From Planctomycetota bacterium (GTDB lineage: Bacteria > Planctomycetota > UBA1135), in contig JALUVI010000083.1 in NCBI GenBank assembly GCA_027020785.1, forward strand, positions 1 to 49,342: a stretch of 49,342 bases of DNA, read 5' to 3'. The position numbers and the translations under genes were made by a program. Shown piece by piece: positions 1 through 49,342 of the stretch; position 1 is the first letter of the stretch, and every line of letters starts with the position of its first letter. The notes below the pieces were generated by a model. It made no database searches, had not been told where the DNA came from, and worked only from the letters and a program-made list of their open reading frames with translations.

Positions 1-614
1 ATCTTGAACCAGCTCATCCCCGGCGGCCGCAGTTTGTGGATGGTGACCACGAAGTTGAGCCCGGTGAAGATGGAGCTGAAACCGAGGATGAAGGCGCCGA
101 GCGTGGCCAGGATCACCGAGTTGTCGGCGCTGCTGGTGCTGTAGGTCGGATAGAAGGTCCAGCCGGTGTCCAGGTTGCCGACCAGGAAGGTCGAGGCGAA
201 GAACAGGGCGCCGATCAGCCACAGGTGATAGCTGAATCGGTTGAGCCTCGGGAACGCCACGTCCTTGGCCCCCAGCATGATCGGGATCACGAAGTTGCCC
301 AAGGCCGCCGGGATGCCGGGAATGATGACCAGGAAGATCATCACCGCCCCGTGGACCGTGAACCAGTTGTTGTAGGCCCGCATCGCCTCCGCCGCCCCGG
401 TCAGCTCGTCGGGGTTCCACGAGGTGCTGTTGGGGTACATCAGCTCCATGCGGATCCGCATCGCGAAGTAGCCGCCGAGGGCGAACATCGCGAATACGCT
501 CCACAGGTACATCAGTCCCAGACGCTTGTGGTCGATCGTCCAGAACCAGGACCAGAAGCCCTTGGTGGCGTTCAGGTAGTTGGTCTTGCCCAGCGCGTTG
601 GTGGCAGGTGTCAT
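1..614 (-). CDS. coxA: Cytochrome c oxidase subunit I, N-terminal part (cut by window edge)
   Basis: This is the catalytic subunit of a haem-copper oxidase that reduces O2 to water in the cytoplasmic membrane. The frame opens at an ATG at 614 and stays open to position 1, giving about 204 N-terminal residues. The start reads MTPATNALGKTNYL and is followed by the WTIDHKRLGLMY motif that opens subunit I. Then come transmembrane helix 1 and the NWFTVHGAVMIF helix carrying a haem a histidine ligand. The copper B and cross-link residues lie outside the window. It starts 16 bp after the coxB stop, last in the visible ACIII-oxidase operon. No clear ribosome binding site is visible. Identification is firm; the length and oxidase subtype cannot be judged from this fragment. 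Confidence 0.95.
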   Translation of the reverse strand, partial: MTPATNALGKTNYLNATKGFWSWFWTIDHKRLGLMYLWSVFAMFALGGYFAMRIRMELMYPNSTSWNPDELTGAAEAMRAYNNWFTVHGAVMIFLVIIPGIPAALGNFVIPIMLGAKDVAFPRLNRFSYHLWLIGALFFASTFLVGNLDTGWTFYPTYSTSSADNSVILATLGAFILGFSSIFTGLNFVVTIHKLRPPGMSWFK

Positions 615-630
615 CTCGAAGGGCGGCCGG

Positions 631-1638
631 CTAGTCGGCTTGACTGATGGACTCGATGTAGGCGATCAGCCAATCGACCTGTTCGTCGTTCAGCTGTTCG
701 GCGAAGTTGGCAGGCATCACGTTGGGAGTGAACCCTTCCGCGATCTGCGCATTGGGGTCGAGGATGGACTCCCGGATGTAGTTCTCGTCGAAGGGCACGG
801 TGCTGCCGTCGGCCAGCTTCCGCGGGGCGCCCCAGGGGATGTCCCCGAAGCCAGGCCCCACCGTCCGCACGCCATTGGTCGTGTGACAGGCGAGACAACC
901 CGCGGTCTGGTAGATCTTCTCGCCGGCCTTCTCCGGGGGCAGGCTCGAGAGGTCGCCGCTCTCGGCAAGCCACTTCTCGAATTCGGCCTCCGGCAGGACG
1001 ATCACCCGGGCATCCATCTGGGAATGCTGATCACCGCAGTACTCCGCGCAGAACAGCGGGTACTCACCGGGGGAGTCGCTGCGGAACCAGGTCCAAACGT
1101 AGCGGCCTGGGACCACGTCCATCTTGACCCGGAAGGCTGGCACGTAGAAGGAGTGCAATACGTCCGCGGACTCCAGGCGAACCTTGACGTTCTTCCCGGC
1201 CGGGACCCGCAGGTGGTTCTCCTTGTGCCCGTTCGGGTAGATGAAGGTCCAGCTCCATTTCCGCGCCTGCGCCTTGATCTCGTAGGCGTCTTGTGGAATG
1301 GTTCGGCGATCCACGTAGTCCTCGAAGCCGTACCAGAAGAACGCCACCAGGAAGAACGCAGGGATCACCGACCAGACCACCTCGAGCTTGGTCGAGTGGT
1401 GAGGCGAGTCCTCCGGATGCAGCCCGACGCGAGAGCGACGGTAGCGCCACATGAAGTAGATGGTGGCCAGGCAGATCAGCAGCAGGGAAGCCGCCGACAC
1501 CCAGAAGATGAAGTAGTAGACCCAGTCGCTGTTGGCGGCGTTGACCGACGCCTCGGGCGGGAACATGTCCAACGGGTCGCTCCCTCTCCCGCTCTGCTGG
1601 GGCGGGAGGAAGGCCATGATGGCGGCGAAGGGGTTCAT
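631..1638 (-). CDS. coxB: Cytochrome c oxidase subunit II with fused cytochrome c domain (caa3 type)
   Basis: This subunit accepts electrons and passes them through CuA to subunit I. The 335-residue protein has two membrane helices (about 39-64 and 85-105) and then a cupredoxin domain. That domain has the full CuA set: H162, C197, E199, C201, H205 and M208. A C-terminal cytochrome c domain has CLACH at 248-252 and a likely axial methionine at 309. A fused haem domain on subunit II is the mark of caa3 oxidases, which can be reduced directly by alternative complex III. The ATG at 1638 overlaps the TGA of the SCO gene by four bases. The frame also reads open further upstream, but that stretch lies over the SCO gene and is not coding. 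Confidence 0.95.
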   Translation of the reverse strand: MNPFAAIMAFLPPQQSGRGSDPLDMFPPEASVNAANSDWVYYFIFWVSAASLLLICLATIYFMWRYRRSRVGLHPEDSPHHSTKLEVVWSVIPAFFLVAFFWYGFEDYVDRRTIPQDAYEIKAQARKWSWTFIYPNGHKENHLRVPAGKNVKVRLESADVLHSFYVPAFRVKMDVVPGRYVWTWFRSDSPGEYPLFCAEYCGDQHSQMDARVIVLPEAEFEKWLAESGDLSSLPPEKAGEKIYQTAGCLACHTTNGVRTVGPGFGDIPWGAPRKLADGSTVPFDENYIRESILDPNAQIAEGFTPNVMPANFAEQLNDEQVDWLIAYIESISQAD

Positions 1639-2516
1639 TCCGTTCGGCTGGAGTGCTCTGGTCGCACGTATCGGAACAGCCACCAGAGGAAGGCGAGGGT
1701 GATGAGGGCGATGACGCTCAACACGATGCGGGTCACCGTCCACGAAGCCAGGGTGTAGCTGTTGCTGTCCGGATCGAAGACGAAACAGGTCAGGATGATC
1801 CGATCCAGCGTGCTGGCGAAACGCCCATCGGAGGCGTCGGCCAGCGAGAGACGGAGGTTCTTGGGGCTGAACTGGAGCCCGTAGAGGTAGCGCGACACCT
1901 TGCCCTCGGGCGACAGCACCATGACCACCGCAGGGTGGGCGTACTGGTCCTTCTCGTCGATCCAGCGGTACTGGAACCCGACCGAGTCGGCCAGCGCGCG
2001 CACGTCGTCGGCGCTGCCGCGCAGGAAGGCCCAACCTCTATCGGCGGTCGGAGAAGCTCCCCCGCGGTAGCTCTCGAGGATCTTGTCGCGGAAACGCGCC
2101 GCCTGTTCGTCGCTCTCGTTCTCGTCGAGGCTCACGGTGAGGACGCGGAACTCGTCGCCGACCTCCCAGCCCTCGATGCCGTCGATGCCCTTCACGAACC
2201 CTGCCAGCTGCAGCGAGCAGAGCATCGGGCAGTCCTCGTAGTTGAAGGTGAGGATGACCGGATGCTCCCCGTCGAAGTACTCCCCGATGCGGTGTTCGCG
2301 ACCGAGGTGGTCCCGCAGCACCAGGTCCTTCGGCACTTCCGCCTCGAGGCGCTCGATCACCGTGATCCCATCGGTCTGGGGCAGGTCCACCCCTGCCCGC
2401 GGCCCCGACCACTGGGCCGGCGGTCCCTGTGCGGGCGATACGGCCCCGACCCCCACCGCCAAGGCGGTGAGCGAGACGAAGCGCGCGCATTCGAACATGA
2501 CCGAACGAGTCGTCAA
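1635..2516 (-). CDS. SCO1/SenC-family copper chaperone for cytochrome oxidase
   Basis: SCO proteins deliver copper to the CuA site of oxidase subunit II or act as thiol reductants for it. The 293-residue protein has an N-terminal signal-like segment and then a thioredoxin-like domain. The copper-binding CPMLC motif is at residues 96-100 with the partner histidine near 194 (AHPA). Unusually, a transmembrane helix sits at the C terminus (IVLSVIALITLAFLWW) rather than only at the N terminus. The TTG at 2516 overlaps the preceding stop (TTGA), as neighbouring genes do. An ATG at 2498 gives a shorter, more classical signal peptide and is an equal alternative. It lies directly before coxB, which fits a role in its maturation. 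Confidence 0.9.
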   Translation of the reverse strand: MTTRSVMFECARFVSLTALAVGVGAVSPAQGPPAQWSGPRAGVDLPQTDGITVIERLEAEVPKDLVLRDHLGREHRIGEYFDGEHPVILTFNYEDCPMLCSLQLAGFVKGIDGIEGWEVGDEFRVLTVSLDENESDEQAARFRDKILESYRGGASPTADRGWAFLRGSADDVRALADSVGFQYRWIDEKDQYAHPAVVMVLSPEGKVSRYLYGLQFSPKNLRLSLADASDGRFASTLDRIILTCFVFDPDSNSYTLASWTVTRIVLSVIALITLAFLWWLFRYVRPEHSSRTE

Positions 2517-2767
2517 CGTCCGCCGTACTCGCGAACGACTTCCTCCTTGGCGGCATCCAAGCCGGAGAGGTTGGCCTTCTGCGCCGCCTGCGCCTGCCGG
2601 CGCTCCTGGACCATGGGCTCGACGCTCCGCATGGGCTCCATGACCTCGTGCTGGTAGCGGTGGTACAGCCCGGCGGCGTAGTAGGCCCCGGCCACCACCA
2701 GCAATGCGCCGGAGAGGATCAGGGTCACCAGCAACGGGATGTCGATGCGATCTTCCTCGTAGCTCAT
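2513..2767 (-). CDS. Small single-pass membrane protein of the ACIII operon
   Basis: The 84-residue protein has one hydrophobic helix (about residues 10-32, IPLLVTLILSGALLVVAG) and a charged, glutamine- and alanine-rich tail likely to form a coiled coil. I do not recognise a named family. It sits between actF and the SCO chaperone with four bases or fewer to each neighbour, so it is almost certainly co-transcribed with the respiratory genes. Small single-helix subunits or assembly factors are common in respiratory complexes, so that is the most likely role, but this is an inference from position. The ATG at 2767 is the only sensible start. Confidence 0.75.
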   Translation of the reverse strand: MSYEEDRIDIPLLVTLILSGALLVVAGAYYAAGLYHRYQHEVMEPMRSVEPMVQERRQAQAAQKANLSGLDAAKEEVVREYGGR

Positions 2768-2771
2768 GGCT

Positions 2772-4097
2772 CTAGGCGTTCTCGAAGGCCAGCGCCTTCT
2801 TCAGGTTGGGATCACCGATGGGGACCAGCGGCAGGCCGGCCGCGCGCCTCGCCGTGGCGAAGACCAGCATTCCGGCCATGCCCACGACCAGGGCCAGGTC
2901 CATCCATCCGAAGGGGTTGCCGGCCGACTCCATGCCGCGGGTCAGGTTCGGGACCACGATCCAGTAGTGGTCTACGAAGTGCATCACGAGGAGGAAGCCC
3001 GCCCAAGCAGCGAGCAGGGTCGGATTGCGCTTCACGTGTCGCGACAGGATGCCGACGAAGGGCAGGATGAAGTGCCCCAGCATCAGGGCCACCGACCAGT
3101 TCGACCACGCCGGGACGAGGCGATTCTGGAACCAGTGGGTCTCTTCCGGCATGTTGGCGTACCAGATCAGCATGAACTGGCTGAACCCGACGTAGGCCCA
3201 GAAGCACACGAAGGCGAACATCAGTTTGCCGAGGTCGTGGTAGTGCTCGGGAGTGATCAGCCCGACCAGCTTGCCCCGCGACTGGAGGAAGCGCGCCACC
3301 ACGATGAGCCAGGCGAAGTTCGCCATGAAGGCCCCGGCGAACACGTAGACCCCGAACATCGTGCTGAACCAGGTCTCGTCCAGCGACATCAGGAAGTCGA
3401 AGGCGAAGAAGGTCAGCGTCAGGGCCCAGAGGATGACGGCCGGGGCGCTGAAGCGACGCAGGCTACGCGTCGGCTCGAAGTCGGGGGCATCGTCCTGGGC
3501 CAGGGACTTCCTGAAGAAGAACCGGGAAAGGAACAGCCACACGACGACGTAGAGGACGATGCGCCCCAGGAGGAACGGCACGTTGAGGTAGCTCAACTTG
3601 TGGGACACCAGGTGGTGGTGCTCCTCCTTCTCGAGGACCTCGTAGTAGTCCTCCTCGTCGCCGCCGGCGTAGTCGTCGAGGGCCCCACCCTCGAAGGCCT
3701 CTGCCGCTGCGCCGTCGTGCGAGAACTCGGTCCACTGCCAGACCGTGACCTCGTGACTCACCAACGGGTAGAGCAAGGGCAGACCGAGCAACAGGACCAG
3801 GGGCAGTCCGGCGTGGGTGATCTCGGCCAGGCGTCGGACGGTGACGCTCCAGTACGCCCCGAACAGGTGCATCAGGATGCTGAACAGCAGGGTGCCGAGC
3901 ACCAGCGTCAGCAGCCAGCTGTAGGAAGCGAGGTAGGCGAACCAGAAGTGCTCCCGCACCTCTTCGCCCCCTACTCCGTAACCCAGCACCACGCCGAGCA
4001 ACAGGCCGAGAACGCCGACGACCAAGCCGAAGCGGGCCATCTTGGGGGCGAGGTCGCCCGCCTTGCAGTCTCGGAGGATGGGTTGGGAATCGCTCAT
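2772..4097 (-). CDS. actF: Alternative complex III subunit ActF (quinol:cytochrome c oxidoreductase membrane subunit)
   Basis: ActF is one of two large polytopic membrane subunits of ACIII and is related to ActC and NrfD. The 441-residue protein has about ten hydrophobic helices, starting near residue 22. Recognisable conserved stretches include FAGAFMANFAWLIVV and FSQFMLIWYANMPEET, the latter typical of ActF. A hydrophilic loop at about residues 124-165 is rich in Asp, Glu and His (for example LEKEEHHHLVSHK), which is longer and more acidic than I would expect. The gene follows the actD-actE fusion by 8 bp and precedes the small membrane protein. The identity is clear from sequence and gene order. 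Confidence 0.92.
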   Translation of the reverse strand: MSDSQPILRDCKAGDLAPKMARFGLVVGVLGLLLGVVLGYGVGGEEVREHFWFAYLASYSWLLTLVLGTLLFSILMHLFGAYWSVTVRRLAEITHAGLPLVLLLGLPLLYPLVSHEVTVWQWTEFSHDGAAAEAFEGGALDDYAGGDEEDYYEVLEKEEHHHLVSHKLSYLNVPFLLGRIVLYVVVWLFLSRFFFRKSLAQDDAPDFEPTRSLRRFSAPAVILWALTLTFFAFDFLMSLDETWFSTMFGVYVFAGAFMANFAWLIVVARFLQSRGKLVGLITPEHYHDLGKLMFAFVCFWAYVGFSQFMLIWYANMPEETHWFQNRLVPAWSNWSVALMLGHFILPFVGILSRHVKRNPTLLAAWAGFLLVMHFVDHYWIVVPNLTRGMESAGNPFGWMDLALVVGMAGMLVFATARRAAGLPLVPIGDPNLKKALAFENA

Positions 4098-4105
4098 CGT
4101 CTCGA

Positions 4106-5287
4106 CTATCGGGTCTGGGCCTTCTGGAGGGCGCGGACGTAGAGGGCGATCGCCCAGCGGTCCCGCGGCGGGATCTGGCCGCCGTAGGACGGCATGGTGT
4201 TCTTGCCGTTGGCGATCGTGTGCACGATCTCTCCGATCGGCATCGCGCGGATGCGGTCGTCGGTCAGGTCGGTCGGCTGGACCCAGGTCGCTTGGCCGAG
4301 GGCGGCGAGGTCACGGGCGCGGACCGCGACCGGACCTTCGCCCCTGCCGTCCATCCCGTGGCACACCGCACAGTAGATGTCGAAGCGCTTCTCGCCGCGG
4401 TCCAGCAGGGCGCGGTCCACGGTCACCTCCGCCGGCGGACTCTCCAGGAAGCGATCGCCGTCCATCCCCTGCCGCACGTCGTCGCCGAAGGCCAACGTGC
4501 CGCGGGCAACGGTACCGGCGGGCTGCGGTCGGCTCATCCGGCCGTCCGGGAACAAGGGCGTGAAGCCCTGCGGCCGGAACTTGGCCTGATCGTCCATGTC
4601 GGGAACCAGGTTCACCGGCGGCTTCGTCGTGGTGCCGTGCCGGGCCTCGAACATCATCGCCGGCGGCACGATCGCGGCCGCCGAGAGGACGACCAGTCCG
4701 TAGACCAGCTTCCGCGGCATCCCACCCGACTCGGCCGGTTCCTCGACCACGTCCACGGAAACGGCGCCGAGCCCGCGGAGGAACTCCACCGTCCGCTCGG
4801 GATGGAACTGCGGGTCGCGCGCCTCGATGGCGACGAAGAACCGGTCGTCGGTCACCCGAGCGAACTCCGGCTTGCGGAACAGCGGATGGAACCACTTCGG
4901 CAAGCCGTTGATGATCCACATCGCGAAGAACGCGGAGAACGCCGAGAACAGGACCATCATCTCGAAGGTCACCGGGATGAAGGCCGGCCACGAGAACAGC
5001 GGCTTGCCGCTGATGTCGAACGGATAGTCGATGCCGTTCATCCAGTACTGCATCGCCAGCGCAGCCGCCACGCCGGTCGCCCCGAACGCCAGGACGATCC
5101 ATGGCAGGCGGGTGGGCCGGATGCCCATCGCCTTGTCCAGACCGTGGACGGGGAACGGCGTATGGCAGTCCCAGCGCTGGAAACCCGCCTTGCGGACCTT
5201 CTGGGCCGCCGCCATCAGGGAGTCCACGTCGGCGAACTCGGCGTACGCTCCGTAGAACTGCTTCTTGCCTTGTGTCTGTTGGTTCAT
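4106..5287 (-). CDS. Fused ActD-ActE subunit of alternative complex III (DUF3341 plus monohaem cytochrome c)
   Basis: This 393-residue protein joins two ACIII subunits. The first half (to about 185) is ActD/DUF3341, with the hairpin of two membrane helices near 61-83 and 104-127 and the motif TFEMMVLFSAF. A third helix (about 194-210) leads to an ActE-like cytochrome c domain with CAVCH at about 306-310 and an axial methionine near 365 (NTMPSYGG). In Rhodothermus-type operons these are separate genes. The ATG at 5287 is preferred over an in-frame GTG at 5296, because a GGGAGG Shine-Dalgarno lies at the right distance for the ATG but touches the GTG. It lies 13 bp after actC. Confidence 0.9.
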   Translation of the reverse strand: MNQQTQGKKQFYGAYAEFADVDSLMAAAQKVRKAGFQRWDCHTPFPVHGLDKAMGIRPTRLPWIVLAFGATGVAAALAMQYWMNGIDYPFDISGKPLFSWPAFIPVTFEMMVLFSAFSAFFAMWIINGLPKWFHPLFRKPEFARVTDDRFFVAIEARDPQFHPERTVEFLRGLGAVSVDVVEEPAESGGMPRKLVYGLVVLSAAAIVPPAMMFEARHGTTTKPPVNLVPDMDDQAKFRPQGFTPLFPDGRMSRPQPAGTVARGTLAFGDDVRQGMDGDRFLESPPAEVTVDRALLDRGEKRFDIYCAVCHGMDGRGEGPVAVRARDLAALGQATWVQPTDLTDDRIRAMPIGEIVHTIANGKNTMPSYGGQIPPRDRWAIALYVRALQKAQTR

Positions 5288-5300
5288 CGAAGGCACCTCC

Positions 5301-6717
5301 CTAGTGGTCCTCCGGGTGGACGTGCGGATGAGCCTCGGGCATCACGTTCTTCACCTCCGAGATCGCGACCTGTGGCAGGTAGCGGCAGAACAACAGGAAC
5401 AGGGTGAAGAAGAGGCCGAAGCTGCCCAAGAGAGTCAGGACGTCCACGATCGTCGGACTGAAGTAGCCCCAGCTCGACGGGAGGAAGTCCCGACTCAAGG
5501 ACGTCACCGTGATGACGAAGCGCTCGAACCACATGCCGATGTTCACGAAGATGGAGATGATGAACACCAACACCATGTTGGTCCGAATGCGCTTGGACCA
5601 GAACAGCTGTGGCGAGATCACGTTGCAGCTGACCATGATCAGGTAGGCCCACCAGTACGGGCCGGTGGCCCGGTTGATGAAGGTGAAGCCCTCGTAGCGG
5701 TTGCCGCTGTACCAAGCCATGAAGAACTCCATGGCGTAGGCGTAGCCCACCATCGTGCCAGTGGCCAGGATGACCCGGCACATCAGGTCCACGTGACGCT
5801 CGGTGATCAGGTGCTCGAGCTTGAACACCTTCCGCGCCGGGATGGCCAGCGAGAGCACCATAGCGAACCCCGAGAAGATGGCTCCAGCCACGAAGTAGGG
5901 CGGGAAGATGGTGGTGTGCCAACCGGGGAGCTGGGCTACGGCGAAGTCGAAGGACACCACCGAGTGCACCGACAGCACCAGCGGAGTCGCCAGTGCCGCA
6001 AGGATCAAGTAGGCCTTCTCGTAGCGGTGCCAGTGCCGGTTGGAGCCATTCCAGCCCAGGGCGAACAGGCCGTACCAGAATCGCCGGGCCTTGGACACCG
6101 CTCGGTCGCGCAGCGTCGCCAGGTCGGGGACCAGGCCCATGTACCAGAACAGCAGCGACACCGAGAAGTAGGTGCTCACCGCGAACACGTCCCACAGCAG
6201 CGGGCTGCGGAAGTTCGGCCACATGGCCATCTGGTTGGGAATCGGGAACACCCAGTAGATGACCCAGATCCGGCCGACGTGGATCGCCGGGAACATGCCG
6301 GCGCAGATGACCGCGAAGATGGTCATGGCCTCGGCGAAACGGTTGATGCCGGTCCGCCATCCCTGCCGCAACAGGAACAGGATGGCCGAGATCAGGGTTC
6401 CGGCGTGACCGATACCGACCCAGAACACGAAGTTCACGATGGGCCAGCCCCAGGCCACCGGCTGGTTGTTGCCCCAGACCCCGACGCCAGTCGCGATCAA
6501 ATACACGATCATGGTGCCCAGGGTGCCGAGGAGGGCGACCGCGATCGCGAACAGGACGTACCAGATCTTGGGGGGGCGGGGGAGTTCGGCGACCCGACTG
6601 ACGATCTCGGTGACCGCTTTGATGTCGGTGTTCCCCGTCACCAGAGGCGGCGGGTACAGCCCTTCCCGTTCAGCGCGCTCGATCCGTTCGGATTCGAGCG
6701 CCGGAGCGACGCATTCT

Positions 6718-6725
<8 letters not shown>
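5301..6725 (-). CDS. actC: Alternative complex III subunit ActC (NrfD-like integral membrane subunit)
   Basis: ActC is the NrfD/DMSO-reductase-anchor-like subunit that holds a quinol-binding site and contacts the ActB iron-sulphur subunit. The 474-residue protein has about ten membrane helices. It carries the conserved GIGHAGT segment at residues 104-110, the [18 protein letters not shown] stretch after it, and [10 protein letters not shown]. The ATG at 6725 lies inside the end of actB, giving an 8-base overlap, which implies translational coupling. The identification is firm from motifs and from the order A-B-C-DE-F. Confidence 0.95.
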
Positions 6726-9785
<3,060 letters not shown>

Positions 9786-9789
<4 letters not shown>

Positions 9790-10436
9790 CGGTGACAGGT
9801 CGAGCAGTCGGTACGGGGGTGGATGCCGTTCTCGGCCATCAGGCGGCGGCCCAACTCGACCGGATCGCCCTCCGGCTTCCAATCGAGATCGGTGACCAGG
9901 TCGCGCGGACGCAGGTGCTTCTCGGGTGCGCGGTGGCAATCGAGGCACCAAGACATGGACAGCGGCTCGACGGTGCGGACGCGCTCCATCCAGTCCACGC
10001 GCCCGTGGCACTCGACACAGCTCACGCCGGCGGCGACGTGCGGCGCATGCGAGAAGTAGACGTACTCCGGCAGGTCGTGGACCTTGATCCACTCGACCGG
10101 CAGGCCACCCTCGGCGGCGGCGCGCACCGGGGCCAGCTTCGGCGACTCCGGCCGGATCCGCTCGTGGCAGTTCATGCAGGTGCTCGCCGGCGGAATCGCG
10201 GCGTGGTCGGCGACCTCGACCGTGTTGTGGCAATAGAGGCAGTCGAGGCCGAGTTCACCGGCGTGCAGCGCATGGCTGAACGGAACGGGTTGCTCCGGCT
10301 CGTAGCCGACGTTGAGGTTCTCCGCAGACGCCCCATACGCGAACAGCACCGTCAGGTAGACGGGCGTCAGGACGAGGGCGAGACCGAGGAGCGGACGGAG
10401 GCGGTCCGTCCACCTGGGAAACTGGAACAGCTTCAT
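9786..10436 (-). CDS. actA: Alternative complex III subunit ActA (membrane-anchored pentahaem cytochrome c)
   Basis: ActA transfers electrons to a cytochrome or directly to the caa3 oxidase. The 216-residue protein has one N-terminal membrane helix (about 14-34) and five CxxCH haem sites: CLYCH 66-70, CMNCH 87-91, CVECH 140-144, CLDCH 164-168 and CSTCH 211-215. The protein ends one residue after the fifth motif. It is the first gene of the ACIII-oxidase operon, with about 300 bp of non-coding DNA upstream. The ATG at 10436 is chosen because it opens directly into the membrane anchor. The frame is open to 10646, but that extension is arginine- and proline-rich and looks non-coding. No Shine-Dalgarno is visible. 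Confidence 0.93.
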
Positions 10437-10732
10437 GGGAGGGGGGAACAGGGCGCCGGGACGGGCCTGCACGGCGTCCCTTCCCTCGGACCGGAAGGCA
10501 CCCCGCGCGCGAAGTCGCAAGAGGATAGCGATGCCCCGCCGCAGCGGGAAGGGGCACGGCGCCGGGAACCCCGATTCCTGCAGGAAAGCGCGGCCGTACG
10601 ACGGCGGCGCTCGCGTCGGCGTCCGCCCCGGATCACCCTGCTCCACCCGAACGGTCCACGAACGCGCACCAGGGAAGGCGGAATGCTGCCCTCCTCCGCC
10701 AGGACGGTGCCGTTTGGAACGCCTTCCGGCCC
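10437..10732 (-). promoter_or_regulatory. Intergenic region upstream of the ACIII-oxidase operon
   Basis: This 296-bp gap separates the second E1-alpha gene from actA and must hold the promoter of the respiratory operon unless it is read through. On the minus strand a TATCCT hexamer at 10527-10522 is the best -10 candidate, which would give a leader of about 80 bases. No convincing -35 is visible. A widely spaced 8-bp inverted repeat (10673-10680 and 10720-10727) just after the E1-alpha stop is a weak terminator candidate. Nothing in the region looks coding. Confidence 0.4.
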
Positions 10733-11872
10733 CTAGAGGGGGAAGCGCCCCTCGAGGTCGGCGGCCTCGCCGTGCTCGTCACGTACGCGCAGCGCCTCGA
10801 CCACCTGGCGGGTCAGGTGGCGCGGCGGCTCGGCGTAGACGTCCTCGACCAGGGTCTCGAGCGGAGGCGGGCCGACCGCCTCGGCATGGTCCACGGCCGC
10901 CGCCACCGCGGCCGCGATCTCGTCCCGGAGGGCCTGCAGGGCCGCGTCGTCGAGGAGGCCGCGGGCGCGGAGGAAGGCCTCCAGCCGGGGCAGGGGGTCG
11001 CGCCCCTCCCACCAGGCGACCTCTTCGGGGTCGCGATAGCGGGTCGGGTCGTCGGAGGAGGAGTGCCCGAGGAGCCGATAACTGCGCAACACGACCAGCG
11101 ACGGCCCCTCGCCGCGGCGCGCCCGCTCCACCGCCTCCCGGGTCGCGGCCCAACAGGCGACGGCGTCGTTGCCGTCCACGTCCACCCCGGGCATGCCGTA
11201 GGCGCGCGCCTTGGCGGCCAGGCTGCGCGCCGCGGTCTGGCGCGCCGCGGGAACCGAGATGGCCCAGCCGTTGTCCACCACCACGAAGACCACCGGCGCC
11301 TTCTCGACCCCGGCGAAGTTCAGCGCCGAGTGGAAGCCGGTGGACGAGGTGGCCCCGTCGCCGCAGTAGCCGGCGACCACCCGCGGCTCGCCGCGGCGGC
11401 GGAACGCCATCGCGGCCCCGGCGGCGTGCGGCAACTGGGTGCCGATGACGCTGGACCACGACACGAAGTTCACCTCCTTGCACTGGAAGTGGTTCGGCAT
11501 CTGGCGCCCCTTCGCGGTGTCCTCGGCGTTGCCGAACATGTGGGCGACGTACTCGGCGATCGGCATGCCGCGCTGCACCGCGGCGCCGCCCTCGCGCAGT
11601 CCGCTGAAGACCCAGTCCTCGGGTTCCAGGGCCGCGGCCGAGCCGTGGATGGCGGCCTCCAGTCCGGTCGCGGTGCCGACGAAGGCGACCCGCCCCTGCC
11701 GCTGCAGCTTGAGCATGCGGTCGTCGAGGAGCCGCGTCGTCAGCATCGCGCGGAACACCTCGAGCAGGGTGGCGTCGTCGGGCGTCGGCCCGCTCCAGTC
11801 GGCGCGCAACCCGCTCCCGTCCTCCTCCAGGGCCTGGACGAGGGGGACGCCGGGGATCTCGAGGGTGCGCAA
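10733..11872 (-). CDS. 2-oxoacid dehydrogenase E1 component, alpha subunit (second copy)
   Basis: E1-alpha binds thiamine diphosphate and, with E1-beta, decarboxylates a 2-oxoacid (pyruvate or branched-chain). The 379-residue protein has the ThDP motif that starts GDGATSSTGFHSALNF and ends DNGWAIS, plus the phosphorylation-loop-like YRLLGHSSSDDPTRYR. It is last in the lipA-E1a-E1b-E2-E1a operon and is a divergent paralogue of the E1-alpha at 14610-15728. Both end in a similar tail (GRFPL and GEFPL). The start is a TTG at 11872 with a GGGAAGA ribosome binding site upstream, 16 bp after the E2 stop. Substrate choice cannot be settled from sequence alone. Confidence 0.9.
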   Translation of the reverse strand: MRTLEIPGVPLVQALEEDGSGLRADWSGPTPDDATLLEVFRAMLTTRLLDDRMLKLQRQGRVAFVGTATGLEAAIHGSAAALEPEDWVFSGLREGGAAVQRGMPIAEYVAHMFGNAEDTAKGRQMPNHFQCKEVNFVSWSSVIGTQLPHAAGAAMAFRRRGEPRVVAGYCGDGATSSTGFHSALNFAGVEKAPVVFVVVDNGWAISVPAARQTAARSLAAKARAYGMPGVDVDGNDAVACWAATREAVERARRGEGPSLVVLRSYRLLGHSSSDDPTRYRDPEEVAWWEGRDPLPRLEAFLRARGLLDDAALQALRDEIAAAVAAAVDHAEAVGPPPLETLVEDVYAEPPRHLTRQVVEALRVRDEHGEAADLEGRFPL

Positions 11873-11888
11873 GGCCGTCTTCCCGGGC

Positions 11889-13595
11889 CTAGAGCAGCAT
11901 CAGCGTCGGGTCCTCGAGCAGCTCCCGCATCCGCACCAGGAAGCGGGCGCCGTCGGCGCCGTCCACCAAGCGGTGGTCGATGCTGCACGACAGGTTCATC
12001 ACCGGCCGCACCACGACCTCGCCGTCCACCACTCGCGGCAGCTCGCGCATGCGGTGCACGCCGAGGATGGCGACCTCGGGGAAGTTGATGACCGGCGTCG
12101 CCAGGGTGCCCCCGATGTTGCCGGCGTTGGTGATGGAGAACGTCCCGTCGCGGAAGTCCTCGGGCTTGAGCTTCCCGTCGCGGGCGCGCTCGGCCACGTC
12201 CTTGAGGTCGGCGGCGAGCTGGAGCAACCCCTTGAGGTGGACGTCGTGCACCACCGGCACCACCAGCCCGCGCGGCGTGTCCACCGCGATGCCGAGGTTG
12301 ACGTACTTCTTGACCAGGACCTCCTGCTTCTCCTCGTCGAGCTCGGCGTTCAGCTGCGGCAGCTCCTGCAGCGCGATCGCCGTCGCCTTCATGATGAAGG
12401 GCATGTAGGTGACGTTCACGCCGTGACGCAGGCCGACCTCCTTGGCCTTGCGACGCGCCGCGACCAGGTTGGCGCAGTCCACCTCCTCGACCACGGTGAA
12501 GTGGGCGGCGGTGCGCTTCGAGCGCGCCATCGCCTCGGCGGTCTTGCGACGGATGCCGCGGAAGGGGATGCGCTCGACTTCGCGGCTGCCGGCCACCGCC
12601 GGGAACGACGGCGGCGGGGCGCTCGGCGCCGCCCCCGCGGCGGGCGCCGCGGGCGGAGGAGCGCTCGGGGCCGGCGCCGGAGCGGCCGGAGCCGGGGCCG
12701 CCGGAGCGGCCTGGGCCGCGGCGGCGGCGCGCACGTCCTCGGGCCGGATGCGGCCGTTCGGGCCGCTGCCGCGCACCGCGGTCAGGTCCACGCCGAGCTC
12801 CCGGGCGAGCATCCGCGTCGCCGGAGCGGCCAGCACCTTGCGGCCCGGATCGGCCGGCGGCGGCGGGCCGGCGGGCTGGGACGGAGCCGCCGCCGGAGCG
12901 GCGGGCGCAGCGGGCGCGGACGACTCGGGTGCGGCCGCCGGGGCCGCGGCCGCAGCGGCGACCGCCCCGCCCCCGCCGTCGGCGGTCTCGAGCACGAACA
13001 GCACGTCGCCGACGTTGGCGACGTCACCCTCCTGGAAGCGGGTCTCGACCACCTTCCCCGACGCTGGCGACGGGATCTCGACCGTCGCCTTGTCGGTCAT
13101 CACCTCGACCACCGGCTCGTCCTCGGCGACCTCGTCGCCGACCTCCTTGATCCAGCGCACGATCTCGCCCTCGTGCACCCCCTCACCGATGTCCGGCAGC
13201 CGGAACTCGAGACGCCCGCCGCCCCCGCTCGGCGGCGGGGCGGTGGCGGTCGCCGTCGCCGCCGCGGGCTCCGCGGCGGGCTCGGCGGGCTCGGGCGCCG
13301 GGACCGGCTCGGCGGCCGGAGCAGCCGCCGCGGCGCCGCCGGCAGCGGCCTGGTCCGCGGTCTCGAGCACGAACAGCACGTCGCCGACGTTGGCGACGTC
13401 GCCCTCCTGGTAGCGCGTCTCGAGGATCTTCCCGGACGCCGGCGACGGGATCTCGACCGTCGCCTTGTCGGTCATCACCTCGACCACCGGCTCGTCCTCG
13501 GCGACCTCGTCGCCGACCCCCTTGATCCAGCGCACGATCTCACCCTCGTGCACGCCCTCGCCGATGTCCGGCAGCTTGAATTCGATTCGGCTCAT
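11889..13595 (-). CDS. Dihydrolipoamide acyltransferase E2 with two lipoyl domains
   Basis: E2 forms the core of the 2-oxoacid dehydrogenase complex and moves acyl groups from E1 to CoA. The 568-residue protein has two lipoyl domains (about 3-80 and 128-205) with lipoylated lysines at K44 and K169 in MTDKATVEIP. Alanine- and proline-rich swinging linkers separate them. A peripheral subunit-binding domain (about 252-290, RMLARELGVDL) precedes the catalytic domain from about 340. The active-site HRLVDG has its histidine near 541. The two lipoyl domains are almost identical even at DNA level. The ATG at 13595 lies 4 bp after the E1-beta stop. Confidence 0.95.
   Translation of the reverse strand: MSRIEFKLPDIGEGVHEGEIVRWIKGVGDEVAEDEPVVEVMTDKATVEIPSPASGKILETRYQEGDVANVGDVLFVLETADQAAAGGAAAAAPAAEPVPAPEPAEPAAEPAAATATATAPPPSGGGGRLEFRLPDIGEGVHEGEIVRWIKEVGDEVAEDEPVVEVMTDKATVEIPSPASGKVVETRFQEGDVANVGDVLFVLETADGGGGAVAAAAAAPAAAPESSAPAAPAAPAAAPSQPAGPPPPADPGRKVLAAPATRMLARELGVDLTAVRGSGPNGRIRPEDVRAAAAAQAAPAAPAPAAPAPAPSAPPPAAPAAGAAPSAPPPSFPAVAGSREVERIPFRGIRRKTAEAMARSKRTAAHFTVVEEVDCANLVAARRKAKEVGLRHGVNVTYMPFIMKATAIALQELPQLNAELDEEKQEVLVKKYVNLGIAVDTPRGLVVPVVHDVHLKGLLQLAADLKDVAERARDGKLKPEDFRDGTFSITNAGNIGGTLATPVINFPEVAILGVHRMRELPRVVDGEVVVRPVMNLSCSIDHRLVDGADGARFLVRMRELLEDPTLMLL
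12980..13214 (-). repeat. Second lipoyl domain copy inside the E2 gene
   Basis: This segment encodes the second lipoyl domain and is nearly identical in DNA to the first copy at 13356-13589. For example, a run of about 90 bases around the DKA lysine codon differs at a single position. This points to a recent duplication or to gene conversion that keeps the copies alike. Confidence 0.8.
13356..13589 (-). repeat. First lipoyl domain copy inside the E2 gene
   Basis: This is the partner of the 12980-13214 copy. It encodes residues 3-80 of the E2 protein, with its modified lysine at residue 44. Confidence 0.8.
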
Positions 13596-13599
13596 GTCC

Positions 13600-14613
13600 C
13601 TAGAAGTCCAGCACTTTCTCGATGGCGTCCACGACGCGCCGCGCGTCGGGCAGGTAGTAGTGTTCCAGCGTGTTCGGGAACGGCGTGTCGAAGCCGGTGA
13701 CGCGCACCACCGGCGCCTCCATGCGCTCGACCGCGTGTTCGGCGATCAGCGCGCTGATCTCGCCGCCGAAGCCGCAGAAGCGCGGCGCCTCGTGGACCAC
13801 GACCACCCGGCCGCTGTCGCGCGCCGCGTCGAGGACGGCGTCCTCGTCGAGCGGCAGCAAGGTGCGCAGGTCCACCACGCGGACCTCGACGCCGCGCGCC
13901 TCGGAGACGCGGTCGGCGGCCTGCTTGCACACCGGCACCATCGCGCCGTAGCAGAACACCACCGCGGCGTCGCCGGGGCGCACCTCGCGCGTGGTGCTCA
14001 AGGGCTCGGTGTAGAGCCCCTCGGGCACCTCCTCGCGGAAGCTGCGGTACAGCGCCTTCGGCTCGAGGAAGATCACCGGGTCCGGGTCGAGGATGCTCGC
14101 GATCAGGAGCCCCTTGGCGTCGCGCGGCGTGGACGGCACCACCACCTTGAGCCCCGGCGTGTGGCAGAAGTAGGCCTCGCCGCTCTGCGAGTGGTACAGC
14201 CCGCCGCGGATGCCGCCGCCGTACGGCGTGCGGATGACCATCGGCACCGTGTACTGACCACCGGAGCGGTACCGCATCTTCGCGGCCTCGCTGACGATCT
14301 GGTCGAAGGCCGGGAAGATGAAGTCCTGGAACTGGATCTCGCACACCGGCTTCATGCCGTTCAGTGCGAGCCCGACGCCGCAACCGACGATGCCGTCCTC
14401 GCTCAACGGCGTGTCGAAGCAGCGCTCCTCGCCGAACTCCTCGGTCAGCCCCTCGGTGGCGAGGAACACGCCGCCCTTGGGGCCGACGTCCTCCCCCATC
14501 ACCAGGACCGACGGGTCCTCGCGCATGATGGTCCGCAACGCGTCGTTGACGGCCTGGACCAGGGTCAGTTCGCGGGCCTTCGCGCCCGCCCGTTTCGCGG
14601 TGGTGGTGCTCAC
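13600..14613 (-). CDS. 2-oxoacid dehydrogenase E1 component, beta subunit
   Basis: E1-beta pairs with E1-alpha to form the ThDP-dependent decarboxylase. The 337-residue protein shows the family motifs LTLVQAVNDALRTIM, VLVMGEDVGPKGGVF, DTPLSEDGIVGCGVGLAL and QSGEAYFCHTPGLKVVVPS. The start is a GTG at 14613 that overlaps the E1-alpha TGA by four bases (GTGA) and has AAAGGAGAG about ten bases upstream. The frame is open much further upstream, but that part covers the E1-alpha gene. Since an E1-alpha gene lies on each side of the beta-E2 pair, it may partner two different alpha subunits. Confidence 0.95.
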   Translation of the reverse strand: MSTTTAKRAGAKARELTLVQAVNDALRTIMREDPSVLVMGEDVGPKGGVFLATEGLTEEFGEERCFDTPLSEDGIVGCGVGLALNGMKPVCEIQFQDFIFPAFDQIVSEAAKMRYRSGGQYTVPMVIRTPYGGGIRGGLYHSQSGEAYFCHTPGLKVVVPSTPRDAKGLLIASILDPDPVIFLEPKALYRSFREEVPEGLYTEPLSTTREVRPGDAAVVFCYGAMVPVCKQAADRVSEARGVEVRVVDLRTLLPLDEDAVLDAARDSGRVVVVHEAPRFCGFGGEISALIAEHAVERMEAPVVRVTGFDTPFPNTLEHYYLPDARRVVDAIEKVLDF

Positions 14614-15728
14614 AGCGGGAACTCTCCTTTCTCGTCCACCCCCTCGCCGCGGGTGGCGTGGTGGTGGATGCACTCCTCCATCTGCCGCTCCAGGTGGCGC
14701 GGCATCTCGGCGTAGACGTCGGTGAAGATGGTCGCCAGCGGCGGCCGCGGTTTGGCCTCGGACACCTTGCTGACTTCCATCATCTTGCGCTCGGCTTCCT
14801 CTCGGATGCGCTCGGCCTCGCCCTCCTCGAGCAGACCCTCGGAGCACAGCCAGGCCTCGAAGCGCTGGATCGGGTCGCGCTCCTCCCACTCGGCGAAGAG
14901 CTCCGGCGGCACGTAGCGGCTGGGGTCGTCGCTGGTCGAGTGCCCCCCCATGCGGAAGGTGACGGCCTCGACCAGGGTCGGGCCCTCGCCGGCGCGGGCG
15001 CGCTTCACCGCCTGCGACACGGCGCGGTACACCGCGAGGACGTCGTTGCCGTCCACCCGCACGCCCGGCACGCCGTAGGCCTCGCCCTTGACCGCGAAGT
15101 CCTCGCTGGCGGTCTGCTTCTCGACCGGACACGAGATGGCCCACTGGTTGTTCTGGCACAGGAACACGACCGGCGCCCCGAACACCCCGGCGAAGTTCAT
15201 CCCGCTGTGGAAGCCCGGGGTCGAGGTGCTGCCGTCGCCGAAACTGGTCAGGGCGATCCCCTTCTCGCCGCGCTTCTTCATCGCCATGGCGATGCCGACG
15301 GCGTGCGGGATCTGGGTGCCGAGCGGCGAGCTGATGGACAGGTAGGGAATCGGCTCGCGGAAGCTGAAGTGCACCGGCATCTGCCGCCCCTTGGCCACGT
15401 CGTCGCGGTTGCCGAACATGTTGTCGAACATCCGCTCCAGCGACATGCCGTGGAAGAACAGCATGCCGAAGTCGCGGTAGTGCGGCGCGATCCAGTCGCT
15501 GGCCGGGTCGAGGGCGGCGGCGGCGCCGACGCTGGTGGCCTCGACGCCGCGGTTCGGCACCGAGAACCCGATCTTGCCGGTGCGCTGGAGGTTCATGCAG
15601 CGCTCGTCGAAGGCGCGGGTCTCGACCATCGCGCGGAACATCCGCAGCAGGAGGTCCTTCTTGACGCGAGGCGCGCGACCGACCTTGCGGCCCTTGGCGT
15701 CGAGGATCTGGAGGAGGTCGTGGCTCAT
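14610..15728 (-). CDS. 2-oxoacid dehydrogenase E1 component, alpha subunit (first copy)
   Basis: This 372-residue ThDP-binding subunit has the cofactor motif beginning GDGSTSTPGFHSGMNF and ending NNQWAIS, and the loop FRMGGHSTSDDPSRYV. It is immediately followed by E1-beta with a GTGA overlap, so this copy is the likely default partner. It lies 10 bp after lipA. Compared with the copy at 10733-11872 it has a different N terminus (MSHDLLQILDAKGRKVGR) and a longer helical C-terminal part. The ATG at 15728 is the natural start. Confidence 0.93.
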   Translation of the reverse strand: MSHDLLQILDAKGRKVGRAPRVKKDLLLRMFRAMVETRAFDERCMNLQRTGKIGFSVPNRGVEATSVGAAAALDPASDWIAPHYRDFGMLFFHGMSLERMFDNMFGNRDDVAKGRQMPVHFSFREPIPYLSISSPLGTQIPHAVGIAMAMKKRGEKGIALTSFGDGSTSTPGFHSGMNFAGVFGAPVVFLCQNNQWAISCPVEKQTASEDFAVKGEAYGVPGVRVDGNDVLAVYRAVSQAVKRARAGEGPTLVEAVTFRMGGHSTSDDPSRYVPPELFAEWEERDPIQRFEAWLCSEGLLEEGEAERIREEAERKMMEVSKVSEAKPRPPLATIFTDVYAEMPRHLERQMEECIHHHATRGEGVDEKGEFPL

Positions 15729-15738
15729 GGGGAACGGG

Positions 15739-16677
15739 TCAGACGACCATGCGGGAGAAGTCGGCGGGCGGAGCCGCAGCGGGAGCGAGTTCCTCGGCCA
15801 GGCCGAGCCGCGACATCACGAAGTGCTCGGCGGCGCGGTAGCTCGAGCGGACCAGTGGCCCGGAGGCGCAGTGGGCGAAGCCGACCTCTTCCTCGGCGAA
15901 GCGCTTCCACGCCTCGAACTCGGCGGGCTCGACCCAGCGCTCGACCGGCAGGTGTTTCCGGGTCGGCTGCAGGTACTGGCCCAGGGTGACGATCTCGACG
16001 CCGGCGGCCCGCAGGTCGCGGAGCGCGCGGCGGACCTCGTCGTCGGTCTCGCCGAGGCCGAGCATCAGCGACGACTTGGTGATGACGTCGGGGCGGCGCC
16101 GCCTGGCTTCGGCCAGGACGCCGAGCGACTGCTCGTAGCCGGCGCGGACGTCGCGCACCCGACGGTGCAGGCGCTCGACCGTCTCGAGGTTGTGGCCGAA
16201 GACGTCCACCCCGGAGTCGCAGAGCTCGTGCACGCAGTCGGCGCGCCCCTGGAAGTCGGGCACCAGGGCCTCGACCACCAGGCTCGCCCGCCGCGCCTTG
16301 AGGGCGCGGATGGTGGCGGCGTAGTGTCCGGCGCCGAGGTCGGGCAGGTCGTCGCGGTCCACGCTGGTCAGGACCAGGTAGCGGAGCCCCGGGACCTCGG
16401 CGTAGCGGGCCACCTTCTCGGGCTCGTCGGGGTCGAGCCACCCCCCGGGGTCGCCGCTCCGGACCGCACAGAACCGGCAGCCCCGCGTGCAGACCTCGCC
16501 CATCAGCATGATGGTGGCGGTGCCGCCGGCCCAGCACTCGCCGAGGTTGGGGCAGCGCGCCTCCTCGCAGACCGTGGCCAGCCCCCGCTCACGCAGCGAC
16601 GAGCGCAGCGCCGCCACCGTCTCGCCCGCAGGCAGGCGCATGCGGATCCAGGACGGCTTGGGCGAGAATCGGCTCAC
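15739..16677 (-). CDS. lipA: Lipoyl synthase
   Basis: LipA is a radical SAM enzyme that inserts two sulphur atoms into protein-bound octanoyl groups to form lipoyl, the cofactor of the E2 encoded downstream. The 312-residue protein has both clusters: the auxiliary-cluster cysteines C37, C42 and C48 (CEEARCPNLGEC), and the radical SAM set C63, C67 and C70 (CTRGCRFC). The C-terminal RSSY motif that ligates the auxiliary cluster is present (VRSSYRA). The GTG at 16677 keeps the family's N-terminal KPSWIR. It leads the dehydrogenase operon, and no lipB is visible in the window. Confidence 0.96.
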   Translation of the reverse strand: MSRFSPKPSWIRMRLPAGETVAALRSSLRERGLATVCEEARCPNLGECWAGGTATIMLMGEVCTRGCRFCAVRSGDPGGWLDPDEPEKVARYAEVPGLRYLVLTSVDRDDLPDLGAGHYAATIRALKARRASLVVEALVPDFQGRADCVHELCDSGVDVFGHNLETVERLHRRVRDVRAGYEQSLGVLAEARRRRPDVITKSSLMLGLGETDDEVRRALRDLRAAGVEIVTLGQYLQPTRKHLPVERWVEPAEFEAWKRFAEEEVGFAHCASGPLVRSSYRAAEHFVMSRLGLAEELAPAAAPPADFSRMVV

Positions 16678-16688
16678 GGGCGAGAAGG

Positions 16689-16720
16689 GCGTCCGAGACG
16701 GACGCAGGCCGGGGATGATA
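16689..16720 (-). promoter_or_regulatory. lipA: Candidate promoter and leader hairpin of lipA
   Basis: On the minus strand a TATCAT hexamer (16720-16715) could be the -10 element, giving a leader of about 30 bases. The leader holds a perfect 7-bp stem with a 3-base loop (16689-16705), eleven bases before the GTG start. It could affect translation of lipA. No -35 match is visible. Confidence 0.35.
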
Positions 16721-16752
16721 GCAGGGCCGCCCCGGAAGCCGATCCCAGGGCT

Positions 16753-16778
16753 GAAATTCGGTTATTTTGCCGAATTTC
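16753..16778 (-). terminator. Hairpin overlapping the stop codon of the SDH-type protease gene
   Basis: A perfect 9-bp inverted repeat (GAAATTCGG at 16753-16761, CCGAATTTC at 16770-16778) has an 8-base loop that contains the TAA stop of the protease gene. The stem is AT-rich in a GC-rich setting. No T tract follows on the minus strand, so it may be a weak terminator or an RNA-stabilising hairpin. Confidence 0.45.
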
Positions 16779-17676
16779 CGTTCTTCGGCGACGTGGGCGG
16801 CCCCGGCCCCCGACGCGGGATCGGCAGGTACTCCACCGACGGCTGCTGCCGCACCGGCTGCGGGTAGAGGGTCATCAGCTTCAGCACCGACTCGGGCATC
16901 TCGTCGCTGACGCAGAGCCCGAAGGACTTCGCCTCCTCGAAGGTGATGGCGTGGTCGTGCGTCCACCGCCCCTCGGACAGGGTGGTCGCGAGTTCCTCGG
17001 CCTTGGACGGCTCGCACTTGCCGTGGAGCAGCTCGAGGACCCCTTCGCGCACCTGCGGAATCGCCTTCCTGGCCTGGTCGGCGAGGATGAGGGTCTCGTC
17101 GTCCACGTCCTTGACCGGCTTCTCCTCCACCACCTTCAGGATGGACGCCGCCGGCCACTGGCCGAGCTGCGGGTCCACCGGCCCGAGGACGGCGTGGCGG
17201 CTCATCACGATCTCGTCGGCGGCGAGGGCGATCAGGGTGCCGCCGGACATCGCGTAGTGCGGAACGAACACGGTGACCTTGCCGGGGTGGTCGTGGATGG
17301 CCCGCGCGATCTGCATCGAGGCGAGGACCAGGCCGCCCGGCGTGTGCAGCACCAGGTCGATCGGCAGCTTCGGGTCGGTCATCTGGATGGCCCGCAGGAT
17401 CTCCTCGCTGTCCTGGATGTCGATGTAGCGCATCAGCGGGAAGCCGAGCAGGCTCATCGTCTCCTGGCGGTGGACCAGCAGGATGACCCGCGAGTTGCGC
17501 TCCTGCTCGATCTTCGCGATCTGGCGCTGCCGCGCGGCGTCGAGCATCTTGCGCTTGAGCGCGGGCTGGAACGCCATCAGCAGGAAGATCAGCCAGAACA
17601 GGCTCATCGGGTCGAAGTAGGCCGGGCCGCCGGCGGCGCCCTGGGCGAGCGGAAGGAGTGCGTGGAGCGGGGTCAT
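16762..17676 (-). CDS. Serine dehydrogenase proteinase-type (ClpP-class) membrane protease
   Basis: The 304-residue protein belongs to the SDH proteinase family, related to SppA and ClpP. It has one N-terminal membrane segment (about 24-36, SLFWLIFLLMAFQP), a coiled stretch, and then the crotonase-like fold with LVLHTPGGLVLAS. The serine nucleophile motif VFVPHYAMSGGTLIALAADE and VLGPVDPQLG follow. A cytoplasm-facing protease domain anchored to the membrane is expected. The ATG at 17676 overlaps the TGA of the rhomboid gene by four bases, so the two membrane proteases are coupled. The physiological substrate is unknown. Confidence 0.88.
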   Translation of the reverse strand: MTPLHALLPLAQGAAGGPAYFDPMSLFWLIFLLMAFQPALKRKMLDAARQRQIAKIEQERNSRVILLVHRQETMSLLGFPLMRYIDIQDSEEILRAIQMTDPKLPIDLVLHTPGGLVLASMQIARAIHDHPGKVTVFVPHYAMSGGTLIALAADEIVMSRHAVLGPVDPQLGQWPAASILKVVEEKPVKDVDDETLILADQARKAIPQVREGVLELLHGKCEPSKAEELATTLSEGRWTHDHAITFEEAKSFGLCVSDEMPESVLKLMTLYPQPVRQQPSVEYLPIPRRGPGPPTSPKNGNSAK

Positions 17677-18407
17677 CGTTGCCAGGCGCTGAAGTGGACG
17701 CCCTCGTCGCCCTGGAGGGCGCGGGGGTGTCGCGGAGCGTGGAGGAAGGGCCGGGTCAGGGCCAGGCCGACGAGGAAACCGCCGACGTGGGCCCAGAAGG
17801 CGATGCCGCCGGCGTCCGGCATCGCGGCCAGCGAGAAGGCGCCGCTGAAGAGCTGGATCAGGAACCAGAAGCCGAGGAAGTACCAGGCGGGCATCTCGAA
17901 GAAGAAGGGGAAGAAGAGGATCGGCACCATCACGACGATGCGCGACAGCGGGAACATCAGGTAGTAGGCCGCCATCACGCCGGCGATGGCCCCCGAGGCG
18001 CCGATGGCGGGGACGGTGCTGTCGGCCATCACCGAGACGTGGACGATGCCGGCGCCGACGCCGCAGACGAGATAGAAGAGGAGGAAGCGGAGCGGCCCCA
18101 TGCGGTCCTCGACGTACTGGCCGAAGAGCCAGAGGGTCCACATGTTGCCGAAGACGTGGAGGAAGCCGCCGTGGAGGAAGGTCGAGGTGAGGAGCCCCCA
18201 CCAGGGCGGGCCGGGGAGACCGGCGGCGCGGGCGGCCTCGGGGTCGGTGAACCACTGCGGCACGATGCCGAGCACGTGGACGAGCTGCTCGCGCGCCGCG
18301 GGCGGCATCGCCAGCTCCATCAGGAAGAAGGCGACGTTGAGCCCGATGAGATACCACGTCACCACGGGCGGGTGGCGGCGCACGACCGAGGTCTGGATCG
18401 GGAACAT
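17673..18407 (-). CDS. Rhomboid-family intramembrane serine protease
   Basis: Rhomboids cleave transmembrane substrates within the lipid bilayer. The 244-residue protein has six or more hydrophobic segments. The catalytic serine motif GASGAIAG and the partner histidine in AHVGGFLVG are present, as is the HGGFLHVFGNMWTLWLFG segment typical of the bacterial family. The loop between the first two helices contains VLGIVPQWFTDPEAA, as in other bacterial members. It leads a two-gene unit with the SDH-type protease and starts just after the strong hairpin that ends the sigma factor gene. A TACACT hexamer nine bases before the ATG could give it its own promoter. Confidence 0.92.
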   Translation of the reverse strand: MFPIQTSVVRRHPPVVTWYLIGLNVAFFLMELAMPPAAREQLVHVLGIVPQWFTDPEAARAAGLPGPPWWGLLTSTFLHGGFLHVFGNMWTLWLFGQYVEDRMGPLRFLLFYLVCGVGAGIVHVSVMADSTVPAIGASGAIAGVMAAYYLMFPLSRIVVMVPILFFPFFFEMPAWYFLGFWFLIQLFSGAFSLAAMPDAGGIAFWAHVGGFLVGLALTRPFLHAPRHPRALQGDEGVHFSAWQR

Positions 18408-18416
18408 CCGCCCGCC

Positions 18417-18422
18417 AGTGTA
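18417..18422 (-). promoter_or_regulatory. Candidate -10 element of the rhomboid gene (leaderless)
   Basis: TACACT on the minus strand ends nine bases before the rhomboid ATG and lies just beyond the sigma-factor terminator hairpin. A start of transcription about seven bases downstream would fall at or next to the ATG. No Shine-Dalgarno is present. Confidence 0.35.
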
Positions 18423-18429
18423 GGAGTCG

Positions 18430-18454
18430 CGGCGCGCCCTCGGAGGGCGCGCCG
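18430..18454 (-). terminator. Strong GC hairpin after the sigma factor gene
   Basis: A perfect 11-bp stem (18430-18440 with 18444-18454) and a 3-base loop begins directly at the stop codon of the sigma factor gene on the minus strand. There is no T tract, but its position and strength fit a terminator or 3' end stabiliser. Confidence 0.65.
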
Positions 18455-18455
18455 A

Positions 18456-19574
18456 TCAGGCGTACTGCTCGAGGGTCTCGCCCTTGCGGCCGCGGCGGAT
18501 GCGGTCGAGGGCGGCGGCCTGGATCTGGCGGACGCGCTCCAGGCTGACCCCGAGCTCCTCGCCGACCTCGGCCAGGGTGGCCATGGCCCGGCCGTCGAGG
18601 CCGAAGCGCATCTGCAGGACCACCTGCTCGCGCTGCGGCAGCTGGGCGATGGCCTCGAACAGGTGCTCGTGCAGGGCCTCGAGCTCCTCGGGCGAGATGG
18701 GGGTCTCCTCCTCGCCCTCCGAGTCGGGCAGCAGGTCCACCAGCTCGCCCTCCTGGTCGGCCGAGGCCGGGCGGTTGAGCGACGAGGTGTAGCGGTTGCC
18801 GCGCAACGCGGTGCGCGCCAGCTCGGGGTCCATCGCCGCCGCCTCGGCCACCGCCTCGACGTCGCGCAGACCGTCGGTCACCTGGTCCTCGGCGTCGCGC
18901 AGCTTCTTCATCGCCTTCTGGACGTAGGCCGGCACGCGCACGGTCCGGCTCTGGTCGTAGATGGCGTTGAGGAAGGCCTGGTTGATCCAGTAGGCGGCGT
19001 AGGTCTTGAAGCGGACCCCGCGGCGGAAGTCGAACCGCTCGACCGCCTTGAACAGGGCGAGGCCGGCCTCCTGGATCAGGTCCTCCATCGGGACGCCGAC
19101 GTGGCGGTAGCGCTCGACCAGGAAGAACACGAGGTGGAGGTTGCGCTCGACGATCTCGTTGCGCAGGGTCGCCCAGTCGCGGAGCGCCCGCCCGAGGCGC
19201 TCGCGCCGCGCCTCGCCGCGGACCTCGAGCGGCAGCTCGGCGTCGGCGCCGCGGGCCAGGAGCTCCAGTGCCTCGTCCTCGGAGAGCCGGGCCTCCTCGG
19301 CCAGGACCAGGAAGCGGCGCCGCAGGAGCTCGAGCACTCGGTGGTAGCGCTGCTCCTCGTCGCGGTCCATGACCGGGATGGTCCCGACCTCGGCCCGGAA
19401 GCGGTCGCGCGCCAGGGGGTTCGGCGCCGCCCGGGCCGGGAGGTCGAAGACGATTCGGGCATCGTCCTGCACCAGCTCGTCCACGAGGCGCCCGACCTCC
19501 CGGTCGAAGGACTCGACCGGGACCCGCTCCAGGAGCTCCTGGAGGGTCACGAGGCGGCGGGAGGGACGAGACAT
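18456..19574 (-). CDS. Sigma-70 family RNA polymerase sigma factor (group 1-3 like)
   Basis: The 372-residue protein has region 2 at about 137-208 (RNEIVERNLHLVFFLVERYR, DLIQEAGLALFKAVERFD, FKTYAAYWINQAF), a region 3 after it, and region 4 in the last 65 residues (LPQREQVVLQMRFGL, LGVSLERVRQIQAAALDRI). Its N-terminal 130 residues are helical and charged and do not match a housekeeping RpoD extension, so it is more likely an alternative RpoS/SigA-like factor than the main sigma. The ATG at 19574 (MSRPSRRLVTLQELL) is chosen. The frame stays open to an ATG at 19751, but that stretch is AT-richer and looks like a leader. A perfect palindrome lies 43 bases upstream. Confidence 0.88.
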   Translation of the reverse strand: MSRPSRRLVTLQELLERVPVESFDREVGRLVDELVQDDARIVFDLPARAAPNPLARDRFRAEVGTIPVMDRDEEQRYHRVLELLRRRFLVLAEEARLSEDEALELLARGADAELPLEVRGEARRERLGRALRDWATLRNEIVERNLHLVFFLVERYRHVGVPMEDLIQEAGLALFKAVERFDFRRGVRFKTYAAYWINQAFLNAIYDQSRTVRVPAYVQKAMKKLRDAEDQVTDGLRDVEAVAEAAAMDPELARTALRGNRYTSSLNRPASADQEGELVDLLPDSEGEEETPISPEELEALHEHLFEAIAQLPQREQVVLQMRFGLDGRAMATLAEVGEELGVSLERVRQIQAAALDRIRRGRKGETLEQYA

Positions 19575-19616
19575 GGTGGCGGGATGGGTATGGTACTGGA
19601 ACCTACGTTTGAATGG

Positions 19617-19630
19617 AACGAACGTTCGTT
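19617..19630. promoter_or_regulatory. Perfect 14-bp palindrome AACGAACGTTCGTT upstream of the sigma gene
   Basis: The sequence equals its own reverse complement and lies 43 bases upstream of the sigma factor ATG, close to the weak -10 candidate. The overlapping 19616-19627 stretch also reads GAAC-N4-GTTC, the core of the SOS box known from Firmicutes and Actinobacteria. It is a good operator candidate; which regulator binds is unknown. Confidence 0.45.
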
Positions 19631-19764
19631 TAGTATTAGCCGATCCGGGGAAGAGGTGACACGAACTTTTCGCCGAAACGGCTGCCCCGACGGGCCCTCC
19701 ATTCCTCAACCCGTTGGGGCGCATGGGCTTACGGATGACTTCCGCCCGCATTGGCGACCTTCTC

Positions 19765-19779
19765 CGGAAACTGGCCCCG
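19765..19779 (+). repeat. Recurrent intergenic motif CGGAAACTGGCCCCG, copy 1
   Basis: This is an exact match on the other strand to 24520-24534 and a 14 of 15 match to 24287-24301. In the direction of the sigma gene it reads CGGGGCCAGTTTCCG and lies about 190 bases before that gene's chosen ATG, but only 13 bases before the alternative ATG at 19751. Confidence 0.5.
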
Positions 19780-19790
19780 TCGAGTGGGCC

Positions 19791-19808
19791 GGGGGCGCGA
19801 ACGCCCCC
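19791..19808 (-). terminator. Hairpin downstream of recQ with a UUCG loop
   Basis: A perfect 7-bp stem (19791-19797 with 19802-19808) has a TTCG loop when read on the minus strand. A second GGCCC/GGGCC hairpin follows it. It lies about 150 bases after the recQ stop and would suit the end of that operon, though no T tract follows. Confidence 0.4.
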
Positions 19809-19956
19809 AGGATCCCGGCGCGGCTACCGGACGACCGCCCACCCGACCGCTTCCGTCCTCGTCCGACCGCGCCCGGAGGACCGGAAAGCCATCCGCCCCA
19901 GGCCGCCATGGGCCCGGGCGGGCTCGGCCCCACCACATGGGCCGGTTTGCGTCTTC

Positions 19957-21870
19957 CTAGTCGGCGCCTCCCCCTTCCAGCGCCGCGAGCAGTCCCTCCC
20001 CGTACCGCTCCACCCGCGCCGGGCCGAGGCCGTGGACCGCGAGCAGGCCCGCGGCGTCGCGGGGGCGCTCCCGGGCCAGGGCGCGGAGGGTGCGGTCGGG
20101 GGCGACCACGTAGGGCGGGACCCCGTCGGCAGCGGCGCGGTCGCGGCGCCAGGCGCGGAGGCGCTCGAAGCGCTCGACCTCGTCGGGCCCGAGCGGCGGC
20201 TCGTCGGCGGCCGCCGGCGCGGCGCGTCCGCTCCGAGGCGCCGCCGCCGACTCGGGCGGCGGCCAGCGCACCACCAGCTCGCCCTCCTCCAGGAAGGCCC
20301 GGCGCCCCTTGCCGGTGGCGGCCACCAGCGGGTACTCGTCGCCCTCGCGGGCCAGGTAGCCGGCCTCGAGCAGGGCGTCCACCGCCGCGGCGACGCGATC
20401 GGCCGCGTGCCCCTGGAGCAGCCCGTGGACCTCGTGGAAGGTCGGCACGCCCTGGGCGCGGCTGCCGGCGAGGATGGCGGCGACCTTGCGCCGCCCGAAG
20501 CGTCCGCCGAGCGCGATGCACCCCTGCAACACGGTGCGCAGGAAGGCGTCGTCCTCGCCGGCGACCGCCACCGGCGCCTCGCGCGGGTCGAGGCACGGCG
20601 TGCACGCGCCGCACCCCTCCTCGGCCAGCTCGGCGGCGTCGGGGTCGCCGAAGTACTCGAGCAGGGTGCGCCACAGGCAACCGTCGCCGTGGAAGGCCGA
20701 GCGCACCCGCGCCAGCCGACGCAGCGCCGCGGCGCGGAAGGCGGCGACCCGCTCCGGGTCGGCGTCGTCGCCGGCCTCGCCGCGCTGGATCAGGAACTCG
20801 GCGGTGCGCGCGTCCTTGCCGCACCACAGCACCACGTTCTCGGCCGGCTCCCCGTCGCGTCCGGCCCGGCCGAGCTCCTGGTACCAGTCCTCCAGCGACA
20901 TCGGCAGGCTGACGTGGACCACGGTGCGCAGGTCGGCCTTGTCGATGCCCATGCCGAAGGCGTTGGTCGCGACCAGCGCGTCCAGCCCGCCGCCGCGGAA
21001 GGCGTCCTGGGCCGCAGCGCGGGTCTCGGCGTCGAGCCCGGCGTGGTAGGGTCGGGCCCGCATTCCTTGCTCCGCCAGCGCAGCCGCCGTCTCCTCGGTC
21101 TGTTTGCGCGTGCGCGCATAGACCAGCGTCGGCCCGGCGCCGTGGCGCTCGCCGAGCAGGGCGAGCAGGCGTGCGCGCCGGTCGTCCTCGCCGGCGCAGC
21201 GGTGCACGGTGAGGGTGAGGTTCGGGCGCCGGAAGCCGCGCACCACGACCTCCGGATGGCCCATGCCGAGCGCCTCGGCGACGTGGGCGCGCACCTCCGG
21301 AGTCGCGGTCGCGGTGAACGCAGCGAAGTGACCGGGCGCGACCGCGGCCGCGAAGTCGCGGATGCCGAGGTAGGCCGGCCGGAAGTCGTGCCCCCACTGG
21401 TGGACACAGTGCGCCTCGTCCACCGCGACGAAGGGGACCTCGATCCGTGACACGCACTCGCGGAAACCCTCGTGCTCCAGCCGCTCCGGCGCCACGTACA
21501 CCAGGTCGAGGACGCCCTGGCCGAGCCGGGTCAGCGCATCGCTGCGCGCCGCGAGGTCCTGGTTGCCGTGGAGGCACGCCGCCGAGACGCCGCGGCGCTC
21601 GAGCGCCTGGACCTGGTCCTCCATCAACGCGATGAGCGGCGAGACGACGACCGTCGTGCCCTCGAGCAGCACCGCGGGCAACTGATAGCAGAGCGACTTG
21701 CCGGCGCCGGTCGGCAGCACCGCCAGGGTCGGCCGCCCGGCGAGGATGGCGCGGATGGCTTCGGCCTGCCCGGGGCGGAACGCTGCGAGCCCGAACTTGC
21801 CGCGCAGCGCGCCGTACACCTCACCGCGCGTCCAGGTGCGGGCCGGCGGAGGGACGGGCTCGGATTCCAT
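19957..21870 (-). CDS. recQ: ATP-dependent DNA helicase RecQ
   Basis: RecQ is a 3'-5' DNA helicase acting in recombination and replication-fork repair. The 637-residue protein has Walker A GAGKS at 55-59, DEAH at 151-154, FTATATPEVR, and the motif VI QELGRAGRDG. After these come the zinc-binding cysteines (including GCGACTPC), a winged-helix RQC region (GRFGRRKVAAILAGS) and a C-terminal HRDC-like domain that ends in LLAVHGLGPARVERYGEGLL. A proline- and alanine-rich linker joins the last two. It starts 11 bp after the antiporter gene and is the last of three co-directional genes. The ATG at 21870 is well placed. Confidence 0.95.
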   Translation of the reverse strand: MESEPVPPPARTWTRGEVYGALRGKFGLAAFRPGQAEAIRAILAGRPTLAVLPTGAGKSLCYQLPAVLLEGTTVVVSPLIALMEDQVQALERRGVSAACLHGNQDLAARSDALTRLGQGVLDLVYVAPERLEHEGFRECVSRIEVPFVAVDEAHCVHQWGHDFRPAYLGIRDFAAAVAPGHFAAFTATATPEVRAHVAEALGMGHPEVVVRGFRRPNLTLTVHRCAGEDDRRARLLALLGERHGAGPTLVYARTRKQTEETAAALAEQGMRARPYHAGLDAETRAAAQDAFRGGGLDALVATNAFGMGIDKADLRTVVHVSLPMSLEDWYQELGRAGRDGEPAENVVLWCGKDARTAEFLIQRGEAGDDADPERVAAFRAAALRRLARVRSAFHGDGCLWRTLLEYFGDPDAAELAEEGCGACTPCLDPREAPVAVAGEDDAFLRTVLQGCIALGGRFGRRKVAAILAGSRAQGVPTFHEVHGLLQGHAADRVAAAVDALLEAGYLAREGDEYPLVAATGKGRRAFLEEGELVVRWPPPESAAAPRSGRAAPAAADEPPLGPDEVERFERLRAWRRDRAAADGVPPYVVAPDRTLRALARERPRDAAGLLAVHGLGPARVERYGEGLLAALEGGGAD

Positions 21871-21881
21871 CTCCGGCGATG

Positions 21882-23534
21882 TTAGTCGCCGATGCCGCGC
21901 GTTTCCTCTCCGTGGAGGACGGCGCGTACCTCGCCCGCCAGCACGCCCCCCACCTCGCCCTCCTCGTCCACGATGCGGTGGGCGCCGGCGCGCTCGAAGG
22001 CGCCGCGGTGCAGACGGTAGCGCGAGCGCACCACCACCGTCGCATCCGGGGCCATCCGCCGCACGAGCTCCAGGACCCGCAGCGCCACCGAGGTCGCCGG
22101 CAGCGTGATCACGACCAGCCGCGCACGCGGCGCTCCGGCCTCCTCGAGGACCTCCGGGCTGGTCGCGTCGCCTACGACGACCCGGAAGCCGTACTCGGCG
22201 GCGTCGCGGACCACCTCGGGGTTGAGCTCGACCACCACCCCGCGGACGTCGCCGGCCAGCGAGGAGACGACGCGGCGCCCCGCCGGGCCGAAACCGATCA
22301 CCACCACGTCAGGCGGCTCGGAAGGAGCGCCGGCGTTCCACCCCGCATCGGCGGCGGCGGGGCCCTCGCCGAAGCGGTCCTGGATCCGCGCCGCGAGCCG
22401 CGGCGCCAGGGCGATGACGTACGGCGCGGCGAGAAGGGAGAGGAGCACGGTCGAGGTCAGGGCCTGGTGGACCGGGTCCGACAGGAGGCCGCCGCGTTGT
22501 CCGATCTCGCCGATCACGAAGGCGAACTCACCGATCTGGGCGAGGAGCAGGCCGGTCGCGACGCCGAGCGCGTGGGAGCCGCCGAGCATGCGCACCAGCG
22601 CCCAGACGACGAAGGTCTTGCCGGCGAGGACGAGGGCGGTGAGCCCGAGGAGCAGCGGGAGGTGGGCGCCGATCCACGACGGATCGGCGGCCATGCCGGC
22701 GGCGGCGAAGAAGAGGACCAGCAGGAGGTCGCGGATCGAGGCGACGTCGGCGCGCACCTGCACCGCGAAGGGGGATGCGGCGAGGGTCATGCCGGCCACG
22801 AAGGCGCCGAGGGCGGGCGAGGTGCCGACCGCCTGGGCGCCCCACGCCGAGCCCAGGGCGACCAGGACGGCCAGGAGCGTGGCGAGCTCACGATTGCGCT
22901 GCAGGGCGCGGCTGCGCAGGAAGGCGACGCCGAGCGTGCGCAACAGCGTCCACAGGCCCACCAGGAAGAGGGCTGCGACACCGAGGGTGCGGGCGGCGGC
23001 GACCGCGAACGAGGCCGCGTCGCCGCCCTCGGCCAGCAGCGTGACGAGCAGGGCCAGCGGCACGACCGCGGCGTCCTGGACGAGGAGGACGGCGACCGCG
23101 TTGCGCCCGGCGACGGCATCCTCCTCGCCGCGGTCGAGGAGGACGCGCAGGACGAGCGCGGTGCTCGACAAGGCGAGCATGGCCCCGACCGTGAGGGCCG
23201 TCGGCCAGGAGCTTCCGACCGCGCGGGCGGCGAGGGCGGCGAGGGCCAGGGTGGCCGCGACCTGGAGCGCGCCGAGCCGGAAGCGGACGCGACCGTAGTC
23301 GCGCAGGCGCGTCCAGGAGAACTCGAGGCCCAGGCCGAAGAGCAGGGCGGCGACGCCGAGCTCGCCGAGGGCGTGGATGTCCTCCTCGGCGTGCACCATG
23401 CCGAAGCCGCCGGGGCCGATCAGCATGCCCGCCAGGAGGTAACCGACCAGCGGGCTCTGCCCGATGCGGGCGAAGGCGGCGCCCAGCACGAGGGCGGCGC
23501 CGCCGAGGAAGAGGAGCTCGAGGAGGAAGGTCAC
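21882..23534 (-). CDS. KefB/CPA2-family cation:proton antiporter with RCK/TrkA-N domain
   Basis: This is a monovalent cation (K+ or Na+)/H+ antiporter. The 550-residue protein has about twelve membrane helices to about residue 385, including the typical segments VGYLLAGMLIGPGGFGMV, ELGVAALLFGLGLEFSW and LLLAQIGEFAFVIGEI. A cytoplasmic Rossmann domain follows with VVVIGFGPAGRRVV, which in this family senses NAD(H) or glutathione conjugates and gates transport. The start is a GTG at 23534 that overlaps the endonuclease V stop (GTGA). The open frame continues much further upstream, but that part covers the nuclease gene. Substrate ion is not determined. Confidence 0.92.
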   Translation of the reverse strand: MTFLLELLFLGGAALVLGAAFARIGQSPLVGYLLAGMLIGPGGFGMVHAEEDIHALGELGVAALLFGLGLEFSWTRLRDYGRVRFRLGALQVAATLALAALAARAVGSSWPTALTVGAMLALSSTALVLRVLLDRGEEDAVAGRNAVAVLLVQDAAVVPLALLVTLLAEGGDAASFAVAAARTLGVAALFLVGLWTLLRTLGVAFLRSRALQRNRELATLLAVLVALGSAWGAQAVGTSPALGAFVAGMTLAASPFAVQVRADVASIRDLLLVLFFAAAGMAADPSWIGAHLPLLLGLTALVLAGKTFVVWALVRMLGGSHALGVATGLLLAQIGEFAFVIGEIGQRGGLLSDPVHQALTSTVLLSLLAAPYVIALAPRLAARIQDRFGEGPAAADAGWNAGAPSEPPDVVVIGFGPAGRRVVSSLAGDVRGVVVELNPEVVRDAAEYGFRVVVGDATSPEVLEEAGAPRARLVVITLPATSVALRVLELVRRMAPDATVVVRSRYRLHRGAFERAGAHRIVDEEGEVGGVLAGEVRAVLHGEETRGIGD

Positions 23535-24259
23535 GGATTGCGCCGGCGCGGGCCGCCGGACTCGGACGACGGGTCGGTGCGCCGGGAGCCGGCCTTGGAC
23601 AGCCGGTCGGCGCGGCGGGTGGGTTCCGGCAGACGGTAACCGCCGCCGGAGCGCAGCACCCACTCCACGGCGCGCCGGCGGTCCACGCGATGGCCCGGCG
23701 AGACCCAGAGCGGCTTCACGCGGTCGCGGGTGCGCAGGAGCGTGCCCAGCACGCGACGGCGGTCGGCCGTGTCGCGGATGGGCGTGCGCGCGCCGCGTTC
23801 CGGCCCGGGCTCGGCGGCGACGCCGCAGAGCCGCGACTTGGCGACCCCGATGGCGGGTCGATCCAACCACAGCCCGAGGTGGGCGGCGATCCCCATGCCG
23901 CGGGGATGCGCGACTCCGGCGCCGTCGAAGAGGAGCAGGTCGGGTTCGGTGCGCAGCTCGCGCCAGGCTGCGAGCACGGCCGGGCCCTCGCGGAAGGTCA
24001 GCAGGCCGGGAACGTAGGGGAAGGCGAGCGGAAGCTCGGCCACGACCTCTTCGAGCGTCTCCAACGTCCGCGCGTCCAGGACGACGACGGCGGCGCGCGC
24101 GGTGTCGCCCCCGGGAAAGGCGACGTCCACCCCGGCGACGCGGCGGATGGGCCCGCGCGGCCGCCACTCGGCCACCAGCCGCGGACGCAGCGCGTCCTGG
24201 ATGCGCGCCGCCTCCCGCGGCGTCACGTCCCACGGGTGGAGGGGGTCGGGAAGCTCCAC
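23531..24259 (-). CDS. nfi: Endonuclease V (deoxyinosine 3'-endonuclease)
   Basis: Endonuclease V cuts DNA one base 3' of deaminated bases such as inosine. The 242-residue protein aligns along its length with the family. The metal-binding acidic residues are at about D45 (VAGVDVAFPGG), E91 (YVPGLLTFREGPALL-like stretch) and D112 (LLLFDGAGVAHPRG). GVAKSRLCG and the late WVSPGHRVDRRRAVEWVL are also present. A basic tail (RRADRLSKAG) ends it. The GTG at 24259 fits the family length and leads the nfi-antiporter-recQ unit. CATCCT sits six bases before this GTG and could be a -10 of a leaderless transcript. Confidence 0.93.
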   Translation of the reverse strand: MELPDPLHPWDVTPREAARIQDALRPRLVAEWRPRGPIRRVAGVDVAFPGGDTARAAVVVLDARTLETLEEVVAELPLAFPYVPGLLTFREGPAVLAAWRELRTEPDLLLFDGAGVAHPRGMGIAAHLGLWLDRPAIGVAKSRLCGVAAEPGPERGARTPIRDTADRRRVLGTLLRTRDRVKPLWVSPGHRVDRRRAVEWVLRSGGGYRLPEPTRRADRLSKAGSRRTDPSSESGGPRRRNP

Positions 24260-24286
24260 GGCCCCAGGATGCCGCGGCGCCCCCGA

Positions 24287-24301
24287 CGGAAACTGGCTCC
24301 G
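24287..24301 (+). repeat. Recurrent intergenic motif, copy 2 (CGGAAACTGGCTCCG)
   Basis: It differs from the other two copies at one base. Read towards nfi it is CGGAGCCAGTTTCCG, ending about 27 bases before the GTG. With copy 3 it forms an 11-bp inverted repeat across the divergent promoter region. Confidence 0.5.
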
Positions 24302-24519
24302 ATGGGTGGGCTCTCGAAGAAGACCTGCGACCTCGGCCCGCCCGGCGCGTCTTCTCCGATGGCGCAGCGTCGGCACGGCGCCCCTGGAGGCGGAAGGGGG
24401 GGCGGCACGCCGGCGCTCCGCCCCGGGCGAGGCCGGGAGGGCCTCGCTGCGGGAGCGGTGCGTCCTCGCCGAAGGGCTCCACGTCGCGCTGCCCCCGCGC
24501 TCCCTCGACGCCCAGTCTT

Positions 24520-24534
24520 CGGGGCCAGTTTCCG
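24520..24534 (-). repeat. Recurrent intergenic motif, copy 3
   Basis: Read towards the kinase gene it is CGGGGCCAGTTTCCG, ending 36 bases before the ATG at 24571. It is identical to copy 1 in all 15 bases. Confidence 0.5.
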
Positions 24535-24570
24535 AACCGGCGGCGGAACCGCGGTCTAGGATGCGCCACG

Positions 24571-26142
24571 ATGCCCCCTCGTCTCCCCGACGACCTGCTT
24601 CGCCCCGAGGCATGGCCCGCGGGCGGCGCGGTCGCCGCGGTGCAGCTGCTCCAGACCCACGTCTCTTGGCTGTTCTTCGTCGGCGAGCGGGTCTACAAGG
24701 TCAAGAAGCCGGTCCGCTTCCCCTTCCTGGACTTCTCGACGCCCGAGAGGCGACGCGAGGCCTGTGCCGCCGAGGTCGCGCTGAACGCCGCCCTGGCCCC
24801 CGGCGTCTACCTGCGGGTCCTGCCGCTCGCCCCGGACGCCGCGGGGCGGCTGGCGGCGGCGCCGGGACGCGAAGCCGCAGCCGTGGACTGGGCGGTCGAG
24901 ATGGTGCGGCTGCCGGCCGAACGCATGCTCGACGCGCTGCTCGCCCGCGGCGAGGCCGACGCCGCCCTGATGGACCACGTCGCCGCCGTGCTCGTCCCCT
25001 TCCACCGCGACGCCGACCACGGCCCCGAGGTCCGCGCCTTCGGCACCCCCGAGGCGGTGGCGCGGCGCATCGGCGACAACCTCCGCGAAGCCGAACCCCT
25101 GCTCGCGCCGGAGCTCGCCCCGCGCCTGCGGCGACGCCTGGAGGCGTGGCTGGCCTCGGCGCGGCCGACCCTGGAGCGCCGACTCGCCGACGACCGCATC
25201 CGCGACGGCCACGGCGACCTGCACGCCGCCAACGTGTGCTGTCTGCCCGAGCGCGTCGTCGTCTTCGACCGCATCGAGTTCTCGCGGGCGTTCCGCTGCA
25301 ACGACGTCGCCGCCGACGTCGCGTTCCTCGCCATGGACCTGGCCCACCGCGAACGCGCCGACCTCGGGCGCGCCTTCGTCACCGCCTACGCCGAGCGGAG
25401 CGGCGACGCCGGGCTCGGCGGTCTGGTTCCGCCGTGGATGGCGCACTACGCCGCGGTGCGCGCCAAGGTGGACGGGCTCGCCGCACGCGACGCGGGCGTG
25501 CCGCCGGACGAACGGGCGACGCTCGCCCGGCGCTCCCACCGCTACGGGCTGCTCGCCCTCGGCGCGCTGCTGCCGCCGGCGCTGGTCCTGACCCACGGGC
25601 TCCCCGCTTCGGGGAAGAGCACCCTGGCGCGCGAACTGTCCCGCGCGCTGTGCGCCGAGTGGTTGCGCAGCGACGCGGTCCGGCTCGAGCACGCCGACAC
25701 CGCGGGCGAGCGCTACTCCGAAGCCGGCCGCAGCGCCGTCTATGCGCGGCTGCTCGCCCGCGCCGAGGACGCGCTCGCCGCCGGGCGTTCGGCGGTCGTG
25801 GACGCCACCTTCCAGCGACGCGCCTGGCGCGCCCCCTTCGTGGAGCTCGCACGCCGCCGCGGCGTCCCGCTCCTGCTGGTCGAGACGCGCGCCGACCCGG
25901 CGGTGCTCCGCGAACGACTGGAGCGGCGCGCCCGCGAGGGCGCCGACCCGAGCGAGGCCGACGCCGCGGTGCTGGAACGCCTGCGCCGGGACTGGGAACC
26001 CGCCGACGAGGTCGCCCCCGACGCCCGGCTGGTCGTGGACGCCGCCTCCGCGCCCCCCGAGGACCAGGCCCTCGCCGTGCTCGCCCGGCTCGACGACCTC
26101 ACCGTCCCCGACGCGACGCCGGACGCGACGCCTGCTCCGTGA
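24571..26142 (+). CDS. Fusion of APH-like kinase and P-loop (AAA_33) kinase domains
   Basis: The 523-residue protein combines two phosphotransferase-type domains. The N-terminal half resembles aminoglycoside phosphotransferase/choline kinase folds. It has HGDLHAANV at about 214-222 and the metal-binding DRIEF after it. The C-terminal half is a P-loop kinase with Walker A GLPASGKS at 343-350 and a later RDWEPADE. Proteins of this architecture are annotated only by fold, and the substrate is unknown; a role in drug resistance should not be assumed. The ATG at 24571 is preceded by TAGGAT. It is divergent from nfi. Confidence 0.85.
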   Translation: MPPRLPDDLLRPEAWPAGGAVAAVQLLQTHVSWLFFVGERVYKVKKPVRFPFLDFSTPERRREACAAEVALNAALAPGVYLRVLPLAPDAAGRLAAAPGREAAAVDWAVEMVRLPAERMLDALLARGEADAALMDHVAAVLVPFHRDADHGPEVRAFGTPEAVARRIGDNLREAEPLLAPELAPRLRRRLEAWLASARPTLERRLADDRIRDGHGDLHAANVCCLPERVVVFDRIEFSRAFRCNDVAADVAFLAMDLAHRERADLGRAFVTAYAERSGDAGLGGLVPPWMAHYAAVRAKVDGLAARDAGVPPDERATLARRSHRYGLLALGALLPPALVLTHGLPASGKSTLARELSRALCAEWLRSDAVRLEHADTAGERYSEAGRSAVYARLLARAEDALAAGRSAVVDATFQRRAWRAPFVELARRRGVPLLLVETRADPAVLRERLERRAREGADPSEADAAVLERLRRDWEPADEVAPDARLVVDAASAPPEDQALAVLARLDDLTVPDATPDATPAP

Positions 26143-26160
26143 GGACCGCGAGCCCGGGAG

Positions 26161-26166
26161 TATCAT
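26161..26166 (+). promoter_or_regulatory. Candidate -10 element (TATCAT) before the YjbQ-family gene
   Basis: TATCAT lies 40 bases before the chosen ATG (13 before an upstream in-frame ATG) in a short GC-rich gap. The same hexamer occurs before lipA and kamA. Confidence 0.3.
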
Positions 26167-26206
26167 CGGCCCCGCCCCGATGGAGCGATCGGGGCGCAGC
26201 GAGCCG

Positions 26207-26620
26207 ATGCCGACGCATGCCTTGACCATCCCCACTCCCGGCCGGGGTTTCGTGGACGTCACCGCCCCCGTGGCCGAGGTGGTCACCGACACGGGAGTGG
26301 ACAGCGGTCTCGCCCACGTGTTCCTGCGGCACACCAGCGCCGGGCTGATCCTGTGCGAGAACGCCGACCCGCAGGTCCTGCGCGACCTCGAGGCGTGGAT
26401 GGAGCGGGCGGTCCCGGACGGCGACCCGCTCTTCCGCCACGTCGCCGAGGGCCCGGACGACATGCCGGCCCACGTGCGCTCGGTCCTCACCGGCGCCTCG
26501 CTGACCCTCCCCGTCCGCAACGGCCGCCTCGCGCTCGGCACCTGGCAGGGCATCTACCTGTGGGAACACCGCGCCCACCCCCACCGGCGGACCCTGCTCG
26601 TCACCGTGCTCGGCGCCTGA
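26207..26620 (+). CDS. YjbQ/UPF0047 family protein
   Basis: The 137-residue protein matches the YjbQ family in length and motifs: GRGFVDVT near the start, HVFLRHTSAGLILCENADP, GPDDMPAHVRSVLTG, and LGTWQGIYLWEHR at the end. Some members have weak thiamine phosphate synthase activity in vitro, but the cellular role is not settled. The conserved histidines and the glutamate-asparagine pair of the trimeric metal site are present. The ATG at 26207 (MPTHALT) fits the family N terminus better than the in-frame ATG at 26180. It follows the fusion kinase on the same strand. Confidence 0.9.
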   Translation: MPTHALTIPTPGRGFVDVTAPVAEVVTDTGVDSGLAHVFLRHTSAGLILCENADPQVLRDLEAWMERAVPDGDPLFRHVAEGPDDMPAHVRSVLTGASLTLPVRNGRLALGTWQGIYLWEHRAHPHRRTLLVTVLGA

Positions 26621-26674
26621 TTCCGGACCGGCCCGATTCTTGCAGGGAGAGAGGGCTCCATTCGCCTTCCGACG

Positions 26675-29600
26675 ATGCTCTCCCTGCTCCTCGTCCTGCT
26701 CCAGGCCCCGACGGCTGCTCCCGCTCCCCACGTTTCCGAGTGGACGCTGCGGAGCGACCCGGCCACGGGCGCCGCTTTCTGGCTCGCCGGTCCCGGACGC
26801 CGTCCCGGCCTCGTTCCCGCCACGGAACGAGAATGGGAAGAGCGGGCCCGCACCATGGTCGAGCACTGGCGCACGCACCTGGGCGTGGACCCCGACACGC
26901 TGACGCTCCGCTCGGTGCGCCGCCTCGACCTCTCCCGATTCGGCGGGACCGACAAGGTCGTGGTCGTCTTCGGGCAGGCCTCGTCGGGCGTCCCCGTCCT
27001 GGGCGCCACGGTGGCCGTGGCCTTCGCCGCGGACGGCTCCTTCCGCTTCGTCACCTCCTCCGCCGCCCCCGGGCTCGGCCCCGCGGCTGCCGTCCCGAGC
27101 CGGGCACCGAGCTGGGCGCCGAGCCGGGCCCGATCCGCCTTCCTCGAACGCCGCGGCGTGGAGCCCGACCACAGCACGAGCCCCCAGCCGGTCTGGGTGC
27201 GCGGACGGGGAGAGGAGCGCGGACGCGTCGTCCTCGCATGGCAGGTCGAGGCCTGGCGCGACGGGCGGGACGGCGCCCGGGTCCTGATCGGAGACGACGG
27301 CGCGCTGCTCGGCTTCGATGCGCTGGTCCACGCCTGCGGCGGCGAGCGGACGGCCACGGCCACCGGGAGCGTGAGCGTGTGGGCCACGCCCGCGGCGGCG
27401 CCCAACGACCTCGGGCCGGACGGCCCCCTCCACCCGCCCGTGCTCCAGGCCGCGCCCTCCCTCGCGGTCCTCACTCCCTTCGGCGCGACCGTGACCAACG
27501 CCAACGGCAACTTCGGACTCACGAACGCTCCACCGTTCCCCTTCCCCGCGTCGTTCCAGTTCCTCGGCCCCTTCGCCGCGGTGCACGACGCCGGCGGCGC
27601 GAGCTACGTGGAAGACGCCCTGCTCGTCCCCGGCGCCGCGAACGCCGTCGTCCTGAACCCGACGCTCACGGAGGAGGTCACGGCGCAAGCCAACGCGTTC
27701 CTGCAGATCGGCCGCTTCCGCGACTGGGTCCGTTCGGTGGACCCCGAGGACGCCACCATGGACGTCCAGGTCCTGGCCTACGTGAACGAGGACGCCCCGA
27801 GGATCGCGTGGTTCGAGCAGGGGCCGCAGCGCTGGTCCATCCACTTCTCGCGGGCGACCGCGACGCGACCGAACGCGGCCTATTCGACGCTGGTCGCCCA
27901 CGAACTGGGACATTGGGCCAACGAGCTCTACGGCGTCGGCAACGACGAGGCGAGCGGATTCGGTGAAGGACTCGCCGACGCCTGGGCGATGTACGTCTAC
28001 GACACCCCCTACGTCGGCATGGACTTCTTCGGCCCGGGGACGTGGCTGCGGGAGGGCGGCGACGGCAATCAGGTCCAGTTCTGCGGCGACGACGCCCCCG
28101 GCTGCCACGGCGACCCCTACGTGGACGGCCAGGTCCTGTCGGGCGCGCTGTGGAAGACACGGGAGGCGCTGGCCGCCAGCCTGGGCGACCCCGCCGGCGA
28201 CGACCTCGCCAACGCCTTGTTCCTCGGCTGGCTGCAGACCTTCGGGGATCGCTGGACGAGCAGCCTGATCCGCGACCACTGGCTGCTGCTCGACGACGAC
28301 GACGGCAACCTGCTCGACGGGACGCCGCACCAGGACGCGATCGAAGCCGGTTTCCTGGCGCACGGGTTCCCGGCCTTCTCCACCAACCGCTTGCCCGCTC
28401 CCACGACGGTGTTCGCAGGCAATCCTGATGGTTCCCAGTTCGGCGGCGGCGGGCCCCTGCCGGACCTCTCCGCAGACGGGCGTTGGCTCGCCCTGGAGTC
28501 GGACTACTCCTTGGTCGCAGACGACCGCAATCACGGAGCAGACGTCTATCGGCTCGACCGACAGACCGGGGACCTCGTCCTGGTGTCGGTGGACGTCAAC
28601 GGCAACTCGGTCGCCGCCGGCGGCTACATGCCCTCGATGTCAGCGGACGGACGCGTCATCGGTTTCGTTTCCTATGCTCGCGACCTGGTTCCGAACGACC
28701 ACAACGGCGTCGAGGACGTCTTCGTGCGCGACCTGGAGACGGGAACCACCCGACTCGTCTCGGTCTCGCTCTCGGGGAACTCCGGTAACGCCGCCACCAA
28801 ACGCCTCCTCGTCAGCGGCAACGGACGCCATGCCGCGTTCACCAGCGCTGCTTCCGACTTGGTGCCCAACGACACCAACGGCGCCGAGGATCTCTTCGTG
28901 CGCGACCTGGTCGCCGGGACCACGACGCGCTGCAACCTCGACGTGCAAGGCAACGAAAGCACTGGACAGATCGAATTGCTGGACCTTTCCTGGGACGGTC
29001 GTTTCGTCCTGTTCTCGAGCGACGCCGACGATCTGGTCGCCGGTGACACGAACGGCCTGACCGATCTGTTCGTCCGCGACGTGGTCCTGGGGACGACCCG
29101 TCGCGTGAGCGTGGGATCCGGAGGCGTGGAGCTGACCGCCGGGGCCAATCGCTACAGCGGGGGCATCTCCGACGACGGACGCTTCGTCCTGTTCCAGAGT
29201 CATGATCCGTCCCTGCCGGGCCATTCAGGAAGCGATCAACCCTACGTACATGATCTGGACTCCGGGATCACGGAATGGCTGGGGCAGACGCTCAGCGGCA
29301 CGCCAACCCAACACAACATCAATGTGAGCTACATCTCCGCCGACGGCCGATTCGCCTCGTTCTCTTCCGACGCCGGGGATCTCGCTCCGCACGACACCAA
29401 TGGCAGGCTGGACGTCTTCCTGCGCGACCGCTGGCGCGGCACGACCGAGATCGTCAATCTCTACTGGGACGGTCGGCAGACCTATACCCGCCCGTACGGA
29501 GGAAGGATCGCGGGAAACGGTCGTTTCGCGATCTTCTTCAGCCTCGACATGGGCCTCGATCCGAGTTTCCCTTTCCTGTGGAACACGTTCTGGATTCGCG

Positions 29601-29953
29601 ACCGCGGCACGGTGTTCCCCTACCTCGTGCACGGCCCGATGGTGCGTGACGCCCTCGGCTGGTGGGAGGTGGGCGGCCTCGAACCGGGGATGACCGCCTA
29701 CGTCCTCGCCGGCCCCTCGGCCGGCAGGAGTCCGGCCCCTGCTGCGCTTGGGGGCGGCACCGTGGACCTCGGCGCCCCAATCGTCGTCCTGGGCAGCGCG
29801 GTCGCCGACACCAACGGTGTCGCGCGCATCGTCGCCCGCGTCCCCGGATTCTCCGGAGCCGACGTCGTCCACCTCCAGGCGTTCGTACCGGCGCCGGGGC
29901 CGACCCTGCCGCCCCTCACGAGCGAGGCCCGAGCGGTTCCGCTGCTGCCCTGA
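26675..29953 (+). CDS. Secreted zinc metallopeptidase with C-terminal beta-propeller repeats (paralogue 1)
   Basis: The 1092-residue protein begins with a short signal peptide (MLSLLLVLLQAPTAAPA). A propeptide-like region leads to a peptidase domain with HELGH at 409-413 and a downstream GFGEGLADAW glutamate, a gluzincin-type zinc site like that of the M4/M36 families. After about residue 590 there are several PD40/TolB-like blades, each with an LSADGRW- or VSGNGRH-like core and a DLVPNDTNGAEDLFVRDL-like strand. A short C-terminal domain (GAPIVVLGSAV) ends it. It is a close paralogue of 41408-44734. A secreted, protein-degrading or surface role is inferred; substrates are unknown. Confidence 0.85.
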   Translation: MLSLLLVLLQAPTAAPAPHVSEWTLRSDPATGAAFWLAGPGRRPGLVPATEREWEERARTMVEHWRTHLGVDPDTLTLRSVRRLDLSRFGGTDKVVVVFGQASSGVPVLGATVAVAFAADGSFRFVTSSAAPGLGPAAAVPSRAPSWAPSRARSAFLERRGVEPDHSTSPQPVWVRGRGEERGRVVLAWQVEAWRDGRDGARVLIGDDGALLGFDALVHACGGERTATATGSVSVWATPAAAPNDLGPDGPLHPPVLQAAPSLAVLTPFGATVTNANGNFGLTNAPPFPFPASFQFLGPFAAVHDAGGASYVEDALLVPGAANAVVLNPTLTEEVTAQANAFLQIGRFRDWVRSVDPEDATMDVQVLAYVNEDAPRIAWFEQGPQRWSIHFSRATATRPNAAYSTLVAHELGHWANELYGVGNDEASGFGEGLADAWAMYVYDTPYVGMDFFGPGTWLREGGDGNQVQFCGDDAPGCHGDPYVDGQVLSGALWKTREALAASLGDPAGDDLANALFLGWLQTFGDRWTSSLIRDHWLLLDDDDGNLLDGTPHQDAIEAGFLAHGFPAFSTNRLPAPTTVFAGNPDGSQFGGGGPLPDLSADGRWLALESDYSLVADDRNHGADVYRLDRQTGDLVLVSVDVNGNSVAAGGYMPSMSADGRVIGFVSYARDLVPNDHNGVEDVFVRDLETGTTRLVSVSLSGNSGNAATKRLLVSGNGRHAAFTSAASDLVPNDTNGAEDLFVRDLVAGTTTRCNLDVQGNESTGQIELLDLSWDGRFVLFSSDADDLVAGDTNGLTDLFVRDVVLGTTRRVSVGSGGVELTAGANRYSGGISDDGRFVLFQSHDPSLPGHSGSDQPYVHDLDSGITEWLGQTLSGTPTQHNINVSYISADGRFASFSSDAGDLAPHDTNGRLDVFLRDRWRGTTEIVNLYWDGRQTYTRPYGGRIAGNGRFAIFFSLDMGLDPSFPFLWNTFWIRDRGTVFPYLVHGPMVRDALGWWEVGGLEPGMTAYVLAGPSAGRSPAPAALGGGTVDLGAPIVVLGSAVADTNGVARIVARVPGFSGADVVHLQAFVPAPGPTLPPLTSEARAVPLLP

Positions 29954-29958
29954 CCGGC

Positions 29959-29979
29959 CGCCGTCTCCTGCGCACGGCG
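29959..29979. terminator. Weak hairpin between convergent genes
   Basis: A 6-bp stem CGCCGT/ACGGCG with a 9-base loop lies in the 34-bp gap between the metallopeptidase and the convergent FG-GAP gene. It could serve both but is weak and lacks a T tract. Confidence 0.3.
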
Positions 29980-29987
29980 CCCGCGGC

Positions 29988-32012
29988 TCACGGCAACAGG
30001 TCCAGGCCCACCGCGTTGCTCACGGACACGACCCACCCGGACGCCGGGTCCTGGACGACCACGGACCACCACACGGTGGAGCCCGCCCAGGCCGCGAGTT
30101 CGCCGGGGCGCGTCGCCAGGAAGGCGGTCGCATCCCCGGCTGCGTCCAGGACACCCTGCGCACCGTAGAGGAAGGGCGGCGCCCCACCGAGGGCGAGGAG
30201 TCGGGTCAGCGGGTCGAGGACCAGGGGCACGTTCACCCCGCGGTAGTCGAAGCCGGGAGAAGTACCGGTGGTCGAGGCGAGCAGGAAGTAGTCGCGACCG
30301 GCGAAGCGCTCCTCGAAGTCGGCCTGGAAGGTGACGTGCCCGCCGAGCGAGGTCGCCAGCTCGGCCGGGGTGAGCGTCAGCACGCCGGGCACCCGGTCGT
30401 CGCGCGGGTCCTCCGGGGAGGTCTCGTAACCGTTCCGGCGGCCGTCGCGGTCGGTGTCCTCTTCGCCGTCGCTCACGCCCCCGCCGTCGGTGTCGGCGGC
30501 CAGCGGGTCGGTCCAGGTCCCGGGGTCCGCGTCGGGCTGGAAGACCAGGGGGTCGGTGCCGAGGATGCCGGCCCCCGGGTCGCCGGGCCAGCGGATGGAG
30601 TCCAGGCCGAGCTCGGTCCCGTCCTGGAGTCCGTCACCGTCGCTGTCGGCCTGCGCCGGGTCGGTCGGGCCGGTCATGCGCGGCGAGACGGCGGCGATCT
30701 CCTCGCCGTCGGACAGGCCGTCGTCGTCGGTGTCCTGGTCCCACGGGTCGGCGCCGTAGGCCAGCTCCTCGGAACGGAACAGCCCGTCACCGTCCTCGTC
30801 GGGGTCCTGCAGGGCGGTGATCACGTAGCCGGGACGCGACAAGCCGCTCCAGTACTGGCGGGCGCCGATCGCCAGGTCGGAGAACCCGTCGCCGTCGAGG
30901 TCGGCGCCGAAGGCGACGGATTCCGGGGTGCTCGCCAGCCCGTCGTCCCAGGTCGCCCCGAGGTCGGTCCAGCCCAACGCGGCGCCGGTCGCCGGCGAGA
31001 GGAAGCCGACGCCACTCCCCGCGGGGAAGAGGAGGTCGTCGGAACCGTCCCCGTCGAGGTCGCCGACGTTGGCGACCGCGCCTGCGGTGATCACGCGGCC
31101 GTCCACCTCGAGCCACAGGTCCAGGACCTGTCCGGTGGCGCCGCTGAAGAGGACGAGGGGCGTGGGGTAGGGACCGCTTCCCAGCGCGGCCAGGTCCTCG
31201 ACTCCGTCGCCGTCCACGTCGCCGGCCCAACAGAAGGACTGCCCGATGGAGTAGTCGTCGGTGGGCGCATAGCGGAAGAGGACGGCGCCGGTGGCGCCGC
31301 TGTAGGCGACGAGGACGCCACGCCGCCCGAACGCCTCGTGGCCTCCGACGACGACGTCGGCGAGGCCGTCGCCGTCGAGATCCTTGCCACCGAAGACCCC
31401 GCTGCCGAAACGGCTGTTGATGCCCCCGGAGAGGGGATCCCGCAGACGGCGGAGCCGGGCGCCGTTGGCGCCGGAGAAGATCGTCGCGGCGCCACGCCCA
31501 GCGTAATAGCCCGGGATGCCGACGACGATGTCCGGGAAGCCGTCGCCGTTCACGTCGCCGGCGTTGGCCACGGAGGCGCCGAAGTCGGTTTCCCAGGAGT
31601 GCCGCCGCAGGCTCTGCACCCAGGCGCCCGTGGCTCCGGAATGGATCCTCACCTGTCCCCTGCTGGAGTAGTAACCGGGGAAGCCGACACAGAAGTCGGG
31701 GACGCCGTCGCGCGTGTAGTCGCCGATGTTCGCCACGGAGGCGCCGAACTCGTAGGACCACTGGTCGGCGGGCGCGACGCGGTAGATCGTGGCCCCGGTG
31801 AGCGGGGACCTCGCCTCGACCGAGCCTCGGCCGTCCCAAGGCGCGGAGACCAGCAGCTCCTCGACCCCGTCGCCGTCGAGGTCCGTGAAGAAGGTGACCG
31901 AGTGGCCGAAGCGGGCGAAGTTGGCCCCGGTGGAGGTGCCCGAGATGCGAAGGTCCGGGAGCCAGTTCGGGCCCTGTGGCAGGAGGAGCAGGAACGGGAG
32001 GAGCAGGGTCAT
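29988..32012 (-). CDS. Secreted FG-GAP repeat protein with thrombospondin-3-like calcium repeats
   Basis: The 674-residue protein has a signal peptide (MTLLLPFLLLLPQG) and about seven FG-GAP/integrin-alpha-like repeats to about residue 400, each with a DxDGDGxxD calcium loop (for example DLDGDGVEELLV and DVNGDGFPDIVVG). Thrombospondin type-3-like repeats follow (DTDDDGLSDGEE, DSDGDGLQDGTELG, DTDRDGRRNGYE). A C-terminal domain of about 120 residues ends the protein. Calcium-dependent folding outside the cell is expected. The ATG at 32012 gives the clean signal peptide. The gene is convergent with the metallopeptidase. No enzymatic motif is seen. Confidence 0.85.
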   Translation of the reverse strand: MTLLLPFLLLLPQGPNWLPDLRISGTSTGANFARFGHSVTFFTDLDGDGVEELLVSAPWDGRGSVEARSPLTGATIYRVAPADQWSYEFGASVANIGDYTRDGVPDFCVGFPGYYSSRGQVRIHSGATGAWVQSLRRHSWETDFGASVANAGDVNGDGFPDIVVGIPGYYAGRGAATIFSGANGARLRRLRDPLSGGINSRFGSGVFGGKDLDGDGLADVVVGGHEAFGRRGVLVAYSGATGAVLFRYAPTDDYSIGQSFCWAGDVDGDGVEDLAALGSGPYPTPLVLFSGATGQVLDLWLEVDGRVITAGAVANVGDLDGDGSDDLLFPAGSGVGFLSPATGAALGWTDLGATWDDGLASTPESVAFGADLDGDGFSDLAIGARQYWSGLSRPGYVITALQDPDEDGDGLFRSEELAYGADPWDQDTDDDGLSDGEEIAAVSPRMTGPTDPAQADSDGDGLQDGTELGLDSIRWPGDPGAGILGTDPLVFQPDADPGTWTDPLAADTDGGGVSDGEEDTDRDGRRNGYETSPEDPRDDRVPGVLTLTPAELATSLGGHVTFQADFEERFAGRDYFLLASTTGTSPGFDYRGVNVPLVLDPLTRLLALGGAPPFLYGAQGVLDAAGDATAFLATRPGELAAWAGSTVWWSVVVQDPASGWVVSVSNAVGLDLLP

Positions 32013-32046
32013 GACGGGGAGGCCGCGAGGCCGATGGGTTGGGAAG

Positions 32047-32070
32047 GGAGGCCGCACGCCTGCGGCCTCC
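32047..32070 (-). terminator. Hairpin between kamA-like gene and FG-GAP gene
   Basis: A perfect 10-bp stem (32047-32056 with 32061-32070) and a 4-base loop lies about 125 bases after the KamA-family stop and 35 bases before the FG-GAP gene start. It fits a terminator of the former; no T tract follows on the minus strand. Confidence 0.5.
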
Positions 32071-32194
32071 AGCCCTTGCAAATGCCGTTCCAAACGGAAC
32101 CCGGTGGGCGACCGCCCGCCGAGACGCGCGGAAGCGTGCGATCCCGCTCCAGGCAGGTGGCGAAGCGCCCGACGGGGAAGGCCCCGCAGGCCGA

Positions 32195-33577
32195 TCAGAC
32201 GCGGAGGACGCCCTCGCGGGCGACGCGTTGCATCGCCTCGAACTCGGGCTCCCAGAAGAAGCGCTCCTCGCCGAAGGCCGGGCGCAACTGGTCGAGCCAG
32301 GTCGCCTCCTCGTCGTAGGCGGCGAAGAACGGGCGCTGCACCCACTCGGGGTTGCGGCCCTGGATGAAGCGCAGCACGAAGACCTTCTCGCCGCGGATCT
32401 CGGCCACCCCCTGGACCTCAACCTTGCCCGGGGCGGCGCTCATGGACGGTCCGCGCGCGGTGCGGCCGAGGCCGGAGACCCGCTTCATCGCCTCGCGGTA
32501 GACCTCCCAGGCCCGGGCCAGCGGCACCTCGAACTGGTTCTTCGCGCCGGTGTCGCGCTCGACGAACATGTAGTAGGGCACGATGCCGAGCCGCACCTGT
32601 TCGCGCCAGGCCTCGGCCCAGGCCTCGGCGTCGTCGTTGATGCCGCGGAGCAGCGGCCCCTGCGAGCGGATCTCGACTCCGGCGTCCCGCAGCCGGCGGA
32701 TGGCCTGCCGCGCAATGGCGGGCTCGAGCTCGCGCGGATGGTCGTAGTGCGCCATCACCGCGACGTGCTTGCCGGACGCCACCATGCGCTCGAACAGCCG
32801 CAACAGGTCGTCGGCGTCCGGGTCGGTGACGAACCGGTAAGGCCAGAAGCTCAACGCCTTGGTGCCGATGCGCAGGCTCTGGACGTGCTCGAACTCGGGC
32901 GCCGCCAGCGGCTCGAGGATCTCGGCCACGTGCGCGCTCTTCATCACCATCGGGTCGCCGCCGGTGACGAGCAGGTCGGTGACCTCACGGTGCCGCCGGA
33001 GGTACTCCTGCAGCAGACCGCTCTCGCGCGACGCGAAGCGCAGGTCGGGGTCGCCCACGAACTGGGCCCAGCGGAAGCAGAAGCTGCAGTAGCTGTGGCA
33101 CGTCTGCCCCCGGGCCGGGAAGAACAGCACCGTCTCGCGGTACTTGTGCTGCATGCCCGGCAGGGCCTCGCCGTCGAGACGCGGCACGTTCAGGTCGAGC
33201 TGACCCGCCGGGTGCGGATTGAGCTCGTGCCGGATGGACCAGGCCACCCGGTCCACCTCCTCCCGCGGAGCCCCGGAGCGCAGCACCGCCGCCATCCGCT
33301 CGAAGTGGGCCGGTTCGAGCGCGTCGGTGGCCGGGAAGACCAGCCGGAAGATGGGGTCGTCCGGCGCCGCCGTCCAGTCGATCAGCTCCTCCAGGACGTA
33401 CGCGTTGACCCGGAAGGGCAACACGTGGGCCACGACCCGCATCGCGAAGCGCTCCTCCTCGGAGAGACGCGCCAGCTGGGGGAAGCGGTCGAGGTCACGG
33501 ACGGTGAAGACCTGGAAGCGCCGCGCCGCCGGAGCGGAAGCGGCCTGGAGCCGGGCGAGTTCGGTCGGTGGGTTCAT
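32195..33577 (-). CDS. KamA-family radical SAM protein (lysine 2,3-aminomutase-like)
   Basis: This 460-residue protein belongs to the lysine 2,3-aminomutase family. The radical SAM cysteines are C160, C164 and C167 (TCHSYCSFCFRW), followed by TDLLVTGGDPMVM. A probable PLP-lysine is K385 in SAAPGKVEV, in the place of the usual glycine-rich PGGGGK. Known family activities are isomerisation of free lysine, of EF-P-bound lysine precursors (EpmB), or of glutamate. No EF-P or EpmA partner is visible here, so the substrate is open. The ATG at 33577 gives the expected N terminus. Confidence 0.88.
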   Translation of the reverse strand: MNPPTELARLQAASAPAARRFQVFTVRDLDRFPQLARLSEEERFAMRVVAHVLPFRVNAYVLEELIDWTAAPDDPIFRLVFPATDALEPAHFERMAAVLRSGAPREEVDRVAWSIRHELNPHPAGQLDLNVPRLDGEALPGMQHKYRETVLFFPARGQTCHSYCSFCFRWAQFVGDPDLRFASRESGLLQEYLRRHREVTDLLVTGGDPMVMKSAHVAEILEPLAAPEFEHVQSLRIGTKALSFWPYRFVTDPDADDLLRLFERMVASGKHVAVMAHYDHPRELEPAIARQAIRRLRDAGVEIRSQGPLLRGINDDAEAWAEAWREQVRLGIVPYYMFVERDTGAKNQFEVPLARAWEVYREAMKRVSGLGRTARGPSMSAAPGKVEVQGVAEIRGEKVFVLRFIQGRNPEWVQRPFFAAYDEEATWLDQLRPAFGEERFFWEPEFEAMQRVAREGVLRV

Positions 33578-33604
33578 GCAGGGGCGAGAACGAAGTGGAG
33601 AGGC

Positions 33605-33647
33605 GGCTTCCGGGGGTTTCCCGTCCCTTCGGAAGCCCCGCATGATA
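33605..33647 (-). promoter_or_regulatory. Candidate promoter and 5' hairpin of the KamA-family gene
   Basis: TATCAT on the minus strand (33647-33642) is a -10 candidate, 64 bases before the ATG. Just downstream is a perfect 8-bp inverted repeat (33605-33612 with 33630-33637) that would form a hairpin at the 5' end of the transcript. Confidence 0.35.
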
Positions 33648-33768
33648 ACAAGCGGAGCCCACTGCGCGAACGTCGTTTGAAACCAGGCGTACGGAGAGCT
33701 GATACGCCCTTCGACGTGCGCGCCACGCCGCGGCCCGCGCGCTCGGGACGCGAGGGGACCTCCTTCCT

Positions 33769-34992
33769 TCAGCGCGGCCGGACGGGCTCGGCGGCCCAGG
33801 CCGCGTCCAGGGCCGCGTAGGCGTCGGGCGCGAACTCGGCGAGCTCGCCGCGCACGAAGGGATGGAAGTCGTTCACGCCAAAGCGCGCTTCGGTGAGCTC
33901 GGCGAAGAACTCCTGCGGGTTGGACAGCGCGTAGTGACGGCTCCGCCCGCCCTCCACGTGGAGGACGTCGTCCCACCGACCGGACGCGACCGCCTCACCG
34001 TGCAGACGGACCCAGGTCGGGTCGTCCCAGCCGAGCACCTGGTGATGCCACGCATGGGCGAGTTCGTGGAGGACCATGGAAGGTTGGACCCGCGTCCAAC
34101 CGAGGAAGTTCGCCGCCACCCCGAACTCGACGCCGCCGGCCCAACGCGGATCGAAGCCCTCGTGTTCGCGCAACCAGTCGAGCGAGGGGTGGTAGACGCC
34201 GCCGGGCGCGTCGGCGTGGTCGCGCAGGAACCACAGCGGCACCTCGCGAAGCCGCGCGACCGCGGTCGCAGGCAGGGCGGTCTCGACCTCCCAGAGTTTC
34301 GTGTCGAGCAGGGCGAGGACGGCGTCGCGGAGTTCCTCGTCGGCTTCCAACGCGCGCTCGAGGTGGACGTCCCAACCGCGCACCCGGCGGGTGTGCCAGC
34401 GGCGGGCATCGGCCGGCGGCAGCGCCGCGCGGAGCCCCGGCCCGCGCACCTCGCCCGCCGTCGGGTCCAACTCGGTCGCGCCGGAGTCGCCGGCCACGAC
34501 GACCACCGGCACTCCGTCGCACCACCGCAGCGGCGCTCCGTCTTCGCCCGCGTCGAGCCACACCAGCGGCCGCAGGTCGTCGGCGGCAAGGACCACCCGC
34601 TCGGCCTCGCTCGGCGGGCCGGGGGCGACGACGACGAAGCCCGCGTCTGCGGAGCGGAGCCGCGCCAGGACCTCCGGCCCCGGCGCCTCCCGCCGCTCGC
34701 CCGCGACCAGGACGACGACGCCGTCCCGCGTCTCCAGGCGGGGCCCCTCGCCGAAGTCGAGGTCGCGCAAGGGCATCAAGGTGACCACCTCGCCGCGGCG
34801 CCCGACCGCGGGAGGCGACTCCGGTCCGTCGCCCCCGGCGCCCGCCGCCGCCCCGCTCTGGAGCGCGGCCGCACAGACGAGGAGGACGGCCGGAAACCGG
34901 TTCCACGGAACGCGCTCGGCAAGTCGGCGCCCGCTCCGTCCCGCTGGGCCTCCTCGCACCCCCACCCCTTCACTCCTGGCCCCCGCAGGCAT
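33769..34992 (-). CDS. Hypothetical exported protein with HExxH metallopeptidase motif
   Basis: I do not recognise a family for this 407-residue protein. A basic, arginine-rich N terminus precedes a hydrophobic segment (FPAVLLVCAAALQSGAAAG) that looks like a signal peptide. The middle part is a sheet-rich region of unknown type. The C-terminal part has HELAHAWHH at about 309-317 and a later FFAELTEARFG, which could provide the third zinc ligand, as in gluzincins. The ATG at 34992 is preceded by TAGACT at six bases and has no Shine-Dalgarno. A zinc-dependent peptidase outside the cytoplasm is the best guess. Confidence 0.7.
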   Translation of the reverse strand: MPAGARSEGVGVRGGPAGRSGRRLAERVPWNRFPAVLLVCAAALQSGAAAGAGGDGPESPPAVGRRGEVVTLMPLRDLDFGEGPRLETRDGVVVLVAGERREAPGPEVLARLRSADAGFVVVAPGPPSEAERVVLAADDLRPLVWLDAGEDGAPLRWCDGVPVVVVAGDSGATELDPTAGEVRGPGLRAALPPADARRWHTRRVRGWDVHLERALEADEELRDAVLALLDTKLWEVETALPATAVARLREVPLWFLRDHADAPGGVYHPSLDWLREHEGFDPRWAGGVEFGVAANFLGWTRVQPSMVLHELAHAWHHQVLGWDDPTWVRLHGEAVASGRWDDVLHVEGGRSRHYALSNPQEFFAELTEARFGVNDFHPFVRGELAEFAPDAYAALDAAWAAEPVRPR

Positions 34993-34998
34993 GCACCC

Positions 34999-35004
34999 AG
35001 TCTA
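34999..35004 (-). promoter_or_regulatory. Candidate -10 element of the HExxH gene (leaderless)
   Basis: TAGACT on the minus strand is followed by six bases and the ATG. No ribosome binding site is visible, so a leaderless transcript is plausible. Confidence 0.35.
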
Positions 35005-35030
35005 CCCCCAGAAGGCGCCGCCCAAGGAAA

Positions 35031-35060
35031 GCGGGCGCCGACCCGAAGGCCGGCGCCCGC
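35031..35060 (-). terminator. Hairpin terminator after the DUF11 gene
   Basis: A perfect 10-bp stem (35031-35040 with 35051-35060) encloses an inner CC-TTCG-GG mini-hairpin when read on the minus strand, and TTTCCTT follows. It begins 22 bases after the DUF11 stop codon and is the best terminator in the window. Confidence 0.7.
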
Positions 35061-35082
35061 CGTGGGGCGAGGGGCCGCAGCC

Positions 35083-37245
35083 CTACTCGTAGATGTAGGT
35101 GCTCTCGGTCTCCTCGACCGGCTCCTTCGACTGGGCGCTGACCATGGACACCTTGAAGCGGATGTCCTTGGCCTTCACCGCCTTGACCGTCACCTGGTAG
35201 GTGGCCTTGGCCTTGGGGGCGAGCCGCGCCAGCGGGGCGAAGCGCACCGTCTGACCGGCGGCCGACGCCTGGGTCGGACCGTTGCCGGCGACGTACTGGA
35301 CCTCGGCCGGCAGCATCGCCGTGATCACGATGTCGTTGGCGTCGGCCGAGCCCTGGTTGGTCACGGTGATGGTGTAGCGGATGTTCCCGCCGACCTCGAC
35401 CGGGTCGTCCAGGTCCACCACCTCGAGGAGGATGGCCGGGATGCCCTCGACCAGCGTCTCGTGCGTGTCGGCGACCGCACCGGCGCAGAACGCCTGGGCG
35501 GTGGCGACGTTGCGGAGACGACCCGCCGCAGTGGGCATGACGGTCACGCTGACCTTGCGGCTGGCCCCCGGCGCCAGGGTGCCGAGCTTCCAGGTCACGG
35601 TGCGACCCGAGGCCTGACCGCCGCCGGTGGCCGAGCGGAACTCGACGCCGGCCGGCAGGTCGTCCACCAGGACGGTGTCGCGGGCCTCACCGTCACCGGT
35701 GTTGGTGACCGTGATGTCCCAGGTGATGGGACGACCGATGAAGCGACGCTCCGGACCGGTCTTGACCACCTTCAGGGCGGGCTCCACGACCACGGTCTGG
35801 GCCTTGGCCTGGGCCTTCAGTCCGCCGGCCGCGGTCGCCGTCGCCGTGTTCTCGAAGCGGCCCTTGCGGTCGGCCTCGACGGTGGCGCGGAAGGTGCGGC
35901 TCTGGCCCGGGCCGAGCTCGGCGATGCGGAAGGACAGGCTGTCCTTGCCGTCCTTGGTGCGCAGCCCCTTCGGCAGCTGGTCCACGATGCGCACGTCCTT
36001 GGCGGCCGCGTCACCCGAGTTGGTCACCGTGAAGGTGTACTCGATGGGCTCGCACTTGAGCACCTTCGGGGTCGCCGTCTTCTTGAGGGCGAGGTTCGGA
36101 GCCGTCACCACGGTGTCGGCGCAATCCTCGGCCTTCAGCGAACCCTTCTCGGCCGCGACCTGGGCGCAGTTGTGGAACGTACCGGTGCGCTCGGCCCGGA
36201 CGTCCACGGTGATGGTCTTGCGGGTGCCGGCGGCCATGTCGCCGAGCGACCAGGACAGGCTGCGACCGCTGACCTTGGCCGCGGGCGCGCTGGACACGTA
36301 GGCCAGCCCCTTCGGCAGGGTGTCGGTGACCGTCACGCCGCGCGACGTGGTGTCGCCTCCGGCCTGGACCACGATGTCGTAGCGGAAGGTCTCGCCCACG
36401 ACCGCGGTGGCCGGGGCCGACTTGGCGATGCCGATGGCCGGCGAGACCCAACGCAGCGGGGTCTTCCACTCGCCCAGCAGGACGGGCGGCTTGCAGCACT
36501 CCTCGTCGGCCGGCTTGACGACGCGGGTCAGGACCACGTTCTCGCCCTTGGCCGGAGCCTTCTGGACGACGGTGGTCTTGGCCCAGCCCTGGGCGTCGGT
36601 CTCGGTCGCGAGCGAGGTCTTGCCGCTCTTGCCGAGCGTGGCGGCGGGGCCGCTGACGATCTCGAACGAGACCTGGTAGCCCTCGAGCGGGCGACCGTCC
36701 GAAGCACGGACCACGTGCACCGAGACCGGCTGGCTGGAGCCGGTGCGGGCGGAGCCACCCTCGGACACGGTGATGGCCACGTCCTCCCAGTTCACCGAGG
36801 TGAACGCGGTCTGGCGGTCCCAGTCGGCGACGTCGGGGCAGTAGGCCACGACGTGGCTGGCGCCGACCATCGGCGAGGTCACCGAGATCCAGGTGGTGCC
36901 GTCGGAATCGGTCTCGGTGTAGGCGTACGAGGACGATTCACGCTCGGCGTCGTCGCCGATGCCGCCTTCCTCGTCGATGTCGAGGATGGTGCCGACGCTG
37001 CCCTCGGAGAGCAGCCACTCGACGCGGGCGCCGCGGACCGGGTCACCGTCTTCGTCGGTGACCTTGGCGTGGAGGACGGCGCGGCCGCCGGGGGCGACCA
37101 CGGTGGCCGCCTGCTCGAGCGTGAGTTCGGCCGGACCACCGGAGTAGTTCGCCGAACCATCGGCGTCGGAACGGGGGATGGCGCACGAAGCGCCGACGAG
37201 CGCGGCCGCGGCCGCACCCAGGAGGAGTCTGCGTTGGAGGGTCAT
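35083..37245 (-). CDS. DUF11-repeat surface lipoprotein
   Basis: The 720-residue protein has a lipoprotein signal (LLLGAAAAALVGASC), giving a lipid-anchored Cys near residue 21. An Ig-like region follows (PGGRAVLHAKVTDEDGDPV, then SVHVVRASDGRPLEGYQV). From about residue 290 there are four DUF11-type modules, each with a strand such as PIEYTFTVTNSGDAAAKDV, PITWDITVTNTGDGEARDT or NIRYTITVTNQGSADANDI. These resemble adhesin or cell-surface structural modules. It ends in ETESTYIYE. The ATG at 37245 gives the clean lipobox. Long leader and hairpins upstream suggest its own promoter. Confidence 0.85.
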   Translation of the reverse strand: MTLQRRLLLGAAAAALVGASCAIPRSDADGSANYSGGPAELTLEQAATVVAPGGRAVLHAKVTDEDGDPVRGARVEWLLSEGSVGTILDIDEEGGIGDDAERESSSYAYTETDSDGTTWISVTSPMVGASHVVAYCPDVADWDRQTAFTSVNWEDVAITVSEGGSARTGSSQPVSVHVVRASDGRPLEGYQVSFEIVSGPAATLGKSGKTSLATETDAQGWAKTTVVQKAPAKGENVVLTRVVKPADEECCKPPVLLGEWKTPLRWVSPAIGIAKSAPATAVVGETFRYDIVVQAGGDTTSRGVTVTDTLPKGLAYVSSAPAAKVSGRSLSWSLGDMAAGTRKTITVDVRAERTGTFHNCAQVAAEKGSLKAEDCADTVVTAPNLALKKTATPKVLKCEPIEYTFTVTNSGDAAAKDVRIVDQLPKGLRTKDGKDSLSFRIAELGPGQSRTFRATVEADRKGRFENTATATAAGGLKAQAKAQTVVVEPALKVVKTGPERRFIGRPITWDITVTNTGDGEARDTVLVDDLPAGVEFRSATGGGQASGRTVTWKLGTLAPGASRKVSVTVMPTAAGRLRNVATAQAFCAGAVADTHETLVEGIPAILLEVVDLDDPVEVGGNIRYTITVTNQGSADANDIVITAMLPAEVQYVAGNGPTQASAAGQTVRFAPLARLAPKAKATYQVTVKAVKAKDIRFKVSMVSAQSKEPVEETESTYIYE

Positions 37246-37478
37246 TTCCTTGGGAAGTTGGGAGTAGGGCGTCGCAACGGACGAGCCGGGAGCGCGACGG
37301 GAGTCGGGCGGAAGGGCGAGGCCCGATCGGCCCCGACACTGCCCTGGGAGCCGTCTCCCTCGCCGCCCCCTCGGACGGGGGGGAAGACGGAGGGAAACGG
37401 CGTGGAGTATAGCCGTGCCGCCCCGTTCCAGGGTCGGCGCCCGCACCCTGCGCAGCGCCTCCGCAGCACGTGCGTATC
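37246..37478 (-). promoter_or_regulatory. Leader and promoter region of the DUF11 gene
   Basis: TATACT on the minus strand (37411-37406) is a -10 candidate 161 bases before the ATG. Between it and the gene lies an imperfect hairpin (37351-37390) with outer CCGTCT/AGACGG and inner CCCCC/GGGGG arms. A long structured leader is suggested. Nothing looks coding. Confidence 0.35.
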
Positions 37479-37519
37479 CGCCGACGGGGTCGTGGGTTGC
37501 GCCCTCCGCCCCGTCGGCG
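37479..37519 (-). terminator. Hairpin after the first serine hydrolase gene
   Basis: A perfect 11-bp stem (37479-37489 with 37509-37519) with a 19-base loop starts 12 bases after the stop of the serine hydrolase gene on the minus strand. No T tract follows. Confidence 0.55.
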
Positions 37520-37531
37520 ACCGGGCCGCGT

Positions 37532-38650
37532 TCACCGCTCGAGCAGGAAGGCGCCGACCTCGAGCAGCCACCACCATTGGTTCTCGCTCTGGTCGAGGGT
37601 GCCGGTGAAGCAGACCCGATGGCGCGGCCACCAGTAGGCCCACGAATTGCCGTAGCCGTCGTGGCCGACGACGAAACCGGGGGCGGCGGTCAGCTCGACG
37701 CGGAACAGGCCGAGGCCGTAGGAGACGCCGGGCTCGCCGGTGGGCGTCCAGCTCGTCATGGCGGCGAGCGAGGACGGCCGCCGGAACAGCCGCCCCTCGA
37801 ACGTGCCGCGCAGGAAACGCTCGAGGTCGCGGGTGTCCGAGGCCAGCCCGCCGCCGGCCCAGTCGGCGCTGTTGTGACGACGCGTGGTCATGTCCCAACG
37901 CCCGTCGTAGCGGTGGGCGAGGACGGCGCCGGGCGGGTCCGGCTCGTGCCAGCGCAACCAGGTGTCGGTCATGCCGAGCGGCTGGAAGACGCGGGTGCGC
38001 AGGACCTCCTGGAGCGGCAGCCCGGTGACCTCTTCCATGGCGAGCCCGACCAGGACGAAACCGGTGTCGGAGTAGTGCCAGCCGGTGCCGGGGACGAAGC
38101 GCGGGGTCAGCCCCGGCACGTAGTCGAGGATTTGGTGCGGGTCCCAGAGCCGCCGAGGCCGTAGCAGGTAGTCGAACAGGAAGGCGTTGACTTCGTCGAA
38201 GAGGTAGGGCGGGTCGGTCCAGTAGTCAGGCAGTCCGGCGGTGTGCGACAGGCACTGGCGCACCGTGACCTCGGGGCCGTAGTCGTGCCCGCCGATGACG
38301 AGGAAGTTCGGCGGCAGCGTGCCCGGCGGCAGGTAGGACGCGACCGGCGCGTCGAGGTCGAGCAGCCCCTCCTCGACCAGGACCAGGGCGGCGGCGGCGG
38401 TGACGGCCTTCGAGGTGGACGCGATCTCGAACGCGGCGTCCGGCGGCATGGCCGGCCCGCCGCGGCGCAACGACCCGGCGGTGGTCTCGAAGGCGCCGCC
38501 CGGCCAGCTCATGCGCAGGACGCCGCCGCCCCAGCCGTCGTTGCGACGAACCGCGGTCTGGAGGGCGCCGGTCAGCAGACGCTGCTCACCCGGGGTGAGC
38601 TGCAACTGGGGCGCGGCCAGGGGCAGGGCGGCGGCGAGGGTGAGGAGCAT
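37532..38650 (-). CDS. Beta-lactamase-family (class C-like) serine hydrolase, tandem copy 1
   Basis: The 372-residue protein has a signal-like N terminus and the fold of class C beta-lactamases, esterases and DD-peptidases. The catalytic STSK is at 78-81, the tyrosine motif YSD near 193, and the third motif GHDG has its histidine near 330. Other family marks are QCLSHTAGLPDYW and PLGMTDTWLRW. It lies 19 bp after a close paralogue and is probably co-transcribed. Members act as esterases, peptidases or beta-lactamases, and the sequence does not show which. Confidence 0.85.
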   Translation of the reverse strand: MLLTLAAALPLAAPQLQLTPGEQRLLTGALQTAVRRNDGWGGGVLRMSWPGGAFETTAGSLRRGGPAMPPDAAFEIASTSKAVTAAAALVLVEEGLLDLDAPVASYLPPGTLPPNFLVIGGHDYGPEVTVRQCLSHTAGLPDYWTDPPYLFDEVNAFLFDYLLRPRRLWDPHQILDYVPGLTPRFVPGTGWHYSDTGFVLVGLAMEEVTGLPLQEVLRTRVFQPLGMTDTWLRWHEPDPPGAVLAHRYDGRWDMTTRRHNSADWAGGGLASDTRDLERFLRGTFEGRLFRRPSSLAAMTSWTPTGEPGVSYGLGLFRVELTAAPGFVVGHDGYGNSWAYWWPRHRVCFTGTLDQSENQWWWLLEVGAFLLER

Positions 38651-38669
38651 GCGGCGGGGAGGCGGACGG

Positions 38670-39800
38670 TCAGGGTTCGAGGAGGGAGGCGCCGAGTTCG
38701 AGCAGCCACCACCAGGAGCTCTCGCTCTGGTCGAGGGTGCCCGTGAAGCAGACGCGGTGGCGCGGCCACCAGTACGCCCAGGACGAGACGAAGCCGTCGT
38801 GGCCGACGACGAAGCCGGGGGCGGAGAGGAGTTCGATGCGGAACAGCCCGAGCCCGTAGGAGACCCCGGGCGTGCCGGTCGGCGTCCAGGTGGTCATCGC
38901 GGCGAGGGAGGCCGGGTCGCGGAACAGGCCGCCTTCGAAGACGCCGCGCAGGAAGCGGTCGAGGTCGCGCGTCGTGGAGGCCACGCCGCCGCCGGCCCAT
39001 GCGGCGCTGTTGCCGCGGCAGGTGGTCAGGTCCCAACTCCAGCGGAAGCGGTGGGCCAGGGGAGGCGCGCCGGCGGGGTCGGGTTCGTGCCAGCGGAGCC
39101 AGGAATCGTGCATCCCGAGCGGAGTGAAGACGCGCGAACGCAACGCGTCGGCGAGGGGGCGTCCGGTCACCGCCTCGACGGCCATGCCGACGAGGAGGAA
39201 GCCGGTGTCGGAGTAGTGCCAGCCGCCGCCCGGCGCGAACGCCGGCGTGAGCCCGGGGACGTAGGCGAGCACCTCGTCGGGGGTCCAGGCGCGTTGCGGC
39301 CGGGCGAGGTAGTCGGCGACGAAGGCATTGATGCCGGGAGCGACGAAGGGCGGGTCCTTCCAGTAGTCGGGGAGGCCCGAGGTGTGGGAGAGGCACTGGC
39401 GCAGGGTGACCTCCGGGCCGTAGTCGTGACCGCCGACGACGATCAGGTTCGGCGGCAGGGTTCCCGGGGGCAGGTAGGACGCGACCGGCGCGTCGAGGTC
39501 GAGCAGTCCTTCCTCGACCAGGACCAGGGTGGTCGCGGCCAGGACCGACTTGGAGACGCTCGCGACCTCGAAGGAGGCGTCGGGGGTGATGGCGGGGCCG
39601 CCGGGCTGGAGGGCCCCCGCTGCGGCCTCGAAGGCGCCGCCCGGCCAGCTCATGCGCAGGACGGCGCCCCCGAAGCCCTGGTTCGCGCGCGCCGCGGCCT
39701 CGAGCGCGTTGGTCATCACCCGTTGCTCACCCGGGGTGAGACCGAGCTGGGCGGCAGCGGGTGCGGCGGCGAGGACCAGGGAGACCCACATCACGGACAT
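38670..39800 (-). CDS. Beta-lactamase-family (class C-like) serine hydrolase, tandem copy 2
   Basis: This 376-residue paralogue of the next gene shares most residues over the full length. It has a signal peptide (MSVMWVSLVLAAAPAAAQ), SVSK at 81-84, the YSD motif and GHDG. The two copies differ mainly in the leader, the region around residues 150-170 and surface positions, which fits a tandem duplication with some divergence. The ATG at 39800 is chosen for its signal peptide. The start faces a divergent FG-GAP gene 72 bp away. Confidence 0.87.
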   Translation of the reverse strand: MSVMWVSLVLAAAPAAAQLGLTPGEQRVMTNALEAAARANQGFGGAVLRMSWPGGAFEAAAGALQPGGPAITPDASFEVASVSKSVLAATTLVLVEEGLLDLDAPVASYLPPGTLPPNLIVVGGHDYGPEVTLRQCLSHTSGLPDYWKDPPFVAPGINAFVADYLARPQRAWTPDEVLAYVPGLTPAFAPGGGWHYSDTGFLLVGMAVEAVTGRPLADALRSRVFTPLGMHDSWLRWHEPDPAGAPPLAHRFRWSWDLTTCRGNSAAWAGGGVASTTRDLDRFLRGVFEGGLFRDPASLAAMTTWTPTGTPGVSYGLGLFRIELLSAPGFVVGHDGFVSSWAYWWPRHRVCFTGTLDQSESSWWWLLELGASLLEP

Positions 39801-39860
39801 GGTAGGCGATGCCCGAAGACCAGGGTGGCGTTGCGAGCCCCCGGACGGCGCTCCATGGCC

Positions 39861-39866
39861 TATGCT
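39861..39866 (+). promoter_or_regulatory. Candidate -10 element of the second FG-GAP gene (leaderless)
   Basis: TATGCT on the plus strand is followed by six bases and then the ATG at 39873, the same spacing as for the HExxH gene. Confidence 0.35.
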
Positions 39867-39872
39867 GGAACC

Positions 39873-41333
39873 ATGCCCATCCCGCTCCTGTTCTTCGCCC
39901 TCGTCCCGGCGCAGTCCACCGGCGTCTCCCTCGCCCCGCACGTGGACTGGCCGCTCACGGGTTCCCAGCCGCAGGAAGTCGCCGTGGTGGACTTCGACCG
40001 CGACGGCGACCTCGACCTCGTGGTGTCCTCGTCCGGCGACCCGGACCAGACGCTGAAGTGGAACGACGGAACCGGCGTCTTCGACGACGAGGAGAGCATC
40101 ATCACGGCGTTCCCGAGCTGGGGCGTCGGCGTCGGCGACTTCGACGGCAACGGCTGGCCCGACCTCGCCTTCGGCGACGGCTGGTACGGGGGCTCCGACG
40201 TCGAGGTGTGGTTCGGCAACCCCGCCGACCCGGCGCGGCCGGTGCTCGGCGCGGTCCTCGCCGCCGGCAGCTTCCCCATCGCGTTGCGCGGCGGCGACGT
40301 GGACGGCGACGGCGACGACGACCTGGTAGTCGCCAACGACGTCTCCGGCGGGGTGATGCTGTTCCGCAACCTCGGCGGCGGCGTCTTCGGTACCGCCGAG
40401 CAACTGCCCTCGACGGCGAGCATGGCCTGCCGCAAGCTCGAACTCGCCGACGTGGACGGCGACGGCGACCTCGACGTCGTGCTCACCGCCTACGGGCTCT
40501 GGGTGTTCCCGAACGACGGCACCGGGCACTTCCCGGTCCGCAACCACGTCGGCGCGTCCGGCCACGTCGGCCTCGCCGTCGCCGACTTCGACCAGGACGG
40601 CATCCTCGACTTCGCGACCTCTGCGCTGTACTCGAACGTGGTGGACGTCATCCGCGGCGACGGCGCCGGCGGCGGCCGGCTCATCGGGTCGGTCGCGTTC
40701 TCGGCCGACGTCACCGGGCTGCACGCCGCCGACCTCAACGGCGACGGGCTCGCCGACCTGGTCGGCGTGCTGTCCTGGCCGGGGCAGGTCGCGGTGGTCA
40801 CCGGCCACGGCGACGGCACCTTCCACACGGCCCAGACCTTCGCCACCGACGTCGCGCCGCAGGTCGTCGCGTCCGGAGACTTCGACGGCGACGGCGACCC
40901 CGACCTGGTGACGGCCAACCGGGTCCATGGGGCCGACGCCACGGTGTCGGTGCTCGACGACGTCTCGCCCCCCGAGGCCTGGCGCCACCTCGGCCTGGGT
41001 CTGGAGGGGCCGAGCGGCGACCTGCCCCTGCTGCGGGGGTCGGGCGCCACCCAGCCCGGCGGAAGCGTTCGGCTCGACCTCGAGCACGGCGCGGCCGGCG
41101 GGAACGCCGTGCTGGTGGTCGGCCGGGCGCGCCGGGACCTCCCGTTCTCGGGCGGTGTCCTCGTCCCCCGCCCCGACTTCGTCCTGCCGCCGCTGCCGCT
41201 CGACGCCCAGGGTGCCGGCGCCTGGAACCTCACCGTGCCCCCGACCACCCCGGTCGGCAGCTCCGCCTGGTTCCAGGCCTGGATGGACACCCGCGACGCC
41301 GCCTCGAACGGCCTGCGCCTGACCATCGGCTGA
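39873..41333 (+). CDS. Secreted FG-GAP/VCBS repeat protein
   Basis: The 486-residue protein has a signal peptide (MPIPLLFFALVPAQS) and about seven FG-GAP/VCBS repeats. Each has a calcium loop such as DFDRDGDLDLVV, DVDGDGDDDLVV or DFDGDGDPDLVT, together likely forming a seven-bladed propeller. The last 110 residues form a compact domain that ends in WFQAWMDTRDAASNGLRLTIG, a tail style I know from secreted planctomycete proteins. The ATG at 39873 is preceded by TATGCT at six bases. The gene is divergent from the serine hydrolase pair. The function is unknown. Confidence 0.85.
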   Translation: MPIPLLFFALVPAQSTGVSLAPHVDWPLTGSQPQEVAVVDFDRDGDLDLVVSSSGDPDQTLKWNDGTGVFDDEESIITAFPSWGVGVGDFDGNGWPDLAFGDGWYGGSDVEVWFGNPADPARPVLGAVLAAGSFPIALRGGDVDGDGDDDLVVANDVSGGVMLFRNLGGGVFGTAEQLPSTASMACRKLELADVDGDGDLDVVLTAYGLWVFPNDGTGHFPVRNHVGASGHVGLAVADFDQDGILDFATSALYSNVVDVIRGDGAGGGRLIGSVAFSADVTGLHAADLNGDGLADLVGVLSWPGQVAVVTGHGDGTFHTAQTFATDVAPQVVASGDFDGDGDPDLVTANRVHGADATVSVLDDVSPPEAWRHLGLGLEGPSGDLPLLRGSGATQPGGSVRLDLEHGAAGGNAVLVVGRARRDLPFSGGVLVPRPDFVLPPLPLDAQGAGAWNLTVPPTTPVGSSAWFQAWMDTRDAASNGLRLTIG

Positions 41334-41343
41334 CCGCGCCCCA

Positions 41344-41373
41344 GCCCCGGACGTTCCTGGTCCCGGCCGGGGC
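41344..41373 (+). terminator. Hairpin after the second FG-GAP gene
   Basis: A 7-bp stem GCCCCGG/CCGGGGC (41344-41350 with 41367-41373) with a 16-base loop starts ten bases after the stop codon. No T tract follows. Confidence 0.4.
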
Positions 41374-41407
41374 GTAACCCTCTCCTCTCCCGGGTATTCA
41401 CTTCACC

Positions 41408-44400
41408 ATGGTTTCGAGTCTCCTGATCCTGCTGCCCGTCCTGGTACCCCTCCAGGCTTCCGGCCCTCGAGCCCCGCTGCACCCCACGCATGACCGGCTC
41501 GTCCTCCGCGACTCCGTCACCGGAGCCGCCCGCCTCGTGGCCGGGCCGGGCCAGGCCCCAGCGCGCCCCCCTGCCGACGATCGCGCCTGGCTGGCCCGCG
41601 CCCTGGAGCTGGTCGGAGAGGGACGGCCTCTTCTCGGAGTCGACCCTGCGACCCTCGTCCCGCGCGAGGTCGTCCACCTCGACCTCGCTCGGGTGGGCCT
41701 GACGGACAAGGTCGCCGTCGTCTTCGACCAGACATGGGGTGGAGCGCCCGCGCGTGGAGCGCAGGTCACCGTCCTGATGGACCCTCGAGGCGCATCGAGG
41801 GCCATCGTCTCGAGCGCCTTCGTCGGGACGCCGCCGTCCGAAGCGACCGACCTCGTCGGCCCGGGCGAAGCCGAGCTCACGGCGCGGGCCGAGGTCGAGA
41901 GCCAGCTCGGGGAGGCGCCGGTGACCGTCCTGCACAGCGGACTCGTGGCTCTCCGCCCGGATCCGGCCTCGCCCAGGGTCCGATGGGCGCGAGCGGTCTC
42001 GCTGTGGACCGCCGACGGCCGCGGGCTCCGCGTCTTCGTCGATGCCGAGGATGGCGAGGTCCTCGCCCGCAGACGACTCGATCGAGGCTGTGGGCTCGGC
42101 GATACCAGGGATGCGCACCGAACAGCAGACTTCGGCGGGCGTGTCGGCGCCTGGGCCACCCCGGGCGACCCGAGCGCCGGCTACCTGCCCGACTCACCAG
42201 CCAACCCACCCACCCTCCAACCCATGCCCCAGCTCGAGGTGGTCACGAGCGTGGGCACGGCGCTGACGGACGCGAACGGGACGTTCGTCCTCTCGGCAGG
42301 TTCTGCAACCCGAACCCGCGCCGGATTCGCCCCCTACGGCGCGTGGGTCGAGGTCCGCACCGCCTTCGGGGCACCATTGGTGGACGCACGTACACTGTCG
42401 GTTGGCGTTCCCGAAGCAGTCGTCCTCGGCGCCCCCGGCAATGAGTACGCGGTCGCCCAGGCCAATGCCTTCCTGCTCGTGAACCGGCTGCACCACTGGG
42501 TGCGTCGAAACGCCCCGGGCGACGACACCTTGGACGCCCGATTGCTGGCGGTCGTCAACGAGAGGGACCCGCGCCGCGCTTGGTTCGAGGAGGGCCCCCG
42601 TCGGCCGTCCATCCATTTCGACCGGGCCAACGGCAACCTGCCGAACCTGGCCTACGGTACGATCGTCGTGCACGAGGCGGGGCACTGGGCCACCCGCCGC
42701 TATGGCGTCGATGGGGCCGATCCTGGATTCGACGAGGGTCTGGCCGATGCCTGGGCGGCGTACGTCCTCGAGACGCCGCTGATCGGCGAGGGCATCCAGG
42801 GGCCCGGAACGTACCTGCGTACCGGGGACTCCCGGAATGCACGTCCCTTCTGTGGCGACGGAGCCGACGGCTGCCACGGCGACCCCTACGCCGACGGCGA
42901 GGTGCTGTTCGGAGCGCTGTGGAAGACGCGCGAGGCCTTCGTCTCCGCCTACGGCGACCAGGGTGATGCCATGGCCGACGCCCTGTTCCTGGCCTGGCAG
43001 CGTGCCTTCGACGACGGCCGCATCGGCACGCCGATCCGAGACCACTGGCTCCTGCTCGACGACGACGATGGCGACCTGCTGAACGGCACGCCGCATCAGG
43101 ACGAGATCGAGACCGGCTTTCTCGCCCACGGCTTCCCCGCTTTCCCACCCCCGGGCACCGAACTGCCTACCCCGCGGACGTGGATCGCTTCGGTGGATCC
43201 GAACAACTACATCCAGTGGCTCTACCCCATCCTGGGCGGGATCAGCCTCGACGGATCGGTCTTCGTGTTCGGCACGGGCCGAACGCTCGCTCCCAACGAC
43301 ACCAACGCCAACTACGACGTCTATTTGCGCGATTGGCAGACGAACACCTACGAACCGGTGTCGGTGGGGCCGCTGGGGGTGACCGGCAACGGGGACTCCT
43401 GGGAGGGCGACATCTCCCAGGACGGCCGCTTCGTCGCCTTCCATTCGTACGCCTCGGACCTCGTCCCCCGCGACACCAACGGAGTGGCCGACGTCTTCGT
43501 GCGCGACCGTTCGGCCGGGGTGACCAGGCGGGTGAGCGTGTCCAGCCTCGGCATGCAAGGCAACGGAGACAGCACCTCCCCCGCCATCAGCGCCGACGGC
43601 CGCTACGTGGCCTTCTACTCCGAGGCCGACAACCTCGTGGCGGGCGACACGAACGGGAGCATCGACGTGTTCCGGCACGACCTGCTGACGGGCCAGACCA
43701 TTCGGTGTTCCCTGGATTCCAACGGCAATGAGATCGCCTCGATCCGAGACAGCCCAAGACCCGCCATCAGCAACGACGGCAATCGCATCCTGTTCTACTC
43801 TTGGGAGGACGGAATCGTTCCCGGGGACGCGAACGGCAACCTGGACATCTTCGTCCGTGACGTCAGCGCGGGGACGACGACCCGCGCCAGCGTCGTGAGC
43901 GCCGGCGGGGACCCCGGTGGCGATTGCTTCCCCGTCACCCTCTCCGGAAACGGTCGGTACGTCCTCTTCTATTCCAGTGCCCCCGGCCTCCTGGGCTGGA
44001 ACGGCACGGATCAGGTATACGTGCACGACCTCCTGACCGGGCTCACCACCTGGGAATCACCTCTTCCCGATGGCACCCCCTCTGCGCGCCCCATGCATCC
44101 GCAGGACATCGACGACGATGGTCGGTACATCCTGTTCAGGACCCAGGAAAACCGATTCGCTCCCGAAGACCGCAATCACATGGTGGAGGACCTCTTCCTG
44201 CGCGACCGCCAGCATGGCACCTACGAGTTGGTGACCATCGCGTGGGACGGGGGTGCGGCCAATCGCTATTCCCGTGGCGGATTCCTCTCCGGTGACGGGC
44301 GCTATGCCCTCTTCGTCTCCAAGGCCAGCAACCTCGACCCGGATGCGCCCATGGCGTTCGACGACGGCTACATCCGCGACCTCGGTTTCCATCCTCCGTA

Positions 44401-44734
44401 CCTGTTCCAGGGCCCGCTCCTCACGGGGGCCGAGGCCTGGTGGGAGGTCCAGGGCGCCGGCCCCGGCGCCCCGGTCACCTTCCTGGCCTCGACCAGCGGG
44501 CTCGGCCCGGGCCCCTGTTCGCCCGCCCACGGCGACGTCTGCCTGGAGCTGCTGCCGCCGATCCTCACTCTTGGGACCGTCACCGCCGACATGGCCGGCA
44601 ACGCCATCCTGCTTCGCGACGTCCCGACGGCCCCACCTGGAACCACCCTGCACGTCCAGGCCGTCGCGGCGACCATCACGGGTGCCCTCGACTACCTGAC
44701 CACCAACACCCGTTCGGCCCCCATCGTCCCCTGA
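41408..44734 (+). CDS. Secreted zinc metallopeptidase with C-terminal beta-propeller repeats (paralogue 2)
   Basis: The 1108-residue protein is a full-length paralogue of 26675-29953. It has a signal peptide (MVSSLLILLPVLVPLQAS), a propeptide region, and a zinc site HEAGH at 422-426 followed by GFDEGLADAW. The conserved RDHWLLLDDDDG and DGTPHQD- or NGTPHQD-like stretch ends the peptidase part. PD40-like propeller blades follow (ISADGRYVAFYSEADNLV, LSGNGRYVLFYSS). A C-terminal domain of about 110 residues ends it. TATTCA lies seven bases before the ATG. Export and proteolysis are inferred from family marks. Confidence 0.85.
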   Translation: MVSSLLILLPVLVPLQASGPRAPLHPTHDRLVLRDSVTGAARLVAGPGQAPARPPADDRAWLARALELVGEGRPLLGVDPATLVPREVVHLDLARVGLTDKVAVVFDQTWGGAPARGAQVTVLMDPRGASRAIVSSAFVGTPPSEATDLVGPGEAELTARAEVESQLGEAPVTVLHSGLVALRPDPASPRVRWARAVSLWTADGRGLRVFVDAEDGEVLARRRLDRGCGLGDTRDAHRTADFGGRVGAWATPGDPSAGYLPDSPANPPTLQPMPQLEVVTSVGTALTDANGTFVLSAGSATRTRAGFAPYGAWVEVRTAFGAPLVDARTLSVGVPEAVVLGAPGNEYAVAQANAFLLVNRLHHWVRRNAPGDDTLDARLLAVVNERDPRRAWFEEGPRRPSIHFDRANGNLPNLAYGTIVVHEAGHWATRRYGVDGADPGFDEGLADAWAAYVLETPLIGEGIQGPGTYLRTGDSRNARPFCGDGADGCHGDPYADGEVLFGALWKTREAFVSAYGDQGDAMADALFLAWQRAFDDGRIGTPIRDHWLLLDDDDGDLLNGTPHQDEIETGFLAHGFPAFPPPGTELPTPRTWIASVDPNNYIQWLYPILGGISLDGSVFVFGTGRTLAPNDTNANYDVYLRDWQTNTYEPVSVGPLGVTGNGDSWEGDISQDGRFVAFHSYASDLVPRDTNGVADVFVRDRSAGVTRRVSVSSLGMQGNGDSTSPAISADGRYVAFYSEADNLVAGDTNGSIDVFRHDLLTGQTIRCSLDSNGNEIASIRDSPRPAISNDGNRILFYSWEDGIVPGDANGNLDIFVRDVSAGTTTRASVVSAGGDPGGDCFPVTLSGNGRYVLFYSSAPGLLGWNGTDQVYVHDLLTGLTTWESPLPDGTPSARPMHPQDIDDDGRYILFRTQENRFAPEDRNHMVEDLFLRDRQHGTYELVTIAWDGGAANRYSRGGFLSGDGRYALFVSKASNLDPDAPMAFDDGYIRDLGFHPPYLFQGPLLTGAEAWWEVQGAGPGAPVTFLASTSGLGPGPCSPAHGDVCLELLPPILTLGTVTADMAGNAILLRDVPTAPPGTTLHVQAVAATITGALDYLTTNTRSAPIVP

Positions 44735-44743
44735 CGCATGGAA

Positions 44744-44770
44744 CGGGCCGGGCTCCATCCCCTGGGCCCG
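44744..44770 (+). terminator. Weak hairpin after the second metallopeptidase gene
   Basis: A 6-bp stem CGGGCC/GGCCCG with a 15-base loop starts ten bases after the stop codon. The rest of the gap to 44870 shows nothing further. Confidence 0.3.
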
Positions 44771-44870
44771 CTCCACCCCATGCCCGAGCCCCCGACTCGT
44801 TCAGCGGCCCATGGTGCTTTCAGCGACCCGTGGTCACGACGGTCCCCGTGATCACGCCGGCCCCAGGCAC

Positions 44871-45182
44871 CTATCGCCCGGAAGCGTCGTCCTCGATCCG
44901 CAGCCACTCGCGCCGGAGTTCGTCGTCGCTCGCGATGTCGCCCTCCTGCAGCATCCAAGCCAGGGTGGTCAGGTTGGCGAAGAGCACGTGCGCCCCCGAC
45001 CGATTCCTCACCCACAGGCAAGCCCCCTGCCCCTCGATCCAGTCCACCCCTTCCGGCCCGTTCGAGGGCCCGTAGTGTTCACGAATCACCTCGAGGACGT
45101 GCCTCTCGCCCTCGGTCAGCTCCCGAGGCACTCCGTCCCTCATGCGGTCATCACCGGCATCACCCAAGACAATCCTCCACAT
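44871..45182 (-). CDS. Small orphan protein downstream of the DUF2075 helicase
   Basis: I do not recognise this 103-residue acidic protein. It has no signal peptide or membrane segment, and its centre reads VDWIEGQGACLWVRNRSGAHVL. The ATG at 45182 overlaps the helicase gene by 23 bases and has GAGGAG about ten bases upstream. An in-frame ATG at 45143 would give a 90-residue form starting after the helicase stop. It probably belongs to the same transcription unit as the nuclease-like and helicase genes. It could also be a chance frame; the ribosome binding site and position favour a real gene. Confidence 0.55.
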   Translation of the reverse strand: MWRIVLGDAGDDRMRDGVPRELTEGERHVLEVIREHYGPSNGPEGVDWIEGQGACLWVRNRSGAHVLFANLTTLAWMLQEGDIASDDELRREWLRIEDDASGR

Positions 45183-46473
45183 GCCGCCGCGTCTCCTCGT
45201 CCTCGAACCAGACGTGGACGCTCTTCAGACCCCGCGTGAGCAGGATGCGATAGGCCTGCGCGAGGCCGCGACGCAGCGCGAGCCAGGCAGCGCTCCCAGG
45301 CCCGTCCTTGCGGGCTCTCCTCAAGGTCTTCATGAGCCCAGACTCGTGGACCTGCTCCAAGTCCACGTCCCAGCCTCCATCGCGCCATCGCAGGTCGCCC
45401 AGCCAAAGCACGCCCACGTGGTCGAAATCGAACCCTCGCACCGCGTAGGGGCATCCGACTTCACAAAGCGGGTCGTCATGCATGGGCACACCGTCAGGAG
45501 GCTGGACGAACAAAGTGTAGTCCTGATTGTTTGGAGCGTGATTCCATGGCTTGGCCCAAAGGCGCTCCCCATCTTCGTCCTCGCAGACGAAGACGAAGTC
45601 CTGCGCCTCGGGCGGAAGGGAATGTGGGCTCCCCACCTTGTAGGTCTTGCCCTTGCGGGCGAATCCGGCAAGCAGCCTTGCACTCCCGCCGCTCTGCATC
45701 CGCTGCCGCAACCGAGCCTCCAAGTCGCATGGGCTGCTGGCGATCCCAAAGTCCAAGACTCGTAACCATTTTTCAGCAATCGGACGCAGCTCGTCTGGAG
45801 CCCTTCCCTCCAACAGGCCCTCCAACCAAGTCACGAACTCGGTGGAACCGGCGCATCGGAATTGGGCCCCCGACAAGTCGATGGGCTCCACGAACTCTGC
45901 GCCAAGCTCTTTCGCCCAACGCCGCAAGTCGTCGATGGTCGTGTTTTCACGGTCCCGGAAGCCCTGGCCGGGGTCCAGGAGGAAGACGGCGACACGCGAA
46001 GACCGGATGACATGGTAACCGAGTGGTCCCAGGCCCGTGGCGAAACCAAACTGCCCACGCCCCTCGGGTTTCTCAGGGTCGATGAGAGCATGCGCCTCGT
46101 CCACGATAGACACGAGGTACTCGTCATCACGCGCTCCACTGCGGAATACCTTGCCCGTGCTCTTCAGGAGTTGGAGATTCTCGCGCCACCGGATCGGCGC
46201 ACCGAACACGTCCTCACCGAAGGTCTTGCGTATCAGCGAGAACTCCTGCGTGGTGAGCGGTACGTAGCTCGTCGCCTTCTTGACCACGCCACGCGCTGCC
46301 ACGCTCTTCCCGACCTTGCGAAACAGCTCCTTCCAGTTGGACTCCTGACTTGCGGACGTAGTCGTCAGAACGACGGCTCCGTCGGGGAGCCGTTCGTCCC
46401 TCACAAGCTCAGCCCAGATACGGGCCGCGAGCACCGACTTGCCCGACCCCGGCGGCCCCTTGATGACGATCAC
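45160..46473 (-). CDS. DUF2075/Schlafen group 3-like DNA/RNA helicase domain protein
   Basis: The 437-residue protein is an ATPase of the DUF2075 type. It has Walker A GPPGSGKS at 6-13, Walker B IVDEAHAL and the family marks FRCAGSTEFVTWLEG, YAVRGFDFDHVGVLWLGDLRW and the C-terminal ILLTRGLKSVHVWFED. It begins almost directly at the P loop, so it lacks the N-terminal part that such proteins usually have; that part is encoded by the gene before it. The GTG at 46473 overlaps the upstream TGA by four bases (GTGA). GC content looks lower than in flanking genes, a sign of transfer. A role in phage defence is possible but unproven. Confidence 0.85.
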   Translation of the reverse strand: MIVIKGPPGSGKSVLAARIWAELVRDERLPDGAVVLTTTSASQESNWKELFRKVGKSVAARGVVKKATSYVPLTTQEFSLIRKTFGEDVFGAPIRWRENLQLLKSTGKVFRSGARDDEYLVSIVDEAHALIDPEKPEGRGQFGFATGLGPLGYHVIRSSRVAVFLLDPGQGFRDRENTTIDDLRRWAKELGAEFVEPIDLSGAQFRCAGSTEFVTWLEGLLEGRAPDELRPIAEKWLRVLDFGIASSPCDLEARLRQRMQSGGSARLLAGFARKGKTYKVGSPHSLPPEAQDFVFVCEDEDGERLWAKPWNHAPNNQDYTLFVQPPDGVPMHDDPLCEVGCPYAVRGFDFDHVGVLWLGDLRWRDGGWDVDLEQVHESGLMKTLRRARKDGPGSAAWLALRRGLAQAYRILLTRGLKSVHVWFEDEETRRHVEDCLG

Positions 46474-47288
46474 CTTCTTTCCTGCGGTGACGGGCTCAGC
46501 GAAAAGGCACGGTCGAGCGCGAAGCGAACGATGGCCATGGCGCGGCGCTGGTGGTCCAGGAGGACGAACGGGCTCTCCTCAGGGTGCAGGATCTGCTCGC
46601 CGATCTGCCGGACGAAGCCGCGGTCCTGGCGGTAGCTCCCCCGAACGAAAGCTTGGGCGAAGCCCTCGTCTCCACGAACCAGACGTCGCTCCAGCCAGAC
46701 CGGCAACGCCTCCTCGACCTTCTCGGGAATCACCGAAAGGCAGGGATAATCACGCACGAGACGATCGTTGGGCGGCTCGAGGTAGGCATGGAAGAACCCG
46801 CCCCTGGTGAACAGCACGCAGCCTGCGACTCCCGCGTTCCGCTCCTGGACGACCGAATGGAATCGCCGGCAATACTCCACGTAGCCACGCACTTGGTCAG
46901 AAGGATGGAGCTCCTCCCTTCCATGTCGCACGATGAGGCCTTCCCGCGGGCCCGGCCGGTCGCCCCAGGTCGCCCAGTGCTTGAGCTCGACGACGACGAC
47001 CGATGGCCCTTCGTCTCCCTCGCCGAGCAGGACCGCGTCGCACCAGGCCGAGGCCGCGGGTAGCTGATACTCGAGGGCCAGGTGCTCCGGTCCGGCCAGC
47101 AGCACGTGGACGCCGCCGAGGTCGCTCGCGGACAGGGTCCGCGCCAGGGCCGGCAGGGAGGAACGCCATGCTTCCTCCTCCTCGCGCCCCCCACGCCCCG
47201 TCCGTTCCTTCAATTCGCGCAGCAAGCCGCGCAAGTCGTGCTCGACGCGGTCGCGCAACTCGTCCAGGGTGATCAGGAGCGGCTCCAT
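46470..47288 (-). CDS. Nuclease-like N-terminal part of a split DUF2075 protein
   Basis: The 272-residue product has a region that fits a PD-(D/E)XK-like nuclease core: D84 (CDAVLLGEGDEG) followed by E101-x-K103 (VVVVELKHW). It ends with QRRAMAIVRFALDRAF, which is what usually comes just before the P loop in DUF2075 proteins. The frame then changes to the helicase gene by -1. The two may be one gene broken by a frame change or a pair coupled by the GTGA overlap. The ATG at 47288 is chosen; a GTG at 47306 overlaps the mutS stop but touches the GGGGAGG ribosome binding site. Confidence 0.7.
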   Translation of the reverse strand: MEPLLITLDELRDRVEHDLRGLLRELKERTGRGGREEEEAWRSSLPALARTLSASDLGGVHVLLAGPEHLALEYQLPAASAWCDAVLLGEGDEGPSVVVVELKHWATWGDRPGPREGLIVRHGREELHPSDQVRGYVEYCRRFHSVVQERNAGVAGCVLFTRGGFFHAYLEPPNDRLVRDYPCLSVIPEKVEEALPVWLERRLVRGDEGFAQAFVRGSYRQDRGFVRQIGEQILHPEESPFVLLDHQRRAMAIVRFALDRAFSLSPSPQERR

Positions 47289-47302
47289 CGCCGCCCATTG
47301 GA

Positions 47303-49342
47303 TCACCTCCCCTCTTCTCGTGCATCCAGCACCCGGAGGACCTCGGCGAGGAGGTCCCAGGCGGCGCGGGGGGTGGTCTGGTCGAGGTCGAGGGTGCGGA
47401 GGCGGGTGAGGAGGTCGGGGGCCTCGGCCTCGAGGAGGTCGAAGAGGGTCGGCTGGCTGGGCTCGGGGGCCGGGGGCGGTTCGGAGGCGGACGGGGCGGC
47501 GAGGACGCGGCGGGAGAGGTCCTCCTCCTCGCGCTCCAGGCGGGCCAGGACCTCGCGGGCTCGGGCCAGGACATCGGCGGGCAGGCCGGCGAGTTGGGCC
47601 ACGTGGATGCCGTAGGAGCGGTCGGTGCCGCCCTCCTCGATGCGGTGCAGGAAGACGATCTCGTGGCCGTGCTCGCGCACCGCGACGTTCAGGTTCACGG
47701 CGCTGGGCAGCGCGTCGGCGAGGTCGGTGAGCTGGTGGTAGTGGGTCGCGAAGAGCGTCCGCGCCTGGGTCCGGTCATGCAGGTGCTCGCACACCGACCA
47801 CGCGATGGCCAGCCCGTCGAAGGTGCTGGTGCCGCGCCCCACCTCGTCGAGCAGGACCAGGCTCCGCGCGGTCGCATGCCGCAGGATCTCAGCGGTCTCG
47901 AGCATCTCGACCATGAAGGTCGAGCGCCCGCGCGCGATGTCGTCCCCCCCGCCGAGCCGGGTGAACACGCGGTCCACCGGATGCAGTCGCGCCGACGACG
48001 CCGGCACGAAGGAGCCGGCCTGCGCCAGCAGCACCACCAGCGCGGTCTGGCGCAGGTAGGTGGACTTGCCGCTCATGTTCGGCCCGGTCAGCACCGCCAG
48101 CCGCCGATCCGGTCCGAGGAGGGTGTCGTTCGGCACGAAGGGCTCGGCGCCGAGGGTCTGCTCGACCACCGGGTGGCGACCGTCGCGGACCTCGAGGACG
48201 CCGCAGCCCTCACCCCCGGGCGGGTCGTCGGGGTCGAGGAGCTCGGGGCGCACCCAGTCGCGCTCGGCGGCGAGCCGCGCCAGGCCTTGGAGGACGTCGA
48301 GCTCGGCCAGCGCCCGCGCGGTCCGGAGCACGCGCCCCACCTCGGCCTCGGCGGCCGTGCGCAGCTCCTCGAACACCGCGACCTCGAGCTCGCGGGCCCG
48401 CTCCTCGGCGCCGAGCACCTTCTGCTCGTACTCCTTCAGCTCGGGCGTGATGAAGCGCTCGGCGTTCTTCAGCGACTGGCGCCGCGCCCACTCGACCGGC
48501 ACCGCGTCCGGCGCCGAGGCGAGCTGGGCGCGCGACACCTCGAGGTAGTAGCCGAAGACGCGGTTGAAGCCGACCTTGACCGCGAGCCCGGTGCGCTCCT
48601 GCTCGCGGCGCTCGAGCTCGACCAGCCACTCCTTGCCGCCGCGGGCCAGCGCGCGCAGCTCGTCGAGCTCGGCCGAGAAGCCGTCGCGGACGATGCCTCC
48701 CTCGGTCCACGCCAGCGGCGGCGTCTCGACGAGGGTCTGGACGATGCGCTCGCGCAGCCCCTCGCAGGGGTCGAGCGCGTCGCGGAGCGCGGCCAGGCGG
48801 TCCGGCAGGCCGCCGCCGAGCCCGCCGCTCGCGGCCTCGTCGAGGAGGGCCCGCATCGCCGGCACCCGCCCCAGCGCCTTGGCCAGCGCGGCCAGGTCGC
48901 GCGGATGGGCGCGCCCGCCGGCCAGCCGCCCGCCGAGCCGCTCGAGGTCGCCGAGGCCGTCGAGCTCGCCGGCCAGCCCGCGCCGCAGCGCCGGGTCGTC
49001 CACCAGCCGGCCCACCGCGTCGTGCCGCTCGCGGATGGCGTCGGGGTCGAGCAGCGGCTCGAGCAGCCACTCGCGCAGCAGCCGCGCCCCCATCGGGGTG
49101 GCGGTGCGGTCCACCGCCCACAGGAGCGTGCCCTCGCGCCCGCCGTCGCGTTGGTTGGCGACGACCTCGAGCGTGCGCAGGGTGGTCGGGTCGAGCCCGA
49201 GGGCGCGCTGCTCGCGGTCCACCCGCAGGTCGCGCACCTGGGACAGGGCGTGCCGCTGGGTCTCGCGCAGGAACTCCATCAGCCCGCCGCAGGCGGCGAG
49301 CGCGGCGTCGAGGTCGGCGACCCCGAAGGCGTCGAGGGTGGC
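47303..49342 (-). CDS. mutS: DNA mismatch repair protein MutS (5' part beyond the window)
   Basis: MutS recognises mismatches and starts repair. The visible 679 codons cover the end of the connector domain, the lever and clamp domains, and the ATPase. Marks are Walker A GPNMSGKS, TRLGGGDDIARGRSTFMVEM, LLDEVGRGTSTFDGLA, and ATHYHQL. The clamp shows VKVGFNRVFGYYLEVSR and ERFITPELKEYE, and the C terminus has SQPTLFDLLEAEAPDLL. The N-terminal mismatch-binding domain lies outside the window. The frame is open through 49342. Its TGA is followed immediately by the nuclease-like gene, which fits a shared transcript. Confidence 0.96.
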   Translation of the reverse strand, partial: ATLDAFGVADLDAALAACGGLMEFLRETQRHALSQVRDLRVDREQRALGLDPTTLRTLEVVANQRDGGREGTLLWAVDRTATPMGARLLREWLLEPLLDPDAIRERHDAVGRLVDDPALRRGLAGELDGLGDLERLGGRLAGGRAHPRDLAALAKALGRVPAMRALLDEAASGGLGGGLPDRLAALRDALDPCEGLRERIVQTLVETPPLAWTEGGIVRDGFSAELDELRALARGGKEWLVELERREQERTGLAVKVGFNRVFGYYLEVSRAQLASAPDAVPVEWARRQSLKNAERFITPELKEYEQKVLGAEERARELEVAVFEELRTAAEAEVGRVLRTARALAELDVLQGLARLAAERDWVRPELLDPDDPPGGEGCGVLEVRDGRHPVVEQTLGAEPFVPNDTLLGPDRRLAVLTGPNMSGKSTYLRQTALVVLLAQAGSFVPASSARLHPVDRVFTRLGGGDDIARGRSTFMVEMLETAEILRHATARSLVLLDEVGRGTSTFDGLAIAWSVCEHLHDRTQARTLFATHYHQLTDLADALPSAVNLNVAVREHGHEIVFLHRIEEGGTDRSYGIHVAQLAGLPADVLARAREVLARLEREEEDLSRRVLAAPSASEPPPAPEPSQPTLFDLLEAEAPDLLTRLRTLDLDQTTPRAAWDLLAEVLRVLDAREEGR

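Follow-up and report, generated by a model that had tools for sequence, protein, structure and literature searches.

Proteins that combine a nuclease with a helicase in one chain are among the described and candidate phage defences of bacteria. Nhi (nuclease-helicase immunity) is a nuclease-helicase defence protein for which the trigger is a phage single-stranded DNA-binding protein (PMC10732053). PDC-S41, a phage-defence candidate in PADLOC, is a single protein (model length 657) with a nuclease-like part and a DUF2075 helicase. The corresponding helicase family in Pfam is PF09848 (Schlafen group 3 DNA/RNA helicase domain, formerly DUF2075). Here we analyze a gene of this plan in a Planctomycetota bacterium, located on a 49,342-nucleotide stretch of DNA (the window) that covers positions 1 to 49,342 of contig JALUVI010000083.1 (assembly GCA_027020785.1). 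The gene contains a frame change between its two parts, its counterpart is a single intact gene in every relative not cut by a contig end, and its motifs are otherwise kept. The gene is very probably of a familiar nuclease-helicase type and damaged by an ordinary frame lesion, which would be a recent inactivating indel or an error in the consensus.

The locus and its two reading frames

The minus strand of the window carries an upstream open reading frame (ORF) of 278 aa (47306-46470) and a downstream ORF of 437 aa counted from a GTG (46473-45160). The downstream frame is open already from 46578 and is -1 relative to the nuclease-like frame, with which it shares 109 bases of overlap. As called, the two ORFs overlap by the four bases GTGA, the GTG at 46473-46471 lying on the TGA at 46472-46470, and an AGGA (46483-46480) stands six bases 5' of the GTG. 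A run of four T at 46505-46502 is the sole homopolymer of at least 4 between 46600 and 46460, and lies 2.8 kb from the contig end rather than at its edge. The ORF coordinates, the strand, the -1 relation and the T run given in the original prediction were all confirmed by re-reading of the ORFs and by a codon model, and the AGGA and the GTGA overlap are present as it claimed. Its start of the nuclease-like frame at GTG 47306 is possible, but ATG 47288 (MEPLLITLDEL) aligns with the starts of the relatives and is a better fit to the conserved start of the family. The features are as follows.

46470 to 47288, minus strand: N-terminal nuclease-like half, frame 0; start at ATG 47288 favoured over the possible GTG 47306; stops out of frame at TGA 46472-46470.
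45160 to 46503, minus strand: C-terminal Schlafen-group-3 / DUF2075 helicase half, -1 frame; assigned by its PF09848 match and its identity to intact relatives.
46502 to 46505, minus strand: run of four T, site of the frame change, in a variable inter-domain linker; placed by the scan for nearby homopolymers and an ab initio frame change at 46504.
46471 to 46473, minus strand: GTG, proposed as a coupled start; read from the family alignment as a nearly invariant valine codon (alignment column 322), in the strand that precedes the P loop.

The site of the frame change was also located ab initio, with a codon-usage model that covers both strands, includes frameshift states, uses no homology and was trained on 321 kb of sequence from the genome. 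Blind to the site, the model placed the change at 46504. For the codons after 46503 the sum is about +1.6 in the -1 frame versus about -6.8 in frame 0, which reads TCA, AGA and AGG there. The same kind of model recovered 106 of 120 planted one-base losses. The gene itself has a poor codon fit (per codon, about 0.25 in the first half and 0.11 in the second).

Two further observations concern the window. A 103-aa ORF on the minus strand (window 44871-45182) shares 23 bases with the helicase ORF; it gave no family match and has no relative near the other copies of the nuclease-helicase gene. At 22400-23600 the window has a strong AT skew (0.33-0.49) and a positive GC skew over approximately 1.2 kb, that is, a purine-rich plus strand.

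Both halves and their single-gene relatives

The helicase half matches PF09848 over the whole profile (1-354) with an E-value of 3.9e-42 and 145.2 bits against a cut-off of 24. GPPGSGKS (Walker A), VDEAH (Walker B) and AQFRC (QFR motif), which are conserved in the family alignment, are kept together with RGFDFD and YRILLTRG, and the half is 36-50% identical to the five closest intact relatives. The N-terminal half is 42-49% identical to the matching part of five intact relatives, and E37, W41, S44, E73, Y74, P77, D84, E101, K103, H128-P129, Q132 and Y136 are invariant; across 11 sequences this holds for D84, E101-x-K103, H128-P129 and Q132. The D...E-x-K pattern of PD-(D/E)XK / NERD nucleases is thus found in this half, and in the predicted structure (mean pLDDT 79) the D and the E-x-K fall on two adjoining strands (85-91 and 94-103). 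Database searches fall short of proving this: the best match in Pfam is NERD (E 0.17, below threshold), the best in a fold search of the PDB is the restriction enzyme MspJI (E 0.12, not significant), and a sequence-profile search against solved structures returned nothing beyond generic P-loop matches. From the conserved residues and the model we regard the N-terminal part as putatively nuclease-like, with D and E-x-K predicted on adjoining strands as in PD-(D/E)XK nucleases.

The original prediction proposed that a single protein of about 709 residues is broken here by the frame change, and the relatives bear this out. Searches with both halves found the full-length fusions: in 15 of 15 relatives that are uncut by contig ends, both parts lie in one uninterrupted open frame of 646-835 codons. 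Rejoined, the protein would have about 709 aa, in line with the 704-737 aa of the close relatives. Intact genes of the same phylum have 742 (G078), 751 (G144) and 741 (G263) codons and share 47-50% identity over the helicase part; the intact gene on a Verrucomicrobia contig (L006) has 737 codons (45% identity) and that on a Bacteroidales contig (L007) 742 codons (36% identity). Ten more distant homologues (L003, L004, L005, L009, L010 and L013-L017) are also in a single frame. One copy (G413) is an apparent exception to the single-gene rule, but both of its pieces run off contig ends. The same split, which the original prediction suggested seeking in close relatives, was not seen in any uncut copy. 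A search of 392 genomes with the nuclease half recovered these genes again, and no half on its own.

Within the phylum the gene is patchy, occurring in a handful of genomes, and it is absent from all other searched genomes of the host's family. No relative was found on viral contigs, and only remote relatives on plasmids. Several of the other copies have neighbours or extensions of their own. Upstream of their intact nuclease-helicase, both L006 (365-2338) and L007 (480-2468) carry a TPR-repeat gene whose product contains a HELTH (HExxH-like) motif (tblastn 1e-44), hinting at a conserved operon; the L006 TPR-repeat gene is itself split into two frames. On L007 the gene directly after the nuclease-helicase (5041-6747) encodes another superfamily-1 helicase, assigned by Pfam to AAA_11/AAA_12. 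A conserved operon partner was rejected for the window, since neither of these two neighbours of the L007 copy is matched there or near the copies in G078, G144 and G263. The distant relative L003 (910-3351) has a Peptidase S24-like domain (1.1e-5) behind its DUF2075 helicase.

Origin of the frame change

Besides a broken gene, the original prediction considered a natural split, in which two proteins coupled at the GTGA jointly form a two-component nuclease-helicase, possibly made in both split and fused form. In its favour are a break that falls in the linker and leaves both domains complete, the GTG on the TGA and the AGGA upstream. However, when 18,224 one-base losses were simulated at random in the genome's own long genes, 46% of them produced a four-base overlap between a start codon and the first stop out of frame. 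In general, then, a start-on-stop overlap at a frame change should be read with caution, given that, at this genome's composition, roughly every second random one-base loss creates one and so mimics coupling. Because of this frequency, and because the GTG is a nearly invariant valine codon, the GTGA overlap does not count as evidence of coupling between the two frames. With the valine conserved and the codons from 46503 to the GTG fitting the -1 frame, the GTG needs no explanation as a start. The linker varies in length across the family, a stop in it is absent from all relatives compared, and the stop/start overlap is not conserved. Translational coupling was rejected on these grounds, as an overlap that is unconserved in relatives and expected by chance. 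Isolated frame transitions were classed as pseudogene or error in a published survey (PMC3711429). Hence, we find a natural split of this kind very unlikely, and it is highly improbable that an ancestral single-chain nuclease-helicase recently became two separately translated, coupled and co-acting proteins in this lineage. If the split were natural, the nuclease and helicase of the family could act as separate proteins; here, the one point in positive support of it is that the break falls in the linker.

Programmed -1 frameshifting, by which one mRNA would yield both a short nuclease-like product and the full-length protein, would fit the -1 direction and the T run at the site. It was rejected, since no slippery heptamer (X_XXY_YYZ) occurs in frame between 46640 and 46472, and the TTT codon at the T run re-pairs perfectly at +1, the wrong direction, and not at -1, where a C precedes the run. 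The run is also short for transcriptional slippage, and the site is conserved in no relative. Its chance of being correct is, in our judgement, minimal.

The reading that we prefer is a single frame lesion, with the conserved family columns kept in both halves. The gene would encode a single-chain nuclease-helicase, with an N-terminal D...E-x-K part of PD-(D/E)XK type followed by a Schlafen-group-3/DUF2075 superfamily-1 helicase, and would be an accessory gene of a PDC-S41-like candidate phage defence kind. In this assembly one isolated frame change falls in the linker between the domains. Translation as written would halt 11 codons past the frame change and leave a nuclease-like domain without the helicase, which would be made from the split gene poorly or not at all; we infer a loss of function of the split gene. 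Several points sit less easily with this reading. A break exactly in the linker with both domains whole is a coincidence of approximately 4-6% by length (our own estimate), an AGGA stands six bases before the GTG, no second lesion or advanced decay is seen, and, at four T, the run is a short one for a homopolymer error.

What caused the lesion depends in part on the quality of the assembly, a fragmented draft of 270 contigs and 90.75% completeness. We took 536 kb of it as stretches, inspected the flags of the codon model by hand and sorted them by eye, which left about five intragenic frame changes: the T run described here, probably one at L047:3725, two within one flavoprotein-like gene on a 3.9-kb contig of the same genome (L079:655-912), and probably one at a C6 run (L075:11140). 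Most of the remaining strong flags mark points where two unrelated genes adjoin tightly. A grossly indel-rich assembly was rejected at this rate. The assembly is therefore neither clean nor indel-ridden, and mutation and error are both plausible.

If the consensus sequence contains an error close to the T run, the gene would be intact in the organism. The fragmented draft and its few other intragenic frame changes would fit such an error, as would the otherwise kept motifs and the missing second lesion, and a survey found many frameshift pseudogenes in assemblies to be assembly errors (PMC11017572). Against it stand the short run, its location inside the contig and an assembly that is not error-rich; we place it a little short of an even chance. 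Alternatively, a real frame-breaking mutation would mean that the sampled population has recently lost an accessory gene of defence type. The low overall frame-lesion rate, the absence of the gene from the rest of the host's family and its patchiness point this way, as does the poor codon fit, which would be expected of a laterally acquired accessory gene, although other marks of decay are missing. For this mutation, too, we would say that the balance falls just under evens.

Comparison with known and candidate defence systems

The helicase half does not differ from the PF09848 domain itself, but this Pfam family does not cover the N-terminal part found in the window gene. For Nhi and AbiO, neither half in the window matches the PADLOC profiles at E 0.01, and L003, the distant one-gene relative, matches both over the helicase region (3.6e-13 and 4.5e-13). 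PDC-S41 shares the one-gene plan of nuclease-like part and DUF2075 helicase with the intact relatives, which match its profile at 1e-8 to 1.9e-19 (best L003, 1.9e-19; closest relatives of the window gene 1e-8 to 1e-11). Of the two halves in the window, only the helicase matches it (3.6e-4), and the nuclease half has no match; in contrast to the single ORF of PDC-S41, the window gene is in two frames. Judged by this family resemblance, the gene probably has an antiviral role, as proposed for its single-protein counterpart PDC-S41.
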